In this document: in pieces, positions 1 through 64,000 of the stretch
Numbering within the stretch: the stretch's first letter is position 1
Layout: the number at the start of each line of letters is the position of its first letter
Source of the DNA: Candidatus Jettenia sp.
Lineage (GTDB): Bacteria; Planctomycetota; Brocadiia; Brocadiales; Brocadiaceae
Direction of reading: 5' to 3'
Length of the DNA stretch: 64,000 bases
Assembly (NCBI GenBank): GCA_021650895.1
Contig: CP091278.1
Span: 1,889,659-1,953,658 of the forward strand
Notes under the pieces: generated by a model
What the model was told of the DNA's origin: nothing
The model's database searches: none
Seen by the model: only the letters and a program-made list of their open reading frames with translations
Position numbers and translations under genes: made by a program

Positions 1-1
1 C

Positions 2-1984
2 CTTTTGATTTGTGAAAAAGAGATGCAGGCATGCAGCAATGAATTTATGATTGCAACTGATGATGGTTCAAAAGGTTCAAAAGGATTTCCTACTCAAATA
101 TTACAAGAATTAATTAATAAAGGAACAAAGATTGATATCGTATTTGCAGTAGGACCTGTACCTCTTATGGGTGCGGTTAGCAAACTTACAAAACCTTATA
201 ATCTCAAAACAATTGTAAGTCTTAACCCGATTATGGTAGATGGAACAGGTATGTGCGGTGGTTGCAGGGTACTCATAGATAATAAGCCTCAGTTTGTTTG
301 TGTAGATGGTCCAGAATTTGACGGACATCAGGTAAACTACGATAATTTAGTGCAGCGTTTAAAAACATATACCAGCAATGATGGAGATCCGCGGGTTCAA
401 AATGTAAGTAAGGACAGCTCTTGTTGGAAGCCGCCTGAAGAGCGTTCGGGTACAGCACATAAAGTCCATGCCTCCATGCATGCTACGGAAGGGCATGATG
501 TTATAGATCAATTGGCAGAAGGCCTTTCAGGTGCAGGAACAGGTGCTGAAAAAACTGGTGCAAAAAAAATGGGAGCTATCCCGCGACAAAAGATGCCCGA
601 ACAAGATCCAGTAAACAGGATAAAAAATTTTGAGGAGGTACCCTATGGATATACACCAGAAATGGCACGCCAAGAGGCATTACGATGTTTGCAGTGCAAA
701 AAACCTCTTTGCCGTGACGGATGTCCGGTAAGCATAGATATCCCCGGATTCATCAAACTCATTGCAGAAGGAGATTTTTTAGCTGCGGCACGCAAGATTA
801 AAGAAACAAATGCACTGCCAGCAGTTTGCGGACGGGTATGTCCCCAGGAGGATCAATGCGAAAAGGTTTGTATTATAGGCAAAAAGTTTAAACCCGTGGC
901 AATTGGAAATCTGGAACGTTTTGTTGCCGATTACGAAAGAAATCATAATGCAGTAACTATACCAGAATTACCTGCAAAAACAGGTTATAAAGTGGCGATT
1001 GTAGGCGGAGGTCCTGCTGGGCTTGCCTGTGCAGGTGAGCTCATAAAGATGGGACACGATGTAACCATATTTGAAGCATTACATAAAACCGGCGGAGTTT
1101 TAGTCTATGGTATACCTGAATTCAGATTACCAAAGGCTATCGTAGAATCAGAAGTTGAATACCTCAGGAAATTAGGAGTCAAAATTGAAGTGAATGCCGT
1201 TATTGGAAAGGTACAAACGGTAGATGAATTATTAGAGAATGGCTTTGATGCTATTTTCGTCGGTACCGGTGCTGGCTTGCCTATGTTCATGGGGATCCCG
1301 GGAGAAAACATGAATGGCGTATACTCAGCGAATGAATATCTCACCCGGGTTAATTTAATGAAGGCTTACAATTCTAAATACTCAACACCAATCGCCATGC
1401 GGAAAAACGTAGCTGTAATTGGCGCAGGAAACGTCGCCATGGATGCAGCCAGAACCGCACTTCGTCTTGGTGCTGAGAATGTATATGTCGTTTATAGAAG
1501 ATCGAGAGATGAAATGCCTGCGAGGGTAGATGAAATCCATCATGGTGAAGAAGAGGGATTGCAATTTAGATTCTTAACCAATCCGATAAAAATTCTCGGT
1601 GATGAAAAAGGATGGGTGAGTGGTCTTGAATGCGTGAAAATGGAACTAGGCGAACCCGATGATTCAGGCAGAAGGCGTCCTATTCCTGTAAAAGGGTCGG
1701 AATTTGTATTGAACGTTGAATGTGTAATTATGGCTATTGGTAATGGTCCAAATCCATTAGTTCCATCCACTACACCTGATTTACAAGTAAATAAATGGGG
1801 CAATATTGTAGCAGACTTAGAGACCTGTAAAACAAATAAAGAAGGTGTTTTTGCTGGTGGGGATATTGTAACAGGCGCTGCAACGGTTATTCTTGCTATG
1901 GGTGCGGGCAAGAAAGCTGCAAAGGCAATTGACGAATACATAAGGTCAAAAAAATCCAACACAGTAACAACCTGTTGTAAATAA
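2..1984 (+). CDS. Fused NfnA/SudB-type FNR subunit + GltD/NfnB-type oxidoreductase (5' truncated)
   Basis: The frame is open to the left window edge, so the gene starts upstream. The first ~120 visible residues match the C-terminal half of ferredoxin-NADP reductase alpha (SudB/NfnA, PyrK-like), including the motif DGTGMCGGC that ligates a [2Fe-2S] cluster in that family. A ~70-residue Ala/Gly/Lys-rich linker follows. The rest is a complete GltD/NfnB-like flavoprotein, with N-terminal cysteine motifs (CLQCKKPLCRDGC, then CGRVCPQEDQCEKVC) for two [4Fe-4S] clusters, a GGGPAG FAD motif near residue 333, a GAGNVA NADPH motif, and a final GD-containing FAD box. The family transfers electrons between NAD(P)H and ferredoxin or feeds glutamate synthase. 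The same fusion is known in other bacteria under the name 'DHOD B NAD-binding subunit/NADPH-dependent glutamate synthase'. A stand-alone FMN glutamate synthase-like protein at 32814-34487 could be a partner, but this is inference. Confidence 0.9.
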   Translation, partial: LLICEKEMQACSNEFMIATDDGSKGSKGFPTQILQELINKGTKIDIVFAVGPVPLMGAVSKLTKPYNLKTIVSLNPIMVDGTGMCGGCRVLIDNKPQFVCVDGPEFDGHQVNYDNLVQRLKTYTSNDGDPRVQNVSKDSSCWKPPEERSGTAHKVHASMHATEGHDVIDQLAEGLSGAGTGAEKTGAKKMGAIPRQKMPEQDPVNRIKNFEEVPYGYTPEMARQEALRCLQCKKPLCRDGCPVSIDIPGFIKLIAEGDFLAAARKIKETNALPAVCGRVCPQEDQCEKVCIIGKKFKPVAIGNLERFVADYERNHNAVTIPELPAKTGYKVAIVGGGPAGLACAGELIKMGHDVTIFEALHKTGGVLVYGIPEFRLPKAIVESEVEYLRKLGVKIEVNAVIGKVQTVDELLENGFDAIFVGTGAGLPMFMGIPGENMNGVYSANEYLTRVNLMKAYNSKYSTPIAMRKNVAVIGAGNVAMDAARTALRLGAENVYVVYRRSRDEMPARVDEIHHGEEEGLQFRFLTNPIKILGDEKGWVSGLECVKMELGEPDDSGRRRPIPVKGSEFVLNVECVIMAIGNGPNPLVPSTTPDLQVNKWGNIVADLETCKTNKEGVFAGGDIVTGAATVILAMGAGKKAAKAIDEYIRSKKSNTVTTCCK

Positions 1985-1987
1985 AAA

Positions 1988-2188
1988 ATGAAAATTACTT
2001 TAAATGGTGAATTGAAGGAGTGTGGAGAAGGAATAACTATAGAAAAATTGCTCGATTTATTTAAGATCGACAAGAATCGTGTTGCTGTAGAATTAAACTT
2101 GCAAGTTATTCCAAGAAAAGAATTTTCCACACTAGTTCTCAATGATGCAGACATCCTGGAAGTGGTGACTTTTGTTGGGGGTGGTTAA
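1988..2188 (+). CDS. thiS: ThiS sulfur carrier protein
   Basis: This 66-residue beta-grasp protein ends in Gly-Gly-Gly. A terminal GG is the adenylation and thiocarboxylation site that delivers sulfur for the thiazole ring of thiamine. Length and ending are typical of ThiS. It begins only 3 nt after the upstream oxidoreductase stop and overlaps thiG, so translation is probably coupled. No ThiF or ThiH is visible nearby, so the activating enzyme must be encoded elsewhere. Confidence 0.93.
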
Positions 2189-2966
2189 AATCGAAAAAAT
2201 AACAGAGGATACAAAACTAAAGCTTGGAAGGTATGAATTTACCTCCCGCCTCTTTGTTGGCACAGGAAAATATACTTCTATGGAAGAGATGATTAAAGCT
2301 TTAGAGGCTAGCGGAACAGAAGTTGTCACCGTTGCCGTTAGAAGAGCAAAAATTAATGAATCGGTATCCCTCCTGGATTATATTGATACAAAAAAATATA
2401 CGATTTTACCAAATACAGCAGGTTGTTATTCAGCGGATGAGGCAATAAGAGTAGCCCGCCTGGCCCGAGAAGCTGGTTTATCTGACATGATCAAGTTGGA
2501 AGTGCTTGGTAACGAAAAAACACTGCTCCCCGATCCTATTGAGACTCTGAAAGCAACAATAACTTTAGTAAAGGAAGGGTTTACCGTACTTGTCTATACA
2601 TCAGATGATCCTATCATTGCGAAAAAGCTAGAGGATGCTGGTGCCACGAGTGTTATGCCTGCCGGTGCGCCAATCGGATCAGGTCAAGGTATTTTAAATA
2701 AGAATAACATAAGAATTATTCTGGAATCAGCAAAAGTTCCTATTATTGTTGATGCCGGTGTTGGTACGGCATCGGATGTAACAATCGCTATGGAACTCGG
2801 TTGCGAAGGAGTTTTGCTTAATACAGGAATCGCGCTTGCAAGAGATCCTATGAACATGGCAAAGGCTATGAAATTAGCATGTGAATCGGGAAGACTTGCA
2901 TTCCTCTCCGGACGCATACCTAAAAGACTTTACGCAAAAGCAAGTAGCCCTGAGAAAGATTTTTAA
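2172..2966 (+). CDS. thiG: ThiG thiazole synthase
   Basis: ThiG is a TIM-barrel enzyme that condenses 1-deoxy-D-xylulose 5-phosphate, dehydroglycine and ThiS thiocarboxylate into the thiazole phosphate. Recognisable family segments in order are FVGTGKY near the start, VTVAVRR, LPNTAGC, KLEVLG, the phosphate-loop region [20 protein letters not shown], and a C-terminal RIPKRLYA tail. The 264-residue length is normal. It overlaps thiS; the start is TTG at 2172 or GTG at 2181, with no ATG near the family's usual N-terminus. Confidence 0.95.
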
Positions 2967-3043
2967 TTATCTTGCCTACCTGTATATTTCTTCTTATACC
3001 AATAAATTCCTTCACATTTTTAAAATAATTACATGAAATCAGT

Positions 3044-3820
3044 ATGCTTGCGAAACGGATTATACCATGTTTAGATGTAAAAGACGGAAGAGTAGTTAAA
3101 GGAACAAATTTTTTGAATTTAAGAGATGCAGGAGATCCCGTTGAGATAGCGGCTTTGTACGATGCAGAAGGTGCCGATGAATTGACCTTCCTGGATATTA
3201 CAGCATCTCATGAAAATAGGAATATCATTCTTGATGTTGTAAAAAAGACTGCAGAACAAGTATTTATGCCTCTAACTGTTGGCGGCGGTATCCGTAGTAT
3301 TGATGACATCCGACAGTTGTTGAGTGCAGGGGCTGATAAAGTTTCTATAAATACCGCAGCTGTTAAAAATCCTGAATTTATTACCAAAGCATCTAGACGA
3401 TTTGGCAGACAATGTATAGTGCTCGCTATTGATGCGAAAAAAGTAAAAGATAATATAAATGACATAGAATGGGAAGTTTACATACATGGCGGGCGGACAC
3501 AAACAGGATTAGATGCCATTCAATGGGCAAAAGAAGCCGAGCTGAGAGGCGCCGGTGAAATACTCTTAACAAGTATGGACTACGATGGTACAAAGAGTGG
3601 ATTTGATATTAAGTTAAATAAAGCCATATCAGAATCAGTAAATATTCCGATTATTGCATCTGGCGGGGCAGGCAAAGTAGAACATTTTTATGATGTCTTT
3701 AATGAAGGGAAGGCACATGCAGCTTTAGCAGCTTCTATCTTTCATTATAGAGAAATAACCATACAAGAAGTAAAAGAATATTTGATTAAGAGAGGTATTA
3801 AGATAAGACTTAATAGATAG
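3044..3820 (+). CDS. hisF: HisF, imidazole glycerol phosphate synthase cyclase subunit
   Basis: HisF is the cyclase half of the HisHF complex. It converts PRFAR plus ammonia into IGP and AICAR in histidine synthesis. The 258-residue (beta/alpha)8 protein shows both phosphate-binding halves and the family's catalytic aspartates, Asp11 in [12 protein letters not shown] and a second in VLAIDAKK near residue 130. GGGIRS and ASGGAG phosphate-binding motifs are present. No HisH is adjacent. The gene is separated from thiG by 77 bp without a clear terminator. Confidence 0.96.
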
Positions 3821-3952
3821 TTATGTATTTATAATTAAAACTACCATGGATACTTCGCAGTTAATCACTCCTTTATGATAGATTAAGTAACAGGAATCTT
3901 ATTCTGGTCGAAATGAAAAGTTTAATTTAGTAAATAATTATTCATCGATTAA

Positions 3953-3980
3953 TTGACATTATTCATTTAGGTGATATAAT
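3953..3980 (+). promoter_or_regulatory. Sigma-70-type promoter upstream of dnaG
   Basis: A perfect TTGACA (3953-3958) is followed after 16 bp by a perfect TATAAT (3975-3980). It lies 46 bp before the dnaG start in an AT-rich gap and points toward dnaG-rpoD. The assignment rests on consensus match and position. Confidence 0.75.
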
Positions 3981-4026
3981 TTTAAGGTTTAAAAACATTA
4001 TTTTAAACAATTTATCTTCCTGATTA

Positions 4027-5805
4027 ATGATTCCACAAGAAAAGATTACAGAAATTCAGCATGCCTCAGATATTGTTCAAATCATATCAGAGTATATACA
4101 CTTAAAACAAAGCGGAAGAAATTTTATTGGTTTGTGTCCCTTTCACACAGAAAAAACACCTTCTTTTACAGTAAATCCGGAGAAAAAATTCTTTAAGTGC
4201 TTTGGATGTGGCGAAGGTGGAACGGTATTTCACTTTGTCATGAAACAAGAGGGTATAGACTTTATCGAATCTGTAAAATTGGTAGCCTTAAAAGCACATA
4301 TTGATATTACCCACTTAATTCCCACAAAGGCATCCTTTTCTTCTACGGAAAAAACATTCCTGCTTAACATAACTAATTTTGCCACAAGGTTTTATAATAA
4401 AATATTACTTGATAAAGAATCTGGAAGCACTGCAAGAGCTTATTTGCAACAACGACATATAAATAACCAATCTATCAAGACTTTCTGTCTTGGCTATGCC
4501 CCTAACAGTTGGGATGCATTAATAAAAACATGTAAAGAACGTAATATCCCAAATAAATTGTTAGAAAAGGTCGGTCTGGTCATACAAAAAAAAGAAGGAA
4601 ATGGGTATTATGACCGATTTCGCAATAGATTAATATTTCCTATATTAGATATAAAAAAACAAGTTATCGGCTTTGGGGGAAGGACATTAGATGATACAAC
4701 TCCCAAATATCTCAATTCGCCAGAAACTATTCTTTTCAATAAAAGTAATGTACTTTATGGCATCGATATTGCTAAAAATGCTATTTTAAAACAGCATCGA
4801 GTAATACTTATGGAAGGATACACAGATGTAATCATGGCACATCAATATGGCATTGAGTGGTCTGTTGCAGTATTGGGAACAGCTATATCAAAACAACATC
4901 TCAGACATTTAAGGCAATATTGCAATCAGGTAATCCTCCTCTTAGATTCAGATATCGCAGGTTGGAAATCTTCCGATAGAAGTTTAGATATTTTCATAGA
5001 AGAAGAATTTGATGTGAAAATTGCTCAGTTGCCCAAAGATTACGACCCTTGTGATTTCCTTGTGGCAGAAGGTGTCGAAAAATTTCTGACATATATTAAT
5101 AATGCGAAGGATTTTTTTAGCTACAAGGTTAAGATGGCTGCATCTAAGTGGGATATATCAACCATTCATGGAAAGGCAAATGCCATCAATGATGTCCTTG
5201 CCACAGCAATGAAAATGCCCGATATTATCAAACGCAATTTACTCATTAAAAGAATTGCAGAGGAAATGTCTATAGATGAGGCTACTTTGCGAATTCAACA
5301 GAAAAAATTTAATAAAGTTACTGCTTCCGTAAGGAATAAGCAAGTTGCTGAACAAAGATTAGACGCTTCTTCAAGGGCAGAACGAGAACTTTTGTATCTC
5401 ATGCTATCGTGTAATGATCTTATCCCCAGAGTAGTAGAAGAAATAGGCCTGGAAGAATTTAGTAATAAAGACTTTTCAAAAATTGCTCAGAAGGTAGTTG
5501 CGCTATACTATCAAAACAATGTGGTACATGATCAAGATATACTCTATGCACTTGATGATGAAAAATTGAATAAGATATGTATGGATATTGTAACAACAAA
5601 AGAATTTCAGGATATTACAAATCATAAAGAGAGGTTAGAGGCATATGTAGTTTTTTTTAAGAAACAAAACAGCAAGAAAGATATTCACCAAACAAAGAAG
5701 AAAATGTTAGAAATCGTTAAGGCAGGCAGTAACGAGAAAGATATTGTCATGTTGTTAGAAGAATTTCACAAAAAAAGCAGAAATATCCATACCTTAAAAA
5801 AATAA
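4027..5805 (+). CDS. dnaG: DnaG primase
   Basis: DnaG makes RNA primers at the replication fork. The N-terminus has the CHC2 zinc finger (CPFHTEKTPSF ... CFGCGEGG, residues ~38-66). The primase catalytic core follows, with the Toprim motifs EGYTDV and LLLDSDIAG (the family usually has DGDxAG, so the Gly is Ser here). The C-terminal DnaB-binding region is weakly conserved, as usual. The 592-residue length is normal. It is followed by rpoD, the conserved dnaG-rpoD order. A consensus promoter lies just upstream. Confidence 0.97.
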   Translation: MIPQEKITEIQHASDIVQIISEYIHLKQSGRNFIGLCPFHTEKTPSFTVNPEKKFFKCFGCGEGGTVFHFVMKQEGIDFIESVKLVALKAHIDITHLIPTKASFSSTEKTFLLNITNFATRFYNKILLDKESGSTARAYLQQRHINNQSIKTFCLGYAPNSWDALIKTCKERNIPNKLLEKVGLVIQKKEGNGYYDRFRNRLIFPILDIKKQVIGFGGRTLDDTTPKYLNSPETILFNKSNVLYGIDIAKNAILKQHRVILMEGYTDVIMAHQYGIEWSVAVLGTAISKQHLRHLRQYCNQVILLLDSDIAGWKSSDRSLDIFIEEEFDVKIAQLPKDYDPCDFLVAEGVEKFLTYINNAKDFFSYKVKMAASKWDISTIHGKANAINDVLATAMKMPDIIKRNLLIKRIAEEMSIDEATLRIQQKKFNKVTASVRNKQVAEQRLDASSRAERELLYLMLSCNDLIPRVVEEIGLEEFSNKDFSKIAQKVVALYYQNNVVHDQDILYALDDEKLNKICMDIVTTKEFQDITNHKERLEAYVVFFKKQNSKKDIHQTKKKMLEIVKAGSNEKDIVMLLEEFHKKSRNIHTLKK

Positions 5806-5924
5806 GGTCTATGTCTAAAGTTGCTTTTGTGATATTTAATGAGAGATAGATTGAGATAAAGACGATAAAGATTAATCATCTCCATTTACATAAATAATAT
5901 TGTTAAAGGGGGTCTATCTTTAAT

Positions 5925-7577
5925 ATGGAAAATTTAAATCAAAAAATCAAACACCTTGTACAAAAAGGTAAAGAAAAGGGCTATTTAACCTATGAAGAAT
6001 TGAACGATATGCTGCCCGACGATGCAGATATTTCTCCTGAAAAGATTGATGATATTTTGATGATGCTCGATGAGTTGGGAATTGATTTAATTGATGAAAC
6101 AGATATAGAGACTCGCGATACCGCTGACGCTGAAGAAGCAGAGGTCTTTCCAGAAGTAGATTTGGAATTTGGTGAAGTTCCGACAATTACAGAAAAGATA
6201 GACGATCCCGTCCGTATGTATCTTACCCAAATGGGTGAGATTCCCTTGCTTACTCGAGAAGAAGAGATCATGCTAGCAAAAAAGATCGAAATTACGAGAA
6301 AGAGATTCTTGAAGAAGGTACTGCACTCCGATCTATCTTTGGCAACATGTTTAAGAATATTGGAAGATGTAAATAATGGTGAACTCTCATTTGATCGTAC
6401 CCTAAAAGTAAACACGATGGTCGATAATGGTAAAGATGAAATTTTAGAACAGTTTCCAAAAAACGCTAAGATTTTAAAGACTATTCTTCAAAAGAATAAA
6501 GAGGATTATTTCCTTACCAAACGAAAACAAATTTCTGAAAAAGAAAGGATAAAACTGCTTCGAACAATCCGGAATAGAAGGCGAAAGGGAATTGATCTCC
6601 TTGAGGAAATCAATATTCGCACAAAACGAATACAACCGATGATGAAAAGACTCCAAGAGATTGTTTTTGAAATGAGTGACTTAGAGATACAAATCATGGA
6701 ATGTAAACCACGTCCTAAGTCTAATGGCCGCCATAAAGAATTGGAGATCCAATACGAAAATCTGGAGAGTATGGTTTTAGAATCACCTACCAGACTAAAG
6801 CGCCGTGTAGAGTCTATTGAAAACATCTACAGGGAGCATGAGGCTGCCAAGAGAAAACTTTCTGGTGCAAATCTAAGGCTGGTTGTAAGTATTGCTAAAA
6901 AATACAGGAATCGTGGCTTGAGTTTTTTAGATTTAATCCAGGAAGGTAATACGGGTCTTATGCGCGCAGTAGATAAGTACGAGTATCGAAGAGGTTATAA
7001 ATTCAGCACCTACGCTACATGGTGGATACGTCAGGCGATTACCCGTTCGATTGCCGACCAGGCGAGAACAATACGCATCCCCGTTCACATGATTGAAACC
7101 ATGAGCAAAATTAGAAATGTTTCAAAAAAGCTTTTGCAAGAAAAAGGTCGTGAACCGACAATAGAGGAAATTTCTAAAGAGGTAAAAATCACTGTAGAAG
7201 AGGCAAGGCGAGTTCTTAAGATATCCCGCCATCAAATATCTTTAGATAGACCAGTTGGTGAAAGCGAAGACAGTTCATTTGGTGATTTTATTGAAGATGA
7301 AAAGGCAGAATCTCCTGTCTCTGCAGCAACTCAGGAGATGTTAAAAGATAAAATTGAGAGCGTATTGGAAACATTGACCTACCGTGAGAGAGAAATCATT
7401 AAACTTAGATACGGTATAGGGGATGGATATACCTATACTTTAGAAGAAGTTGGCAAGATATTTAAGGTCACAAGGGAAAGGGTAAGACAAATCGAGGCAA
7501 AAGCTGTACGAAAATTGCAGCATCCGATCAGAAGTCGGAAACTCGAAGGATTCCTTGATGGAATTGGTGGTTATTAA
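5925..7577 (+). CDS. rpoD: RpoD, primary sigma factor (sigma-70/SigA)
   Basis: All regions of a group 1 sigma factor are visible. Region 1.1 covers residues ~1-60, region 1.2 begins at [11 protein letters not shown], and a non-conserved region of ~150 residues separates it from region 2. Region 2 has the promoter-melting segment ([15 protein letters not shown]), then come region 3 and region 4 with the helix-turn-helix [11 protein letters not shown]. The start is set by a strong Shine-Dalgarno (AAAGGGGG) 10-15 nt upstream. It directs housekeeping transcription and sits in the dnaG-rpoD arrangement. Confidence 0.97.
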
Positions 7578-7632
7578 CCGTTAGTAGCTTATCTGATTTT
7601 GTTGTAAGTAAAATTATTTTAAAGAGGAATCT

Positions 7633-8349
7633 ATGAACAAGAGGATAATGGTACTTCAGAACTTGCAATCAATAGATACAAAGTTAAAAAGATTGGAAGG
7701 CGATAAACTCTACAGAAGCTACGATGTCCAGAAAAAACAAAATCAAATTCAACAAAAGAGGGAAAAGTTATTAAAAACCGGCGAAGAGGTAAAGGCATCT
7801 CAAAAAGATATTAATATTAAAGAGCTTGACTTAAGAAGTATAGAAGCAGATATCAATAAATTACGAATTCAGATGAATCAGGTCAAAACAAATAAAGAAT
7901 ATAGTGCAATAAAGACTGAGATTGGAGGGAAAGAAGCTGACAAATCGGTTTTAGAAGATGAAATCTTACGTATGATGGAAAAGTATGAAGAAATGCAGGG
8001 AAGATACAAGTCTTCGGAAAAAGAAATTCAGCATGAGGAATTAGAATTAAAGGATCTTCAAAAACGAGTAGAAAACGATTTACAGTTAATAGAAGATGAA
8101 ATCACCAAACTCGAGAAAAAACGGAGTGAATACACAGCATTAGCAGATAGTGAAGCTTTACAACATTATAGTAGACTGGTAGGTCACAAAGATGCTGTAG
8201 CTATTGTGAACGTTGTCAATAAAGTTTGTCAAGGTTGCTTTATGTCTATAACATCACAGACACTTAATCAACTTTTATCTGATAAAGATCTCACCTTTTG
8301 CCATAGTTGCGGTCGGATTTTATATCTGGATAACAACAACGAAGAATGA
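7633..8349 (+). CDS. COG1579-type coiled-coil zinc-ribbon protein
   Basis: This 238-residue protein is almost entirely charged heptad-like coiled coil (residues ~5-175). It ends in a four-cysteine zinc ribbon (CQGC ... CHSCGRILY). This architecture defines the COG1579/CdsZ family, whose members are proposed to bind nucleic acids or act as chaperone-like factors; the exact role is unsettled. The start has an upstream AGAGGA. It follows rpoD by 55 bp and directly precedes the RNase P RNA gene. Confidence 0.85.
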   Translation: MNKRIMVLQNLQSIDTKLKRLEGDKLYRSYDVQKKQNQIQQKREKLLKTGEEVKASQKDINIKELDLRSIEADINKLRIQMNQVKTNKEYSAIKTEIGGKEADKSVLEDEILRMMEKYEEMQGRYKSSEKEIQHEELELKDLQKRVENDLQLIEDEITKLEKKRSEYTALADSEALQHYSRLVGHKDAVAIVNVVNKVCQGCFMSITSQTLNQLLSDKDLTFCHSCGRILYLDNNNEE

Positions 8350-8352
8350 GAA

Positions 8353-8730
8353 TGAAGTAGACAAGGTGGTCGTCGGTTCTCATACTTGTTAAAAGAGAAC
8401 GGGAGGAAAGTCCGAGCTCCATAGGACACAGTGCTCCGTAACCCGGAGTCTTGGTAACAAGAAGGAAAGTGCAACAGAAAATATACCGTCCACGTACGGG
8501 GTGGATAAGGGTGAAATGGTGGGGTCGGTCGTTTACGACTTAATGTAAGAGCCCACCGCTTCAATGGCGACATTGGAGGCATGGCAAACCCCACTGGGAG
8601 AAAGGCTAAATAGGGAGGGATGAAGTGGTCCGCTTCGTTATTACCTCTGGGTAAGCCGTTAGAACCTGCTGGCAACAGCAGGTCTAGATAAATGATCACC
8701 CACGACAAAACTCGGCTTATTGTCTACTTA
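8353..8730 (+). ncRNA. rnpB: RNase P RNA (class A)
   Basis: This is the catalytic RNA that trims tRNA 5' leaders. The P1 helix is formed by AAGTAGACA near the start and TGTCTACTT at the end. The conserved P4-forming segment GAGGAAAGTCCG and the internal universal segments are present, as are GGGTAAGCC, AGATAAATGATCACCC and the closing CGGCTTAT. Length (~378 nt) is normal for bacterial class A. It ends just before a strong intrinsic terminator. Boundaries are taken from the P1 pairing and may shift by a few bases. Confidence 0.95.
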
Positions 8731-8734
8731 AAGC

Positions 8735-8777
8735 AAATTCCCTCCGATAATGTAAATTACCGGAGGGAATTTTTTTA
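8735..8777. terminator. Bidirectional intrinsic terminator after rnpB
   Basis: The stem AAATTCCCTCCG (8735-8746) pairs with CGGAGGGAATTT (8761-8772), and a T run follows. It ends rnpB transcription on the plus strand and lies immediately 3' of the small minus-strand gene at 8775-8870, so it may serve both. Confidence 0.88.
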
Positions 8778-8870
8778 TTTCTTCTTTTCTTTTTTTGCCT
8801 CTTTTTCTTTTCCTGATTCTTCCGTCTTTTTCTTTACGGTCGGGTTATGTTTCGCACATGTTGTACACAT
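8775..8870 (-). CDS. 31-residue CxxC lysine/glutamate-rich small protein
   Basis: An ATG at 8870 follows an AAGGAG Shine-Dalgarno with 6 nt spacing. The frame encodes 31 residues that begin MCTTCAKH and end in an extremely Lys/Glu-rich tail. The CxxC plus His at the N-terminus could bind metal, but there are too few ligands for a full zinc ribbon unless it dimerises. The stop codon abuts the rnpB terminator, so the two genes converge. I do not recognise the family. The strong ribosome site and tight fit to the terminator support a real gene. Confidence 0.55.
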   Translation of the reverse strand: MCTTCAKHNPTVKKKTEESGKEKEAKKEKKK

Positions 8871-8879
8871 AAGCGTCTC

Positions 8880-9640
8880 CTTTCCAAAATGCAATCGCTA
8901 AGATAAAATACGGTTAATGACTCTTTATTGAGAAAGATCTACTCTATGATAGCGCGAAGATTCGGCGCTTATCATATGAAAATTTATCGTAGCTGTTTGA
9001 GTTTAATTTAATTCTATACGAGAGAAGGCTCTTTTTGCAAAGATTTTTTTAATAGTTGTCAGAATAGTTAAAAACCTGTACCCGATAAAGAATAGAATTA
9101 TTCAATACAATAATCTATAAATAGTAAAAACTATACCCATGGTCACTATCGGTTAATCTTGTGTCCTCCATTTTTGTATAATAAAAAGAGGATAACAAAA
9201 AAAACCATTTCCCCTTATGTTTAATTTTATTCCTTCTGTAATGGGAAAATCCATTGTTTAGAAACCAATTCGGCCAATGTGTGAGCCCCACGTAGCGATA
9301 GCATTGATTTCTCGTTAACGATCCATACATTGCACTGATTTCTTGGGTCTTATCCCCTATCGCTCCGGATTATCAGCACCGGAAAAACTTAAGTAAATTT
9401 CATAGGCTTCTTTCCATAAAAGAATTCGTACGAGGCCTTATATAGCAGATTTAATATGCGAGATAGAGATAATTTAATGAAGCCGGGAAAAGATAGAGCC
9501 TATAAACTTACCTTGTTTATTTATATGCCTTGTTATAAGGCGTAGATTTGTGCGAGTTTAGCAGATAATACAATACTCTAAGTATAAGTATTGAAAATTT
9601 ATGTAATAAATATTAATCTCTATGGAAAAATTAAAAGAGG
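8880..9640. other. Intergenic gap with a small hairpin, no gene seen
   Basis: About 760 bp between the small CxxC gene and the aldolase gene holds no convincing coding frame on either strand. An imperfect hairpin lies at 8946-8975 (ATGATAGCGC ... GCGCTTATCAT), and a 15-bp palindrome (GCCTT/AAGGC) at 9527-9541. Neither matches a known riboswitch that I can recognise. Confidence 0.4.
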
Positions 9641-9641
9641 T

Positions 9642-11036
9642 TTATGAGAAGGTTAGCGGGTTAGTTAGCTGGACCTCAACGGATTTAATCGTCTTATGTA
9701 TTATTTCCTTAGAATGAATAACATTTAATTTCTTAAACAGAAATTCAAATTTAGCCTCAAGTTCCTCACCGATCTTATTTTTTACGTCAGAAGGCAGATT
9801 CCAAAATCTTTCCTTAAATGGGCCAAAACCCATTTTTCTTGTCTTATAGATAAATTGTTCATCAGTTTCTCCCTCTTTGCGGTCAGCAACACAATTTTTT
9901 TTCAGGAATTCATAAATATCATTTTTAAAATCCCTCGGGAAGGAACTGCTCTCATAGATCATATTTTGGAATTCAGTAGCAAGGTGTACCTCGGCAGTAC
10001 CGGTCTCCGGAAATTTATCAAAGGCATCGCTCGGAAGCGTAGACGCTCCATGTTGCACCGCTCCACTAAGACCGTATCGATCCCTGGCTACTCTTGATAA
10101 ATTTCTTAGGGTATCAAAGTCCAGTTTCACTTTAGCAACCGTCCCATCTGGCAGAGGAACTCCTCCGTGAGAAGTGCCTGTCTGCACACTAATTTTACTA
10201 ATACCTTTTAATCCTTTTCCTTTTGTAATTAAGGTGTTATTATAGCCATCCATGAATGCAGTCAACTCTTCAATAGTACTATTCTTCTTCCCCACTTCCC
10301 CTATTTCACCGCCGATAGATATGGTAATTTCTTTTGGTTCTAATGTCCTAATATAAGCGGTAAATTCAGCAGCAAACTCGAAATTAAGCCTTTGTTGCTC
10401 GGTAATGTTTGGTTTACTGAGATCTACCAATGTTGAGGTATCAATATCAATATTATAAAAGCCCGCTTCGATGGCTTCTTTAATAAGTCCCTTTACCGTT
10501 TTAATCTCCGCATCTCGATCTTTCTCGTATTTCTTTGCATTAATCTGGAAATGGTCTCCTTGGATAAACACTGGACCTTCATATCCTTCTTTGATAGCAG
10601 CCGCAAGAATGACCGATGCATATTCCGAAGGCCTTTGATCTGTATAACCAATTTCAGATCTTGCAATTTCGAAGATAAAGGCACCTACATGATTCTTTTT
10701 TGCAGCTCTAAAAACGGAACGTGCCACATCATATGTTAGGCCTCTTATATTAATGGCTGGCACGGTAAATCCCTTGTATTGTTTCTTACCCATAGCTTCG
10801 TAAAGTGATTGAATAGACGAAGAAACAACGGAGAGTTTATTTCCTGTAGTACGGATCAACCATCGACATATATCTCTCATAGTACTGTCTTTATTAAAGA
10901 CGGCATTATAAACAATCGTATCTATTTTTTTATTCCTTAATGCATTACTATCAAGTATTTTTATAGTACCTGTTTTTTGAATGTCAACAATATCTTTAAG
11001 ATCGTTTAACAAATCTTCTTTGATACGATAAAGCAT
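9642..11036 (-). CDS. Class II fructose-bisphosphate aldolase-family protein (long form)
   Basis: The family is zinc-dependent and cleaves or forms fructose 1,6-bisphosphate. Recognisable features are the QGDHFQ zinc/active-site loop, GGEIGEVG, the GTSHGG zinc-ligand loop, and AVQHGAST, which takes the place of the usual HGGSG substrate loop. At 464 residues it is much longer than the usual ~300-350, with ~90 extra N-terminal residues and a C-terminal helical extension. It ends 22 bp before the FBPase gene in reverse order (fbp is upstream), so the two are probably co-transcribed for gluconeogenesis from fixed CO2. Another aldolase or tagatose-type activity is possible. Confidence 0.8.
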   Translation of the reverse strand: MLYRIKEDLLNDLKDIVDIQKTGTIKILDSNALRNKKIDTIVYNAVFNKDSTMRDICRWLIRTTGNKLSVVSSSIQSLYEAMGKKQYKGFTVPAINIRGLTYDVARSVFRAAKKNHVGAFIFEIARSEIGYTDQRPSEYASVILAAAIKEGYEGPVFIQGDHFQINAKKYEKDRDAEIKTVKGLIKEAIEAGFYNIDIDTSTLVDLSKPNITEQQRLNFEFAAEFTAYIRTLEPKEITISIGGEIGEVGKKNSTIEELTAFMDGYNNTLITKGKGLKGISKISVQTGTSHGGVPLPDGTVAKVKLDFDTLRNLSRVARDRYGLSGAVQHGASTLPSDAFDKFPETGTAEVHLATEFQNMIYESSSFPRDFKNDIYEFLKKNCVADRKEGETDEQFIYKTRKMGFGPFKERFWNLPSDVKNKIGEELEAKFEFLFKKLNVIHSKEIIHKTIKSVEVQLTNPLTFS

Positions 11037-11058
11037 GAGTTGTTAACTCCTTCTCTTT

Positions 11059-12072
11059 TTACTTTTGGCTAAAAAACTTCTCATAAGTTAATACATCTTC
11101 TTTACTTCCGATAACGAGAGGTACCTTTTGATGCAATTCAGTTGCCTGAATATTCAGAATGCGTTCTTTTCCTGTTGACGCCATACCACCAGCCTGCTCA
11201 ACAATAAAAGCAAGTGGAGCAGCTTCGTAAAGTAACCGTAATTTTGCCTTTGGTTTCTTTGGATCTTTATAATCAATAGGATACAGGAATATGCCTCCGT
11301 AAAGCAAGTTCCTGTGAAAATCTGATACCAACGATCCTATATATCTTAGGGAATAAGGTCTTTCTGTTGAAGGATCATTTTCTTTGAGATAAGCGATGTA
11401 TTTTTTTGTTCCTTCATCCCATGTATTTGCATTTCCCTCGTTAATGCTATATATCTTGCCCTTAGATGGAATGCGAATATTCTCGTGCGAAAGTAAAAAT
11501 TCTCCAATACTAGGGTCTAATGTAAAACCATGGACTCCTTGCCCTGTGGTGTATACCATCATGGTACTTGATCCATAAATTATATATCCCGCTGCAACTT
11601 GATCTGTTCCTTTTCTAAGACAATCCTCAATGGTCGATTCCTCCCCCGTTGTCTTTCTTCGATAGATCGAGAATATAGTCCCAACACACACATTGGCATC
11701 GATATTCGATGAGCCGTCCAGAGGGTCAAAAAGGAGGACGTACTTACCCTTTGGAAATTCATCTGGTATTGGAATAATATCTTCATTTTCTTCTGATGCC
11801 ATGATACAGAGGTGGCCACCATGGTTCATCGATTTATATATCTTTTCATTAGCATAGACATCTAATTTCTTTACTACATCACCGTGGATATTATTTTCGC
11901 CTGTGATGCCCAAAATATCTGCAAGGCCTGCCTTATTTACCTCCCGGGAAATAGTCTTTGCAGCAATAGTTAAATCCCATAGGAGACAGGTAAAGTCCCC
12001 TGTAGCATTTGGATGTAATCTCTCTTGCTCAACAATGTGTCTTTGGATGGTAACAACCTTACTCTTCTGCAT
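11059..12072 (-). CDS. fbp: Fructose-1,6-bisphosphatase, class I
   Basis: The enzyme hydrolyses fructose 1,6-bisphosphate to fructose 6-phosphate, the committed step of gluconeogenesis. The metal-binding motif [10 protein letters not shown] is intact. Upstream is the metal-ligand region ASEEN, and the substrate region [14 protein letters not shown] with [17 protein letters not shown] follows. The length of 337 residues is standard. It sits just upstream of the aldolase gene on the same strand with a 22-bp gap, consistent with an operon. Confidence 0.96.
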
Positions 12073-12247
12073 ATAGCTTTAGTTTCCTCCATCAATACCA
12101 CAAGGAAAGATACATAGAAGTACCCATTTTACAATCTTAATACTTAAAGTCAAACATTATCCAAGCACAAAAGATATTATCAAAATCAGAATAAATAAAA
12201 TTAACAGACTAAGGCAAATGATAGTATTGGTTTTATTTAATTACATA

Positions 12248-12751
12248 CTAAATCTTAAGATCCGATAAAATAAAATTAACAATCGAAGAGGCTTTGTCAT
12301 CGATGTGGAAAAAAGGTATACCAAGTTTGGGATCTTTGTCTCCAATAACGGCAATTAAGTTCTTATCTTCCTTACATACTAACTCAGTGCTAACCTCAGT
12401 ACGAAACACTTCTATCTTTGGTATTGATTCGGCCTTATAACCCTCAACAAGAACAATATCCATATCTTGTAAATAGGTGCTTACAATATCTGATAGGAGA
12501 AATTCTCCGGCTGTCCAGCGAATAATACCCATCATTGATTGAGAAGACACCACAACCGCATCAGCTCCCGCCTGTGAATACAACCAACTATCCTTACCTT
12601 TTGTATCTAATTCAATATGATGATGACTATGTTTAATTGTGGCGAGTTTATAACCTCTCAATTTCAATTCTTTAACGAGTCTTACCATAAGGGTAGTTTT
12701 CCCACTGTTAGATCTGCCTACAATAGACATTACTAGAGTTTTTGGTTTCAT
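12248..12751 (-). CDS. mobB: MobB, molybdopterin-guanine dinucleotide biosynthesis adaptor
   Basis: MobB is a P-loop GTP-binding protein that assists MobA in making the MGD form of molybdenum cofactor. The Walker A motif GRSNSGKTT lies near the N-terminus. Also visible are TIKHSHHH, DTxGKDS and VLVEGYK, all typical of the family. I start at the ATG at 12751, where homology begins (168 residues). An in-frame GTG at 12841 would add 30 residues that do not resemble the family. Moco genes moaA-moaC lie 7 kb away, which agrees with use in nitrate/formate-type molybdoenzymes. Confidence 0.9.
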   Translation of the reverse strand: MKPKTLVMSIVGRSNSGKTTLMVRLVKELKLRGYKLATIKHSHHHIELDTKGKDSWLYSQAGADAVVVSSQSMMGIIRWTAGEFLLSDIVSTYLQDMDIVLVEGYKAESIPKIEVFRTEVSTELVCKEDKNLIAVIGDKDPKLGIPFFHIDDKASSIVNFILSDLKI

Positions 12752-12930
12752 AATCCATAAATTATAAAAAATACATTTCAAAAACAAACTAAATTCTGTT
12801 AATTCTTCATCAACAGTTGCGTTACGTGGATCAGATTTCACCTTGACAACCTATTTTTGTTTAAGTACACTTTATTACACTTTTAACTATATTTTAGTTT
12901 TTACCATTAATTTCTTTATGTTCGCTGTGT

Positions 12931-13518
12931 ATGGATAATGCGGAAAAAACAGTAGATAGGCGACAGCTTTTTAAAGACTTATTTGCCTTCATGGGTAACA
13001 CAGTCGCAGACTATGCTCAGAAAAAAGTTAATCGCATAATGCCCAAAGGAGAGTATTTGCGGCCTCCCGGCGCAGTCGAAGAAGCAGAATTTCTCTCCTT
13101 GTGTACCCGATGTGATGAGTGTATTAAAGTATGTCCTGCAAAGGCTATCAAGAGATCTACTGGACTGGCAGATGTAGCCATAGGCACGCCTATTATTATA
13201 CCGAAGGAAAGTCCGTGTGTTTTATGCAATGGGTTACTTTGTAGTGCGGCTTGTAAAGAAGGTGCTCTAAAACCTATCGAACGGGTGGACAATGTCAGGA
13301 TAGGTATCGCAAAAATTAACCGGTCACAATGTTTAGCATGGGGAGATCAGGATTGCCAACTATGCTTTATAAAATGCCCTCTCCGTGGAGATGCAATATA
13401 TCAGGAAGATGGCAAGCCGGTGATTAACCCTGATAAATGTGTCGGTTGCGGGGTTTGTGAGCATGCCTGCCATACAATAAATAATATTTGTGCTATTAAG
13501 ATTACTACAAAAAGATGA
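12931..13518 (+). CDS. NapF/MauM-type polyferredoxin
   Basis: This 195-residue cytoplasmic-looking protein (no Tat signal or membrane span) carries several [4Fe-4S] cysteine clusters: CTRCDECIKVCP, CVLCNGLLCSAAC, CLAWGDQDCQLCFIKCP and CVGCGVCEHAC. The arrangement matches the NapF/NapG/MauM ferredoxin group, which delivers electrons to or matures molybdoenzymes and other oxidoreductases. The partner is not encoded nearby. The next gene, an Mrp-type ATPase 52 bp downstream, belongs to a family linked to Fe-S cluster delivery, so a functional pair is plausible but inferred. Confidence 0.8.
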   Translation: MDNAEKTVDRRQLFKDLFAFMGNTVADYAQKKVNRIMPKGEYLRPPGAVEEAEFLSLCTRCDECIKVCPAKAIKRSTGLADVAIGTPIIIPKESPCVLCNGLLCSAACKEGALKPIERVDNVRIGIAKINRSQCLAWGDQDCQLCFIKCPLRGDAIYQEDGKPVINPDKCVGCGVCEHACHTINNICAIKITTKR

Positions 13519-13570
13519 CTTTCCGCCTTTACTAAGGACATAGTTGAATATGCATTAAAGGGAGAATTCA

Positions 13571-14545
13571 ATGCAAGATTGTAAAATTCCTTTTACCTGT
13601 GAGCTTTGCGAGAAACAATTATCTTGCCAATTAGATCAAATAGAACACAACAAATGGGTAATTGTTCAACGGATGAAAGAGATTACCTATAAAATTGTTG
13701 TGATGAGCAATAAAGGCGGGGTAGGTAAAAGTACGGTAACAACAAACCTTGGCGTTGCCTTGGCTCAGAAGGGTTATAAGGTTGGAATAGCTGATGCAGA
13801 TATCCATGGTCCTAATATCCCGATAATGTTAGGCGTAGAAGGGAAACGGCTCAAGGGAAACAGTGGCGGCGTGCTACCCTTGGAAGTATTGCCAAATTTA
13901 AAAGTTGCCTCTCTTTCCTTTTTAATCGAAGACCCATCAATGCCGGTTATTTGGAGAGATTCTGCAAAATGGGATTTTCTTTGTGAATTAATGGGAAGCG
14001 TATGTTGGGGAAATTTAGATTATCTCTTGGTAGATTTACCACCGGGAACCGGAAACGAGGCTATTTCTATTATAGAACTTATTGGAAAAGTAGATGGTTC
14101 CGTAATAGTTACAACTCCACAAGATGTGGTTTTATTAGATGTAAAAAAAGCTGTACTCTTTTCCCGAGACAGTAATGTTCCTATTATCGGGGTTGTTGAG
14201 AACATGAGTAGCCTTGTATGCCCTCATTGTAGCCAGCATATCAACGTATTTAAAACAGGTGGAGGGGAAAAAATTTGTGCGGAGTTAGGCGTAGCATTTC
14301 TTGGTAAGATACCTTTAGATCCGGGAATTACAGAAAAATGCGATAATGGCGAAGCCTTTGTGGCAGCCTATCCCAATTCTGATGCAGCAAAGTCATTTGA
14401 GAAAATCGTTAAAAAGTGTGAAGAATTCGTTAAAACCCGTAAGGATGAAGCAGATAAAGTTACTGAATTTCGGGAGATTCCTCTTTTAGGTAAGATACCA
14501 GTAGATCCGGATTTTATTGAGGGATCCAATAAATCATTAATTTAG
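13571..14545 (+). CDS. Mrp/NBP35-family P-loop ATPase
   Basis: Mrp/ApbC proteins bind ATP and transfer Fe-S clusters. The deviant Walker A motif KGGVGKST is at residues ~48-55, and DADIHGPN and DLPPGTGNE follow. The cluster-binding CPHC motif is at ~residue 217. An N-terminal extension carries CELCEKQLSC, a further CxxC-type motif. The C-terminus has ~45 residues beyond the normal end that repeat the family segment LGKIPxDP (near residue 240 and again near 312), a partial internal duplication. It follows the polyferredoxin gene and has a start with an upstream AGGGAG. Confidence 0.88.
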   Translation: MQDCKIPFTCELCEKQLSCQLDQIEHNKWVIVQRMKEITYKIVVMSNKGGVGKSTVTTNLGVALAQKGYKVGIADADIHGPNIPIMLGVEGKRLKGNSGGVLPLEVLPNLKVASLSFLIEDPSMPVIWRDSAKWDFLCELMGSVCWGNLDYLLVDLPPGTGNEAISIIELIGKVDGSVIVTTPQDVVLLDVKKAVLFSRDSNVPIIGVVENMSSLVCPHCSQHINVFKTGGGEKICAELGVAFLGKIPLDPGITEKCDNGEAFVAAYPNSDAAKSFEKIVKKCEEFVKTRKDEADKVTEFREIPLLGKIPVDPDFIEGSNKSLI

Positions 14546-14727
14546 CAACTCTACCGATATCGAATAAATTATAATTTAAAGGAACAAGTATGCTTTAGTG
14601 TTTTTTCAGTAGAAATACATAAGAGTGCTCAATCTTGCACCATCTCTTCTACCGCATTTCGAAGCATCCCCTTCCCAAAACCATTTTTATAAATGAATAA
14701 TTCAACGGTAATGGTAAAGGTAGCGAT

Positions 14728-17700
14728 ATGTTTCGCTCGATAAAAAACAAATTAATCTTTCTCTTCTTGATCGCAGTCCTTACACCATTATTGGTAATGC
14801 GACTCATCGCATATCCTACAGCACGAAAATCCTTTCAAGAAACAACCATTAGTAATCTACAATTAGTCGGCTCTAAGAGAGTATCACAGATACATGATTG
14901 GTTAAACACGCTGCGAAATACCGCTGAGCATCTTACTCATAATTTACCCCTGATATCTGCCACCGATTTAACAAAAGTGCCGGCTGATACTATTTTACAA
15001 TTCATCGCTCACATTTCTCCCGAAGTAAATTTTCACGAATTTATCGTGAGCGATACATCTGGCATCATCACAGCATCAACAAATGAGAGGCTTATAAAAT
15101 TAGACATATCTCACAGTGAAGGCTTTCAACATGCCATAAAGGGTATATCATATATTTCAGATACTCATTCTTCACTTTTTCATGGTCAGGGTAAACTGAC
15201 AAATCAGCCATCAGGGTTACTTCCAGTCTGTATCTCTCTGCCTATAAGAGGAAATGGTAAAAATGTATCAGGGGTAATGATGATCCAAACTGATTTATCT
15301 TTTCTTAAGAAGGAATGGAAAGAAATACCTTACGGATATAATTATGATGTATATATTATTAATCAACATGGCGTGGTGATCTCTGAATTAAATTATGCGA
15401 AGCAATCGAAGGATATAAAGGATGCTAAAAAAAATACCATGTTGGAACTTGCAGTTGTTGAGCCCCAAACTAAAAAATTTACAAAAAGTGTAATCTCCTG
15501 CCTGAAAGGCAATGATGGGTTTGATGTAGACGGCTATATAAGCTACACAGGAGAAAAAGTGCTGGGGGTATGGTTTTGGATCCCTGAACTTAAATGGGGT
15601 ATCATTACAGAAATTAGCGTTGATAAAATATCCTTGGCAATGAATAGCTTAAAAAATCCCTTTTTAAAGATACTTTCTTACTTAACCATTGCCGGAGTAA
15701 TTTTGGCAGTTGCTGGAATTGTATTCGCCTTTTTCATTGGAGAAAAGATAGCCAATCCCATTATGGAATTAATAATTGCAACCCGTAAAATGTCGGCAGG
15801 AGATTTATCGCAACGAGTAGTGGTAAAAACACAAGATGAAGTACGGGAATTAGGAGATGCGTTCAATGTAATGGCAGAATCGGTACAGGAAAAGACATCA
15901 AAGTTGCAAGAGACAACGAACTTTTTAAATAGTATTCTGGTTGGCTCTACCGAGCATTCAATTATTGCAAGTGACCTTGATGGAAACATTCTGGCGTTCA
16001 ATGAGGGTGCAAAAAGAATGTATGGGTATGAGCCGGAAGAATTAATTCGTAAGTCGGGTATTCAAATATTGTATACAAAAGAAGACGTTACATCAGGTAA
16101 GGTTAGAAAGATACTGGAAACAACATTATTGACAGGCAGATACAAAAACGAACTGCAATTAATTCGGAAGAACGGGGAAATATTTACCGGATACACAACC
16201 TTTACAACTCGACAATCCACGGATGGAAAACCAATTGGTTTTGTAATGATTGCGAGGGATATAACAGAGCAAAAATTATTAGAACAAATACTCCATAATT
16301 ATACGATGCAACTCGAGAAGATTGTTGAGGAAAGAACGCAAAAACTAAGGATATCAGAAGAAAAGTATAGACGCCTTTTTGAAACGAGTAAGGATGTTGT
16401 ATTTTTCTGCGATACTGAATGTCAATTTATAGATATTAATCAAGCCGGTGTGGATTTGTTTGAGTATGAATCGAAAAATGAGATTTTAAAATTAAACTTA
16501 ATCCTGCACCTGTTCTTCAGCCCAATTGAAGGAAAAGCAATGAAGGAAATGGTATGTAAGAACGGTTTTGTTAAGGATTATGAGGTAGAACTAAAAAAGA
16601 AAGATGGGACAAAAGTGCCCTGTATGATGACAAGTAATCTAAGACGGGATGAGCGAAATAATATCATTGGTTACGAGGGAATTATTATTGATCTGACAGA
16701 AAGAAAGAGAATTGAACAAGAGAAGGATATTATGAACAACATAAACAAGATTCTCGCCTCGAAACTTGATATTCGGGAAGTATATAAATCTTTCAGTGAA
16801 GAGCTTAATAAAGTTATTAATTTCGATCGAATGAGCATTACCCTTCTTGATGAGAAGAGGGATGAACTTTTAATTTTTGCCGTATCGAAAGAGTATAGTG
16901 CTTCCAAATTAGAAGAAGGTTTGCATTATTCTAAATACGGAACACTGGCGGGAAAAGTGGTAGATAACGGCGAAGTTTATATGGTTAAAGATACATCTCA
17001 AGGCCCTTTTTCCACAGACCCAATTCTCTTTAAAGAGGGAATTAAATCGCGTTTATCTTTTCCCTTAATATGCAAGGGAGAAATCATTGGAAGCCTCAAC
17101 TTCGGGAGCAAAAATATTCATAATTACTCTGAAAACCACGTTGATATTATTAACAAGATTGCCCCTCAGCTAGCTATTGCAATTGACAATACACGTCTTT
17201 TTGATAAAATTAAAGAATCCGAAGAAAAATATAGAAATCTTGTAGAAGATATCGAGGATGTAATATTCAGACTCGATAAAACAGGACGATATTTATTCCT
17301 CAATAGCGCATTAAAGAATGTAACGGGATATGATCCTCAAGAGTTTTACGATAATCCTTCCATCGCCAAGGAGATTATCCATAAATATGATATAGAATTA
17401 GTTAAAGAAACAATACAAAATGTTCTTAACGGTGATTTAAAAGTCTCAAAAGATTTAGAATACCGGATTTACTGCAAAAACAAAGACGAACTCTGGGTTT
17501 CTCAAAATACATATCCAATCAAAAATAAAAAAGGGAGCATTATTGGTATTGAGGGAATTATCAGAGATATCACGGATAAGAAAAAAATAGAAGAGCAAAT
17601 AAGGCGTTCTGAGAGATTAGCCTCTATCGGAGAACTAGCAGCTTCGATCGCCCATGAGATACGTAACCCTCTTGGTGCAATATCAAATTCAGTATGTATG

Positions 17701-18312
17701 TTAAAGAGAGATTTGGCCTTAAAAGATGACGATCAGAGATTGTTTGAAATGGTAGTCGAAGAAACAGATCGTCTCAATAGTATCATAACAAATTTCCTTA
17801 CCTTCGCACATCCAGCTGAATACCTTTTCGTGAAGAGCGATATTATTGAAATTATCGATGAAACGCTTTTCCTGCTCCAGCAAGATGCAAGATTTAATGA
17901 TGAAATTAAGATTACGAAGGCGTATGAGAATAACATTCCAAAGATTTATATGGATCAAAATTGGATTAGAAAGGTTTTTTGGAACCTATTAGCAAACTCA
18001 ATCGATGCTATGCCGAAAGGCGGACAAATTTTTATCCGTGTGAGAAGACCAAAGATACCCAATAATGACGAGATAGAGATTGTAGTTGCTGATAATGGCA
18101 AGGGAATCGCGCCTGAAAATATAAAGAAGATATTCGAGCCTTTTTTTACCACAAAAAAATCAAAAGGAACAGGATTGGGGCTTTCTATTGTACATCGTAT
18201 TGTAGATAATCATAGTGGTGTAATAGATGTAAAGAGTAAGCGAAATAAAGGAACTGTATTCACCATTCGCTTACCTATAAAAAACAAACAAGTCAAAACC
18301 ATCTCAGCATAA
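14728..18312 (+). CDS. Large membrane-bound hybrid-input histidine kinase (Cache-HAMP-PAS-PAS-GAF-PAS)
   Basis: This 1194-residue sensor has one N-terminal membrane span (~8-27), a periplasmic Cache domain, a second span (~311-333) and HAMP (~334-386). Two PAS domains (~400-665), a GAF domain (~680-830) and a third PAS (~835-955) follow. The transmitter has the H-box HEIRNP with His976 as the phosphorylation site, then an ATPase domain with the N box (NLLANSIDAM), DNGKGI and GTGLGLS. The C-terminal transmitter is complete. Its cognate regulator starts 15 bp downstream. The signal is unknown; the Cache domain suggests a small extracellular ligand. Confidence 0.93.
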   Translation: MFRSIKNKLIFLFLIAVLTPLLVMRLIAYPTARKSFQETTISNLQLVGSKRVSQIHDWLNTLRNTAEHLTHNLPLISATDLTKVPADTILQFIAHISPEVNFHEFIVSDTSGIITASTNERLIKLDISHSEGFQHAIKGISYISDTHSSLFHGQGKLTNQPSGLLPVCISLPIRGNGKNVSGVMMIQTDLSFLKKEWKEIPYGYNYDVYIINQHGVVISELNYAKQSKDIKDAKKNTMLELAVVEPQTKKFTKSVISCLKGNDGFDVDGYISYTGEKVLGVWFWIPELKWGIITEISVDKISLAMNSLKNPFLKILSYLTIAGVILAVAGIVFAFFIGEKIANPIMELIIATRKMSAGDLSQRVVVKTQDEVRELGDAFNVMAESVQEKTSKLQETTNFLNSILVGSTEHSIIASDLDGNILAFNEGAKRMYGYEPEELIRKSGIQILYTKEDVTSGKVRKILETTLLTGRYKNELQLIRKNGEIFTGYTTFTTRQSTDGKPIGFVMIARDITEQKLLEQILHNYTMQLEKIVEERTQKLRISEEKYRRLFETSKDVVFFCDTECQFIDINQAGVDLFEYESKNEILKLNLILHLFFSPIEGKAMKEMVCKNGFVKDYEVELKKKDGTKVPCMMTSNLRRDERNNIIGYEGIIIDLTERKRIEQEKDIMNNINKILASKLDIREVYKSFSEELNKVINFDRMSITLLDEKRDELLIFAVSKEYSASKLEEGLHYSKYGTLAGKVVDNGEVYMVKDTSQGPFSTDPILFKEGIKSRLSFPLICKGEIIGSLNFGSKNIHNYSENHVDIINKIAPQLAIAIDNTRLFDKIKESEEKYRNLVEDIEDVIFRLDKTGRYLFLNSALKNVTGYDPQEFYDNPSIAKEIIHKYDIELVKETIQNVLNGDLKVSKDLEYRIYCKNKDELWVSQNTYPIKNKKGSIIGIEGIIRDITDKKKIEEQIRRSERLASIGELAASIAHEIRNPLGAISNSVCMLKRDLALKDDDQRLFEMVVEETDRLNSIITNFLTFAHPAEYLFVKSDIIEIIDETLFLLQQDARFNDEIKITKAYENNIPKIYMDQNWIRKVFWNLLANSIDAMPKGGQIFIRVRRPKIPNNDEIEIVVADNGKGIAPENIKKIFEPFFTTKKSKGTGLGLSIVHRIVDNHSGVIDVKSKRNKGTVFTIRLPIKNKQVKTISA

Positions 18313-18326
18313 ACTTTTTAAAAATT

Positions 18327-19712
18327 ATGTTTAATATTCTGGTTGTTGAAGATCAAAAAAATATGCGGGAATCTCTCGTAATCGCTTTTAAGAGAGCTGG
18401 TTATTACGTGGATAGTGTCGATAATGGAGAGAAGGCTGTTGAGCTACAGAAAGACCACCTTTACGATTTAATTATCGTTGATCTGAAGATGGAAGCAATG
18501 GATGGACTGGAAGTACTATCGCATATCAAGCACATTAATCCATCGACAGAAATTATCGTTATGACTGCATTTGGTACGATCGATAGTGCAATTCAGGCAA
18601 TGAGAAAAGGCGCCTATGATTATGTTACCAAACCCTTTCAACTCTCAGATATACTTTCTGTAATAGAACGGGCACTGGAAAAGAAGCGTTTATTAGAGAA
18701 AGTCAATAATCTTCAAAAAGAAACCAAAGAAAAATATAAGTTTGAGGGTATTATTGGAAATTCTCCTATGATGATGCGGATTCTTAACATACTTATGGAA
18801 CTGACAAACAGTGAAAGTACCGTTTTAATTACGGGAGAAAGCGGAACAGGAAAAGAATTGGTTGCGCGCGCAATTCACAATAATAGCCGTAGGAGTGAAA
18901 AGCCATTCGTCGTAGTAAATTGTGGAGCATTGCCAGAAAATTTACAGGAAAGCGAATTATTCGGACATGTCATGGGCTCTTTCACAGGCGCGGTGAAAGA
19001 TAAAAAAGGGATTTTTTTAGAAGCTCAGGGGGGGACCTTATTTTTAGATGAAATTGGCGAGACATCACTCTCAAGTCAAGTCAAACTTCTTCGCTTTTTA
19101 CAGAATGGAGAAATACGAAAAGTTGGAGATAATAAACCTCTCTATCTTGATGTTCGGATTATTGTTGCAACGAATAAAGATCTTGATGAAGCTACCAAAA
19201 ATGGATCTTTTAGAAAAGATTTATTTTACCGGCTTAATGTAATCAGAATCCATTTACCACCTCTCAGAGAAAGAAAAGAGGATATTCCTGTTTTAATTAA
19301 CTATTTTATCAACATATACTCGAATAAACTGAAAAGAAAACCACCGGAAATATCCGGGGATGCAATGGCACTCCTCTTAACCTACCCATGGCCTGGAAAT
19401 ATCAGAGAGTTAGAAAATGTTATTGAAAGGTCTGTTACTCTGGCAAAAAGAGACTACATTACAGTAACTGACCTGGCGCTACAAAATACACCTTCGGCAG
19501 ATACTCCTGTTGATAGTATGACAGAAAGAGGAGGTATCCGAGCCGCTTTGGCACAACAAGAGAGAAAGACTATTATAGAATCGCTACGGAAACACGCCGG
19601 AAACCGTAAACAGGCCGCAAGCAATCTCGGGATCTCCACAACAACTCTGTGGCGCAAGATGAAAGAATATCAAATCATACCCAAAACGAGTTATAATACA
19701 GAAAGTACTTGA
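18327..19712 (+). CDS. NtrC-family sigma-54 response regulator
   Basis: The protein has three domains: a receiver (1-120) with the phosphoacceptor at Asp52 (IIVDLKM), an AAA+ domain (~145-365) with Walker A GESGTGKE and Walker B LFLDEIGE, and a Fis-type helix-turn-helix (~410-450). The sigma-54-contacting loop reads GSFTGA instead of the usual GAFTGA. It follows the kinase by 15 bp and should be phosphorylated by it to activate sigma-54 promoters. Targets are unknown; a candidate sigma-54 promoter in this window precedes the third amt gene at 29496. Confidence 0.95.
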   Translation: MFNILVVEDQKNMRESLVIAFKRAGYYVDSVDNGEKAVELQKDHLYDLIIVDLKMEAMDGLEVLSHIKHINPSTEIIVMTAFGTIDSAIQAMRKGAYDYVTKPFQLSDILSVIERALEKKRLLEKVNNLQKETKEKYKFEGIIGNSPMMMRILNILMELTNSESTVLITGESGTGKELVARAIHNNSRRSEKPFVVVNCGALPENLQESELFGHVMGSFTGAVKDKKGIFLEAQGGTLFLDEIGETSLSSQVKLLRFLQNGEIRKVGDNKPLYLDVRIIVATNKDLDEATKNGSFRKDLFYRLNVIRIHLPPLRERKEDIPVLINYFINIYSNKLKRKPPEISGDAMALLLTYPWPGNIRELENVIERSVTLAKRDYITVTDLALQNTPSADTPVDSMTERGGIRAALAQQERKTIIESLRKHAGNRKQAASNLGISTTTLWRKMKEYQIIPKTSYNTEST

Positions 19713-21184
<1,472 letters not shown>

Positions 21185-21254
21185 ATGAACAACATCAAAC
21201 CAGAAAGTATCATCAGAAGTTCAAAGTGGTCTGAACCTCTCGAGTTACGATCGG

Positions 21255-21335
21255 GGTGGATTAAGGCGTTGGTTTTACGCTGAATCCACCAATACTATCT
21301 TCAGAAAAGGCGGATTCGCTATCGCTTAATCCGCC
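21255..21335. repeat. Tandem imperfect palindromes (GGTGGATT / GGCGGATT type)
   Basis: Two hairpins stand in tandem. The first, 21255-21290, has arms GGTGGATT...AATCCACC. The second, 21309-21335, has arms GGCGGATT...AATCCGCC. Such motifs occur as short interspersed repeats in many bacterial genomes. The second one abuts the open frame of the adjacent DUF499-like remnant and may mark where its 5' part was lost. Confidence 0.7.
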
Positions 21336-21336
21336 C

Positions 21337-21963
21337 TATCACTCGAACGGCCATATCCTTGAAAAAATCGCCCCGCTTGTTCTCCGTGAGAAATATCTCT
21401 CTAACAAGGATTATATCCTCACAGAGCAGTTGTATCAATCCACTCTCAGGACACCCGGTGAGGCACGGTCTATAGATAAAAGGGTCTTAGAACAAGGAAT
21501 TCATGAAGGTGTGCGTATGGGGCTTTTCGGACTTGGGGAGTTGGAGAATAATAAGCCAAATTGTCGATATTTCAAAGAACTACCAACTGTCGCATTTGCT
21601 GGGAATGAAATAATAATAAACGAGGCACTCTGTCATGATCAGAAAAAACAAGTCGAAACACCTGTACAAAAGACATCGTCATATACACAACCAGAGACAG
21701 GTGAAACACCCGGACATACGGAGGTATTTAAAGAAAAAGACGTTATCCTCTATACAAAGGCCAGAGAAAAAATACAACTCAGGTTTTCAGTACCAAAAGG
21801 TAAGGTGTCAAGCATTATGGGTGTGATAAACTTACTGCAAACTAAATTTGAAACCTTGCAGATAGAACTCAGCGCTGCAAATGGAAATATGCCAGAACAG
21901 GAGTACGAAGACAAAATCAAGGAGACGTTCAGACAGATGGGAATTGAGATAGAGGAGCAATAA
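21337..21963 (+). pseudogene. C-terminal remnant resembling a DUF499 family ATPase
   Basis: An open frame without a proper start encodes ~208 residues. Segments such as EKIAPLVLREKYLS, TLRTPGEARS, IHEGVRMGLFGLGEL and KGKVSSIMGVINLLQTKF resemble, as I recall, the C-terminus of large DUF499 AAA-type ATPases found with DUF1156 methyltransferases in phage-defence islands. The N-terminal ~900 residues, including any P-loop, are absent, and palindromic repeats sit at the break. An in-frame TTG at 21430 exists but has no good ribosome site. The family assignment is by recognition only and needs a profile search. Confidence 0.5.
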
Positions 21964-22106
21964 GGATATATTGCATTCAATTTGTACAATATTTGTGATA
22001 GAATAACGTATTTTTTGTTTTCAAAGGCAACGAACAAAAGAGTAAAAGAGCCTTTTCATAAAGCAATTTGTAGAGAGACTCTTCAAGTTTGTTTCTGCAA
22101 GTTCCC

Positions 22107-22131
22107 GCAAGGCTAAAGCCTTGCCCTACTA
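22107..22131. repeat. Partial copy of the GTAGGGCAAGGC repeat family (hairpin)
   Basis: The palindrome GCAAGGCTAAAGCCTTGC (22107-22124) is followed by CCTAC. It is the reverse complement of the left arm of the repeat copies at 39932, 46819 and 47667. It lies just 3' of the minus-strand phosphoesterase gene and could also act as a transcript end. Confidence 0.7.
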
Positions 22132-22145
22132 CATACGTTTAGCCT

Positions 22146-23069
22146 TTAAACTCCTTTTAATACCCTCTGTGCCAATTCACCTGGTAATTTTGCTTCTAAA
22201 ATTTTTTTTGATGCCGCTTCCGTATTGTAGGACACCCGCTTAAAGCAGAGATGCTTTGAAGAGGAATCAAATACTACATAACAGCCACAAGCGTTTCCAT
22301 CCCTCGGTTGCCCTACGGAACCTACGTTGATATAATATTTCCATCCTTTGCTCAAATCGATATGAAAAGATTCTACTTTATTTGTTGATTCCTTTTCAAT
22401 AAGCATGAGTCTCATATCATAATTGTCTGCTGGAATCAGGACTGAGGCGTTTACTGTTCTTATCTCTTTTGTATAAATATAGGCTGCTGGACGATGAGTG
22501 TGTCCACCAAAGGTTACCTTTGACCATAAATTCGTATATTTCAGTACACCTGCATTCTTCGCATATTCGTATCCTTTCGGATAGGCAGGTGTGCTATGTA
22601 CGATTTCAAATTCTTCCTTACCCAATCTCATCCTTAGTGAAAGGCGTCTTAAAAATTTAAGATTCTTTTTCGTTAAGATATCTTTAGTCCAGTCTATGGC
22701 AATCTTTGCTACCGGATTCATTTCTGTGGTAAGAGACGGCTCACCAACTGCCTCTCTGTCGTGATTCCCGCCAATAGCAATCCCTTTTTTTTCTAATAAC
22801 TGAAAGGCATTCAGTAAGTTGTCTCTTTCTAATGGACTCAAATATGGTTGAGATGATATTTTATATATATTTTCTAAAGAGACTTCCCTCCTACCGTAAA
22901 CTAAATACCGTATAATATCGCAGCACTCATTTGGTGATGCACCATAGCCAACAATATCACCAACAATTAATAACCTATCGATATCATGTTCCTTATCGGC
23001 GATTTCTTTAATTACTGCTAGTAAAGCATCCACATTGCTATGGATATCCGATATAATAACGTTTTTCAT
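22146..23069 (-). CDS. Calcineurin-like metallophosphoesterase
   Basis: The family's metal-binding motifs are all present: DIHSN, GDIVGYG, GNHD and GGHTHRP. Between them are family-typical spacings with an inserted helical segment. The length is 307 residues and it is soluble with no signal peptide. Substrate cannot be told; relatives include phosphodiesterases and protein phosphatases. It begins 28 bp after the atypical protein kinase gene on the same strand, so a kinase-phosphatase pair is likely. Confidence 0.88.
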   Translation of the reverse strand: MKNVIISDIHSNVDALLAVIKEIADKEHDIDRLLIVGDIVGYGASPNECCDIIRYLVYGRREVSLENIYKISSQPYLSPLERDNLLNAFQLLEKKGIAIGGNHDREAVGEPSLTTEMNPVAKIAIDWTKDILTKKNLKFLRRLSLRMRLGKEEFEIVHSTPAYPKGYEYAKNAGVLKYTNLWSKVTFGGHTHRPAAYIYTKEIRTVNASVLIPADNYDMRLMLIEKESTNKVESFHIDLSKGWKYYINVGSVGQPRDGNACGCYVVFDSSSKHLCFKRVSYNTEAASKKILEAKLPGELAQRVLKGV

Positions 23070-23097
23070 CCAAAAACATTTTTCCCAGAGAAAAGGT

Positions 23098-23907
23098 CTA
23101 AATGATACTACTTAACAATTTTTTTAATTCTTCGGCTGATGAAATCCTGGAAGAAACATGTACCTCTAATAATCCCTGAATAATTTCTTCTAGTTTTTGA
23201 GACACCTGATCGTTTATCTGATGGGGTAAGGTCTTTTCTACTTGCCATAATTTCTTTGTTAGTATTTGATACAATATAAGCCCTATAGAGTACAAGTCTG
23301 TCCTGCCATCGAGCCGAATAGCTGAAGAAATATCCTCATAATGAAATTTTCTTGGTCTGTCTTTTAAATAAGTAAGCATTTGCAATTGTTCCGGTGATGC
23401 ATATTCCTTACTGATCCCTTTAATAATCCCTCCCTTTTTGATAGCTAATTCAAAATCAACAAGGTGCACTAACTTTGTTGTATGGTTAAGAATCAAGTGT
23501 CCGGGTTTTAAATCACAATGAATATAGTTCTTACTATGAAGATATTGCAGAGGATCACAGACGGTAATAAATAATTTGATAATTTCCTCAATAGTTCTGA
23601 TGTCTTCAACATCCTTTTCGTTAAAGTAATCAAGAAGGTCATATCCATTGATGTGCTGCAATACAATAAAATTTTGTTTAATTAAAAATTTTCCATCTTT
23701 GAACAACTCAGCGTGTCCAAAATCGTAAGCTACCGGTATTTGAATATGATTCAGTTCCTTCAATATATAATACTCTTCTGAAAATTCAAAGTCTGGAGAG
23801 TATTTTATTCCCTTTTCCGGCATATCAGTCAAAACGGCATAATTAGACTTATGCAAACTCGCCTGACATTTAAAATCACTAAAATGATATTTATTAATTC
23901 TATACAT
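23098..23907 (-). CDS. Atypical Ser/Thr protein kinase-like protein
   Basis: The C-lobe of a eukaryotic-type kinase is clear: HCDLKP (catalytic Asp132, Lys134), an SPE motif before a long activation-segment insert, and DLYSIGLILYQIL. Three features are unusual. The N-lobe lacks a glycine-rich loop. The metal-binding Asn of HxDLKPxN is His137. DFG is DFE at 151-153. The protein may be catalytically weak or a pseudokinase, although some kinases tolerate such changes. There is no membrane span. It is the first gene of a two-gene unit with the metallophosphoesterase. Confidence 0.8.
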   Translation of the reverse strand: MYRINKYHFSDFKCQASLHKSNYAVLTDMPEKGIKYSPDFEFSEEYYILKELNHIQIPVAYDFGHAELFKDGKFLIKQNFIVLQHINGYDLLDYFNEKDVEDIRTIEEIIKLFITVCDPLQYLHSKNYIHCDLKPGHLILNHTTKLVHLVDFELAIKKGGIIKGISKEYASPEQLQMLTYLKDRPRKFHYEDISSAIRLDGRTDLYSIGLILYQILTKKLWQVEKTLPHQINDQVSQKLEEIIQGLLEVHVSSRISSAEELKKLLSSII

Positions 23908-24497
23908 GATACATTATTAAATAAATATTGTATCTTTATTAAAGACAAGAAATTTTCGAGATTATAACGGAATATGGTGATAAAACAAGAATTTTAAAAT
24001 TTCTAGAAAAATAAGAAATAAGAATTATCAAACAAAATTTTAGACTAATTACGGCTGAAATGAACCAATACAATATTTTCAATTTATAATTCAAATAGTA
24101 TATAACTCTAATTTAGTTAATATATTAAGTAAAAATACAAACTCATATGAGAAAAACTATCAATGATGCCGATATTAAAAATCTATAACAGAAATCATAA
24201 AATTATAATCGTCGAAATAAGTCATATCTCTTAATATAAAAGGATTTATGAATTTAACCCACAATATTGAATATTATACGATATTTTTTTAACTTAAGAG
24301 AGGAATAATAATTGCGTCTTATTGATAAGTTTAGTTGTGATCTTATCACAGGATTTACCTGTTTATTTCATGGTATTTTGATAAAAATTTTTCACAAGGA
24401 GGTGTAAAGGATAAAAATAAAAACATCATTACGTATTTTTTTGCTATTGTATTTAATTTGTATAAGAGGTAGTATTTTGCTAGGAGAGGACGGGTTT
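23908..24497. promoter_or_regulatory. AT-rich gap with palindrome upstream of first amt gene
   Basis: About 590 bp of very AT-rich DNA separates the divergent kinase and amt genes. A 15-bp palindrome TGTGATCTTATCACA lies at 24336-24350, which is CRP/FNR-like in half-sites but with a 5-bp spacer. A strong AGGAGGTG at 24395-24402 precedes no sensible frame. No gene is visible. Confidence 0.45.
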
Positions 24498-26051
24498 ATG
24501 AAATGTATTTCTAACAAAATAATCGGCATGTGGTTATTGTTAATAACATTAGGGATATTTACTTTAAATTCTGGAGTTGCTCAAGCTGGAGACCCAAATG
24601 GAGCTGAAACATATTCAGACAGCATTGGAGGTTTGAAATATGCTGTTAACTTTACATGGACATTACTGGGAGCTTTTTTAGTATTTAGCATGCAGGCGGG
24701 ATTCACCTTTTTAGGTGGATTTTTAAGACAGAAGAATATGCTGGGTTATATGGCTCACTGCTTCATTGATTCTACTCTTGGGGCAGTTATTTTTTATCTT
24801 TTCGGATTTGCCTTAATGTTTGGTGGCTCGAAACTGGTACCTGGGCTTGATTATGGCAATTCTTTTATTGGATGGGACGGATTTTTCCTGAGTGGAAGAT
24901 CGTACGATGTCCAAACAATTATGTTCTGGCTCTTCCAGATGGTATTTGCAACAAAAACTGTTTCAATTATTGCGGGTGCTGTAGCGGAGAGAATGAAATT
25001 TGTGCCTTATCTTATCTATAGTTGCCTTATGTGCGGCTTAATTTATCCTATTTACGGGCATTGGGTTTGGGGCGGAGGCTGGCTAGGCTCGCTTCCGATT
25101 GGAGCCGGAGTAAAAGATTTTGCGGGTTGTGCTACGGTACATACCGTGGGAGGTATTATGGCACTGGTCGGAGCATGGGCATTGGGTCCAAGGAATGGAA
25201 AGTATAATCCTGACGGTTCACCAAATGCCATTCCAGGTCATAATCTTGTATACGTTGTAATAGGTACCCTTATTCTTGCCTTTGGTTGGTTTGGTTTTAA
25301 TGCGGGCAGCACCTTAGCAGCGACAGATTTGCGTATATCTGTGATTGCAAGCAATACTTTTATAGCCGCTGCAACAGGCGCCTCTATTATGATATTTTTC
25401 ACTTGGGCCAAGATGGGTGTTGTGGACTTACCATTTGTTTGTAATGGCGCCTTAGCAGGATTAGTGGCTATTACAGCACCTTGCGCCTATGTGGCGCCAT
25501 GGGCAGCCGCAGTAATTGGACTTCTCGCTGGCCTAGCGATGAGATGTGCCTTTTGGTTTGTAGAATCTAAGATGAAAATCGATGATCCACTTGGCGCAGT
25601 AGCTGTACATGCAGCCAACGGCATCTGGGGTATGATTGCTGTGGGTATTTTTGCAGATGGCACCTATGGTGGTGTGAGTGGTTTGATTACCGGTTCGGGT
25701 TCACAATTATTGGCACAATTCATTGGAACATTAGTTGCTATAGGATGGTCATTGGCATGGGGTTGCGCCGTATTCTTCTCATTAAAATATACGATAGGTA
25801 TACGGGTATCCGATCTTGTAGAATCTGATGGAGTAGATACCCACATCCATGGTTCTCCTTGTTATCCTGTTGAGCCAGAATTCATTGCTCCCATGGTAGG
25901 AGAGGAAGAAGTTGATATACAACAGGAAAAGAGACAAGCATCTTTACTTGAGGAAGCATTAAGCAGAGACGCTGACAGGGAAAAGATATACTCAGATAAA
26001 CTCGGCCGATGGGTATATGCCAGGCTTAAAACGGATACGAAAAGGCGATAA
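24498..26051 (+). CDS. amtB: Ammonium transporter Amt (first copy, long C-tail)
   Basis: Amt proteins form trimeric membrane channels for ammonium/ammonia. I start at ATG 24498, which has GAGAGG 8 nt upstream and begins a signal peptide ending AQA; an in-frame TTG at 24441 is less likely. The conserved Asp (VKDFAG), the twin pore histidines (ATVHTVGG; VAVHAANG) and GFNAGST are present, in a core with ~11 predicted spans. The cytoplasmic tail is unusually long (~65 residues after the last span) and acidic/basic helical. A PII gene follows 53 bp downstream, the usual amtB-glnK arrangement. Confidence 0.95.
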   Translation: MKCISNKIIGMWLLLITLGIFTLNSGVAQAGDPNGAETYSDSIGGLKYAVNFTWTLLGAFLVFSMQAGFTFLGGFLRQKNMLGYMAHCFIDSTLGAVIFYLFGFALMFGGSKLVPGLDYGNSFIGWDGFFLSGRSYDVQTIMFWLFQMVFATKTVSIIAGAVAERMKFVPYLIYSCLMCGLIYPIYGHWVWGGGWLGSLPIGAGVKDFAGCATVHTVGGIMALVGAWALGPRNGKYNPDGSPNAIPGHNLVYVVIGTLILAFGWFGFNAGSTLAATDLRISVIASNTFIAAATGASIMIFFTWAKMGVVDLPFVCNGALAGLVAITAPCAYVAPWAAAVIGLLAGLAMRCAFWFVESKMKIDDPLGAVAVHAANGIWGMIAVGIFADGTYGGVSGLITGSGSQLLAQFIGTLVAIGWSLAWGCAVFFSLKYTIGIRVSDLVESDGVDTHIHGSPCYPVEPEFIAPMVGEEEVDIQQEKRQASLLEEALSRDADREKIYSDKLGRWVYARLKTDTKRR

Positions 26052-26077
26052 TTTTCACCGTGATTTAATGTAATTAG

Positions 26078-26443
<366 letters not shown>

Positions 26444-26470
26444 ACTACATGATATAAATTGAATTTTTCT

Positions 26471-26507
26471 GCTGATGTTGTCTCTATTCACGTGAGACAA
26501 CATCAGC
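26471..26507. terminator. Intrinsic-type hairpin between PII and second amt gene
   Basis: A perfect 14-bp stem (GCTGATGTTGTCTC with GAGACAACATCAGC) with a 9-base loop is followed by TATTTTT. It lies 28 bp after the PII stop and 23 bp before the next amt start. It probably ends the amt-PII transcript or attenuates read-through into the second amt. Confidence 0.8.
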
Positions 26508-26529
26508 TATTTTTCATGAAGGACTAAAA

Positions 26530-27894
26530 TTGAGACAATACTTTTTTGTATTCACATTATTCATCGGATTACTGATTTTCCTGGTTAAAAGTACCTTCGC
26601 CGGAGATCCGGGAGGCACCCGAACCTATTCTGATAGCATATTAGGATTAAAATTTTCTGTAAATTTTGCATGGACATTGCTCTGCGCCTTTTTAGTCTTT
26701 AACATGCAGGCAGGCTTCACTTTTCTTGGTGCTGGTTTTCTTCAAAAGAAAAATACACTCAATTATCTGGCAATGAGCTTTGCAGATTTTTGTATTGGAT
26801 CAATTGTATTTTGGTTATTTGGTTTTGCATTGATGTTTGGTGGCTCAAAGCTGGCACCTGGACTCTCTTGGGGAAATCAATTTATTGGTTATAGTGGATT
26901 TTTACTTATCGGAGATTCCTATGATGTATCCGCATCTGTACTTTGGATATTCCAGATGATGTTTGCCGCCTCTGCTTGCACAATTGTAACAGGCGCTGTT
27001 GCAGAGAGAATTAAGTTTCATATACACATTATTTATAGCGCATTCTTATGCGGCGTGATCTACCCTTTGTTTGGACATTGGATGTGGGGTAAAGGATGGT
27101 TAGAATTGCTACCCTTTGGAGTAGGTGCAAGAGATTTCGCAGGTTCAGGTGTCGTACACGGAATGGGTGGTTTAATTGCTTTTGTCGCAGCATGGATGAT
27201 AGGTCCCAGATTTGGGAAATATAATCCGGATGGTAGTCCGAATGTAATACAAGGTCATAATATGGTATATATTGTGATTGGGACCCTTATTTTAATTTTT
27301 GGATGGTTTGGTTTCAATGCAGGCAGCACACTTGCTGTCACAGAATTAAGGATAGCTGTTGTTAGTGTAAACACCTTCTTATCTGCTATTGCTGGCGCTA
27401 TTACCCTTCTCTATTTTTCCTATTTTAAAACAACAAAATCCGATGTTATAATGACTTGTAACGGGGCATTAGCAGGTTGTGTAGCAATTACAGCATCCGG
27501 AGCTTATGTACCTCATTGGGCAGCAATTATAATTGGGGTTATTGCAAGTTTAATCACAAGAACTTCGCTCTATTTTATCGAAAGTAAACTAAAGATTGAT
27601 GATCCTGTTGGCGCCATATCTGTACACGGAGCAAATGGAATTTGGGGTTTACTTTCGGTTGGAATTTTCTCTGATGGGACATATGGTGGTGTAAGAGGTT
27701 TAATCACCGGTTCAGGTTGGCAATTGTTAGCTCAATTTATTGCTTGTGTAACATTAGTAACTTGGTGTCTTGTGGCTGGTTTTTTGTTTTTCTTTGCACT
27801 TAAACGTTTTTTTGGGTTAAGGGTGCCAGTAAATATAGAACGTTCTGGTATCGATATTTATGAACATGGGGCAAGTTGTTATCCTGGATTATAA
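26530..27894 (+). CDS. amtB: Ammonium transporter Amt (second copy, no PII partner)
   Basis: The start is TTG with AAGGA 6 nt upstream, opening a signal peptide that ends near TFAGD. The pore Asp (ARDFAG) and both His (GVVHGMGG; ISVHGANG) are kept, as is GFNAGST. It is a close paralogue of the first copy over the whole core, so the two probably arose by duplication, but it lacks that copy's long C-terminal extension (454 residues). No PII gene follows. It may share the upstream PII. Confidence 0.94.
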   Translation: MRQYFFVFTLFIGLLIFLVKSTFAGDPGGTRTYSDSILGLKFSVNFAWTLLCAFLVFNMQAGFTFLGAGFLQKKNTLNYLAMSFADFCIGSIVFWLFGFALMFGGSKLAPGLSWGNQFIGYSGFLLIGDSYDVSASVLWIFQMMFAASACTIVTGAVAERIKFHIHIIYSAFLCGVIYPLFGHWMWGKGWLELLPFGVGARDFAGSGVVHGMGGLIAFVAAWMIGPRFGKYNPDGSPNVIQGHNMVYIVIGTLILIFGWFGFNAGSTLAVTELRIAVVSVNTFLSAIAGAITLLYFSYFKTTKSDVIMTCNGALAGCVAITASGAYVPHWAAIIIGVIASLITRTSLYFIESKLKIDDPVGAISVHGANGIWGLLSVGIFSDGTYGGVRGLITGSGWQLLAQFIACVTLVTWCLVAGFLFFFALKRFFGLRVPVNIERSGIDIYEHGASCYPGL

Positions 27895-28379
27895 TTTAAA
27901 AATCTAAATAAGACACATCTTCACAACAGATACTTTTAGAAATGCTATGAGGATTAGCCGTTTTGTAACCTAACTTCTATAAATAAGTTATGTTAAAGTA
28001 TATGGTTAAATTTTTAGAGCTTTTCATAAGTAAGCCCTGTTCTCTTCTCTTTTTCCTTTCCATTATTTTAATTCCTTGTATCTCATCTTTATTATAATTG
28101 TTTTGGTTTTAATCAACCATTTAGAGATTCAGCAAATATTGTGCAACACAATAACGATTAACTGTAAATAAGTATTATGTTGTTTAACCATAATTGCATA
28201 TAACATTATTTTTTAAAATATAATCTTTAGGTATAAAATTTGTTAGGTATATCTATAAAACTTATATTTCTTAAAATAATTATTACCATTGTTCAACATA
28301 CTATAGATTTTAGCCCAATCAACTCAGGTATTAGTTAATGGTTTTTGCCTCATATAACTACAGAACTGGAGGCTTATAT
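27895..28379. other. AT-rich intergenic gap, no gene seen
   Basis: About 480 bp of strongly AT-rich sequence separates the second amt from the diheme protein. I see no coding frame, no hairpin with a T run and no consensus promoter. A GGAGG at 28369-28374 belongs to the next gene. Confidence 0.4.
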
Positions 28380-29324
28380 ATGCTTAACCATAAATTTCTC
28401 TTCTGTTTTTTGATACTACTTCTTATTCATGTACTCGTAGCTTTTTCTGCATTCTCGCAAAATTATGTAATCAACGGAGTTCTGGAAGAAAATGATCTTG
28501 AAATAGAAATTAAAGATAGTATTGTTCGCAAAGAATCCTTAACCATTAAAGATCATCGGGTTTATATTCAGGTAGTACTCGATGAGGGTGCAAGGAATAT
28601 TGCAAATCATAAAAGATATAAAGAGAGGTTTTATCTACTTCCAAAGGAAGTAGTTTATGACGACGGAAGTAAACATATTTTTTATTATAAGGATAATACA
28701 GAAATCGAGATAGGAAAGGTAAAAAGTTTTTTAGGTTTTATGCCCTATATCACTTTAGCTGAAGGTGTAATGATAGTAAGCTCCCCTACCGATGCTAAGT
28801 TATCGATTTCACGAGCTAACAACTATCAGGATATTCCAAAATCAATAATACATTCTGAACAGTGTATGGAAGCAACTTTACGTAAGAAGTGCGGCCAGTG
28901 CCATATATTGGAATATATATTTTCACACAAAAAGTGGATTGAGGAAGATATCCTGCATGCATTTAATAGGCTGCAGATGGAAAAAGAAGAAAGGCTTACT
29001 GAAGATGAACAGAAAATAATTGATTTGTTCAAAAAATACCAAAAAGGCGAAGTCGATAAAGAAAAGCTTGCTGAATTTACAACACTAAAACAAATCGGAA
29101 AAAATGACATAGTTAATTTTACAAAAGACATTTATATGAATAATTGCGTACCTTGCCATAATCCATCAAAGATAACGGACGTTTCTCTGCTCTACTCAAA
29201 ACGGAAATGTAAAAGTATCGTTGAACGAATAAAGGAAAAAGAACCGTCTCTCTTTTTACAAAAAGATATGGATAGTTTAGCCAGCTATTTATGGGAAATA
29301 AAGCTCAGGCCATGTAAGAATTAA
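28380..29324 (+). CDS. Secreted diheme c-type cytochrome-like protein
   Basis: I start at ATG 28380 because GGAGG lies 7 nt upstream and a clear signal peptide follows (hydrophobic run, cleavage near FSQ). The mature protein (~288 residues) has a mostly beta-like N-terminal half. Two heme-c motifs, CGQCH at 171-175 and CVPCH at 256-260, are separated by a Lys/Glu-rich helical segment. It is probably periplasmic or anammoxosomal, with covalent heme. I do not recognise the family. It lies alone between amt genes, which is unusual and may tie electron transfer to ammonium uptake. That link is inference. Confidence 0.78.
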   Translation: MLNHKFLFCFLILLLIHVLVAFSAFSQNYVINGVLEENDLEIEIKDSIVRKESLTIKDHRVYIQVVLDEGARNIANHKRYKERFYLLPKEVVYDDGSKHIFYYKDNTEIEIGKVKSFLGFMPYITLAEGVMIVSSPTDAKLSISRANNYQDIPKSIIHSEQCMEATLRKKCGQCHILEYIFSHKKWIEEDILHAFNRLQMEKEERLTEDEQKIIDLFKKYQKGEVDKEKLAEFTTLKQIGKNDIVNFTKDIYMNNCVPCHNPSKITDVSLLYSKRKCKSIVERIKEKEPSLFLQKDMDSLASYLWEIKLRPCKN

Positions 29325-29430
29325 ATTCATATTTTCATGAAAGGAGGTGATGAAACGGTATGCCTTACATGATTGTCTTTTAATGAGAATTGTTTCGTTC
29401 CATGGTATTGATGTTATTATAGCTCTTTAG

Positions 29431-29446
29431 TGGCAGTAAAGTAGCA
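29431..29446 (+). promoter_or_regulatory. Candidate sigma-54 (-24/-12) promoter for third amt
   Basis: TGGCAG, 5 bp, then TAGCA gives the GG-N10-GC spacing required for sigma-54. It is 50 bp upstream of the third amt start. amtB-glnK operons are often sigma-54 dependent, and an NtrC-type regulator is encoded at 18327. One mismatch falls in the -12 element (TAGCA for TTGCA). Confidence 0.5.
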
Positions 29447-29495
29447 GCAGTAGTAGTAAGAGGGTATTAACTTATAACTTTAAAAGGAGACGACA

Positions 29496-30836
29496 ATGAG
29501 AAAAGAAGCTATTCTAGGCATTTCGTCGATTTTTGCATTATCGATGATAGCACTTTTTGCATCAGACGCGATAGCACAAGATGCACCAAAAATTGACACA
29601 GGGGATAATGCATGGTTGCTTGCATCCGCAGCGCTCGTTTTAATCATGACACCAGGTCTAGCCTTATTTTATGGAGGTATGGTAAGGGCCAAGAATATGG
29701 CGAACACACTTTGGTTAAGTTTTATTGTTATTTGTATTATAAGTATACAGTGGATACTCTGGGGCTATAGCTTGTCTTTTGCGCCAGCTAACTGGTTTAT
29801 TGGCGGTCTTGGATGGTGTGGACTTGGAGCAGGTGCTGTTGGACAAGCACCGAGTGATATTTACGCTACAACAGTGCCACACCTCTCATTCATGATGTTT
29901 CAATGTATGTTTGCTATTATTACCCCTGCACTTATGACAGGTGCTTTCGTAGAAAGATTTAAATTTAATGCATGGTTATTATTCATACCCTTATGGGCAA
30001 CCGCAGTATATGCGCCAATAGCACATTGGGTATGGGCCATAGACGGCTGGCTGCTAAAAATAGGTTCATTGGACTTTGCTGGCGGAACAGTTGTCCATAT
30101 CTGTTCAGGCGCCTCAGCGCTATCCCTGATTTTATTTGTCGGAAAACGGAAAGGATATCCAAAAGAGGTAAAACCTCCTCATAATCTTCCCTTTATGATG
30201 TTAGGTACCGGTTTACTATGGTTTGGCTGGTTTGGTTTCAACGCTGGTAGCGCAGTTGCTGCCAATGGATTAGCTGCAAGTGCTTTCGTTGTCACCAATA
30301 CAGCTGCAGGTGCTGCAGGATTTACCTGGTCTGTTATGGAATGGATCTACCATAAGAAACCCACCTTACTTGGCGTTTGTTCAGGTGCAGTTGCTGGTTT
30401 GGTTGCTATTACACCAGCCTCAGGTTTTGTAGGTCCTATGGCATCAATTGCAATAGGAGTTGGTTCCGGAGTAATATGTTTCTATTGTGTAACAAAGATG
30501 AAAAAAGCTTTAGGTTATGATGATGCCCTTGATGTTATTGGCATCCATGCAATGGGTGGAACATGGGGCGCCTTTGCAACAGGCATCTTTTGTAGTACTT
30601 CTGTAAATCCTGCTGGCTTTGACGGCGCAATCTATGGTAATATTGCTCAACTGGGAAAACAATGGGCAGGTATTCTGGCTGCATGGGGATGGGCTTTTGG
30701 AATTACTTCACTTTTAGCCTGGTTTGTAAATGCGGTAATTGGTTTAAGGCCGACGGAGGCAGAAGAAACCACTGGCATGGATATTACCCAACACAAAGAA
30801 ATCGCTTACCATTTTTATGAAACAGAACAGGCTTAA
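29496..30836 (+). CDS. amtB: Ammonium transporter AmtB (third copy, canonical type)
   Basis: The start has AAAGGAG 7-8 nt upstream and encodes a signal peptide ending AIAQD. The core is close to classic AmtB: FYGGMVRAKN, the pore Asp (SLDFAGG), His in TVVHICSG and IGIHAMGG, and GFNAGSA. It differs clearly from the other two copies, which resemble each other. The length is 446 residues with ~11 spans. A PII gene follows 95 bp downstream and a sigma-54-like promoter precedes it. Confidence 0.96.
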   Translation: MRKEAILGISSIFALSMIALFASDAIAQDAPKIDTGDNAWLLASAALVLIMTPGLALFYGGMVRAKNMANTLWLSFIVICIISIQWILWGYSLSFAPANWFIGGLGWCGLGAGAVGQAPSDIYATTVPHLSFMMFQCMFAIITPALMTGAFVERFKFNAWLLFIPLWATAVYAPIAHWVWAIDGWLLKIGSLDFAGGTVVHICSGASALSLILFVGKRKGYPKEVKPPHNLPFMMLGTGLLWFGWFGFNAGSAVAANGLAASAFVVTNTAAGAAGFTWSVMEWIYHKKPTLLGVCSGAVAGLVAITPASGFVGPMASIAIGVGSGVICFYCVTKMKKALGYDDALDVIGIHAMGGTWGAFATGIFCSTSVNPAGFDGAIYGNIAQLGKQWAGILAAWGWAFGITSLLAWFVNAVIGLRPTEAEETTGMDITQHKEIAYHFYETEQA

Positions 30837-30931
30837 TTATTTTATTGTGAAGTAACCCTAGAATATAAAATGCCTAATCCAGTAATTCAATGAAATGAAC
30901 AGGATATTTTAATTATGAAGGAGGTTCATAA

Positions 30932-31270
<339 letters not shown>

Positions 31271-31309
31271 AAATTTTTAATAATTCATATCTTTCATTCA
31301 TTATTAAAA

Positions 31310-31349
31310 GGGCGTTGGTTTTTTCATAACTCCAACGCCCCTATTTTTG
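31310..31349 (+). terminator. Intrinsic terminator after amt-PII
   Basis: The stem GGGCGTTGG (31310-31318) pairs with CCAACGCCC (31332-31340), and CTATTTTTG follows. It lies 39 bp after the second PII stop. Confidence 0.9.
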
Positions 31350-31395
31350 ATCCATAACATCAATAAACATAGAATACATACATGTTAATACATGT

Positions 31396-31623
31396 TATAG
31401 CATCCAAGAGATGAAACCGAATAGAATATGGCAAAAGTTGAGTCCTTGGTTGTATGCTGATGTATGAAACGTACGAAATCCTTAAACATGTCATTGCCGA
31501 GGGGTGAGCGATGAATCAATCTCTGTCTTTGGGATTGCTTCGGACAATATCCCCGCAATGACCGACGGGATAGTCTTTCCTCTGTTGATGATATGTTCGA
31601 TTTCATCCTTGGAATACTATATC
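31396..31623. mobile_element. MITE-like element, family T1 copy 1
   Basis: The ends are imperfect inverted repeats of ~30 bp: the left begins TATAGCATCCAAGAG then ATGAAACCGA, and the right is the reverse complement of a matching sequence (TATAGTATTCCAAG, GATGAAATCGA). The same termini bound a second element at 56545-56690. There is no coding capacity. A different palindromic repeat (31490-31562) is nested inside. Confidence 0.65.
31490..31562. repeat. Palindromic repeat GTCATTGCGAGG type, copy 1
   Basis: The outer arms GTCATTGCCGAGGGG and CCCCGCAATGAC and the inner arms AATCAATCTC and GGGATTGCTTCGG form a nested hairpin. A second copy lies at 46257-46337. This motif is a common interspersed palindrome in several bacterial phyla. 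Here it lies inside the T1 element. Confidence 0.75.
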
Positions 31624-31707
31624 ATAACATTGAGAAAAAATTGAATAATCTGCATGAAGACTTGGAGTATTCTTGAGATATCAATTCACTTCAAGGAAAT
31701 TTCTCTC

Positions 31708-32526
31708 ATGATTGAAAAACGTATACATTCATTACCTTTATGGTTTTTTCAAAACCTGATAAGATATAAGGAAATTCATCATTTTGTATCCAGTAGAATT
31801 GGAGGATTTAGCAATCCACCGTATAACTCTCTCAATCTTGGGTTTCATGTTGGGGATAATCCAAAAGTAATACTAAAAAACCGGGAGAAACTTGCCTTAG
31901 TACTTGGAATCCCTCTGAGTAATTTTACTACTGCAAAGCAAACTCACGATTGTAATGTAGAAATTGTAACAGAAGGCTTGAGAGGTAGCGGTACACTCAA
32001 TTATGATACAGCAATAAATGCAACGGATGCAATGGTAACAAATATACCAAATATCTGCCTTATGGTTCTTCAGGCTGATTGTGTCCCTATTCTGTTCTTC
32101 GATTTGAAGAAAAAAGTAATCGGAATTGCCCATGCGGGATGGCGAGGAACAGTCCGTATGGTAGCTAAAAACACCGTGAGTACATTAAAGGAAAAATTTC
32201 AATGTTCGGTAAATGATATTTTCGTAGGAATTGGACCCTCTATCGGTCCATGTTGTTACGAGGTCAATTTAAAAACCCTTACTCCTGACGGTAAAACTTT
32301 TGATACCAAAAGTGAATATATTGATAATTATAGCTCAGAAAATAAAGGTTATTTCAATTTATGGAGGGCAAATAAAATACAGCTAATACAAACAGGTATC
32401 CCAGAAAAAAATATAGAAACTGCTGAAATTTGTACCCATTGTAATCATGATACATTTTTCTCATACCGTTATGAGAAAAGAGAAACAGGAAGATTTGGAG
32501 CTGGAATAATGCTTAGTAATTCATAA
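31708..32526 (+). CDS. pgeF: PgeF/YfiH-family protein (laccase domain)
   Basis: The family includes purine nucleoside phosphorylases and the E. coli editing hydrolase for UDP-MurNAc-L-Ser. Zinc-site residues sit in KQTHDCNV, ADCVPIL and AHAGWRG, and a final CTHCNHD segment is kept. I start at ATG 31708, where family homology begins (272 residues); an in-frame ATG at 31654 adds 18 unlike residues. It stands alone. Confidence 0.88.
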   Translation: MIEKRIHSLPLWFFQNLIRYKEIHHFVSSRIGGFSNPPYNSLNLGFHVGDNPKVILKNREKLALVLGIPLSNFTTAKQTHDCNVEIVTEGLRGSGTLNYDTAINATDAMVTNIPNICLMVLQADCVPILFFDLKKKVIGIAHAGWRGTVRMVAKNTVSTLKEKFQCSVNDIFVGIGPSIGPCCYEVNLKTLTPDGKTFDTKSEYIDNYSSENKGYFNLWRANKIQLIQTGIPEKNIETAEICTHCNHDTFFSYRYEKRETGRFGAGIMLSNS

Positions 32527-32813
32527 TATTTTACAACTTGAATTTCTAAGATAAATACCCGAAAGCTTAAATATACTCTTAGTATAGCAGTTAGATCCTA
32601 TTCAGACCTTTTATAAACTTTTTGTGATACAAACACTTCCAGCTCATGGCTCTTCCGTAATGGGGATATAGTCCTATTTACTTGTAAAAATAGAAAATCT
32701 AAGGGCCCAGTCATATCATCCTTTACGATTTCAAATCCTATTACAAAATTTAAGAAACTTTACAAGAAATAATCTATAAGCTTTTATTGTAAGAAATTTG
32801 AGGAAAAATACAT

Positions 32814-34487
32814 TTATTTCTTCGTCTTCCCTTTTACTTTACCTTTTACCTTAAGTTTTGGACTTATTTTTGACTTTGGTTTTGTTGTCCCTTTACTTTT
32901 GATTTTCTCTTTCCCCATAAGAATCTGTTCAGCTTCTTCAGCATCGATATCCATAATGTATTTTATACCCGTTACTTCTGCTGCATCACGAGTAAGACAG
33001 GCTATATCATTTCTTGTTAGATACTCTAATGAGAACTTTCTTGCACCACACATCAATTGTCTTAGCCCCTGGGATAAACGCTGGTAATATGAATATACAC
33101 CAACTGCGCCAGGAGGTACTGTCCTGCCGTTAGAACCAAATAATCTCTTTACTTTAGGCGCTAAAACGAATATCTCATCCATAGTCTTACCATAAATTTC
33201 GACACTCCTGTCAATTTCTTTTTTCTCTATTTGTTCACCAAGGAGCTTTCCGACATGTGCAGCAAGGAGTGGTGGACGCGCCATTCCCACAGCCTTGACA
33301 TAAGGTGCACCAAGCGCAAGAACCTTGAAGATATCATCCTCAAATGCAAATCCACCAGCAAGTATAACATCTGGAACATACATACCCTTAGATGCTAGTT
33401 TATGTACATAGTTATAGGTAAGAGCAGATATATATAAAGATGGTACACCCCATTCATTCATCATATGCCAGGGACTCATACCAGTTCCACCGCCAGCGCC
33501 ATCAACTGTCAATACGTCAACTCCTGCAACAGAACAATAGCGAACTGCCCTGGCAAGATCAGCAGGCCTATAAGCGCCTGTTTTCAAGAAAACATATTTA
33601 GCGCCCGCTTTCCTTAACCCTTCAACTCTTCTCACAAATCCTTCTTCTGTAACCATTCCAACCCTGGAATGTCTTTCAAATTCTTTAAATGATTTCCCAA
33701 AGACAGAAGCTACAGCATTATCATAAGGATCGGGTAGTACAATGTAACCACGGTCTCTCAGCATTCTCGCTTTTTCCAAATTATCAATCTTAACCTCTCC
33801 CCCAATATCCTTAGCGCCTTGCCCCCATTTTAATTCCACAGCCTGGACACCTAGTTTTGTGATACCATATTCCAGCACACCTAATCGGCTATCTTCAACA
33901 TTTTCCTGCATTACAATCGCTCCATAACCTTCCTGCTGCCAATCCTGAAAGGCCTTTACACGATACTCAATATCAGGACAATAGGTAATTCTCCCTCCTT
34001 CAATCGTAGAATTGGAGTCCATACCACCGACATTTTCACCGATAGTTAATGCTGTACCTGAAATTGCAGAGCCAATAGCTATTCCATCCCAATGTGTTTT
34101 AGCAACTTTTGTTGAGCCTAAACCGGGAATCATAATAGGTAACTTTAATTTAATCCCTTTATCTTTTCCTAGCCTCGTTTCTGTATTTACATTCTCAAAA
34201 ATTGCCTTATCGCTATTTGTCTCTATTCCTTCAGCTCCAACAGTTGTACCCATAATATTCAAATGGGAAAAGTCGACAGGATAACCCTTATCTGCGCCGG
34301 CAGTGATACTTCCAAATGGCTGTGGATATAAATTCTCAGTTGCCCGAAAGGAAGATTTTCCGATTTCACATAAACCAGGACACTCATCCACACAGACAGA
34401 ACACATACCATTAGATTGTGTTCTATCATTAGGTGTTCTGTTTTTTGTACGTGTTGCTATCGAAGCATTTGGTTTTGAAAACGACAT
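32814..34487 (-). CDS. Stand-alone FMN-binding glutamate synthase-like protein
   Basis: This 557-residue protein is the FMN/synthase domain of glutamate synthase without the glutaminase and GXGXG domains. Visible segments are PIMIPGLGS, VELKWGQGAKDIGG, LKTGAYRPADLA, VDGAGGGTGMSP, and AGGFAFEDDIFK. The N-terminus carries CSVCVDECPGLC, a cysteine cluster that could bind Fe-S. The C-terminal ~35 residues are Lys-rich low complexity. Proteins like this may accept electrons from GltD/NfnB partners such as the fused protein at the window start. The reaction of this subfamily is not established. Confidence 0.85.
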   Translation of the reverse strand: MSFSKPNASIATRTKNRTPNDRTQSNGMCSVCVDECPGLCEIGKSSFRATENLYPQPFGSITAGADKGYPVDFSHLNIMGTTVGAEGIETNSDKAIFENVNTETRLGKDKGIKLKLPIMIPGLGSTKVAKTHWDGIAIGSAISGTALTIGENVGGMDSNSTIEGGRITYCPDIEYRVKAFQDWQQEGYGAIVMQENVEDSRLGVLEYGITKLGVQAVELKWGQGAKDIGGEVKIDNLEKARMLRDRGYIVLPDPYDNAVASVFGKSFKEFERHSRVGMVTEEGFVRRVEGLRKAGAKYVFLKTGAYRPADLARAVRYCSVAGVDVLTVDGAGGGTGMSPWHMMNEWGVPSLYISALTYNYVHKLASKGMYVPDVILAGGFAFEDDIFKVLALGAPYVKAVGMARPPLLAAHVGKLLGEQIEKKEIDRSVEIYGKTMDEIFVLAPKVKRLFGSNGRTVPPGAVGVYSYYQRLSQGLRQLMCGARKFSLEYLTRNDIACLTRDAAEVTGIKYIMDIDAEEAEQILMGKEKIKSKGTTKPKSKISPKLKVKGKVKGKTKK

Positions 34488-34966
34488 TTACGAACCCCTT
34501 TCTATAATATAAATTTATCAAGCTCTTATGCTTTGTTAGTGATGATTTCAAATTTTGAATATATACACATTTCCAAATTTACTGTCAATATAATTTTAAT
34601 AAGAAGTGAAATAATTTACAAACTTAAATAGCATAATACATACCAAGAGTGCTTTTAGAATACCTATCTCTACCTATACTGAAATATTTATAGCATTAAA
34701 TATATGCTGGATTTGCAACTAGTTATAGAAATATAATTTGTTTGTAAATACAAAAGGGAGAATATATAATTGTTATTAAACATTTTATTTTGTAGCACGC
34801 TTCCCGCCACTTTCTTTCCTTCCGGGAATATACAATAGGGTTGATAGTGGTTTATTGATAGAGATAAAATTTATATATACTTATCTTCTTTAAAGATTTT
34901 TAACTTACTTTATTCTAAAATAATATACAAACCTCTACAGGCTTATTCACTATGAGGGGATTCGAT
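34488..34966. other. Divergent intergenic gap, no gene seen
   Basis: About 480 bp lies between the minus-strand glutamate synthase-like gene and the plus-strand moxR operon. It is AT-rich with no coding frame and should hold both promoters, but I cannot pick a convincing consensus. Confidence 0.4.
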
Positions 34967-35956
34967 ATGAAATTACGCACAAAGACATTAAGTAACAGGG
35001 ATTCTATTAGAGAGAAGATAGAAAAGATCAAAAAGGAAGTAGGAAAGGTTATTGTCGGCCAGGAAGAAATGGTTGAAGGTATCATAATTGCGCTTTTATC
35101 AGACGGACACATCCTCTTAGAAGGATACCCAGGGCTTGGAAAGACCGTTACCGTTAAAACAGTTGCTCGTGTGCTCGATGCAAAGTTTCAAAGGGTACAA
35201 TTTACCCCTGATCTCATCCCTGGCGATATAACAGGATTTGAGATACTAGATCCGGAAACAAGGAAAAGCAGGATACAGAAAGGACCTGTATTCACCAATT
35301 TATTACTTGCAGATGAAATTAACCGGTCACCTGCAAAGGTTCAAAGCGCTCTTCTTGAGGCAATGCAGGAAAAACAAGTAACCATTGGCCGAGAAACCTA
35401 CCCTTTAGAAAAACTGTTTCTTGTACTGGCAACCCAAAATCCTATTGAAATATCAGGCACATATCTCTTGCCAGAGGCTGAAATAGACCGATTTATGTTT
35501 AAATTAAAAGTGCGTTATCCATCATATGCAAATGAAAGAGAAATTACTCAAAGGCAGGTTCTGGACACAGAGTCTACCTTAGATGTTATTTTAACGCCAA
35601 AAGAAGTGCTCTCCTTAAGACATACCATTGCGGAATGGCTGCCTTTGCAAGAAACATCAGCCATCGTAAAATACATTACGCGACTTGTCAGAGCAACAAG
35701 ACCAGAAGACAACAATGAATTAAGAGAACTCGTAATGTACGGGGCTTCTCCCCGAGCAACTATTGCTTTAGCAAAGGCATCCCGTGTATATGCCTTTATT
35801 TATGGAGATGATGTTGTATTACCCGAACATGTTCATAAAATGGCTTATCCTGTCCTTCGTCATAGAATCATCCTCTCTCATGAGGCTGAGTCCCAGGATA
35901 TCGATTCTGACGATATTATTGAAAAAATACTTCATCGGGTTGCAAGATTGGAATAA
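34967..35956 (+). CDS. MoxR-family AAA+ ATPase
   Basis: MoxR ATPases act as chaperones for VWA-domain partners. Walker A is GYPGLGKT (~residue 54) and Walker B LLADEINR; QFTPDLIPGD, ATQNPIE and PEAEIDRFM are classic MoxR segments. I start at ATG 34967 with GAGGGG 7 nt upstream; an ATG at 34952 would overlap that ribosome site. It heads a six-gene bat-type operon, with the DUF58 gene only 5 bp away. Confidence 0.94.
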   Translation: MKLRTKTLSNRDSIREKIEKIKKEVGKVIVGQEEMVEGIIIALLSDGHILLEGYPGLGKTVTVKTVARVLDAKFQRVQFTPDLIPGDITGFEILDPETRKSRIQKGPVFTNLLLADEINRSPAKVQSALLEAMQEKQVTIGRETYPLEKLFLVLATQNPIEISGTYLLPEAEIDRFMFKLKVRYPSYANEREITQRQVLDTESTLDVILTPKEVLSLRHTIAEWLPLQETSAIVKYITRLVRATRPEDNNELRELVMYGASPRATIALAKASRVYAFIYGDDVVLPEHVHKMAYPVLRHRIILSHEAESQDIDSDDIIEKILHRVARLE

Positions 35957-35961
35957 GCAAG

Positions 35962-36816
35962 ATGAGGAAAAGGATAAGGCTCTCCTTACAGCGATTAATT
36001 GGGAACTTTTTTGATGGAATATTCTCTAGCTATCTCCATGCCTCTCACGGGTTAGAGCTTGATGAACTTCGGGGATATCAGCCTGGCGATGATTTTAGGT
36101 CTATCGATTGGAAAACAACTGCAAGGACAGGAAAATTACATGTGCGCATAAAACTTGTAGATAAACGCGTAACCATTTTCTTCCTTGTTGACAGAAGTAG
36201 ATCAGAAAAGTTTGGATCCCTTGTAAATACAAAGGAAGATATTCAATCATCTGTCCTTTCACTTCTTGTTTACGCATCCTCAGAAACTGGTAATGAGATA
36301 GGCTTCGTTACCTTTACGGATAAGGTAGAAAGTTATATCCAACCGAAAGCCGGCGAAAAAGAGGCATTAAAAAATATAAAAAATATTTTACTGAAAACCC
36401 CATCCAGTAATTACACTGATTTAAATACCGCATTCAGATTTTTAAACGAACAATCGCATTTTCCATCTCTCGTATTTATACTATCAGACTTTTTAGCACC
36501 TTATAATTATGAGCAATCTCTTAAAACACTCTCATATTACCACGAGGTAATCCCTATCATTATTTCAGACAGAATGGAAACCAACTTACCTAACGCAAAG
36601 GGATTTTTATCTGTTCAGGATATAGAAACCGGTATGATAAAATCCCTGGACATTTCAACAGCATTAGAAAAATCAGCACCTTATCTGGCCTTGTTCAGAA
36701 AATTGAACATAGATTATCTTACATTATCTACGGGGGAAGATGAGGAAATATGGATAAAAAAAATCTCGGAGTTTTTTGACAAACGCATCAGAAGAGGAGG
36801 GAGAAGGAGACGATGA
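35962..36816 (+). CDS. DUF58 domain protein
   Basis: DUF58 proteins are VWA-like partners of MoxR. The hallmark DELRGYQPGDDFRSIDWKTTAR lies near residue 30-50 (shown in short: GYQPGDD, IDWKTTAR). LVDRSRS stands where a MIDAS motif would be. The C-terminus is Arg-rich and overlaps the next start by 4 nt. The gene is cytoplasmic and part of the moxR operon. Confidence 0.92.
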   Translation: MRKRIRLSLQRLIGNFFDGIFSSYLHASHGLELDELRGYQPGDDFRSIDWKTTARTGKLHVRIKLVDKRVTIFFLVDRSRSEKFGSLVNTKEDIQSSVLSLLVYASSETGNEIGFVTFTDKVESYIQPKAGEKEALKNIKNILLKTPSSNYTDLNTAFRFLNEQSHFPSLVFILSDFLAPYNYEQSLKTLSYYHEVIPIIISDRMETNLPNAKGFLSVQDIETGMIKSLDISTALEKSAPYLALFRKLNIDYLTLSTGEDEEIWIKKISEFFDKRIRRGGRRRR

Positions 36817-38213
36817 TCTACACTCTTATTATTTTATTTATTAGTGCATTTCTTTTTGGAACGAGTTCTATTCCTTTCTATGCACAAACATATGCACAAG
36901 AACAACTACAAACCCAGGAACCGACAGAAACAGAACAAGTCCCTGTCCTTACAGATAAACCAGTTGAAATCTGGACATTTATCGATGACTACAGAATAAT
37001 TACTGGTAAAATACTGCATGTAACAGTTCAGATTGTATGGAAACTAGGAATAACGGTTAACCTTGAAGATTTAGATAAAATCGATCTCCATCCGTTTAAA
37101 ATTGAAGGTGTAACAACAGGAGAACGCCAAATCTTTGATAATGATCATGATTATATCGTAATTACCTATACCCTTTCTTTACCCTCAGATGCCAAAGATG
37201 GTATTTATTCTATACCTTCTTTTTCCCTCTCTTATAAAAATGAGGTTGATAAGACTGAGGGCATGTCCTCATCGTCACCTATCGCAATACAAAAAACACC
37301 AATCCTCGTTGGAGGAAAGATAGATAAAGATGTCATTACCCTGGGTGATAGAATTAACTATACCCTTACCATACGGCATGAGAAGAATGTAAAATTATTA
37401 TGGGAAAATATTGAAAAACTAAATTTCTCACCCTTTGAAATTCTCAAAAGGGATATCGAAAAACAAACTGAGGGAAACATTGAAAAGATACTCATTAACT
37501 ATACCCTTTCTCTCTATGAGCTAGGCGGGAAAAAAAAGACCCCTGAAATTCCCAGTGTATCGATCTTATATTACACAGAGAATACTTCTCAAAACAAAAT
37601 AGCTGATACTGCAACTATTGAAACGAAAGAAGCTCAAACTATCCCTATACCCATTATTATCAATAGCCTTCTTAAAGCGGTAGATGTGCCTCTGGAGGGA
37701 ATAAAGGGTCCCGTATACCTATCAAAAAAACATGTCTTTTGGTACGGATATTTACCGATGAGTTTTGGAGCCGTTTTGTTATTATTTTTATGCGGAATAA
37801 TTATTCGATCTACCACAAAAAAACTTTCCTATACTATACCAAAGCCTGTGTTTGAAACACCACAAGCTACCTTGCAAAGGCTAAAGAATAGTATAGCATC
37901 ATTTCAGTTTGCCCATGAAGATGCAGTAAACCGAAAGAATATACACGATATTGATAAGGCATTAAGAACATATTTGGGAATCCTTATCGGTATTTCAAAT
38001 GAACTGGCACAGTCCACCACAACATCAGATTTCCTGAGCCATGACACGCAAAAACAAATATCAGAAGAGACTTCAGCTATTATCCAAACAGTGTTAAGAC
38101 AATTAGACACCCTTATATTTGGAAACCATATAGAGAAAGAAGCGGTAGATAAAATAACGCAAGGAGTGGAGGAGATAATAAGGCTCACTGGTTCAAAAGC
38201 ATTAGGATATTAG
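36813..38213 (+). CDS. BatD-like membrane-anchored protein
   Basis: A signal peptide (cleaved near YAQ) is followed by a long beta-rich periplasmic region (~30-310) with two repeated Ig-like segments. One membrane span lies at ~313-333 and a helical cytoplasmic tail of ~110 residues follows. Sequence is poorly conserved, but the topology and its place between DUF58 and VWA genes fit BatD/oxygen-tolerance-type proteins. It overlaps the DUF58 gene by 4 nt and sits 3 bp before the next gene. Confidence 0.75.
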   Translation: MIYTLIILFISAFLFGTSSIPFYAQTYAQEQLQTQEPTETEQVPVLTDKPVEIWTFIDDYRIITGKILHVTVQIVWKLGITVNLEDLDKIDLHPFKIEGVTTGERQIFDNDHDYIVITYTLSLPSDAKDGIYSIPSFSLSYKNEVDKTEGMSSSSPIAIQKTPILVGGKIDKDVITLGDRINYTLTIRHEKNVKLLWENIEKLNFSPFEILKRDIEKQTEGNIEKILINYTLSLYELGGKKKTPEIPSVSILYYTENTSQNKIADTATIETKEAQTIPIPIIINSLLKAVDVPLEGIKGPVYLSKKHVFWYGYLPMSFGAVLLLFLCGIIIRSTTKKLSYTIPKPVFETPQATLQRLKNSIASFQFAHEDAVNRKNIHDIDKALRTYLGILIGISNELAQSTTTSDFLSHDTQKQISEETSAIIQTVLRQLDTLIFGNHIEKEAVDKITQGVEEIIRLTGSKALGY

Positions 38214-38216
38214 ATA

Positions 38217-39236
38217 ATGACAATCGCAAATCCCTGGTTCTTTCTACTTCTTATTCCTTTTGGTCTCTTATATCTCTTTTGGAGAGAGAGAAAGTTTATT
38301 GGGTACTCAAGCCTTTATCTTGCAAGAGAACCAAAAGGGTTTAAAAAGATTATAGGCTATGTATTTAAACCTGTATTTTTTGGAGCTGTATTTTTTTTAA
38401 TAGTAGCCATTACCCATCCACAAACAAGATATTATGAGGAAGAGACTATTCTGCATGGAAGGGAAATAATCCTTTCTATAGATACCTCTTTTAGCATGAC
38501 AGGAACAGCAATCGAAACTATTAAAAAAATTGTTGGTGATTTTATTAAAAAACGACCACATGATCTTCTTGGTATTAGCATCTTTGGTACTGATGCAGCC
38601 CTTATTGTTATGCCTACCATGGAAACTCAATTACTCGAAAAATCCTTAGAGCGTGTGCAGGCTTCTCAGGTCGGTTATCAGACAGCTATAGGAGAAGGAC
38701 TCTTTACCTCCATCTCGGCTTTGTTTGAAGAAGAAATGGGAAAGATGTTTACTATTAAAGACCTCAGAAATAGCATCAATAAAGAGTACCTTGCAGAGTA
38801 TGCCATCTCTTTTATCAAAGAAATGGAAAAGCGGAATGTGCTGAAAAACAAACTTATAATTCTCTTTACTGATGGAATATACAATATTGGCATTTCACCA
38901 ACAAGACCGTTACGATTGTTGAAAAGAATGGGAATAAAAGCATATGTAGTGGCAGTCAAGGCATCTGACGTTACTGGTGTTGATCCTGAAATTGCCGCCC
39001 AGCATATTGAGGAGTTAAAGGAGGCCGTTGAATCAACGGGGGGCAAGTATTTCCATGCGGAGAACTTTGATGAGGTCGCCAAATTTTATCATGAAATCGA
39101 CAGGATCGAAAAAGATAAAATTATCGTAGAAAGTATTACGAAGAAAAAAGACCTTTTTGTTTATCCCACATTTGTTAGTCTGTTTTTTCTTTTCATCTCT
39201 ATTTTTATTGAAAATTTTTGGATACGAATTCCCTGA
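38217..39236 (+). CDS. VWA-domain membrane protein (BatA-like)
   Basis: Two N-terminal spans (~5-20 and ~50-70), a von Willebrand A domain and a C-terminal span (~315-335) give the BatA/BatB topology. The MIDAS motif is DTSFS near residue 90, and FTDGIYNIG completes the metal site. In the family, VWA proteins are clients of MoxR. The next gene begins 44 bp downstream with AAGAGGAG. Confidence 0.9.
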   Translation: MTIANPWFFLLLIPFGLLYLFWRERKFIGYSSLYLAREPKGFKKIIGYVFKPVFFGAVFFLIVAITHPQTRYYEEETILHGREIILSIDTSFSMTGTAIETIKKIVGDFIKKRPHDLLGISIFGTDAALIVMPTMETQLLEKSLERVQASQVGYQTAIGEGLFTSISALFEEEMGKMFTIKDLRNSINKEYLAEYAISFIKEMEKRNVLKNKLIILFTDGIYNIGISPTRPLRLLKRMGIKAYVVAVKASDVTGVDPEIAAQHIEELKEAVESTGGKYFHAENFDEVAKFYHEIDRIEKDKIIVESITKKKDLFVYPTFVSLFFLFISIFIENFWIRIP

Positions 39237-39280
39237 TGTATTTTAAGGCCAATTCTATCATTCTTTAAGAGGAGAAGATT

Positions 39281-39862
39281 ATGTCTGGAAAAAATCTTAT
39301 AAAATTGTTTCTTCTCATCGCTGCCTGCTTCTTACTATTCTATGGATATGCATATTATAAGGAATACCATACCTTAGCCCAGTTAGATGAAAAGATTAAA
39401 ATGGGAAGATATCAGGACGCCTTAGTCACAATTCAACAACTAGAGGACTCTCTCACATTCGGAACTTTAGAAAAGGTAAAGGAAGATCCCCTTATCTCAT
39501 ACAATAAAGGGGTGATATATACCCTTATGGAAAACAAAAAAAAGGCGAGTGCAGAATATCGAAAGGCTATGGAGACAAAGGACCCTGTATTAAGGGCAAG
39601 AGCAATTTATAATAATGCGAATCTTATTGCAACCGATATGGACTTTTCCACTGCCGCAATGCAATATGCCGAAGTATTAAAGATCGATGCCAATGATTTT
39701 CAGGCAAAGAAAAATCTTGAAAGAATGCGATTGGGTGAACAGCAATTCAACACCATGTTTAGCCCGGAACAACAGGAGCGGGAAGACAGGATCGAGGCAT
39801 TAAAACTCATTCCATGGGGTACGAAATACAAGTATAGCGGGGAGCAAAAGATTCGGTGGTAA
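39281..39862 (+). CDS. TPR-repeat membrane protein (BatC-like)
   Basis: One N-terminal membrane anchor (~7-24) precedes two to three tetratricopeptide-like helices pairs (for example ISYNKGVIYTLMENKKKASAEYRKA and the following unit). The fold and position between two VWA genes match BatC. It ends with a basic tail. A repeat element follows and separates it from the last VWA gene. Confidence 0.75.
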   Translation: MSGKNLIKLFLLIAACFLLFYGYAYYKEYHTLAQLDEKIKMGRYQDALVTIQQLEDSLTFGTLEKVKEDPLISYNKGVIYTLMENKKKASAEYRKAMETKDPVLRARAIYNNANLIATDMDFSTAAMQYAEVLKIDANDFQAKKNLERMRLGEQQFNTMFSPEQQEREDRIEALKLIPWGTKYKYSGEQKIRW

Positions 39863-39898
39863 TCTTCCAGCTTTGTCAGGCCAGAACAAAGATAAAAT

Positions 39899-40075
39899 AG
39901 ACCTTCGGCGACTTTTGTTTTTTATTAAACCGTAGGGCAAGGCTTTAGCCTTGCTTCCCCGCATGAACGTGCATGCGGAAGAGAGCAACCCTAAAGGGTT
40001 GCCCTACGTAATTTTTATAACAGTAGTGGCACAAGGCGCGCCTTGCCACTACAGAGGTGTTTGAAATTCCTATAC
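39899..40075. repeat. Interspersed repeat R1, copy A, with extra palindrome
   Basis: The core 39932-40007 runs from GTAGGGCAAGGCTTTAGC to AAAGGGTTGCCCTAC, two nested hairpins. The leader CTTCGGCGACTTTT...TTATTAAA and the trailer TTGAAATTCCTATAC are shared with copies at 46785 and 47635. This copy also holds a separate palindrome at 40023-40052 (GTAGTGGCA...TGCCACTAC). It sits inside the bat operon. Confidence 0.85.
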
Positions 40076-40255
40076 ATAGATTTACAATTAGTGATTTATA
40101 ATGTATAAATCACCAATCAACTTGTGAAAATATCAACCTCAGATACAGCCAATTATAGAGCAGTATGCAGAGCTAAGCCAAAAAGCTGATTTTATTAATA
40201 AATTAAAAATTGTAATTTTGTTATACATAGTAAAATTTAATATAAAGAATACTGT

Positions 40256-41266
40256 ATGTTATTTTTCAACTACGAAGAATACAAAATTCTTGTTTATATC
40301 CTTTCCGGTCTTATCTTTCTTCTCTACCTATTTCTTTACAGAAGAAAGCATGCATGGCTAAAGGCCTTTGGACAAAGGGCTTTAATAGGCAGATTTAGTA
40401 AAATCCCTAACATTTACCGAAATCTTTTAAAAGGCCTCAGCATCAGCGCCGCCTTTTGTGCCATGAGCCTTGCAATCCTACAACCTAAATGGCAAACGAC
40501 ACAAGACTATTATGAAAAAGAAGGATTGGAAATCGTATTTGTACTCGATGTCTCGATTAGTATGCTTGCTGAAGATGTAAAACCAAACCGCTTACAGCGT
40601 GCAAAGATGGAGATATCGAATCTCGTCCGGGAATTAGAAGATGACCGTGTCGGTTTGGTGGTATTTGCAGCCAGGGCGTTTTCACTGTTACCGTATCCCA
40701 CAAACGATTATGAAAAAGTTTTCTTACGCATACTCAATATGATTAACGAAAACTATGTACGATTTGTACCTTACGGAACAAATATTGGCAACGCATTTAT
40801 TCTGGCTATGAATTCATTTAGTAAAGAAAATGCAAAGAAGGTTATGATTTTTCTTACAGATGGTGAAGAACAAATTATTACCAGAAGCCAGGTTGCAGAA
40901 GCCGTAAAGTTGTTGTTAGAGAAAAAGGATATCGCTATTTACGTAGTTGGCATTGGAGATTCCAAGAAAGCATCTCCAATACCCAAAAGAGATAAAGAGG
41001 GAACCGTAATAGGTTACGAGGCAACAGAAGAGGGAGAAACGATCTACACGAAACCTAATCCAAAATTTTTAGGAGAAATCGCAGAAATAGTCGGCGGAAC
41101 ATATCAGCATGATGCTACAGGTGATGAGCTCAAACACATATTCACGCAGGTTATTGAACAAAATAAAAATATTATTGGTATTAAAAAGAAAAATATCATT
41201 AGAGATGTTTCACAATATTTTTTAGGTGGCGCACTAGCGCTCCTCGCACTGTATTTTATCCTCTAA
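40256..41266 (+). CDS. VWA-domain membrane protein (BatB-like)
   Basis: Two N-terminal spans (~10-26, ~60-78), a VWA domain and a C-terminal span (~316-334) are predicted. The MIDAS motif is DVSISM near residue 98, followed by FLTDGEEQ. The 336-residue length fits BatB. It is the last gene of the MoxR operon, but 393 bp with repeat R1 separates it from the TPR gene, so it may have its own promoter. Confidence 0.9.
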   Translation: MLFFNYEEYKILVYILSGLIFLLYLFLYRRKHAWLKAFGQRALIGRFSKIPNIYRNLLKGLSISAAFCAMSLAILQPKWQTTQDYYEKEGLEIVFVLDVSISMLAEDVKPNRLQRAKMEISNLVRELEDDRVGLVVFAARAFSLLPYPTNDYEKVFLRILNMINENYVRFVPYGTNIGNAFILAMNSFSKENAKKVMIFLTDGEEQIITRSQVAEAVKLLLEKKDIAIYVVGIGDSKKASPIPKRDKEGTVIGYEATEEGETIYTKPNPKFLGEIAEIVGGTYQHDATGDELKHIFTQVIEQNKNIIGIKKKNIIRDVSQYFLGGALALLALYFIL

Positions 41267-41415
41267 CAAAATATTAATTAACTTACCCAACACATCATTC
41301 CCCCATTCCTTGACGAAGTGACAAATATAGAGAAAGTGAATAAACTTACCAAAAAAGAGATTTGTTATATAGTATAACCCATTTTCCGCAGTTATAGTAT
41401 TTTTCATGCTTTATT

Positions 41416-43824
41416 TTAATCTTGAATATAATCGAGCTTATATATTCTTATTTCAGGGCCTATCGTTAGACCCGATTTGAACTTTTTTATTACCTGTATC
41501 ACTTCCGTCAAGGGTGAGACGGTTGGATTATCATGGGTACCAAATGAGGGTGAGATTTTGAAGGCGTTATTGGAGACAAAAGAAGGTTGAAATGTTTTGA
41601 CTAAAGGCAACCTAAAAATAGTATTATAAAAATTAACCATTTCCGCATGTCTCTTTATGTCTGAGAAATAAATTTTATACATATAGCTTGAAATAATAGC
41701 GTATTTTTTTGCATTCAAATATTCTTGATCGTCAAAATGAAAGCAAAAGTCAAAGTCAAAACGTCCACAAGGGGCAAGAGGCGTGTAACTCTCATAAATT
41801 GAATTATTCTCATTTATATCACTCTGTGATTTAATCCAGTTATAAGAAATAACCCTGGTATCAGGAAGACAAAAACTTATTATTAATAGTACATCCTTCA
41901 GAATCAAGTTTCCAAACCCATAAAACAAAAACATAAGGAATATTGCGGATAATGCATATTTCATTACCTTTTTTCTTATATGCATAACTTTCTCGTATAA
42001 GAAGCATATCCCAAAAGCGGATAGTAACAACGGGCTAATGTACATGGGCAACGCCCATCTATCCCAGTGAAGGCTTAACTTACTTATGAACATCAAAAAA
42101 AGGAAACCCCAAAAGATGGGGAGAAGATTTTTCTTCTGCCTATAGGTTCCTATCCCTAAGATTCCTACGATAAAGAGTATACCTAAAACTAAGTTAATAC
42201 GTGAAATGTATGCCTTTAAATAGAAGAGAAGGTTGTCAATGTATCCTGGACATCTTTGTCTATCAAGTCTGAACTGTACCGGTATTGACTCTGCAAAGAA
42301 AGAGTTTACAACAGATTCAAACCTTAAAAATATAAATGGTGAAACGATAAACAGCATCCCAACGAAAATACCAGCAAATGTTGCCAATTTTAATACGGTT
42401 TTTCGTACCTCTTCTCCTTTCAAAATAATTATTCCCGCTAGTAAGAATGTAGAGAGAATACCGGGATATTTCTCTGCTGTTGCTAGTGCTGAAAACAGGC
42501 AGGCAAGGAGAAGATTAGTATGGGTAGGGTTTTTCAAATATCTGATAGAAAATAGCATGACAGATAGAATAAACAACGTGAGGGGAATATCGGGAGTAAT
42601 ATAATGTGAATGCTCTATATAGAGTGGAAATAGGGCGAAAAGAATAGCAGAAAACAGGCTGAGGTTTTTATTATATTCTCTACCAATTAAGTATGCAACA
42701 TAAACCATTACAGTTCCTAAGATAGCGATAAAAATCCTTGAGACAAGATAATAAAAGTTAATATGGTTGTAAAAAGTAGAAGAGAATGGTAGCTGAAATT
42801 TTAGAAAACTGACAATGCTATAAATAATAGCATGCGAGTAGATACTGATATGATTGGGACGATTGTAAAAGGAAGGATCTAACGTATTTTTCTCTATGAT
42901 AAAGGCAGCATAATTAGCTATTGATTTTTCATCGGAATGTAAAAGTAACGGGAATCCCCAATTCGCACCGATCAATCTTAAGAAGAGTGCAAAGAATAAA
43001 ACGGTTGAAAGTAGAAATAAACTCCTTTTTGATAGGGGAATGTTCTGAGCATTCTCAGGTTTTAATTTTTTTGACTCAGCAAGATAAATTAACATTAAAA
43101 GAATAAGAGAAGACACGCTTAAATAATACATTAATACTTTAAGATTTAATGATAAGACCACATAAAATATTAAGATTGCAGATATCAAAAAGAGCAGCAG
43201 GATATACAGCGTTATATGTTCCTTCTTCAGAATGTTTTTTATTGTATGCTCATGCTGAATGAGGAAGAATGTTAGGAGTGCACTTATAATTAAGCTTACA
43301 AAGAATACGCCGGCATACATTGCTGGATTTGAAATAAAACGCTTCTGTATTAATATATGCGGTAATTCTAGAATGATAGAATCTGGCTTATTGAGATTTG
43401 GATATTTATTATTATCGATCCCTTTCCATTCATGTCGAATCTCATCACCACCAAAGGAAAAAACTTTTTTACCAACGGTAACGTCCATCCTCTGGATAAT
43501 ATTAAGATATTCTCTTGGAATACATAACAATACCTTCTTTACAGATTTACCCTTTAAAGATGAAAAATCTATAAAGAGGGTATTTGCTTCATTAACAGCA
43601 TTCCCCTGAATTTCAATAGGGTTCCCGTTGGCAGAAATCCTATATAATTTAATGGATTTTAATCCTTCTTTATTAAGATCATCAACTTTTAACGCAACAG
43701 GTTCACCAACCCTTACATTCCTGCATTTTTCAGAGGATATGAAACCGATAGTAAGGAAACTCATACAAAAGAGAACAAGCCATTTGTAAAATATATTACG
43801 AGGAATAAAATTTTTAGGATTCAT
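41416..43824 (-). CDS. GT39/PMT-like polyisoprenyl-linked glycosyltransferase
   Basis: This 802-residue protein has a signal anchor, a ~150-residue periplasmic beta domain and then ~12 membrane spans. The first loop motif HSDEKSIA near residue 295 carries the acidic pair typical of GT-C enzymes of the PMT/ArnT type. It probably moves a sugar from a polyprenyl phosphate donor to a lipid or protein on the outer face. The GT2 and GtrA genes upstream on the same strand would supply and flip that donor. Confidence 0.8.
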   Translation of the reverse strand: MNPKNFIPRNIFYKWLVLFCMSFLTIGFISSEKCRNVRVGEPVALKVDDLNKEGLKSIKLYRISANGNPIEIQGNAVNEANTLFIDFSSLKGKSVKKVLLCIPREYLNIIQRMDVTVGKKVFSFGGDEIRHEWKGIDNNKYPNLNKPDSIILELPHILIQKRFISNPAMYAGVFFVSLIISALLTFFLIQHEHTIKNILKKEHITLYILLLFLISAILIFYVVLSLNLKVLMYYLSVSSLILLMLIYLAESKKLKPENAQNIPLSKRSLFLLSTVLFFALFLRLIGANWGFPLLLHSDEKSIANYAAFIIEKNTLDPSFYNRPNHISIYSHAIIYSIVSFLKFQLPFSSTFYNHINFYYLVSRIFIAILGTVMVYVAYLIGREYNKNLSLFSAILFALFPLYIEHSHYITPDIPLTLFILSVMLFSIRYLKNPTHTNLLLACLFSALATAEKYPGILSTFLLAGIIILKGEEVRKTVLKLATFAGIFVGMLFIVSPFIFLRFESVVNSFFAESIPVQFRLDRQRCPGYIDNLLFYLKAYISRINLVLGILFIVGILGIGTYRQKKNLLPIFWGFLFLMFISKLSLHWDRWALPMYISPLLLSAFGICFLYEKVMHIRKKVMKYALSAIFLMFLFYGFGNLILKDVLLIISFCLPDTRVISYNWIKSQSDINENNSIYESYTPLAPCGRFDFDFCFHFDDQEYLNAKKYAIISSYMYKIYFSDIKRHAEMVNFYNTIFRLPLVKTFQPSFVSNNAFKISPSFGTHDNPTVSPLTEVIQVIKKFKSGLTIGPEIRIYKLDYIQD

Positions 43825-43832
43825 AAAATTAT

Positions 43833-44774
43833 TTAAAAATTTATCTTCTTTTCAATGATGTATTCAGGCCTTTCCTTCACTTCGCTAAAGATACTGCCAA
43901 TATACTCGCCCATTACTCCTATCGTAAGGAGTTGAACCCCAAGAAAAAAGATGATGATAATGAGTGTTGATGCCCACCCTGGAACGGCATCAATTTGCCG
44001 GGAGAATTTGGATACAAACACATAAATAACTAATATAAACCCGATAAGAATACTGGAAAACCCTAATGTTGTAGCCAGTTTGAGGGGTTTTCTCGTAAAA
44101 TACAGGAGACCTGTCGTAGCGAATTTTATCATTTTAGAAACAGGATACTTCGTTTCACCGGCAAATCTGGGTTCTCTCGTATAGTAAATAGGCATTTGTT
44201 TAAATCCAATCCAGCTAATGAGTCCTCGGATATACTTGTTCTTTTCTTTTAACTGTTTAAATTCCCGGATGACTCTTTCATCAATTAACCGGAAATCACC
44301 AGTATCAAGGGGAATGGGTACTTCCGATAAAGAGTTGATCATCCGATAAAATAGTTTGGCAGTACATCGTTTAAAAAAAGATTCGCCCTGTCTCTCCCTT
44401 CTAACCCCATAAACTACGTTGCAATCTTCTTCTTCATATTTTTGAATCATTTGGTGGAAAAGTTCCGGGGGGTCCTGCAAGTCTGCATCGATAATTATTG
44501 CAACATCTCCCGTACAGTAATTTATTCCACAGGAAACGGCCGGCTGATGTCCAAAATTTCGGGAAAAACTGATTACTTTAACATGAGTATCCCGTTGAGA
44601 TATTTCTTCTAACAGCAGTAATGTCCTGTCCCTGCTTCCATCATTAATAAAAATGATCTCGTGCCTTGTGTACCCGTTGTTCGTTAGTGATCTTTTAACC
44701 CTTTTATACGTTTCTTCGATCACTGCCTCTTCATTATAGCAGGGGATAATGATAGAAATATTCAGGATAGGCAT
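43833..44774 (-). CDS. GT2 family polyprenyl-phosphate glycosyltransferase
   Basis: An N-terminal GT-A domain has IIIPCYNEE, FINDGSRD and the DXD-like DADLQDPPE. Two C-terminal membrane spans (~235-255, ~268-290) follow, as in GtrB/dolichol-phosphate mannose synthase-like enzymes. It should make a polyprenyl-phosphate sugar at the inner membrane face. It overlaps the GtrA gene upstream by 13 nt and precedes the GT39-like gene by 8 bp. Confidence 0.93.
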   Translation of the reverse strand: MPILNISIIIPCYNEEAVIEETYKRVKRSLTNNGYTRHEIIFINDGSRDRTLLLLEEISQRDTHVKVISFSRNFGHQPAVSCGINYCTGDVAIIIDADLQDPPELFHQMIQKYEEEDCNVVYGVRRERQGESFFKRCTAKLFYRMINSLSEVPIPLDTGDFRLIDERVIREFKQLKEKNKYIRGLISWIGFKQMPIYYTREPRFAGETKYPVSKMIKFATTGLLYFTRKPLKLATTLGFSSILIGFILVIYVFVSKFSRQIDAVPGWASTLIIIIFFLGVQLLTIGVMGEYIGSIFSEVKERPEYIIEKKINF

Positions 44775-45181
44775 CTTATTTCCTCAGCTCTAAAGGTAAC
44801 AAATTTGTTTCCCAGAAAATTAAGTCCTGTATAGAAGACCATTGCAAGCACCTGGGCTATTCCTATGGGAGTCAATAAGACCTCCTTTAAAAGAATAAGG
44901 AGTCCTAATTGTAATTCGTAACAAATAAGAAAAATTACAATAAAAGAGATAATCTCTCGTTTACACGATTTATTACTATGAAAAGTCCATTTCTTATTTA
45001 AGATAAAACTATTGGCAAAACCCAGGATGTAACCAATAATATTTGCCGTAAGGTAACGGGTATTAAAAAGCTTCATAAAGATGAAGATAGTTGATAGTGT
45101 GATAATTGTATTCAAAACTCCAACAAAACTAAATTTGAGGAACTGCCGTATTAAGACAATAGGTATCACTTTATTTGCCAT
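44762..45181 (-). CDS. GtrA-family membrane protein
   Basis: This 139-residue protein has four predicted spans and the GtrA hallmarks (RFLKFSFVGVLNT near the start, then FANSFILNKKWTF and NFLGNKFVTF). GtrA proteins are proposed flippases for polyprenyl-phosphate sugars. It is the first gene of the three-gene glycosylation operon. Confidence 0.92.
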   Translation of the reverse strand: MANKVIPIVLIRQFLKFSFVGVLNTIITLSTIFIFMKLFNTRYLTANIIGYILGFANSFILNKKWTFHSNKSCKREIISFIVIFLICYELQLGLLILLKEVLLTPIGIAQVLAMVFYTGLNFLGNKFVTFRAEEIRCLS

Positions 45182-45894
45182 AAAAACATTCTTTTCATGA
45201 GGAGTAAGAATTTGATTTTTGTTCTTTGGAATTTTCTCTATCCCTTTTCAATCGTTCAATACGTTAACTTCTTTAAAAACTAGAGTGTTACCGACTTTTT
45301 AAATTCCAAATTGTAAATCTCAAAGCGCAAATCCCGGTTAGTTGCCTCTTCCGGCTCTCCCAGATTAGGGATTATAAAACTTGGAAACCTCTGTACATTG
45401 CCAATCGTCGTCTGAAGACGACTCCTTACCATACAGAACTTTGATTTCCTTAGCCATGTAAGGGTGGGCATTACCCACAAAAATATCTTATTCTAACTCA
45501 TATAAGATATAGGCCTGTAGATTTTATGGGGAGTATTCGAAATGTGGCTTATGGTTGTGATCGATATAACTTAGGCTTATGTATACTACTTATCATCAAA
45601 CTATACAGGCATTTTTATCCTTATTCTTTCCCATTCATTCAATCGAAATATAAAGCCTACCCTGGTAACCTCTATTGTCAGGATAGCCATACTATAGGTA
45701 TTTTGTTACGTATGTAATAGAATACCTAGATAGGAATAATTAGAAAAACGCGTGCCAATATACAAAGATATCAAAAAATAAATTTATATATCCTCTGTAT
45801 AAAGTTTAATTCAATAAATTGATCCTAGAAACATGTTCCACAAAGGTTTATGTTATGTGAATAAACAGGAGGAATAAGTTGCGTGGTATATACA

Positions 45895-45936
45895 TAGAGT
45901 GCTAATTCTGTGACATGTCACAGAATTAGCACTCTA
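45895..45936. repeat. Perfect 42-bp palindrome with GAGTGCTAA/TTAGCACTC arms
   Basis: The two 21-bp halves are exact reverse complements, centred on GACATGTC. The half 45896-45915 reads AGAGTGCTAATTCTGTGACA. The centre GTGACATGTCAC recurs at 45944-45955. The outer nonamers are those of the HrcA CIRCE operator but in inverted order. It could be a dimeric-repressor operator or a transposition end. Confidence 0.85.
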
Positions 45937-46047
45937 CAGGACTGTGACATGTCACGGGAAAAGAACATGGGTAAGAGAATATATTTTTTCTCAGCGTTCT
46001 CCGTATACTCTGCAGTTCAAATTCATTAAATGATAAAATGCAGGTTA

Positions 46048-46173
46048 ATGTCTGAAATGAACGAAAAGCCTTCTGAAATTTTTATTATCTTTATCAATAC
46101 GATGATCTGGTCTGTCATTGCATGGAGTAGGCTTACATTGCTGGAAATACTTTTCGATACCTTACTGCCATAG
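46048..46173 (+). CDS. Possible 41-residue single-span small protein
   Basis: An ATG frame with AGG 4 nt upstream encodes a short polar N-terminus and a hydrophobic stretch (IFIIFINTMIWSVIAW). The weak ribosome site and absence of any known match make this doubtful. It lies in a repeat-rich gap. Confidence 0.2.
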   Translation: MSEMNEKPSEIFIIFINTMIWSVIAWSRLTLLEILFDTLLP

Positions 46174-46200
46174 ATTGTAACACCATCCTTTCTAAAACAT

Positions 46201-46434
46201 AAAAGGCAACTACTACACTGTCAACTTAATTTACCATAATAGACTCTCTCGTATGTGTCATTGCGAGGGGTTTTTTCCCGAAGCAATCTCTTTTGAGATA
46301 TCCAGGGGATTGCTTCGGACAATACCCTCGCAATGACACAGCCCCATGCAGTTGAACCGATACAAACCATATTATCATGAATTATATTGACAGTGTACTA
46401 CTAACATGGAACAGCATGCTAGCCGTTGCCTTTT
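46201..46434. mobile_element. MITE-like element enclosing palindromic repeat copy 2
   Basis: Outer arms AAAAGGCAAC and GTTGCCTTTT (46201-46210, 46425-46434) and inner arms TACACTGTCAA and TTGACAGTGTA bound a core that holds the second copy (46257-46337) of the GTCATTGCGAGG palindrome. There is no coding frame. The structure is two or three inverted repeats nested in one another. Confidence 0.65.
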
Positions 46435-46784
46435 ACTGCCCGATTACTCAAGTATATTTATTATGCGTCTGTCCATGCATTTGATTTAGTAGAATGTTTT
46501 AATTTTTCCAAGTGTTGAAATGTTAATTTTCGCTTCGTCAAGCTATCCCCTAATTTTTAATTATTCGCCTTAGTTATAGGATTTTATGTCGTACCCCATC
46601 GTAAAAACATAACAGAATTGATAAATACGAACAAGCATTAAATTCCCTTGAAAGTCTTGTGATTGCTGATAGAATAAGAGAACTTCAATAAACATCAAAA
46701 TACTTAAAAAGAGAGAAAAAAGGCTGTTATGTTATATAGTATAATACTATCGTCTTTAGTCAGACCTTCATTTACCATGAAACG

Positions 46785-46919
46785 AGAACTTCGGCAACTT
46801 TTATCTCTTATTAAAAATGTAGGGCAAGGCTTTAGCCTTGCTTCCCAGCCGGAATGCATGTACCAGTACCGGGATAGCAACCCGAAAGGGTTGCCCTACA
46901 GAATTGAAATTCCTATACG
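46785..46919. repeat. Interspersed repeat R1, copy B (upstream of nrfH)
   Basis: Core 46819-46899 with GTAGGGCAAGGCTTTAGC and AAAGGGTTGCCCTAC hairpins. It shares the leader (ACTTCGGCAACTTTTATCTC) and trailer (AGAATTGAAATTCCTATAC) with copy C over ~130 bp in the same orientation. Confidence 0.88.
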
Positions 46920-47033
46920 TTAAATTAGGCCTTTAGCAAATTTTTGGATACTATATTTCAACGTAGGAATTGAAAATCCTCAACTTCTATCAGGATTGAA
47001 ATTTCTAAACATAAATATCAAGCTAGAGGAATT

Positions 47034-47504
47034 ATGAAATCTCTATCAAGTCTGAATCTTGTAGCTATTCTCCTTTATTGTTCCGCGGGCATATTCATCG
47101 GTCTAAGCGTCTACACGTTTTATTATGCACAAGGTGCATCTTATCTCTCAAACGAACCTAAGGCTTGCGTCAATTGCCATATCATGCGTGAGCAATACGA
47201 TGGCTGGCAAAAGGCAAGTCATCATGCAGTTGCAACATGCAACGACTGTCATATACCGCACAGGTTTATACCAAAATATTTAGCAAAGTTAAAAAATGGA
47301 TTCTGGCATTCAAAAGGTTTTACCTTTCAGGATTTTCATGAACCAATTCGGATTCATCCGAAAAATCGTATCACATTACAAAAGAATTGCCTGTATTGTC
47401 ATGGGGAATTAGTAAGTGAAATCGCTACTTACCCGGGGGACAATCGGCGAATGTTAGATTGTATCCCTTGCCATAGAAACGTCGGTCATGGCCCAACACA
47501 ATAG
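47034..47504 (+). CDS. nrfH: NrfH, tetraheme quinol dehydrogenase (NapC/NirT family)
   Basis: NrfH takes electrons from menaquinol and passes them to NrfA. An N-terminal membrane anchor (~10-30) is followed by four heme-c motifs CVNCH, CNDCH, CLYCH and CIPCH. The 156-residue length fits NrfH rather than the longer NapC. AGAGGA lies before the start. It is flanked on both sides by repeat R1, and nrfA follows 309 bp downstream. Confidence 0.94.
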   Translation: MKSLSSLNLVAILLYCSAGIFIGLSVYTFYYAQGASYLSNEPKACVNCHIMREQYDGWQKASHHAVATCNDCHIPHRFIPKYLAKLKNGFWHSKGFTFQDFHEPIRIHPKNRITLQKNCLYCHGELVSEIATYPGDNRRMLDCIPCHRNVGHGPTQ

Positions 47505-47634
47505 TATTTGATAGGTTACATTTATATGATTATGGGTTGGATAATAGGAAGGATTAGATTTTTATACAATATCATTTCGCATCCCGTTTAGAGTAATTAC
47601 CAAAACAGCATTGTATCATAGATTTAATTAATGA

Positions 47635-47762
47635 GGACTTCGGTACTTTTATCTCTTATTAAAGATGTAGGACAAGGCTTTAGCCTTGCTTCCCCGCCTG
47701 AATACATGCTATCGCAGGATAGCAACCCGAAAGGGTTGCCCTACAGAATTGAAATTCCTATA
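47635..47762. repeat. Interspersed repeat R1, copy C (between nrfH and nrfA)
   Basis: Core 47667-47744, nearly identical to copy B in the arms, leader and trailer, with a divergent loop. It occupies most of the nrfH-nrfA gap and ends 52 bp before the nrfA start. It could form a strong RNA hairpin between the two genes. Confidence 0.88.
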
Positions 47763-47813
47763 CCTATATTTAACGCATAACTAACTGAGGATAGATTGAG
47801 GAGGAATAAGAAT

Positions 47814-49232
47814 ATGAATTGGGAAAATACAAGGATTACTTACCTGCTACTAGTCATTGTAATTGCGGTAGCAACGGTAAGTGTTATCCTGCTATTAGAG
47901 AACGTTTCACAGCGTAAGAAAGAAGCGAGACAACATGTATTTCGCGTTGTGGAAATAACGGAGGATACCATTGATCCCATTATCTGGGGAAAAAATTATC
48001 CACGTCAATACGATGGGTATCGACGCACCGTAGACGAAGAACGGACCCGACATGGTGGGAGTGAAGCTTTTAACAGATTAGATGAAGACCCCTACTGGCG
48101 TGTGATTTTTAATGGTTATGCCTTTGGTATAGACTATCGGGAAGATCGGGGCCACGCTTATATGCTATCTGATCAGGACATGACGGAGCGACTCAAAGTC
48201 GTTGCACAGCCGGGGGCATGTTTACATTGTCACTCATCCGTTATCCCTGCATACCGCGAGGCAGCTATCAAGGCTGGTGTATCTGCAGACGACTCCCACC
48301 GGCAAGAACAAATCATGAAAGGTTTTGAAATTGTTTGTGCTATGCCATACCAGGATGCCCGTAACATGGTTTCTCATCCTGTATCTTGTATAGATTGTCA
48401 TGATTCAGAAACTATGCAACTTCGTGTCACCCGGCCGGGCTTTCTCAATGCTATCCAGGCATTAGCCAAGGTAGATTATCCATTACCGCATTTACCGAGT
48501 ATCGAGCGTTGGCGTAAAGATGGGCGTAAAGATGAGTATGATGTGAATACCATGGCAACACGGCAAGAAATGCGCTCATTCGTTTGTGGTCAATGCCACG
48601 TCGAATATTATTTCAAGGGTGAAGGTAAGCTTTTGGTCTATCCATGGCAAAAAGGACTAAGAGTAGAACAGATCGAAAGCTATTATAATGAAACAGGTTT
48701 CAAAGATTGGATACACAAAATCAGTGGCGTACCCGTGCTAAAGGCACAACATCCGGAATTTGAGATGTGGAGCCAGGGAATCCATGCCCGTAGCGGTGTT
48801 GCATGCGCAGATTGCCATATGCCTTATAAACGTGAAGGTGCAATCAAAATCAGCGATCACCATGTACGAAGCCCATTACTCAATATTGATAACGCATGCC
48901 AAACCTGCCATCATTTTAGCGAAGCGGAACTCAAAGCTCGTGTTGCATTAATTCAGGATCGTACAAAAACCCTCATGATCCGGGCAGAAGAGGCAGTTGT
49001 TGCCCTCATTCAGGATCTACAAAAGGCAAAAGAGTTTGGAATACCTGGCGAACAACTAAAGTTGGCACAGGATTTACAACGCAAAGCACAGTGGCGTTTG
49101 GATTTTGTTGCAGCAGAAAACTCAATGGGCTTCCATGCCCCGCAAGAGGCAGCACGTATCCTTGCAGAGGCAATTGATTATGCCCGGCAAGGCCAGCTTG
49201 AAGTAATGAAATTGCAACCTATAACACAATAA
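47814..49232 (+). CDS. nrfA: NrfA-type pentaheme cytochrome c nitrite reductase, CxxCH at heme 1
   Basis: NrfA reduces nitrite to ammonium with six electrons. I start at ATG 47814 (AGGAGG 9 nt upstream); a TTG at 47796 would overlap that site. An N-terminal anchor (~8-29) is followed by five heme motifs at residues 136 (CLHCH), 192 (CIDCH), 258 (CGQCH), 331 (CADCH) and 362 (CQTCH). The segments CGQCHVEYYF and AQHPEFEMWSQGIH are NrfA hallmarks. Classic NrfA has CxxCK at the first motif; here Lys is His. Activity on nitrite, NO or hydroxylamine cannot be ranked from sequence. Confidence 0.92.
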   Translation: MNWENTRITYLLLVIVIAVATVSVILLLENVSQRKKEARQHVFRVVEITEDTIDPIIWGKNYPRQYDGYRRTVDEERTRHGGSEAFNRLDEDPYWRVIFNGYAFGIDYREDRGHAYMLSDQDMTERLKVVAQPGACLHCHSSVIPAYREAAIKAGVSADDSHRQEQIMKGFEIVCAMPYQDARNMVSHPVSCIDCHDSETMQLRVTRPGFLNAIQALAKVDYPLPHLPSIERWRKDGRKDEYDVNTMATRQEMRSFVCGQCHVEYYFKGEGKLLVYPWQKGLRVEQIESYYNETGFKDWIHKISGVPVLKAQHPEFEMWSQGIHARSGVACADCHMPYKREGAIKISDHHVRSPLLNIDNACQTCHHFSEAELKARVALIQDRTKTLMIRAEEAVVALIQDLQKAKEFGIPGEQLKLAQDLQRKAQWRLDFVAAENSMGFHAPQEAARILAEAIDYARQGQLEVMKLQPITQ

Positions 49233-49276
49233 ATTAAGTTACTTCCGATAGCAACTCATAAAAAACAAAGACCGAT

Positions 49277-49444
49277 ATAAGGCAAGGCTTTAGAGCCTGT
49301 GCAAAAAATCTAATTATTTTTGACCGCGGTACACTATAGCTGACATAGGATATTTCTTCATTTAGATCAACCCAGTATATAATCTCACTTAGGACTTTTT
49401 GCACAAGCTCTAAAGGATTGCCCTACAGAATTGAGATTCCTAAA
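49277..49444. repeat. Interspersed repeat R1, copy D, split by an insertion
   Basis: The left fragment GGCAAGGCTTTAG and the right fragment CTAAAGGATTGCCCTACAGAATTGAGATTCC belong to R1. Between them at 49289-49414 is ~126 bp with its own inverted ends (TTTAGAGCCTGTGCAAAAA and TTTTTGCACAAGCTCTAAA, one mismatch). It lies between nrfA and nth. Confidence 0.75.
49289..49414. mobile_element. Small MITE-like insertion inside repeat R1 copy D
   Basis: The 19-bp terminal inverted repeats match at 18 positions. The ~88-bp interior is non-coding. The outermost TTTAG/CTAAA may belong to R1 rather than to the insertion, so the ends are uncertain by ~5 bp. Confidence 0.6.
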
Positions 49445-49462
49445 CATTAAAATAAACGTTAA

Positions 49463-50104
49463 TTATCTGCTACTATATGTCTTATCAGATGAATTACATA
49501 ATTTTTCCACTACGCATATCTTACAAACTGGCTTCCGGGCAATACAGGTACGCCGACCATGAGTTCCCAGAATGTGACATGATCTTGTCCATTTTTCCTG
49601 AGGTATAATTTTACATAATTCCATTTCAACCTTATCAGGATTATGAGACTGGGCTAATTCCAGGCGATGGGCAATACGAAAGACATGAGTGTCCACAATA
49701 ATGGCTTGTTTTCCAAAAACATTACCTAAGAGTACATTAGCTGTCTTCCTGCCAACGCCAGCCAAGGTTAAAAGCTCTTCCATAGTATCAGGAACTTGCC
49801 CATTAAACCGCTCCACTAACTCCTTGCAACAGGCAATAATATTCTTTACCTTATTTCTATGAAAGTTTATAGAACGGATTTCTTCCTCAAATGCCTCATG
49901 GCTCACATTGGCATAATCCTGAACTGTTTTATATTTCTTAAATAGTGTTTCCGTTACCATATTAACCCGATCATCTGTACACTGTGCAGACAGGATAGTA
50001 GCAACGAGTAATTCTAAAGGATTCTTGTAATTGAGATAAATCCTTGCGTCAGGATATGCCTTCTCAAGGAGAGATAGTATCTTTTTTACACGTTCTTCTG
50101 ACAT
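49463..50104 (-). CDS. nth: Endonuclease III (Nth)
   Basis: Nth is a base-excision repair glycosylase/AP lyase for oxidised pyrimidines. The helix-hairpin-helix LAGVGRKTANVLL holds the catalytic Lys; VDTHVFR holds the catalytic Asp. The C-terminal [4Fe-4S] loop has CHILGTHGRRTC, CKIC and the final Cys. Length (213) is standard. Confidence 0.96.
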   Translation of the reverse strand: MSEERVKKILSLLEKAYPDARIYLNYKNPLELLVATILSAQCTDDRVNMVTETLFKKYKTVQDYANVSHEAFEEEIRSINFHRNKVKNIIACCKELVERFNGQVPDTMEELLTLAGVGRKTANVLLGNVFGKQAIIVDTHVFRIAHRLELAQSHNPDKVEMELCKIIPQEKWTRSCHILGTHGRRTCIARKPVCKICVVEKLCNSSDKTYSSR

Positions 50105-50913
50105 AATACCCTTTTCAATAAAACTCGTTCATATAAGGAAAAAAGTGTCTCTGCCTTTTTGATTCGTGCTTCAATACCAATCACCGTTACCTCGCCACCA
50201 GCAAAAACAAGCACAGTAAAATCTTGCAATTCTACCGTAGAACAATCGATTAGCTTTTTGACTGCCCGCTAGAGCGATGCGTGTTATACGTTACTAAATG
50301 CTGCATGGTATTCGATCTTACCGGATGCACCATGCAGAAAACCGGGTTGAAGCTCGACAACCATAAACACATCCTCTTTTGAAAAGGATAATAATACAAA
50401 AACGAAGAAGAATGCAAGCTTTTTTCGCTTTTTTCTGGAGAAAGAACGAGGTAAATCTTTACAGATTATCTGAGAATTGAAATTCAAAGGGTTTTCGCGA
50501 TTATCGAGAGATGGTGATTGATTTTTAAAGAGGTTACAAGAACCTTCCCAGGGAAAACCTTTGGAAAGGAAAGAGAAAGGTCTACCGGGGAGTGATGCTT
50601 TTAAAATGCTTGCTATCAGGAGACGGGATCATATGAGATAAGCGGTTTTTGAGGTAATAGGAATACACCCTATCCCGGTATATCTTGAATAGGCATTATT
50701 TGGCTATACATGGTAGCATCCCCCGTATTTTTCCATAACCAGGGCAAACACGAGGTTCTCCTCTAACTCGGTGCCGTATCCTGACTGGATCAGATATTAT
50801 GTATAATTCCTTTCATGTCAATACCGGGTTTTTGAATTTTGCATTCTTGGACAATCTGGAAAGAACCTGACAGGCCTGAAGCAATTCTGTCAGACTTGGG
50901 ATACTCATCGAAT
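50105..50913. other. Intergenic region with decayed open frame, no intact gene
   Basis: A 61-codon open frame on the minus strand (50086-50268) reads sensibly (for example QDFTVLVFAGGEVTVIGIEARIK) and runs into the nth start, but lacks a start codon and has a stop upstream. It may be a remnant of a lost gene. The remaining ~640 bp shows nothing I can name. Confidence 0.35.
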
Positions 50914-52173
50914 TTAACGGTCAATTACCCGATCAAAGTACCATTTTTTTGTCAGCATGTTATAGGAGATCTGGCAAGTAAGATTATTACTGATAACTAC
51001 ACAGTATCGTTTCTTTGATACACCTTGAATGGTTTGATCTACCCATTCATTGACAACTTCTCTTATACGAAAAATTCTTCCACGTAATTTGAAGCTATAC
51101 GGAACTGCATAATTAATCGTCAGGTCGTTAACAGGTACCCATATCGAAGATTTCACCAAATGAATCAGGGTAAATACAGATGAAAAACACCAGAGTGCAA
51201 TACAAGCAATGGAAAAACATATCGAGATTATAATAAGATATTGTCCTCCAAATAAGTTAGATAATTGAATGGTACTATAGGCATATAACCCCAGAGCAAA
51301 AGCAACCTCCCAATATCCTACAGTAAACACAAGACCATCATCACAGAAAGCTTGTTTTCTTATAGCCAAGATAACCAGAAACGGTAACCACCATAAACCT
51401 ACAGACCAAAAAAACAGGGAAAATCCCTTTAAAAAAGGAAGGAAATCTGTGAATGGCCCATGCATGATATGTATGTGCTGATAGAGTGCGATACCAGTAA
51501 GCGCTGTTAATGCTGCTGCCCCCATATTCATCCAATAAGGTGACAGCGCTGCATCACTACTCAATTGATAAAATATCAGTCTTAACATAATGAATGCCGT
51601 GAAGATGAGGTACAGACATGCTCCTACAGACCACAAAACAAATGAAAATAATTGGATAAACGTTACGTGCTGCATTGCATGTTCTGCGACAGTTATGCCA
51701 AGGAAAGCTGTCGATTGCGTGCCAACTATGGTAAAAAACCAACCACCATGCAAAATATCCTCAATCTTCCTATCTTCAGATTTTCGGTGGAGGAATAAAA
51801 TGCTAAATGAGGAGAAAGAGGCAGCTAGCCAAAGACTAATAGCTATATACCAAAGTATATGAGCTGCTGTAGAGAAATGAAATACTTTGGATAAACAAAT
51901 GCCAATAAGATTAATTGCACTAACAATGGTAAAGAAATAAAAACTTTTCTCTGGATTGAGCAATTCATTTAAGGAATTCTCATAGAATAGCGCAATCTGT
52001 GTTGCCTTAAAAATAATTATAGAGAAGAATATGACTAGACTTGTTACAAAAAAGTATGGGACAATGGTCTCGAATCCATGTAATGACGAGATAGACACAA
52101 CCATTATGGTGGCCATGACAGCAGTAAACCATCGGGTATCCATCGAATAGGTTGCGACCTTTAATATATTCAT
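50914..52173 (-). CDS. TDT (TehA/Mae1)-family transporter with C-terminal soluble domain
   Basis: Ten predicted spans with family segments GGWFFTIVGTQSTAFLG, YWMNMGAAALTALTG and WEVAFALGLYAYST identify the tellurite-resistance/dicarboxylate (TDT) family, which includes chloride/nitrate-type SLAC channels. The last ~65 residues (from about 350) form a soluble beta-rich tail with GRIFRIREVVNEW, which resembles the DUF6504 domain. It follows narK on the same strand, so anion transport (nitrite or similar) is plausible but inferred. Confidence 0.78.
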   Translation of the reverse strand: MNILKVATYSMDTRWFTAVMATIMVVSISSLHGFETIVPYFFVTSLVIFFSIIIFKATQIALFYENSLNELLNPEKSFYFFTIVSAINLIGICLSKVFHFSTAAHILWYIAISLWLAASFSSFSILFLHRKSEDRKIEDILHGGWFFTIVGTQSTAFLGITVAEHAMQHVTFIQLFSFVLWSVGACLYLIFTAFIMLRLIFYQLSSDAALSPYWMNMGAAALTALTGIALYQHIHIMHGPFTDFLPFLKGFSLFFWSVGLWWLPFLVILAIRKQAFCDDGLVFTVGYWEVAFALGLYAYSTIQLSNLFGGQYLIIISICFSIACIALWCFSSVFTLIHLVKSSIWVPVNDLTINYAVPYSFKLRGRIFRIREVVNEWVDQTIQGVSKKRYCVVISNNLTCQISYNMLTKKWYFDRVIDR

Positions 52174-52295
52174 AAACAGAGTTAATAAAACACGATAAAA
52201 GAAAGATATTTACTATAAGGAAATAAGATACCGTTTCATTGAGGATTAGTGGATGAAGATGCTTATTATGGTGGTTCCTTTGAGAAGTTATTTTA

Positions 52296-52335
52296 TAGGA
52301 GGTGTTAAAATCTTACAGAAGTTTAACACCTCCTA
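52296..52335 (-). terminator. Hairpin after narK
   Basis: A perfect 14-bp stem (TAGGAGGTGTTAAA with TTTAACACCTCCTA) lies 13 bp after the narK stop. The T run is weak, so it may be a rho-independent terminator of low strength or an mRNA-protecting hairpin between narK and the TDT gene. Confidence 0.6.
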
Positions 52336-52347
52336 CTACTGTAATGT

Positions 52348-53547
52348 TTAAGTAGTGCCCAGGGCTTGTTTATTTGTGCTTGACAAAGTCTTTTCTTCCA
52401 TAAAGGATAGACACATGAGGCATACAAGAGATACGAAGATAAATCCCAGATAATAATTATCGGTATAATCCTTAATTGTACCCAGTATTATCGGAAGGAA
52501 AAAGCCTCCGAGACCTCCGGCTGCCCCTACCAGACCGCCTACAGAGCCGGTATCTTTTGGGAAATTTTCTGCTACCAGTTTATACACAACGCCATTCCCA
52601 ATACCGAGACAAGTTCCCATAATATAAAACACAACGAGTGAAGTCACTAACGATACATTCAAATTAAGGAATACCGTTATGACAAGCACGACTAAGGTAA
52701 GGGCTATTGTTAACTTTCTTCCATTAAACTTATCTCCCAAATATCCTCCCAGGATACGGGTAAATGATGAAAGAAATACAAATATTGATGTATAACTACC
52801 TGCTTTTACAGGACTAATGCCATAAAAGTCAATCAGATATGATGGCAACCATATTGAAAAACATACAAAAAACCCAAAAAACATAAAGTAAATTAAGCAG
52901 AAAACCCAAGCTAGACCAGATGACTTATATACCTTTAGTTTCTCTCTGAGGGTTGGAACCTTTACATTTGCCGGCCTTGGTGCATTAGAGGTAAAAAACC
53001 AATACACAAATGCCATTAAGAGTAAAGGGATTGCATAAATGATAAACGCTTTATGCCATCCTAAAGATTCAGCGATAAATGGCGCTCCAAAACCGGAAAT
53101 AGCAGTACCAGCATTTCCCACACCATAAACCCCTAATGCAAGCCCTTGCTTTTTCTTTGGGTACCATTCTGAGACATGGGGGATTCCAATAGCAAATGAT
53201 GAACCGATTAAGCCAAAAAAGAGCCCACCCACTAATAAAAAGCCATAACTATTTGCGAAACCAGTTAAAAGCAAAGATGCAAAACCAAACAGAAGCATGA
53301 TGGTAAAAACAAGCCTTCCACCAAATTTATCCGTCACAATACCCATAGGGATCTTTGCCAGCGAACCGAGCAATACGGGCATTGCAAGTAATAATCCTAC
53401 CGATGTGGAAGATAAATTAAACTCTTCCTTAAAGTAGATTGCCAAGGGAGCGAACAAGGTCCAACCAGCAAAACAGAGGGCAAATGCCACTGTTGCAAGT
53501 ATCATTACCTTGGTATTCCCGTTTGGCGTTTGTACAGATTCACTCAT
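52348..53547 (-). CDS. narK: NarK-family nitrate/nitrite MFS transporter
   Basis: Twelve spans are predicted over 399 residues. KIPMGIVTDKFGGR and the nitrate-signature glycine-rich stretches (GLALGVYGVGNAGTAISG; GGLVGAAGGLGGF) place it in the NarK/NasA group. The start has GGAGGTTCTT just upstream. It is the fourth gene of a unit with a CheY-like regulator, a heme-Cache sensor and a PAS protein, which suggests nitrate/nitrite or redox control. Confidence 0.93.
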   Translation of the reverse strand: MSESVQTPNGNTKVMILATVAFALCFAGWTLFAPLAIYFKEEFNLSSTSVGLLLAMPVLLGSLAKIPMGIVTDKFGGRLVFTIMLLFGFASLLLTGFANSYGFLLVGGLFFGLIGSSFAIGIPHVSEWYPKKKQGLALGVYGVGNAGTAISGFGAPFIAESLGWHKAFIIYAIPLLLMAFVYWFFTSNAPRPANVKVPTLREKLKVYKSSGLAWVFCLIYFMFFGFFVCFSIWLPSYLIDFYGISPVKAGSYTSIFVFLSSFTRILGGYLGDKFNGRKLTIALTLVVLVITVFLNLNVSLVTSLVVFYIMGTCLGIGNGVVYKLVAENFPKDTGSVGGLVGAAGGLGGFFLPIILGTIKDYTDNYYLGFIFVSLVCLMCLSFMEEKTLSSTNKQALGTT

Positions 53548-53609
53548 AAGAACCTCCTAGAAATAGTAAACTAAGCCTATAAATTTTAAAATTATTATTG
53601 ATTCCTTTA

Positions 53610-54005
53610 TTATAAAGAGAACGATGCCTGAATAGATTCAAATTCATTTTTCACCTTTAAAGGACATTTATAGAGGCCCTCTGTAACGAGAGTACTACTT
53701 TGTCTTATAAAGAATAGCTTACCACTCTTTGTTTTCATGAGGGTATAGAAGCCATTCACCTGACCGTCCCTGAACAGCATTGATAGTGTTTTCTCATGGT
53801 CAAAAGGATGCGCATATAATTCATTTATCTTTTTCCCAATTACATCATCAGGCGAGGCAAACCCAAAAAGTCGTGCACCCGCACTATTAATATGTATGAT
53901 GACCCCATCATAGGAAGGCTCGTACTCATACCATCCTTTTACATCCTGCACATCGGGAGATGTTTTTGATTCATCCTTTGCTGATGATATATTTTTGTTG
54001 TTCAT
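53610..54005 (-). CDS. Stand-alone PAS domain protein
   Basis: A single PAS domain (~residues 20-120, with INSAGARLFGF and DDVIGKKINELYAHP) makes up nearly the entire 131-residue protein. There is no output domain. It could bind a cofactor or mediate protein contacts. It lies between the Cache sensor gene (36 bp) and narK (62 bp) on the same strand, so it is likely part of the same pathway. Confidence 0.8.
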   Translation of the reverse strand: MNNKNISSAKDESKTSPDVQDVKGWYEYEPSYDGVIIHINSAGARLFGFASPDDVIGKKINELYAHPFDHEKTLSMLFRDGQVNGFYTLMKTKSGKLFFIRQSSTLVTEGLYKCPLKVKNEFESIQASFSL

Positions 54006-54041
54006 AGATACCTCCTCTTATAATCCTTTTTAATGCTTTCA

Positions 54042-55448
54042 TTACCAGGTTACTGCCGTTTTTTCTGATGATTGCTTTGCATTGATTTTTACTGTCTCTT
54101 CACCTTCATCTTCTGTATAATTATGCATAGTATTCTCAGATTTTAAGACAGGAATTTGCTCCTTGAATTTAGAAATATTACTCTTGATAAAATCTTCATC
54201 CCTTTTTGTCACAATAGAGCCAAATACATCTAAAGGGTTATAAACTCCGTATTTTTGTTCCCGAAGATACCCACGCTCTTTTCTTACTTCATAACCATCC
54301 AGAATAGCTATAATAAATCCAACCAGGAAGACAGTCGTTACACCCAGTAAGGCTTTATATGGTAAAGATAGGCCTTTTAACATATACCCCGCATTTAACT
54401 TCCTGTACATCAAGGTAGCCATAACGAATGCTGGAACGATTATTACCATCATAAGGGACTTTACCATTGAATTAATATTGTTTATGGTACCGAGCGCCTC
54501 ATCTGCATCAATCTCCACGATTAATCCCATATTTAAGTCCTTAACCCAGCTCCAAGCACCCACAACCTTGAATCCATCATAATCCATATATCCTTCCAAA
54601 TCGTATCCACTTGTTTTTTGCGTAATACACTTCTTTACCCCTTTTGTTATAAGATTGGTATCTGGGTCAACAACCTTATGGCATGTCTTACAGGTATCAC
54701 TGCTATTTTCTTTTATATGATCTGAAAATCTCGATTGCGTAATCATCGTACCATCTTTATTTACCAAATAAGCTTCCCCAGTTTTCCCTAGCACGTCATT
54801 TCGTATACCATGATTCAAAGCAGATGCATCCATCCATACCAAGACTGCGCCAATTACATCATAATTCTGCCCCTTGATTGGATAAGACATAAACAGGGAA
54901 GGCAACTCTTTATTTGCTTCATCCTGTATATCATTTATAGGAAAATGGATTACATCAGAAATATACGTTTTACCGTCATACAGAGTTTCCTGAATATTAC
55001 GGAATGATTTTTCTTTTATAATATTCATGCCCAGCATGGATTTTTCATTTTCAGTTGTAGCCTGAATTACCCCTGCTGCATCACAAATAAATATTCCTTT
55101 ATAATTGTAATCTGCCTTTGTGCACTCTAATTGCGTTTTTAACCTTAAATATTCATGTTCATCTTTTCCCTTTACGAGACTCACAAAATCCTCGCTACCA
55201 TGGATAAACAATGCACTCTGAATGGTGTCTGAAATAGCCCTGGCATGTGACTTTCTTTCTTCCCACATGTGTGTAAGGAGATCTTTTTGTTCTTTTACGA
55301 TACCTTCCAGATTCCTTTTAACACTTTGTTTTAATTCGGCACTTGCTTTTGGAAATGCAAGCATCCTAAACAAAACAAGGGGAAACAATCCAAAAAATAT
55401 GAAAGCAACAATAACAATAACAATGCGTTCTTTAAATATTCGTATCAT
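54042..55448 (-). CDS. Cache-domain membrane sensor with heme-c motif, no kinase
   Basis: An N-terminal span (~9-29) precedes a double-Cache-type periplasmic domain. A CxxCH heme-c motif (CKTCH, 253-257) is inserted in its membrane-distal end part. Two further spans lie at ~336-352 and ~375-392, then a ~75-residue soluble tail. The fold segment GYMDYDGFKVVGAWSW resembles the Cache of the kinase at 14728, which has no heme motif. There is no HAMP, kinase or methyl-accepting domain. It could sense a redox state or a gas such as NO via the heme and signal through separate partners. Confidence 0.82.
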   Translation of the reverse strand: MIRIFKERIVIVIVAFIFFGLFPLVLFRMLAFPKASAELKQSVKRNLEGIVKEQKDLLTHMWEERKSHARAISDTIQSALFIHGSEDFVSLVKGKDEHEYLRLKTQLECTKADYNYKGIFICDAAGVIQATTENEKSMLGMNIIKEKSFRNIQETLYDGKTYISDVIHFPINDIQDEANKELPSLFMSYPIKGQNYDVIGAVLVWMDASALNHGIRNDVLGKTGEAYLVNKDGTMITQSRFSDHIKENSSDTCKTCHKVVDPDTNLITKGVKKCITQKTSGYDLEGYMDYDGFKVVGAWSWVKDLNMGLIVEIDADEALGTINNINSMVKSLMMVIIVPAFVMATLMYRKLNAGYMLKGLSLPYKALLGVTTVFLVGFIIAILDGYEVRKERGYLREQKYGVYNPLDVFGSIVTKRDEDFIKSNISKFKEQIPVLKSENTMHNYTEDEGEETVKINAKQSSEKTAVTW

Positions 55449-55488
55449 ATTTCACCTCTTCTATGTTAAATTCTCCAAAGTATATAAA

Positions 55489-55869
55489 TTATTCTGTGCA
55501 TTTTTTTGTAAATTCAATAAGACATGCTTCTATATCACTGGTACTAAAAGGTTTTGTAATTACCTTATTTGCGCCTTTTTTAATAGCCTCTTTCACGACA
55601 TCCTCATCTGTATAGGCGGTAATAATAACAATATGAGAATTAACCCTTATCCCTTTCATTTGATCTAAGAATTCGATACCATCCATTCCCGGCATCTTCA
55701 CATCTAATAAAATAATTGAATAACAGCGCCTCTTAATCTCTTCCAATGCATCGAAACCATTATTTACTGCCTTTGTCTCAAACCCAAGATCAGCCAGGGA
55801 ATTCGCCAATACCTTTCTATATCCTTCTTCATCATCAACAATTAATATTCTTCTTGCTATCATTTCCAT
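55489..55869 (-). CDS. CheY-like single-domain response regulator
   Basis: The receiver domain has the acidic pair (VDDEE), the phosphoacceptor Asp in LLDVKMPGMDG, a Thr in IITAYTDE and the Lys in VITKPF. It has 126 residues and no output domain. It begins the minus-strand unit that continues with the heme-Cache sensor, PAS protein and narK. A kinase for it is not in the unit. Confidence 0.92.
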   Translation of the reverse strand: MEMIARRILIVDDEEGYRKVLANSLADLGFETKAVNNGFDALEEIKRRCYSIILLDVKMPGMDGIEFLDQMKGIRVNSHIVIITAYTDEDVVKEAIKKGANKVITKPFSTSDIEACLIEFTKKCTE

Positions 55870-56540
55870 AATTCTTCTATTTACTGAAATACCATTATTT
55901 GTGAAAATACTTACGCAACCGATATACCTATAAAAATATAAAACATTTAGATTGCGCTAAGCATTTTGCATCTTTATAGTTACGAGAAATAAAATTTTTT
56001 CTCAAATAATTTTTAACAATGTAACTGCAACCAAATTGTTTCATTTGAAAATCTCTGTAATAATCGTAAGTGTTTAATATAAAAAGATATAAGAGGAATA
56101 ATAAAAATTTAATAAGTGGAAACAATTTGGTTGCAGTTTAAGAATTAAGGAATAGCGTATACTTTAATGCCGCGCACACGAGAGATGAAAATAAAACATC
56201 TTCTTTTTTCTTGCTATTACTAACTAAATGAAATTCCAATTGTAAAAGCAGAAATGAGACGCTTTGATGAAGATTTCAGGCCATTAACAGATGAAACACT
56301 AAAATATTGGTAACTACTCAAAATACAGCATAAAATCTGAACAGGGAAGAACACAAGATATTACTATGATCCAACAATATTTTGTGTAAATAAAAATATT
56401 GCTTAAAAGAGACTCAATCGGATGACATATGTCCTAACAATATGCATGATCTATCGTGCATCTGAAATTGTTATGGCGTGAAGATATTTGGAGAGAATTC
56501 TGAGGAAAAGACAAAAACCAACACTTACCGTATTTTCCCC
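55870..56540. other. Intergenic region with decayed frame
   Basis: Apart from the inverted-repeat element at 56023-56138, a short plus-strand frame near 56247-56312 (reads EMRRFDEDFRPLTDETLKYW, then stop) looks like the end of a lost gene. I cannot name it. Confidence 0.35.
56023..56138. mobile_element. 116-bp element with perfect 20-bp inverted ends
   Basis: AACTGCAACCAAATTGTTTC at 56023-56042 is repeated as its exact reverse complement at 56119-56138. The ~76-bp interior is AT-rich and non-coding. A MITE is likely; a recombination site is an alternative. Confidence 0.7.
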
Positions 56541-56544
56541 AAGC

Positions 56545-56690
56545 TATAGTACTCAATAGATGAAACCGAACAGTATTTTAGACAGGGTGGCACGGACAAA
56601 CTTGTTTGTCCGTAATGGTGTAATGAAATCCTGGCTCATTTTGTCTGGTTTCATTATGTGCTGTTCGGTTTAATCTGTTGGATACTATAT
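56545..56690. mobile_element. MITE-like element, family T1 copy 2
   Basis: The termini (left TATAGTACTCAATAGATGAA then ACCGAACAG; right the reverse complement of TATAGTATCCAACAGATTAA then ACCGAACAG) match those of the element at 31396-31623. A central hairpin ACGGACAAAC/GTTTGTCCGT lies at 56592-56613. There is no coding frame. Confidence 0.7.
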
Positions 56691-56709
56691 ATGTTGTAAT
56701 GGTGGAAAT

Positions 56710-56859
56710 ATGATTTGTGAATTTTGTGAAGGTCAAACGATAAAAAAGAAGGTAAAAAAGCATCACTGGCTTTATGGCAAATTATACATAGTTAAAAATA
56801 TCGACGCGGAGGTTTACGTAATACTTTATAGTGAGATATGTATTGACGTGAATATGTGA
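56710..56859 (+). pseudogene. Decayed YgiT-type zinc-finger protein
   Basis: A 49-residue frame begins MICEFCEGQTIKKKVKK and continues with HWLYGKLYIVKNIDAEV, which is the N-terminus of YgiT/MqsA-type zinc-finger antitoxin-like proteins. The second CxxC pair expected about 35 residues later is lost (EVYVILYSE in place of a Cys-containing turn), and the protein stops early. It lies just upstream of an intact HicAB pair and downstream of a T1 element. Confidence 0.6.
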
Positions 56860-56971
56860 AGCTGCTATTATACCTGACGTTGGATGATTTGATTGAGTAC
56901 TCTGGGAGACCACTTGTCTGTGTGCGGACACAAAGGCAGGCGTAAGCAATTCTGGTGTCTTACTTATTTTA

Positions 56972-57235
56972 ATGGGCAAAAGGGAAAAACTATTAAGGCG
57001 AATTTTATCAGGTCAATCAGATTACAACATTTCATTCAATGAACTTGTAAATCTTTTGCTTTCACTCGGATTTAAAATGAGAGAGGAAGGAAGTCATAAA
57101 ATATTTACAAAAGATGGCATAACTGAGAGGATCAATTTGCAATCGGAAGGCTCAAAGGCAAAAGGATATCAGGTGAGGCAAATACGGAAAATATTAACAA
57201 CTTATAAATTTAATCTATGGAAAAACGATGAGTGA
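56972..57235 (+). CDS. hicA: HicA toxin (mRNA interferase), intact
   Basis: This 87-residue dsRBD-like fold protein has the catalytic His in EEGSHKIF. The N-terminal ~20 residues are an extension beyond the usual HicA core. It overlaps the hicB start by 8 nt, a typical toxin-antitoxin coupling. Confidence 0.88.
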   Translation: MGKREKLLRRILSGQSDYNISFNELVNLLLSLGFKMREEGSHKIFTKDGITERINLQSEGSKAKGYQVRQIRKILTTYKFNLWKNDE

Positions 57236-57443
57236 ATCACAATACGAAATGATTATTTACTGGGATAAAACAGACAATATTTATGTTGTTGACGTACCAG
57301 AACTATCAGGGTGCATGGCGCATGGTAAGTCAAAAAAAGAGGCACTTGAAAATGCAGAAAAAGCAGTAGAGTTTTGGTTAAAAACGGCAAAAGAAGACGG
57401 TATTCAAATACCAGAGCCCAAGGGCCGTTTAATGTATGCATAA
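57228..57443 (+). CDS. hicB: HicB antitoxin
   Basis: The 71-residue protein has the HicB partial RNase H-like fold (YVVDVPELSGCMAHGKSKKEALENAEKAVEFWL). It lacks a separate DNA-binding domain. It is encoded directly after hicA and should neutralise it. Confidence 0.9.
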   Translation: MSESQYEMIIYWDKTDNIYVVDVPELSGCMAHGKSKKEALENAEKAVEFWLKTAKEDGIQIPEPKGRLMYA

Positions 57444-57571
57444 CATTATTGGCCTAACCTACTGCTCTATTTACCTGGGGATAGCAACTTATTTATTAAA
57501 ACAAACGGTGCTGTTCCTATGAACATACCACATAGGCAATTCTGTACATATTAACTATTTTAAAGACAAAT

Positions 57572-57601
57572 TCAATAATTAAGTATGGTGTCCCTAGAAT
57601 T
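57572..57601. repeat. GTGTCCC-type repeat, copy 1
   Basis: The segment with AATAATTAAGTATGGTGTCCC recurs at 60101-60134 and 62888-62916. All copies flank or lie near transposase remnants. Confidence 0.7.
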
Positions 57602-57983
57602 CATACAGAATTTTACATTCTGCTTTAAAACCTGCTTTATCGCCTCTTTATTTTCTCTGCGAAATCTCGCTATCGTACGGTAATCAGGCTTTACGCCAGA
57701 TACTAACTACATAAAGGAAAGATTGTGATAGCATGCTCTTTCCAATCTCAGGGAACTCTTTTCTCCATAGGAATATCCATAGACGATTAATTTTAAGAGC
57801 GTCCTTGGATGATATTCATAAAGCACCAACTTTATACGGATTGATCACAAAACCCATCTCCTGAAACTCTACGTTTTCTACAAATGCGTCATACGCTCTG
57901 ACAGGGTCTTCTGCTCCTACATAGTCTTCTATTGCCGGTGGAAAAAGTGTATTTTGATTTCTATTTCCTCTAATATATGCCAT
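57590..57983 (-). pseudogene. IS1182-family transposase remnant (N-terminal, frameshifted)
   Basis: From ATG 57983 (AAGGAG upstream) the frame encodes MAYIRGNRNQNTLFPP then IEDYVGAEDPVRAYDAFVE, a typical IS1182-type N-terminus. A stop follows near residue 54. Homology resumes in another frame (HPRTLLKLIVYGYSYGEKSS) and, after another stop, in SGVKPDYRTIARFRRENKEAI. The catalytic domain is missing. It ends at a GTGTCCC repeat. Confidence 0.75.
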
Positions 57984-58044
57984 AGTATATCTCCTTGATC
58001 CCCGTGAAATATATTTAACTTTAATTATGCAGAGATTATACTAT

Positions 58045-58137
58045 TTATAATCCTGTAATGCGTACAATTTCAAAACCCGCTCTTTATAATTTGCGAAGAA
58101 CCTCTCTGCCTTTAAGAGGATTAAGGATTTCAGACAT
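58045..58137 (-). pseudogene. hicA: Broken hicA (nonsense mutation, truncated)
   Basis: Three nucleotides after the hicB stop, an ATG opens a frame that reads MSEILNPLKGREVLRKL, a stop, then RAGFEIVRITG and another stop. This is the HicA N-terminal half with an in-frame TAA; the catalytic-His region is gone. The antitoxin upstream is intact. Confidence 0.7.
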
Positions 58138-58140
58138 TTT

Positions 58141-58392
58141 CTAGGTAGCGAGTGGTGTCTGTTTTAATCCCAGTGAGAGATAAAGCCCATCGGTGATAGG
58201 GTCACTTGGAGGGATTGGTTTTCCTTGTTCTTCAAGAACTTCTATAAAACCTTCAGCAAGTTTTTTGAGATTCTTGAGCGCATCTTCTACTGTTGAACCA
58301 AAATCAGAAGTGTAATTCAATGACGGGAGAAAAACGATAATATTCTCTGTTGCTGGATCTGTTTCAAACTCAACATGATACGTATAAATCAT
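58141..58392 (-). CDS. hicB: HicB-family antitoxin (partner toxin broken)
   Basis: The 83-residue HicB-like fold has YHVEFETDPATENIIVFLPSL near the N-terminus and DALKNLKKLAEGFIEVL after it. The order is antitoxin then toxin, the reverse of the locus at 56972. Its hicA is a remnant. The gene may persist as an orphan antitoxin. Confidence 0.82.
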   Translation of the reverse strand: MIYTYHVEFETDPATENIIVFLPSLNYTSDFGSTVEDALKNLKKLAEGFIEVLEEQGKPIPPSDPITDGLYLSLGLKQTPLAT

Positions 58393-58731
58393 GCTATCAC
58401 CTATGAAATATATTACTAAAGAGAAAGTTTATAAGTAAGCAGCATTTTTTAAAGAGATCTTGTAAATTATCATATTTAAATAATTTAGTGTAGTCAAATA
58501 ATACTGATAATGGCTTATATCTTGCAATCCCATAAAAGACATTTGCTTATTTTTCTCTCCTGAACACAACGCATGATGAATCACAATGGGTCAAGAGGCA
58601 TTTCCTCGTCAGACGGCATTGTATTACCTCAGTATAAATTGGTTATTATCCGTCTAAATGGAAATTTCCAAAATTAAGTGCAGTGTTCCCAAAATCTGAG
58701 GCTCATAATGAATGAGAAACTGGAATTTGGC

Positions 58732-58949
58732 TTAAAGTTTCTCCCATTCTGATTTATCTATTCCAGCTTCTCTTAAAATTTGATTGAGCAGATTTTTTCC
58801 TATATCGCCTTTGTGAGGATTAGGAATTCGTAATTTAAGATCTCCTCTAACCATGAATTGATGCTTAGTACCGGAATATGGACCAGTAAACTTAAGCTGC
58901 TTTAGATAGTAATTAATTCTTTACGTTTAATAGGTCCAAACTTTGGCAT
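58732..58949 (-). pseudogene. hicA: Frameshifted hicA (single-nucleotide deletion)
   Basis: The frame from ATG 58949 reads MPKFGPIKRKEL, then needs one missing nucleotide to continue as YYLKQLKFTGPYSGTKHQF, RGDLKLRIPNPH and GIDKSEWEKL, a nearly full HicA of ~72 residues with its catalytic His in KHQF. Without the correction it stops after ~15 codons. A sequencing error is possible. It overlaps the upstream hicB stop by 1 nt. Confidence 0.7.
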
Positions 58950-59191
58950 TAAACGATCTCTTTTATATTAAGGTCAATGCCATCAATTACAGGAAGGGTA
59001 TGTCCTTTTTTGATTCCTAATAAAATCCATTCTTCAAGAACTTCTTTTAATTCTTCCCGGCAAATCTCAAGGGTATCGGCATTGGCCCAAACCCCTTTGA
59101 GAACTTCAATTTTACCGAAGTATCCTTCATCATCGGGCAAGATCTCATAATGAGCCTTATGCAGAGCAGCATTAATATAATCAATTAACAT
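58949..59191 (-). CDS. hicB: HicB-family antitoxin (partner toxin frameshifted)
   Basis: This 80-residue protein reads YEILPDDEGYFGKIEVLKGVWANADTLEICREELKEVLEEW, a HicB-type fold. It overlaps the following hicA by one nucleotide. AAAGGAG lies upstream of its start. Confidence 0.82.
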   Translation of the reverse strand: MLIDYINAALHKAHYEILPDDEGYFGKIEVLKGVWANADTLEICREELKEVLEEWILLGIKKGHTLPVIDGIDLNIKEIV

Positions 59192-59539
59192 AGATATTTA
59201 ATTCTCCTTTAAGATGATGACTTGCGAATTTATTTTATTTAATAAAGTTGAAGTTGTTAGTTTATAAAATGACAGCAGCGTAGGTTGATTGAGGAATAAA
59301 GCCCAACATTATTATCTTGTTTATGAATTAAAATTATCAAACGTCATATACAAATCAATAATGAAAGGTAAAAACAAGCTAATAAATCCCCGAAAAGATT
59401 TTTTTAACTTCTTATAGATGGCATATGCTCTAAATTAAGTAATGAAATTACTGCGAAGAAAAGAGTATTGTTGAATTATGAGGGTCTAATCTTGTTTCTA
59501 TAAAGACGATAGCTTTGCACTATTTATGTTGTTGACATA

Positions 59540-60076
59540 CCAGAACTACCAGCGATAGGCCTCTGGAAAGAAAATCACTCCACTTGCCGAACATTTCAAG
59601 CAACGGAGCTCCATGCACAAGCCGATCATCTCGTCCTGCAAGGTGTGCAGATGCACTACTCTATCGATACTTCTGTGGTTTCTTAACCAATTTGTCCTTA
59701 CAGGATGCAGTTCAACAGAGCGCGCGGCTACGTACAGATGGGTTTTGCCTATGGGAAAAGAGGCAAAATGCCTTGCCATAGTTGTCCTCTCCAACCTTCC
59801 CGGAAGTTTACGCGACGCGTGTAGCACCGATGCGCTTGGCCAATTGCCTGACTAAGCGCCTTTTCAGAAGGCGAAACTGCAATCAGGTGTACATGGTTTG
59901 ACATCAGGCAATGGCCCATACTTCAATGTCCAGTGCGTACACCACTGAGACATCAAGTCTCTGTATGTCTTATAATCCTCGTCGCAGAAGAATGTCTGCA
60001 AACGACAGTTTCCTCGCTGAGTAACATGGTTTGGCACTTCTGGTATGACCACACGAGCAATTCTGGACATGCTCAC
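59540..60076 (-). pseudogene. REP-associated tyrosine transposase (RAYT) remnant
   Basis: The N-terminal frame begins MSMSRIARVVIPEVPNHVTQRGN, typical of Y1-transposase-like RAYT proteins. A frameshift moves the reading to CLMSNHVHLIAV (the HUH-like histidine motif) and SEKALSQAIGQAHRCYTRRVN. A second shift continues KTHLYVAARSVELHPVRTN. At least two frameshifts inactivate it. GC content is above that of the surrounding DNA, and a GTGTCCCC repeat lies just upstream. Confidence 0.8.
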
Positions 60077-60100
60077 ATCTTAACTCTCTAAATAACAAAG

Positions 60101-60134
60101 TCAATAATAATTAAGTATGATGTCCCCGGAATTG
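60101..60134. repeat. GTGTCCC-type repeat, copy 2
   Basis: Contains AATTAAGTATGATGTCCCCG; matches the copies at 57572 and 62888 with one or two differences. It lies between the RAYT remnant and the DUF3786 gene. Confidence 0.7.
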
Positions 60135-60144
60135 AAGTATACCA

Positions 60145-60726
60145 TTAGTCATACATCCCATAGTCATTCTTATAAGATACGGCCCGCGCAACAACTTCCG
60201 CCAATACTACTATGTCCTCAACACAGAATATCTTCGTTATGGTTTTATCAAAAAGTATATTTGCTTCAGGACCAAACTCTTCATCCGCATTCCAAAGTTC
60301 AATTACTATGGGGACACCTTCAAATGCCTCAACCACAATTGCTACGTCTGCGCGGTTTATTTTTTGGGCAGGCAAATTATGCAATACTGATAATATATCG
60401 AATATATTATTTCCGTACCTTTTTATTATCACATCAGTAGATCGTTTCTTAAACACTTCGGCAAAGCCGCTTGTAACAGAGAGCCCATGAAAACTAAGAT
60501 ATTCTCCACTGACTGCCGGTAAGCCTGCTATATTTTGAGAAAGATAATGAAGGATTAAGACAGTTAGATGATCCTCTATTGGTGTATTATGGGGTAATGA
60601 TAATACTTTTCGAGACTTAACATTAACTATGTACTCATTACCAAGAAATTTCACTTTTGTATTATCTGATATACCCGAACCTAAGAGGTTATCCCAAGAC
60701 CTTGTTATTGCTAACTCAAAACTCAT
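60145..60726 (-). CDS. DUF3786-like protein
   Basis: This 193-residue soluble protein fits the DUF3786 pattern: an acidic/amphipathic start, HLTVLILHYL, SGEYLSFHGL, a central helical region, and a C-terminal VVIEAFEGVPIVIELWNADEEFGPEANILFD-type segment (shown in short: PIVIELWNADEEFG, ANILFD). The function of the domain is not established. It lies alone between a transposase remnant and an integron-like cassette. Confidence 0.65.
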   Translation of the reverse strand: MSFELAITRSWDNLLGSGISDNTKVKFLGNEYIVNVKSRKVLSLPHNTPIEDHLTVLILHYLSQNIAGLPAVSGEYLSFHGLSVTSGFAEVFKKRSTDVIIKRYGNNIFDILSVLHNLPAQKINRADVAIVVEAFEGVPIVIELWNADEEFGPEANILFDKTITKIFCVEDIVVLAEVVARAVSYKNDYGMYD

Positions 60727-60812
60727 GTCGAAGTTATTTTGCCATTTCTATTTGATAACAAATAATATGAAAAAACTGCTCAATAACTGCTCATACAGCT
60801 TGTATTTCTTAG

Positions 60813-60889
60813 GCATAACGCCGGGCGTCAGCTGCTGCCGGAAGCGGGAGCGGACGCTGTAGGCAGTCAGCTGCACGCCTTGGTTAGCT
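60813..60889. other. attC-like (59-base element) recombination site
   Basis: The site is a 77-bp imperfect inverted repeat. It is bounded by GCATAAC (60813-60819) and GTTAGCT (60883-60889), with inner arms GGCGTCAGCTGCTGCC and GGCAGTCAGCTGCACGCC around a GC-rich loop. It begins 9 bp after the stop of the minus-strand HAD gene, where attC sites lie in gene cassettes. The GTTAGCT end matches the cassette's other boundary. Confidence 0.8.
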
Positions 60890-60898
60890 GGCTTACAC

Positions 60899-61897
60899 TC
60901 ACTGCTTCTCGAACGGGAAGATGGACTTCCAGTCTCGTTTCATGTCCAACACGGTCCAGCTGCGGGCCATTGCTTCATCAAGCGCCTTGTCGAGCCGGCC
61001 GATGCTGGACTGTCGGTCGTAGACCCATTCTCGTTCGGCGTCGGTGTGGTGGACGAGGAGCGCGAAACGCCTGCCGCTGCCAGCGGTCGTCCACTGGAGC
61101 ATTTGCAGGTCACCGTCGGAGTTACCGAAGGCGGCCAGAGGGCGTCGGCCGATGTGTTTCTGGATGCCGACGGGCTTGCCAGCCTTGTCGTCGATGAAGT
61201 CGATCTTTGGGAGCTTGACGAGCACCGGCTTGCTATCGCGTAGCTCAAACGTCAGTTTGCCACTGCTGCCGATCACTTGCTCGGGTGGAATGCCATAGAC
61301 TTGCTCGCTGAATACGCGCATGAACTCGATGCCGCCGCCAGAGACAATAAACGTCTTGAAGCCATGCGCGCGCAACCAGGTCAGCAATTCGAGCATCGGC
61401 TGATAGACCATTTCCGTGTAAGGTTGGCCAGTCTTCGGGTGCTTTGCCGTCGCGATCCAATCGCGGACGATTTTTTCGAACTCCTCCGTGGTGAGCCCTG
61501 CGTGCGTCGCCATGACGATCTGGAAGGTGGCCGGTTCGCCACCAGCGAGCGCACCTTTAAGGTTGCCCTTGAGCAGTGAGGCGAAGGGCTCTTTGTTCTG
61601 CCACTCGGGATGTTGCGACGCGAGAGCTTTGACGCGGTCGAGCGCGAACGCGAGTTGGAAATAGATCGGCTGCTCCGCCCACAGGGTGCCGTCGTTGTCG
61701 AACACAGCAATCCGCTCGGCGGGCGGGACAAACCTCGATCCGCCCTCTGTGGTTACATCCTTCACGAATTGAATGATAGCCTGCTTGGTTGCACCTTCGT
61801 TCCATAAGGAAAGCGGGTCGGTGGTCTGGGCGGTCGCCACGACGGAGACGGCCAAGGTAAAGCCGAAGACGAATGCTGTGAGTAGAGCACGAACCAT
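60899..61897 (-). CDS. Secreted HAD-superfamily phosphatase (cassette-borne)
   Basis: HAD motif I is FDNDGTLW, motif II TFIVSGGG, and motif III/IV AFGNSDGDLQM, so the catalytic set is complete and the protein is likely a phosphomonoesterase of the phosphoserine phosphatase-like class. I start at ATG 61897, which has AGGAG 7 nt upstream and opens a signal peptide ending VVATAQ; starts at 61918 or 61993 are less supported. Codon use is GC-rich, unlike neighbours, and the gene lies in an integron-type cassette, so recent transfer is likely. Confidence 0.85.
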   Translation of the reverse strand: MVRALLTAFVFGFTLAVSVVATAQTTDPLSLWNEGATKQAIIQFVKDVTTEGGSRFVPPAERIAVFDNDGTLWAEQPIYFQLAFALDRVKALASQHPEWQNKEPFASLLKGNLKGALAGGEPATFQIVMATHAGLTTEEFEKIVRDWIATAKHPKTGQPYTEMVYQPMLELLTWLRAHGFKTFIVSGGGIEFMRVFSEQVYGIPPEQVIGSSGKLTFELRDSKPVLVKLPKIDFIDDKAGKPVGIQKHIGRRPLAAFGNSDGDLQMLQWTTAGSGRRFALLVHHTDAEREWVYDRQSSIGRLDKALDEAMARSWTVLDMKRDWKSIFPFEKQ

Positions 61898-62145
61898 TGC
61901 ATGTCTCCTCTTGGTCATTGGTTTGAGCCAGCTAACATTAATTAGATTGATCCGCATAATATACGGAATACAGGTTTTTTGTCCATATAACACACCTTTG
62001 ATATGGCAAGTACTATATTGATAAGCACTTCAGATACCAACACTTATATCTCTTTATACTTTTTATCATGTCATCTTATACGGATCAATATAACAATCCT
62101 CTTGTTCCATTTCAAATTCAAAGTATATCGCAAAAAGGGGTCACA

Positions 62146-62860
62146 CCTTGATTAGTGATTTCAATTCTTCTAATCGCTTATGAATTTCATTGTCGTTCGA
62201 TACCTTTGATTTCATAAGAGTTACCTACCGACTTATGAAAGAATAACCAAGGCCAAACAAATCGCCAATTTCCTGATTATTATACCACCCCGTACTCCAT
62301 AAAAGAAAGATCAATACATCACGATTGTGTTTATCCGAATCGCATATCTTGGCGGATTGTAAGAAATCATTCGTATTGCATTACAAGACCTTTGCCGCTT
62401 TCTCTAAGATAGTTTTAGGATTGGTATCTCTTAAAACGTGCCGCTTCTGGGGAATTTCAACATCAGGTTTTTCGGACAAATATTTGGACTTGATATCGTC
62501 AACAAACTTCTGTGAACCAAAAAAAGGCCGTGCCGAAAATCTTCCCATATTCTTTTTTCTTCCCGGGAATATTTTTGAACCATTTCTCTCTATGCCTTGT
62601 TCTTGTCTTTTGTATCAAAACGAGAAAGAAGAGGCGCTGTAAGTAACCACTCTGGTGATTTTTTGCCATAGGCATATACGGGATAACGGCTCCATGGATA
62701 ATCAATTAACCACCTGACTATTCCGACCCGCAGCGGATTCCTGTGGATATAGCACGAAAGAAGCATCAGGTATTTATCGTTTTGGACAAGAAAGTTTTTG
62801 AACCGTCCCTGGAAAAGATGTCCATTTCGCTTATGTTTTATATTATACTAAATCAAGGGG
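62146..62860 (-). pseudogene. RAYT-type transposase remnant lacking the N-terminus
   Basis: Across two or three frames the region reads NGHLFQGRFKNFLVQNDKYL, LSCYIHRNPLRVGIV, DYPWSRYPVYAYGKKSPEWL, and finally EIGDLFGLGYSFISRSVTLMK near the C-terminus. This is the C-terminal two-thirds of a RAYT/Y1-type transposase with several disruptions. The HUH part is missing. A 74-bp piece (62566-62639) recurs at the window end. Confidence 0.78.
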
Positions 62861-62887
62861 TGACCCCTTTGCTACTTAAAAATAATG

Positions 62888-62916
62888 TCAATAATTAAAT
62901 ATGGTGTCCCCAGAAC
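62888..62916. repeat. GTGTCCC-type repeat, copy 3
   Basis: Contains AATTAAATATGGTGTCCCCA, matching the copies at 57572 and 60101. It lies between the RAYT remnant and the vapBC promoter. Confidence 0.7.
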
Positions 62917-62935
62917 GACATACCAGAAAAATTTC

Positions 62936-62998
62936 TTGACAGTAACATATTATAAATACATACTAATGCATATATAAATGCATATTTCATTAGGAGAT
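62936..62998 (+). promoter_or_regulatory. vapBC promoter and candidate operator
   Basis: TTGACA (62936-62941) with CATACT 17 bp downstream gives a plausible promoter. It overlaps repeated ATGCATAT motifs (two copies 12-13 bp apart) ending just before AGGAG. VapB-type antitoxins usually bind such repeats to autoregulate. Confidence 0.55.
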
Positions 62999-63004
62999 AA
63001 ATTC

Positions 63005-63217
63005 ATGAGAACAACAATAAACATAGATGATGAATTGTTTGAAAAGGCAGCGAAGTTGACCGGCATTAAAGAAAAAACGTCACTGGTGAGCTTGGGTCTT
63101 GAAGCACTTATCGCCAGGGAAAGCGCTAGGAGACTTGCGAAATTGGCAGGTACTGAAAAGAAATTAGAAATGATACCCCGCAGAAGAACAACAGGCACAT
63201 ACGATGGTTCTTGTTGA
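63005..63217 (+). CDS. vapB: VapB-type antitoxin (RHH)
   Basis: I start at ATG 63005 with AGGAG 9 nt upstream, where the ribbon-helix-helix sequence MRTTINIDDELFEKAAKLTG begins. The 70-residue protein continues with a helix that should wrap VapC (ALIARESARRLAKLAG). It overlaps vapC by 14 nt. Confidence 0.9.
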   Translation: MRTTINIDDELFEKAAKLTGIKEKTSLVSLGLEALIARESARRLAKLAGTEKKLEMIPRRRTTGTYDGSC

Positions 63218-63560
63218 CACTTCAGTATGGGTAGCGCATTTGCGGAATGGAAATACCGGGCTTGAAACACTATTAAATGAAAGTCACGTTATCTGTCACC
63301 CATTCATCATTGGTGAGCTTGCTTGTGGTAATCTTAAAAACAGGGCTGAAATACTTTCTCTTCTACAGGCACTTCCTATGTCAACTCATTTGGAACATGA
63401 AGAAGTGATGAGATTTATAGAAGATCATACACTTATGGGGAAGGGGTTAGGGTATATTGACATTCACTTGATTGCTTCGGCTCTATTAACTGATGTCCCA
63501 CTGTGGACAATTGACAAAAAACTCAATGAGATTTCTTCAAAATTGGGGATAAAGTATTGA
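63204..63560 (+). CDS. vapC: VapC toxin (PIN-domain ribonuclease)
   Basis: All four PIN acidic residues are present: Asp5 (LVDTSVW), Glu38 (IIGELACG), Asp86 (GYIDIHL) and Asp104 (TIDKKL). The 118-residue length is normal, so the toxin looks active. It is coupled to vapB by overlap. Confidence 0.92.
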   Translation: MVLVDTSVWVAHLRNGNTGLETLLNESHVICHPFIIGELACGNLKNRAEILSLLQALPMSTHLEHEEVMRFIEDHTLMGKGLGYIDIHLIASALLTDVPLWTIDKKLNEISSKLGIKY

Positions 63561-63594
63561 TTAGTGGATAACACCCGATAATGGTAGAAGGCGA

Positions 63595-63714
63595 TCTTTA
63601 AAACATCGTGAAGAACATTTTCAAGCCGATCTATAAAACTGTCAGTACCAAGAGGCCTCCCTGTTCGCTCATGATATCGAAGATCTTCAACTTCTTCATC
63701 CGATAGACCTGAAA
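63595..63714 (-). pseudogene. C-terminal fragment of a RAYT-type transposase
   Basis: The minus strand reads LSDEEVEDLRYHERTGRPLG then TDSFIDRLENVL, which is the end segment seen in many RAYT transposases. It is separated from other transposase parts by the CHAT fragment. No start or upstream domain is present. Confidence 0.6.
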
Positions 63715-63715
63715 T

Positions 63716-63926
63716 TTGGCATGCCAATAACGCAGTGAATATACTCTGCTATCACTTTGGCTTGTGCCTCGGAATAGCAGACATTCAAAACTACGCATTT
63801 GACATTGTCTCGCAAGACGGAAAACAATTGGCTGAACGCCCTGCTTGAAACGGGCTGACTTTTCCCCACCATATCTTCCAAGACAATTTCGCTTTCTGAA
63901 CTTCCGTGTCCGATGAAGTGTACTAT
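63716..63926 (-). pseudogene. CHAT-domain (caspase-like) fragment
   Basis: The frame reads IVHFIGHGSSESEIVLED and, further on, CVVLNVCYSEAQAKVIAEYI. It holds the His of HFxGHG and the Cys of LNxCYSE, the catalytic pair of CHAT proteases. Only ~70 residues remain. Its N-terminus is fused in frame with a piece of transposase sequence (MVQKYS), and a second transposase fragment follows. Confidence 0.65.
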
Positions 63927-64000
63927 GGAATATTTTTGAACCATTTCTCTCTATGCCTTGTTCTTGTCTTTTGTATCAAAATGAGAAAGAAGAGGCGCTG
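63927..64000. repeat. Duplicate piece of RAYT remnant at window end
   Basis: These 74 bp match 62566-62639 at 73 positions and continue past the window. The duplicated piece abuts the CHAT fragment exactly, so it marks a recombination or insertion boundary. Confidence 0.85.

Follow-up and report, generated by a model that had tools for sequence, protein, structure and literature searches.

The gene of a predicted two-domain diheme cytochrome nearly always accompanies one clade of ammonium transporter genes in anammox bacteria

The Gene Cluster

The window analysed here is a stretch of 64,000 nucleotides, positions 1889659-1953658 of the 3.82-Mb single-contig genome of a Candidatus Jettenia species. 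Embedded in one of its clusters of ammonium transporter (amt) genes is a gene referred to below as CYT. The closest named match of its protein is in Candidatus Jettenia ecosi (96%), and the genome carries hydrazine synthase alpha (PF18582), as do 40 of the order's 62 genomes; the organism is therefore an anammox bacterium.

A preliminary description of this DNA had reported a 314-residue protein with the motifs CGQCH and CVPCH, a strong ribosome site of its own and amt genes on both sides. All of these are present. The reading frame runs from 28380 to 29324 on the plus strand, with GGAGG shortly before its ATG; two Amt genes (PF00909) and a PII gene (PF00543) come before it, and an Amt and a PII gene come after. 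The gene order is amtA, PII, amtB, CYT, amtC, PII, all on the plus strand. CYT starts 485 nt past amtB and ends 171 nt short of amtC.

24498-26051, +: amtA (PF00909; Pfam, neighbourhoods)
26105-26443, +: PII regulator (PF00543) between amtA and amtB (Pfam, neighbourhoods)
26530-27894, +: amtB (PF00909; Pfam, neighbourhoods)
28368-28372, +: GGAGG, the CYT ribosome site (sequence)
28380-29324, +: CYT, a two-domain diheme c-type cytochrome of 314 residues, predicted to be exported, partner gene of amtC (sequence, neighbourhoods in genomes of the order)
28380-28460, +: signal-peptide-like hydrophobic N-terminal helix, residues 1-27 (sequence; AF2 helix 4-23)
28461-28820, +: N-domain, beta-rich, residues 28-147, recurring fused to a Na+/H+ antiporter in genome G010 (AF2, profile search, alignment)
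28821-29321, +: diheme domain, residues 148-314, distantly QHNDH-alpha-like (profile and Pfam comparison)
28890-28904, +: CGQCH, heme motif 1, residues 171-175 (sequence)
29145-29159, +: CVPCH, heme motif 2, residues 256-260 (sequence)
29325-29495, +: CYT-amtC leader, with AAAGGAGGTGAT at 29340-29351 (sequence, comparison of 31 loci)
29496-30836, +: amtC, type I ammonium transporter (PF00909), constant neighbour of CYT (Pfam, neighbourhoods)
30932-31270, +: PII regulator (PF00543) downstream of amtC (Pfam, neighbourhoods)

Beside amtA, and divergent from it, lie genes for a calcineurin-like phosphoesterase and a Hanks-type protein kinase (22146-23069 and 23098-23907, both on the minus strand). 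The pair is also found there in several relatives, and copies of the kinase adjoin the type II amtC genes (described below) of genomes G059 and G044. Such neighbours could possibly provide phosphorylation control of the amt cluster. Between positions 23900 and 31700 no Rfam family matched at E<=1. Promoter and terminator scans did no better than on shuffled sequences.

The Diheme Domain

The two heme motifs of CYT lie 85 residues apart within residues 148-314. Two CxxCH motifs appeared in none of 20000 shuffles of the protein's own residues, and in a 37-row alignment each of the 36 rows covering the motifs retains both. From its sequence, CYT is predicted to be loaded with two hemes.

Outside these motifs, the preliminary description had called the sequence unrecognised. 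This is correct for the window protein, which has no Pfam match at E<=0.01 (neither PF09098 nor PF13442) and no notable NCBIfam or PDB sequence match. It does not extend to the family, whose heme part is akin to cytochromes of class I and of the type found in quinohemoprotein amine dehydrogenase (QHNDH), a kinship that becomes visible through divergent members and the family profile. The homologue in genome G060 scores 28.8 bits against PF09098 (cut-off 25.2), and this family is matched at E<=0.01 by 4 of 34 members; PF13442 is matched at the same threshold by 13 of 34. A profile of the family together with its distant anammox relatives (A4) finds QHNDH alpha with E=1.1e-7 (1jmx) and E=5e-7 (1jju), values to which the distant rows contribute. 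Two other models are scored below their cut-offs. The model of the whole QHNDH alpha subunit, TIGR03908 (cut-off 274.35 bits), gives 35.3 bits for G060 and 20 for G061, both by the heme part only, and the window protein is unlisted; the SorB-type cytochrome model NF052246 (cut-off 93 bits) gives 12.1 for the window protein, 53.6 for G060 and 25.5 for G061. The window protein does not reach the cut-off of any curated family whose role is known.

Two histidines specific to CYT are nearly invariant, H183 in 35 of 36 rows and H193 in 35 of 35. Cys277 is found in 35 of 36 rows, at a position where most relatives have Trp. Met284, the usual distal methionine of heme 2, persists in 29 of 36 rows; Ile replaces it in four (three Jettenia rows and G033) and Leu in three. 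Nearly invariant in the alignment with relatives, it has been lost in three CYT lineages. These residues suggest that heme 1 is probably ligated by two histidines and that the ligation of heme 2 may be variable.

AF2 models of the heme part are weak, with pLDDT of 33-57 by block in the model of the whole protein and a mean of 57.8 for the heme domain with 14 distant rows. Because of this, ligands and docking are not readable from them. In Foldseek and VIA-align searches with these weak models, no match exceeded Z 5.5 or stood out from the rest, and the lack of QHNDH among the matches is no test of the kinship described above.

The N-Terminal Domain

Residues 1-27 of CYT are signal-like, with a hydrophobic helix at residues 4-23 in the AF2 model. 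Hemes of the c type are attached outside the cytoplasm. Given this need and the hydrophobic N-terminus, CYT is probably exported.

The N-domain that follows (residues 28-147) is beta-rich, is modelled with pLDDT of about 56-90 by block, and has no match above background among solved structures. The domain is new, and elsewhere it was found only in an antiporter fusion. In genome G010 it forms part of a 598-residue protein (L143:3077-4873, minus strand), where it stands in front of a CPA2-type Na+/H+ exchanger. Its match there has E=9.7e-12 with a profile made without that row (A1) and E=5.8e-5 with the window protein alone; the antiporter part matches PF00999 at E=1e-34. Searching 75 genomes with the N-domain profile revealed no further architecture, apart from one weak match (G007, E=0.0026). 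In G033, a related antiporter (L149; 52% over the membrane portion) bears a PepSY-type domain where the G010 protein has the N-domain. This antiporter group therefore carries exchangeable outer domains. Taken together, the one fusion, the one neighbourhood of the G060 homologue in a phosphate-uptake locus and the linkage to amt suggest that the N-domain may serve at membrane transporters.

Occurrence of CYT

Some match to the window protein at E<=0.01 is found in 50 of the 62 genomes of the order. Orthologues, with 58-97% identity over at least 180 residues, are found in 34 of them, and a fragment at a contig end in G042 (89%) brings the number to 35. Left out of this count are two divergent homologues, in G061 (42%) and G060 (31%), and a set of matches with 20-32% identity at residues of about 160-310. 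The latter are different diheme and multiheme proteins, which make up an anammox family of their own.

In the 13 genomes that represent the rest of the class, the CYT family profile had no match at E<=1e-12. Among 392 genomes of the phylum, with at most five candidates scored per genome, it had no match at E<=1e-6 beyond the order. The family is therefore so far restricted to this order. CYT is present in most Brocadiaceae-type genomes (family f1) and in several of family f3, most sampled carriers belonging to one family; it is absent from the model species K. stuttgartiensis.

The divergent homologues have other surroundings. That of G060 (L059/L147, about 4311-5051, plus strand) belongs to a pst phosphate-uptake locus, where it comes immediately after phoU and is followed by two porin-like genes, the neighbours being named from their sequences. 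That of G061 (L057:1242-2204, minus strand) lies beside hslVU and type II secretion genes, in a genome (77% complete) with no hydrazine synthase match and no AmtC of either type.

Linkage to One Type of AmtC

The orthologues do not lie mostly outside amt loci. Of the 35 genomes, 32 have CYT immediately upstream of amtC, on the same strand and 111-315 nt away. Two of the other three are cut by contig ends, 90 nt after CYT in G006 and inside CYT in G034. The third is a real exception: the CYT of G059 (67%) is located on an 11-kb contig without amt.

Every partner belongs to a single type, called type I here, with 61-99% identity to the AmtC of the window. The window AmtC scores above the family cut-off (PF00909, TIGR00836; 471.4 against 343.3 bits), and type I aligns over its full length to solved Amt-1 and AmtB structures (2b2f, E=2e-104); it keeps what we take to be the transport residues. 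Type I is found in 35 of the 62 genomes, and CYT is present in all 32 in which its 5' flank is assembled on the same contig. In the remaining genomes the contig is cut inside amtC (G024 and G011) or CYT and amtC are on different contigs (G006). Both genes occur in 33 genomes, CYT only in 2, type I only in 2 and neither in 25 (Fisher 7.5e-13, in a test that ignores relatedness and scores G060 and G061 as lacking CYT). The pair is found across two families at 58-97% protein identity, and stays together where amtA or amtB is missing or rearranged (G010, G005, G007, G029, G030).

A contrast to type I is provided by its sister, type II, which is 53-57% identical to the window AmtC and occurs in 20 of the 62 genomes. 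In the type II loci whose flank was read (G031, G059, G044 and G029), PII stands in front and there is no CYT; in the remaining type II genomes, gene coordinates place no CYT beside the type II gene. Two genomes, G029 and G030 (L051, L052), have both types 8-10 kb apart, with CYT beside type I. The complete genome G031, of the same genus, lacks CYT and type I and keeps amtA, amtB and type II. It is presumably K. stuttgartiensis, since its amt-PII-amt-PII-amt layout matches the one described in the available text of PMC7438415; G029 and G030 would accordingly belong to Kuenenia as well. Finally, G032 (genus g7) and G016 (genus g3) lack CYT and AmtC of either type, both of which their congeners have.

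From the contrast between the types and from these joint losses it follows that CYT goes with AmtC type I rather than with the amt cluster in general. The preliminary description had placed CYT in an amt cluster; the association with amt is thus upheld, but it is narrower than was proposed. It is also more general than the single window, CYT being the fixed partner gene of one Amt clade. Its linkage to amtC type I can be stated with good confidence. When the sampled sequences are placed on a tree, type II is one clade with support of 100, and type I as one clade is neither rejected nor shown (p-AU 0.37); a gain of CYT on type I is therefore indistinguishable from a loss on type II. Fifteen alignment columns separate the two types, several of them presumably in outward-facing loops, and these are too weak to serve as a docking map.

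A Putative Minigene in the Leader

The stretch between CYT and amtC was compared in 31 loci (L045-L081). Two of these are identical (L060 and L064, the same sequence in two MAGs and probably a contaminant contig), and G010 and G004, in which the start of AmtC is ambiguous, are left out. In 20 of the 31, a strong ribosome site precedes a minimal reading frame made up of start codon, single sense codon and stop codon, as against a mean of 0.85 and a maximum of 4 in shuffled sequences, although related sequences are not independent. Its forms include ATG ACA TAG, ATG AAA TAA and GTG ACA TAA, among others: the sense codon varies, whereas start, stop and spacing hold. This putative minigene is conserved in several genera, roughly 75-120 nt ahead of the amtC start. 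One strict form of it occurs at 0-2 sites per genome in seven genomes, with the amtC leader among them in G015 and G038, and it is therefore no general feature of the genome. In the window itself the minigene is absent; there, AAAGGAGGTGAT (29340-29351) is an orphan strong ribosome site, with no start codon at the usual distance. Apparent inverted repeats had also suggested a structured riboswitch in the leader, an idea that was dropped when RNAalifold found no common fold.

Two-codon minigenes that raise the expression of a downstream gene are known from axe-txe and LEE1 ler, according to the portion of PMC8708949 that was available. Those described there share the ribosome site, ATG, single codon and stop upstream of a gene. 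The putative minigenes reported here differ in lying in an amt leader and in being conserved in several genera.

Comparison with Known Systems

CYT accompanies PII in the locus and does not replace it. We know of no heme in the small-protein inhibitor of ammonium transport of Methanosarcina mazei. That inhibitor resembles CYT in being a non-PII partner of Amt and differs in being a small protein (PMC10714827, consulted in excerpt). PII/GlnK, like CYT, is a partner protein encoded beside amt; unlike CYT, which has heme motifs and is predicted to be extracytoplasmic, it is cytoplasmic and senses metabolites (PMC7438415, available text).

The amt genes of K. stuttgartiensis, kustc1009-kustc1015, have the same amtA-PII-amtB layout followed by amtC. 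They differ in that their AmtC (kustc1015) is type II, with PII in front and no CYT. The available text of PMC7438415 describes them as induced by ammonium limitation and as probably one operon. In an anammox-granule metatranscriptome, the homologue of kustc1015 is on its own transcript contig of 2806 nt, apart from the 1009-1012 pair (PMC4913261, excerpt). That length is similar to the 2891 nt spanned by CYT, amtC and PII in the window, a resemblance that is suggestive only.

The diheme domain of the alpha subunit of QHNDH (PF09098; 1jmx, 1jju) also has two CxxCH motifs in one small domain, with a similar pattern. In contrast to it, CYT has an extra N-domain, no QHNDH body and its own H183 and H193; the RM methionines are lost in several CYT lineages, and the window protein falls below PF09098 detection.

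Possible Functions

The preliminary description had proposed that CYT couples electron transfer to ammonium supply or senses redox. This is partly supported, in that the linkage to amt is fixed; either role of CYT itself is conjectural. The explanation favoured here, tentatively, is that CYT is a dedicated extracytoplasmic redox partner of AmtC type I. After export, CYT would carry two hemes and reside in the periplasm or in the lumen of the anammoxosome. Its N-domain would dock it on the outer face of AmtC, and its diheme domain would exchange electrons with the soluble cytochrome pool. The oxidation state of CYT, or a ligand bound at heme 2 with its variable ligation, might then alter ammonium conductance; alternatively, CYT might keep the AmtC channel close to its consumers in respiration. 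On the cytoplasmic face, PII would respond to carbon and nitrogen status, and on the opposite face CYT would respond to respiratory status.

This explanation agrees with the linkage in 32 of 35 genomes, with the 32 of 32 assembled type I flanks, and with the fact that type II is never beside CYT. It also agrees with the pairing with type I in G029 and G030, the joint absence in G031, the N-domain of the G010 antiporter, the pst locus of the G060 homologue, and the strong conservation of CYT, including its heme motifs, H183 and H193. On the other side, no amt is found on the contig of the G059 orthologue or beside the G061 and G060 homologues, the antiporter fusion is a single case (the G033 antiporter having a PepSY-type domain), K. 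stuttgartiensis manages without CYT, and the AF2 heme part is too weak for ligands or docking to be read. The homologues away from amt would suit an ordinary soluble respiratory electron carrier, co-expressed with ammonium uptake and making no contact with AmtC, so that electron flow and substrate supply would rise together. Its heme domain belongs to a widespread superfamily of anammox diheme and triheme cytochromes and to the class-I/QHNDH-type domains, as might be expected of a carrier. However, nothing requires a plain carrier to follow one Amt clade and be missing next to its sister clade, or to have a 120-residue extra domain in common with an ion antiporter. It is a serious alternative, if on balance a doubtful one.

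Linkage and joint loss could also reflect plain co-inheritance of neighbours, CYT and amtC type I being inherited and lost as one block without any shared function. Most sampled carriers are of one family, the co-occurrence test takes no account of relatedness, and G032 and G016 lack CYT together with both AmtC types. Yet the pair is intact in two families, at 58-97% identity, while amtA and amtB are missing or rearranged around it, and co-inheritance as the sole explanation is unlikely. Equally improbable is that CYT is a heme sensor of NO, hydroxylamine or hydrazine, which would bind its ligand at an open or weak sixth site of heme 2 and tell AmtC to halt ammonium entry when intermediates accumulate. 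Ile or Leu at position 284 in seven of 36 rows (4 and 3, Jettenia included), the lack of a His after heme 2 in nearly all rows and the near-invariant Cys277 in place of the relatives' Trp would fit such a site, but 29 of 36 rows retain Met284, a further Met at position 297 is common, and with the present AF2 models the ligands are guesses. That the heme domain is distantly akin to QHNDH alpha (1jmx, 1jju; PF09098 in 4 of 34 members) could point to an electron-acceptor subunit of a QHNDH-like amine or ammonium dehydrogenase. This is highly improbable: the rest of CYT is the N-domain and not a QHNDH body, TIGR03908 scores of two members are far below cut-off, and the flanking genes read encode Amt, PII, kinase, phosphatase and housekeeping proteins.

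Significance

What is new is the two-domain make-up of CYT and its place as the fixed partner gene of one Amt clade; a redox role is a hypothesis. As far as it was searched, and in the parts of it that were available, the literature on ammonium transport in anammox bacteria contained no report of CYT; the detailed Amt studies found there concern K. stuttgartiensis, a species without it. Genomes with both AmtC types (G029, G030) and the genome with type II only (G031) provide a natural comparison pair for physiology.

Three of the four ammonium transporters were predicted by Medema et al. to be anammoxosomal (PMC2881027, excerpt). According to the available text of PMC7438415, it is hard to picture PII controlling an Amt located in the anammoxosome membrane, which is an acknowledged problem, and the regulation of dissimilatory ammonium import is not known. 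These reports, like the rise of the K. stuttgartiensis amt operon under ammonium limitation, would fit a CYT placed opposite PII on AmtC. In the strongest form of the explanation favoured here, AmtC type I and CYT would be a redox-gated ammonium channel: the N-domain would hold CYT at the extracytoplasmic mouth of the Amt trimer, and the oxidation state of the cytochrome pool or a ligand of heme 2 would open or close the flow. This form is unlikely; if it is true, the N-domain would be a general extracytoplasmic module for regulating transporters.

How ammonium passes across the several membranes of anammox bacteria, matched to respiration and not to assimilation, is an open question. The pairing described here suggests that ammonium traffic in these bacteria may be linked to electron transfer or to redox state. 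With its gene so constantly beside that of one Amt clade, CYT is a concrete candidate for the missing link between ammonium traffic and respiration.

Follow-up and report, generated by a model that had tools for sequence, protein, structure and literature searches.

The window, meaning here the whole 64-kb stretch of DNA that was analyzed, contains a gene for a predicted secreted HAD hydrolase that has the organization of an integron gene cassette. This cassette is flanked on one side by an attI-type site and on the other by another cassette, meets each of them at an exact G|TT junction, and has a structured attC site of its own. The features of this region, together with a remnant elsewhere in the window, are as follows.

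62138..62262, no strand assigned: REP-like repeat adjoining the attI-type site at its upstream end, repeated in the family and in genome G002
62118..61936, minus strand: attI-type site (attI-A), a repeated 183-bp element whose last bases before the cassette junction are ...CAATCTAATTAATG
61935..60819, minus strand: HAD gene cassette in its linear form, 1,117 bp, extending from the TT that follows the 5' G through the G in the R' box of the attC
61897..60899, minus strand: predicted secreted HAD hydrolase, 332 aa, with an intact ORF and a signal-peptide-like N-terminus
60889..60813, minus strand: attC site, 77 bp, beginning 9 bp past the HAD stop codon, with R'' AGCTAAC and R' GTTATGC
60138..60818, minus strand: second cassette (DUF3786), which keeps its 5' junction G|TTATGCC and has lost its 3' attC
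60145..60726, minus strand: DUF3786 protein, 193 aa, Pfam PF12654 (E 4e-33)
59546..60137, minus strand: REP / Y1-transposase-like (RAYT) remnant, segments of which are repeated in the genus; the RAYT name was given by inspection
50378-50479, minus strand: second decayed integron platform, recognized by a leader match; a remnant of the leader (the intI promoter region) with the attI missing

When the minus strand is read, the 5' junction appears as ...CAATCTAATTAATG|TTAGCTGGCTC..., and is followed by the HAD ORF, a 9-bp gap, and an attC ending ...GGCG|TTATGC. The elements described in the original prediction, including GTTAGCT (61936..61930, minus strand), the HAD ORF, the 77-bp attC, and the 9-bp gap, are all located where it had placed them. 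Its observation that the start of the cassette is complementary to the inner end of the attC also holds exactly, because the first 11 bases, GTTAGCTGGCT, are the perfect reverse complement of AGCCAGCTAAC at the attC start. Likewise, its description of the gene as GC-rich is borne out by a GC content of 59.3% for the cassette versus 37.4% for the window. The exact junctions on both sides of the cassette are shared with relatives that have other sequence there.

The HAD protein carries the motifs DNDGT, VSGGG, and GNSDGD, and an alignment of relatives reveals that the catalytic motifs are invariant or nearly so. The protein matches Pfam PF12710 (E 6e-13) and is related to the solved structure 4OVY (E 1e-128). 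It is probably a foreign, functional secreted enzyme of the phosphatase type, with both activity and expression being predicted. The wider idea that cassettes regularly carry genes for secreted HAD enzymes found no support, as no attC was found at approximately 70 homologous HAD loci elsewhere.

Pairing of R'' with R' and of L'' with L', interrupted by extrahelical bases, is required of an integron attC and is present in the HAD attC. Two extrahelical bases protrude from the R''-L'' arm, GGCGT[G]CAGCTG[A]CTGCC, and related attC sites are arranged likewise. An Rfam scan of the region gave no match, and therefore a dedicated covariance model (R1) was built from 13 attC sites at other loci of the family, with the HAD attC left out. 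Most of these sites were located by the rule that the first bases of a cassette recur inverted at its own attC. The alignment was confined to the attC arms, and the structure was set by hand. A string-based attC scanner had been dropped because shuffled sequences scored similarly; its place was taken by the covariance model together with the test of cassette junctions.

In the window, R1 finds the HAD attC as its sole match (46.0 bits, E 7.1e-9), and in the whole 3.82-Mb single-contig genome the same site ranks second of nine (E 4.3e-7), with all E-values being rough due to a short calibration. No match at E <= 0.1 was obtained in 448 kb of control loci surrounding HAD homologues, nearly all of which come from other bacteria. 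Covariation across 34 family attC sites found by R1 is 0.453 versus 0.156 for shuffled alignments, none of which scored as high, and controls slid out of register give values near 0.1. Two findings had been named in advance that would count against an integron-type cassette: a covariance model without an attC match, and relatives carrying the gene without either GTTAGCT-type boundary. R1 matches the HAD attC, and both boundaries are exact recombination junctions in relatives, which upholds the assignment.

The original prediction was right about the cassette and missed its surroundings. The cassette is not a lone one: it sits at an attI-type site, and a truncated DUF3786 cassette comes next. 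The attI-A element upstream is present in 23 of the 33 family genomes, and this genome has four full copies and one partial copy that are more than 100 kb apart. Over 32 aligned copies, identity is 93% in the 30 bp before G|TT and 40% after it, and past this point the copies mostly lead into differing sequences. At several copies, only a few bases separate attI-A from the C-terminal end of an integron integrase, IntI (...MIYTHVLNRGPAGVHSPLD), that is encoded on the strand leading into the cassettes (loci L112, L120, L122, L128, L129, L127, and L185). One such end, at 1,581,219-1,581,356, is located in this same genome and reads toward the attI and cassettes. Thirty family attI junctions had enough sequence to compare the cassette start with its attC, and in 16 of these the start is complementary to the cassette's own attC, versus 13 of 1,515 control GTT positions (0.9%). 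Judging from these sequence comparisons, the 183-bp element most plausibly represents the attI region, lying directly next to the first cassette. Because no full-length integrase was found beside any attI-A site, recombination there is deduced from the junctions only.

A complete integron platform has a functional intI at its array. The window has no match to IntI, including behind the REP-like repeat at 62138..62262, and a search of the 3.82-Mb genome recovered fragments only, with no intact integron integrase found. One of them is N-terminal, at 3,626,175 (90 bits), and the other is the C-terminal piece at 1,581,219; the best match spans 144 residues, and the remaining matches score at most 62 bits, in the range of generic tyrosine recombinases. 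Thus, the original prediction was correct that no integrase is visible, and its term "mobile cassette" is apt only for the second word: given that the genome search yielded N- and C-terminal pieces but no intact IntI, present mobility is doubtful and the HAD cassette is probably immobile in this genome today.

Relatives are better equipped. Full-length or near-full-length IntI proteins occur in ten of them and, with the class 1 IntI model, reach scores of approximately 300-370 bits. Another type of site, attI-B, follows a full-length intI in the same layout and has a similar size to attI-A (L169 and L171), and at L169 the full-length intI is succeeded by attI-B and then by a cassette with a matching attC. 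A third type, attI-C, is divergent from intI in L183, and at several places in the complete genome G024 it has no intI beside it. These integrase-less attI-C copies (L213, L214, and L215, all in G024) end in CTAATTMATG|TTAGC, as attI-A does. Within this one family there are several IntI lineages (L165-L184), in part directed toward attI and in part divergent from it, and several of these proteins have N-terminal extensions, with open frames of up to 519 aa.

Other explanations for the locus must be weighed against these data. The foreign GC content would by itself fit any horizontal transfer, and the thermodynamic fold of the attC alone is moderately unusual (z of -1.9 and -2.6), which is what might be expected if a palindrome happened to lie beside a horizontally acquired HAD gene with no integron involved. 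This explanation is refuted by the R1 match at E 7.1e-9, the two exact junctions, and the 11-nucleotide complementarity between cassette start and attC, leaving it a negligible probability. It is also very unlikely that the 183-bp element is a MITE- or promoter-like mobile repeat whose end coincides with cassette starts by chance. The element is multicopy, dispersed, and mostly without intI, as a mobile repeat might be, and many copies are preceded by a leader that is a repeat in its own right and recurs even at 50378-50479 of the window. However, the aligned copies stop at a single base, G|TT, which is the known integron crossover point. Furthermore, at 16 of the 30 junctions the cassette that follows has an attC matching its start, far above the control rate of 0.9%, and attI-B behind a full-length intI shares the layout and the approximate size. 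Inspection by eye of the upstream alignment revealed no evident mobile-element ends around attI-A.

The HAD gene could also be a stray cassette that landed at a chance secondary genomic site (attG-type) unrelated to any integron platform. There is no integrase nearby, cassettes insert into secondary genomic sites according to the work of Loot et al. 2024 as cited in PMC12444791, and the DUF3786 cassette of genome G013 follows DNA that matches no known attI. Yet the upstream flank of the HAD cassette is an attI-type repeat rather than non-att DNA, and this 183-bp element adjoins integrase ends elsewhere and terminates precisely at the junction, so that an attG-type insertion is very improbable indeed.

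We therefore strongly favor the interpretation that a small chromosomal integron array lost its integrase and that the HAD gene is the first cassette in it. At the level of sequence, this reading is built on the cassette structure, both junctions, the attI repeat that lies beside intI ends, and the failure to find an intact IntI in the genome. An IntI tyrosine recombinase, present in an ancestor or acting in trans, would have inserted the folded single-stranded circular cassette by attI x attC recombination. The platform would have been of the "inverted" type, in which intI reads toward the attI and cassettes; this arrangement is seen in relatives and at 1581219-1581356 of the same genome, and the copy in the window has no intI. 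As a rule, cassette insertion occurs at attI, and the order attI, HAD, DUF3786 thus suggests that the HAD cassette arrived last, after DUF3786. Deletion of the integrase and leader would have come later, and REP/transposase elements might then have eroded both ends of the platform and left the HAD gene fixed. The window holds a single attC and not an attC array. Promoter-like sequences that might represent a cassette promoter (Pc), identified by consensus match only, are present at 62115..62087 and 61985..61956, and the usual leader is cut off at this copy.

The second cassette records such erosion at the downstream end. Its start, G|TTATGCCTAAGAAATACAAGC, is found after the HAD attC here, after intI/attI-B in G020, and after unrelated DNA in G013, and a related DUF3786 cassette begins at another G|TT in G024 and G028. 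The DUF3786 cassette in G020 is complete and has its own attC. Similarity to it stops at approximately 60138 in the window, where the REP/transposase remnant cuts off the attC. A search of Pfam with a 70-aa frame of the putative RAYT remnant gave no match. At two other loci, L230 (G002:C2:89236..88620) and L232 (G001), DUF3786 is joined directly to the integron leader and the attI is missing, and the cassette gene has apparently become fixed behind the intI promoter.

Decay is also evident at other platforms. Several attI-A copies keep the promoter-like leader and have no intI; because the same leader precedes intI in L163 and L115, these copies look like integrons from which intI has been deleted. 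Part of the window (49533-56546) is syntenic with G002:C2:60000-68967, a region from the same genus in which leader, attI-A, and cassette start occur together (G002:C2:63276..62980) at the place where the window keeps the leader only (50378-50479). A search for further attC sites in the genome had been proposed, and about six attC sites are scattered over the chromosome, including G000:C1:862190-862785, 1579975-1580511, 2110437-2110494, 27973-28053, and 44385-44451 in addition to the HAD site. The cassettes at these other sites include those for a RidA-like (Ribonuc_L-PSP) protein and a Cys-rich CPCC protein.

All 33 family genomes have R1 matches at E <= 0.001, with 1-20 in each, and in the complete genomes these are scattered. 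Elsewhere in the order, 18 of 26 genomes from other families have matches. Some of these are strong, whereas most members of family f2 have one match or none, so that some weak matches may be background. The best outside record for the window end is contig JABWAQ010000117 of Candidatus Brocadia sp. MAG_8 (99.98-99.99%). This 8.25-kb contig (genome G032, loci L130 / L038) is 99.99% identical to the window end over 6,982 bp. A recent transfer to this other genus was not accepted, since other contigs of G032 likewise match the genome analyzed here and the bin is listed with 6% contamination, and it is likelier that the contig was mis-binned.

Overall, the HAD cassette is of an ordinary kind, and the platform that carries it lacks an integrase and belongs to a multicopy, decaying integron family. 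Cassettes of sedentary chromosomal integrons are alike in having one ORF, a short 5' region, an attC with R and L boxes and extrahelical bases, and G|TT junctions, but the platform here differs in lacking an integrase and in having one attC left in its array. CALIN elements, as now reported, comprise at least two attC sites without an integrase and are defined without reference to attI. They resemble this locus in that attC-bearing cassettes are present without intI, whereas here an attI-type site is present and the window contains one attC, short of the two that define a CALIN. Relatives in the family share with the inverted-type integrons of Treponema an intI that reads toward attI and the cassettes (PMC3607928), both for attI-A with intI ends and for attI-B with full intI. 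In contrast to the Treponema type, there are several attI copies per chromosome here, most of them without intI, and some family members have a divergent (classical) intI. An intI of Kuenenia stuttgartiensis has been placed in a clade with the integrons of Treponema and Blastopirellula marina (PMC3607928). Delta-attI cassettes of class 1/2 integrons also carry attI sequence away from its usual place, mostly as 14-18-nt attI cores downstream of the ORF (PMC12901181), whereas the sites described here are complete, approximately 183 bp long, and upstream of cassettes.

Sites of the attI type are poorly described outside of class 1, and 22% of intI-bearing genomes have more than one intI (IntegronFinder 2.0, PMC9024848). 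In the open-licence papers searched, no description of dispersed integrase-less attI platforms was found, nor any paper that treats an integron integrase together with Brocadia. Inverted integrons and an anammox intI are already known, and the dispersed platforms are apparently undescribed in that literature. Comparison alone sufficed to delimit approximately 40 natural attI copies, which fall into at least three types and whose junctions are defined to the base, such that attI consensus, evolution, and decay become testable. The distribution of these copies suggests that cassettes may be spread over chromosomes via multiple attI platforms rather than in one array. It is conceivable, but on balance doubtful, that this amounts to a "distributed integron" in which many scattered attI platforms with one to a few cassettes each, mostly integrase-less, would be served in trans by one or a few IntI genes located elsewhere while decaying time and again into fixed genes, as in this window. 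The family, presumably the Brocadiaceae judging from the Brocadia record, consists of bacteria important for nitrogen removal (anammox), and the locus illustrates how cassettes can turn into ordinary resident genes after the integrase is lost.

No defence family was identified by PADLOC. Genes for a VapB antitoxin and a PIN-domain (VapC-like) toxin are located just upstream of the platform (62978-63560, plus strand), and a bacterial RNase P class A RNA is encoded at 8354-8734 (plus strand).
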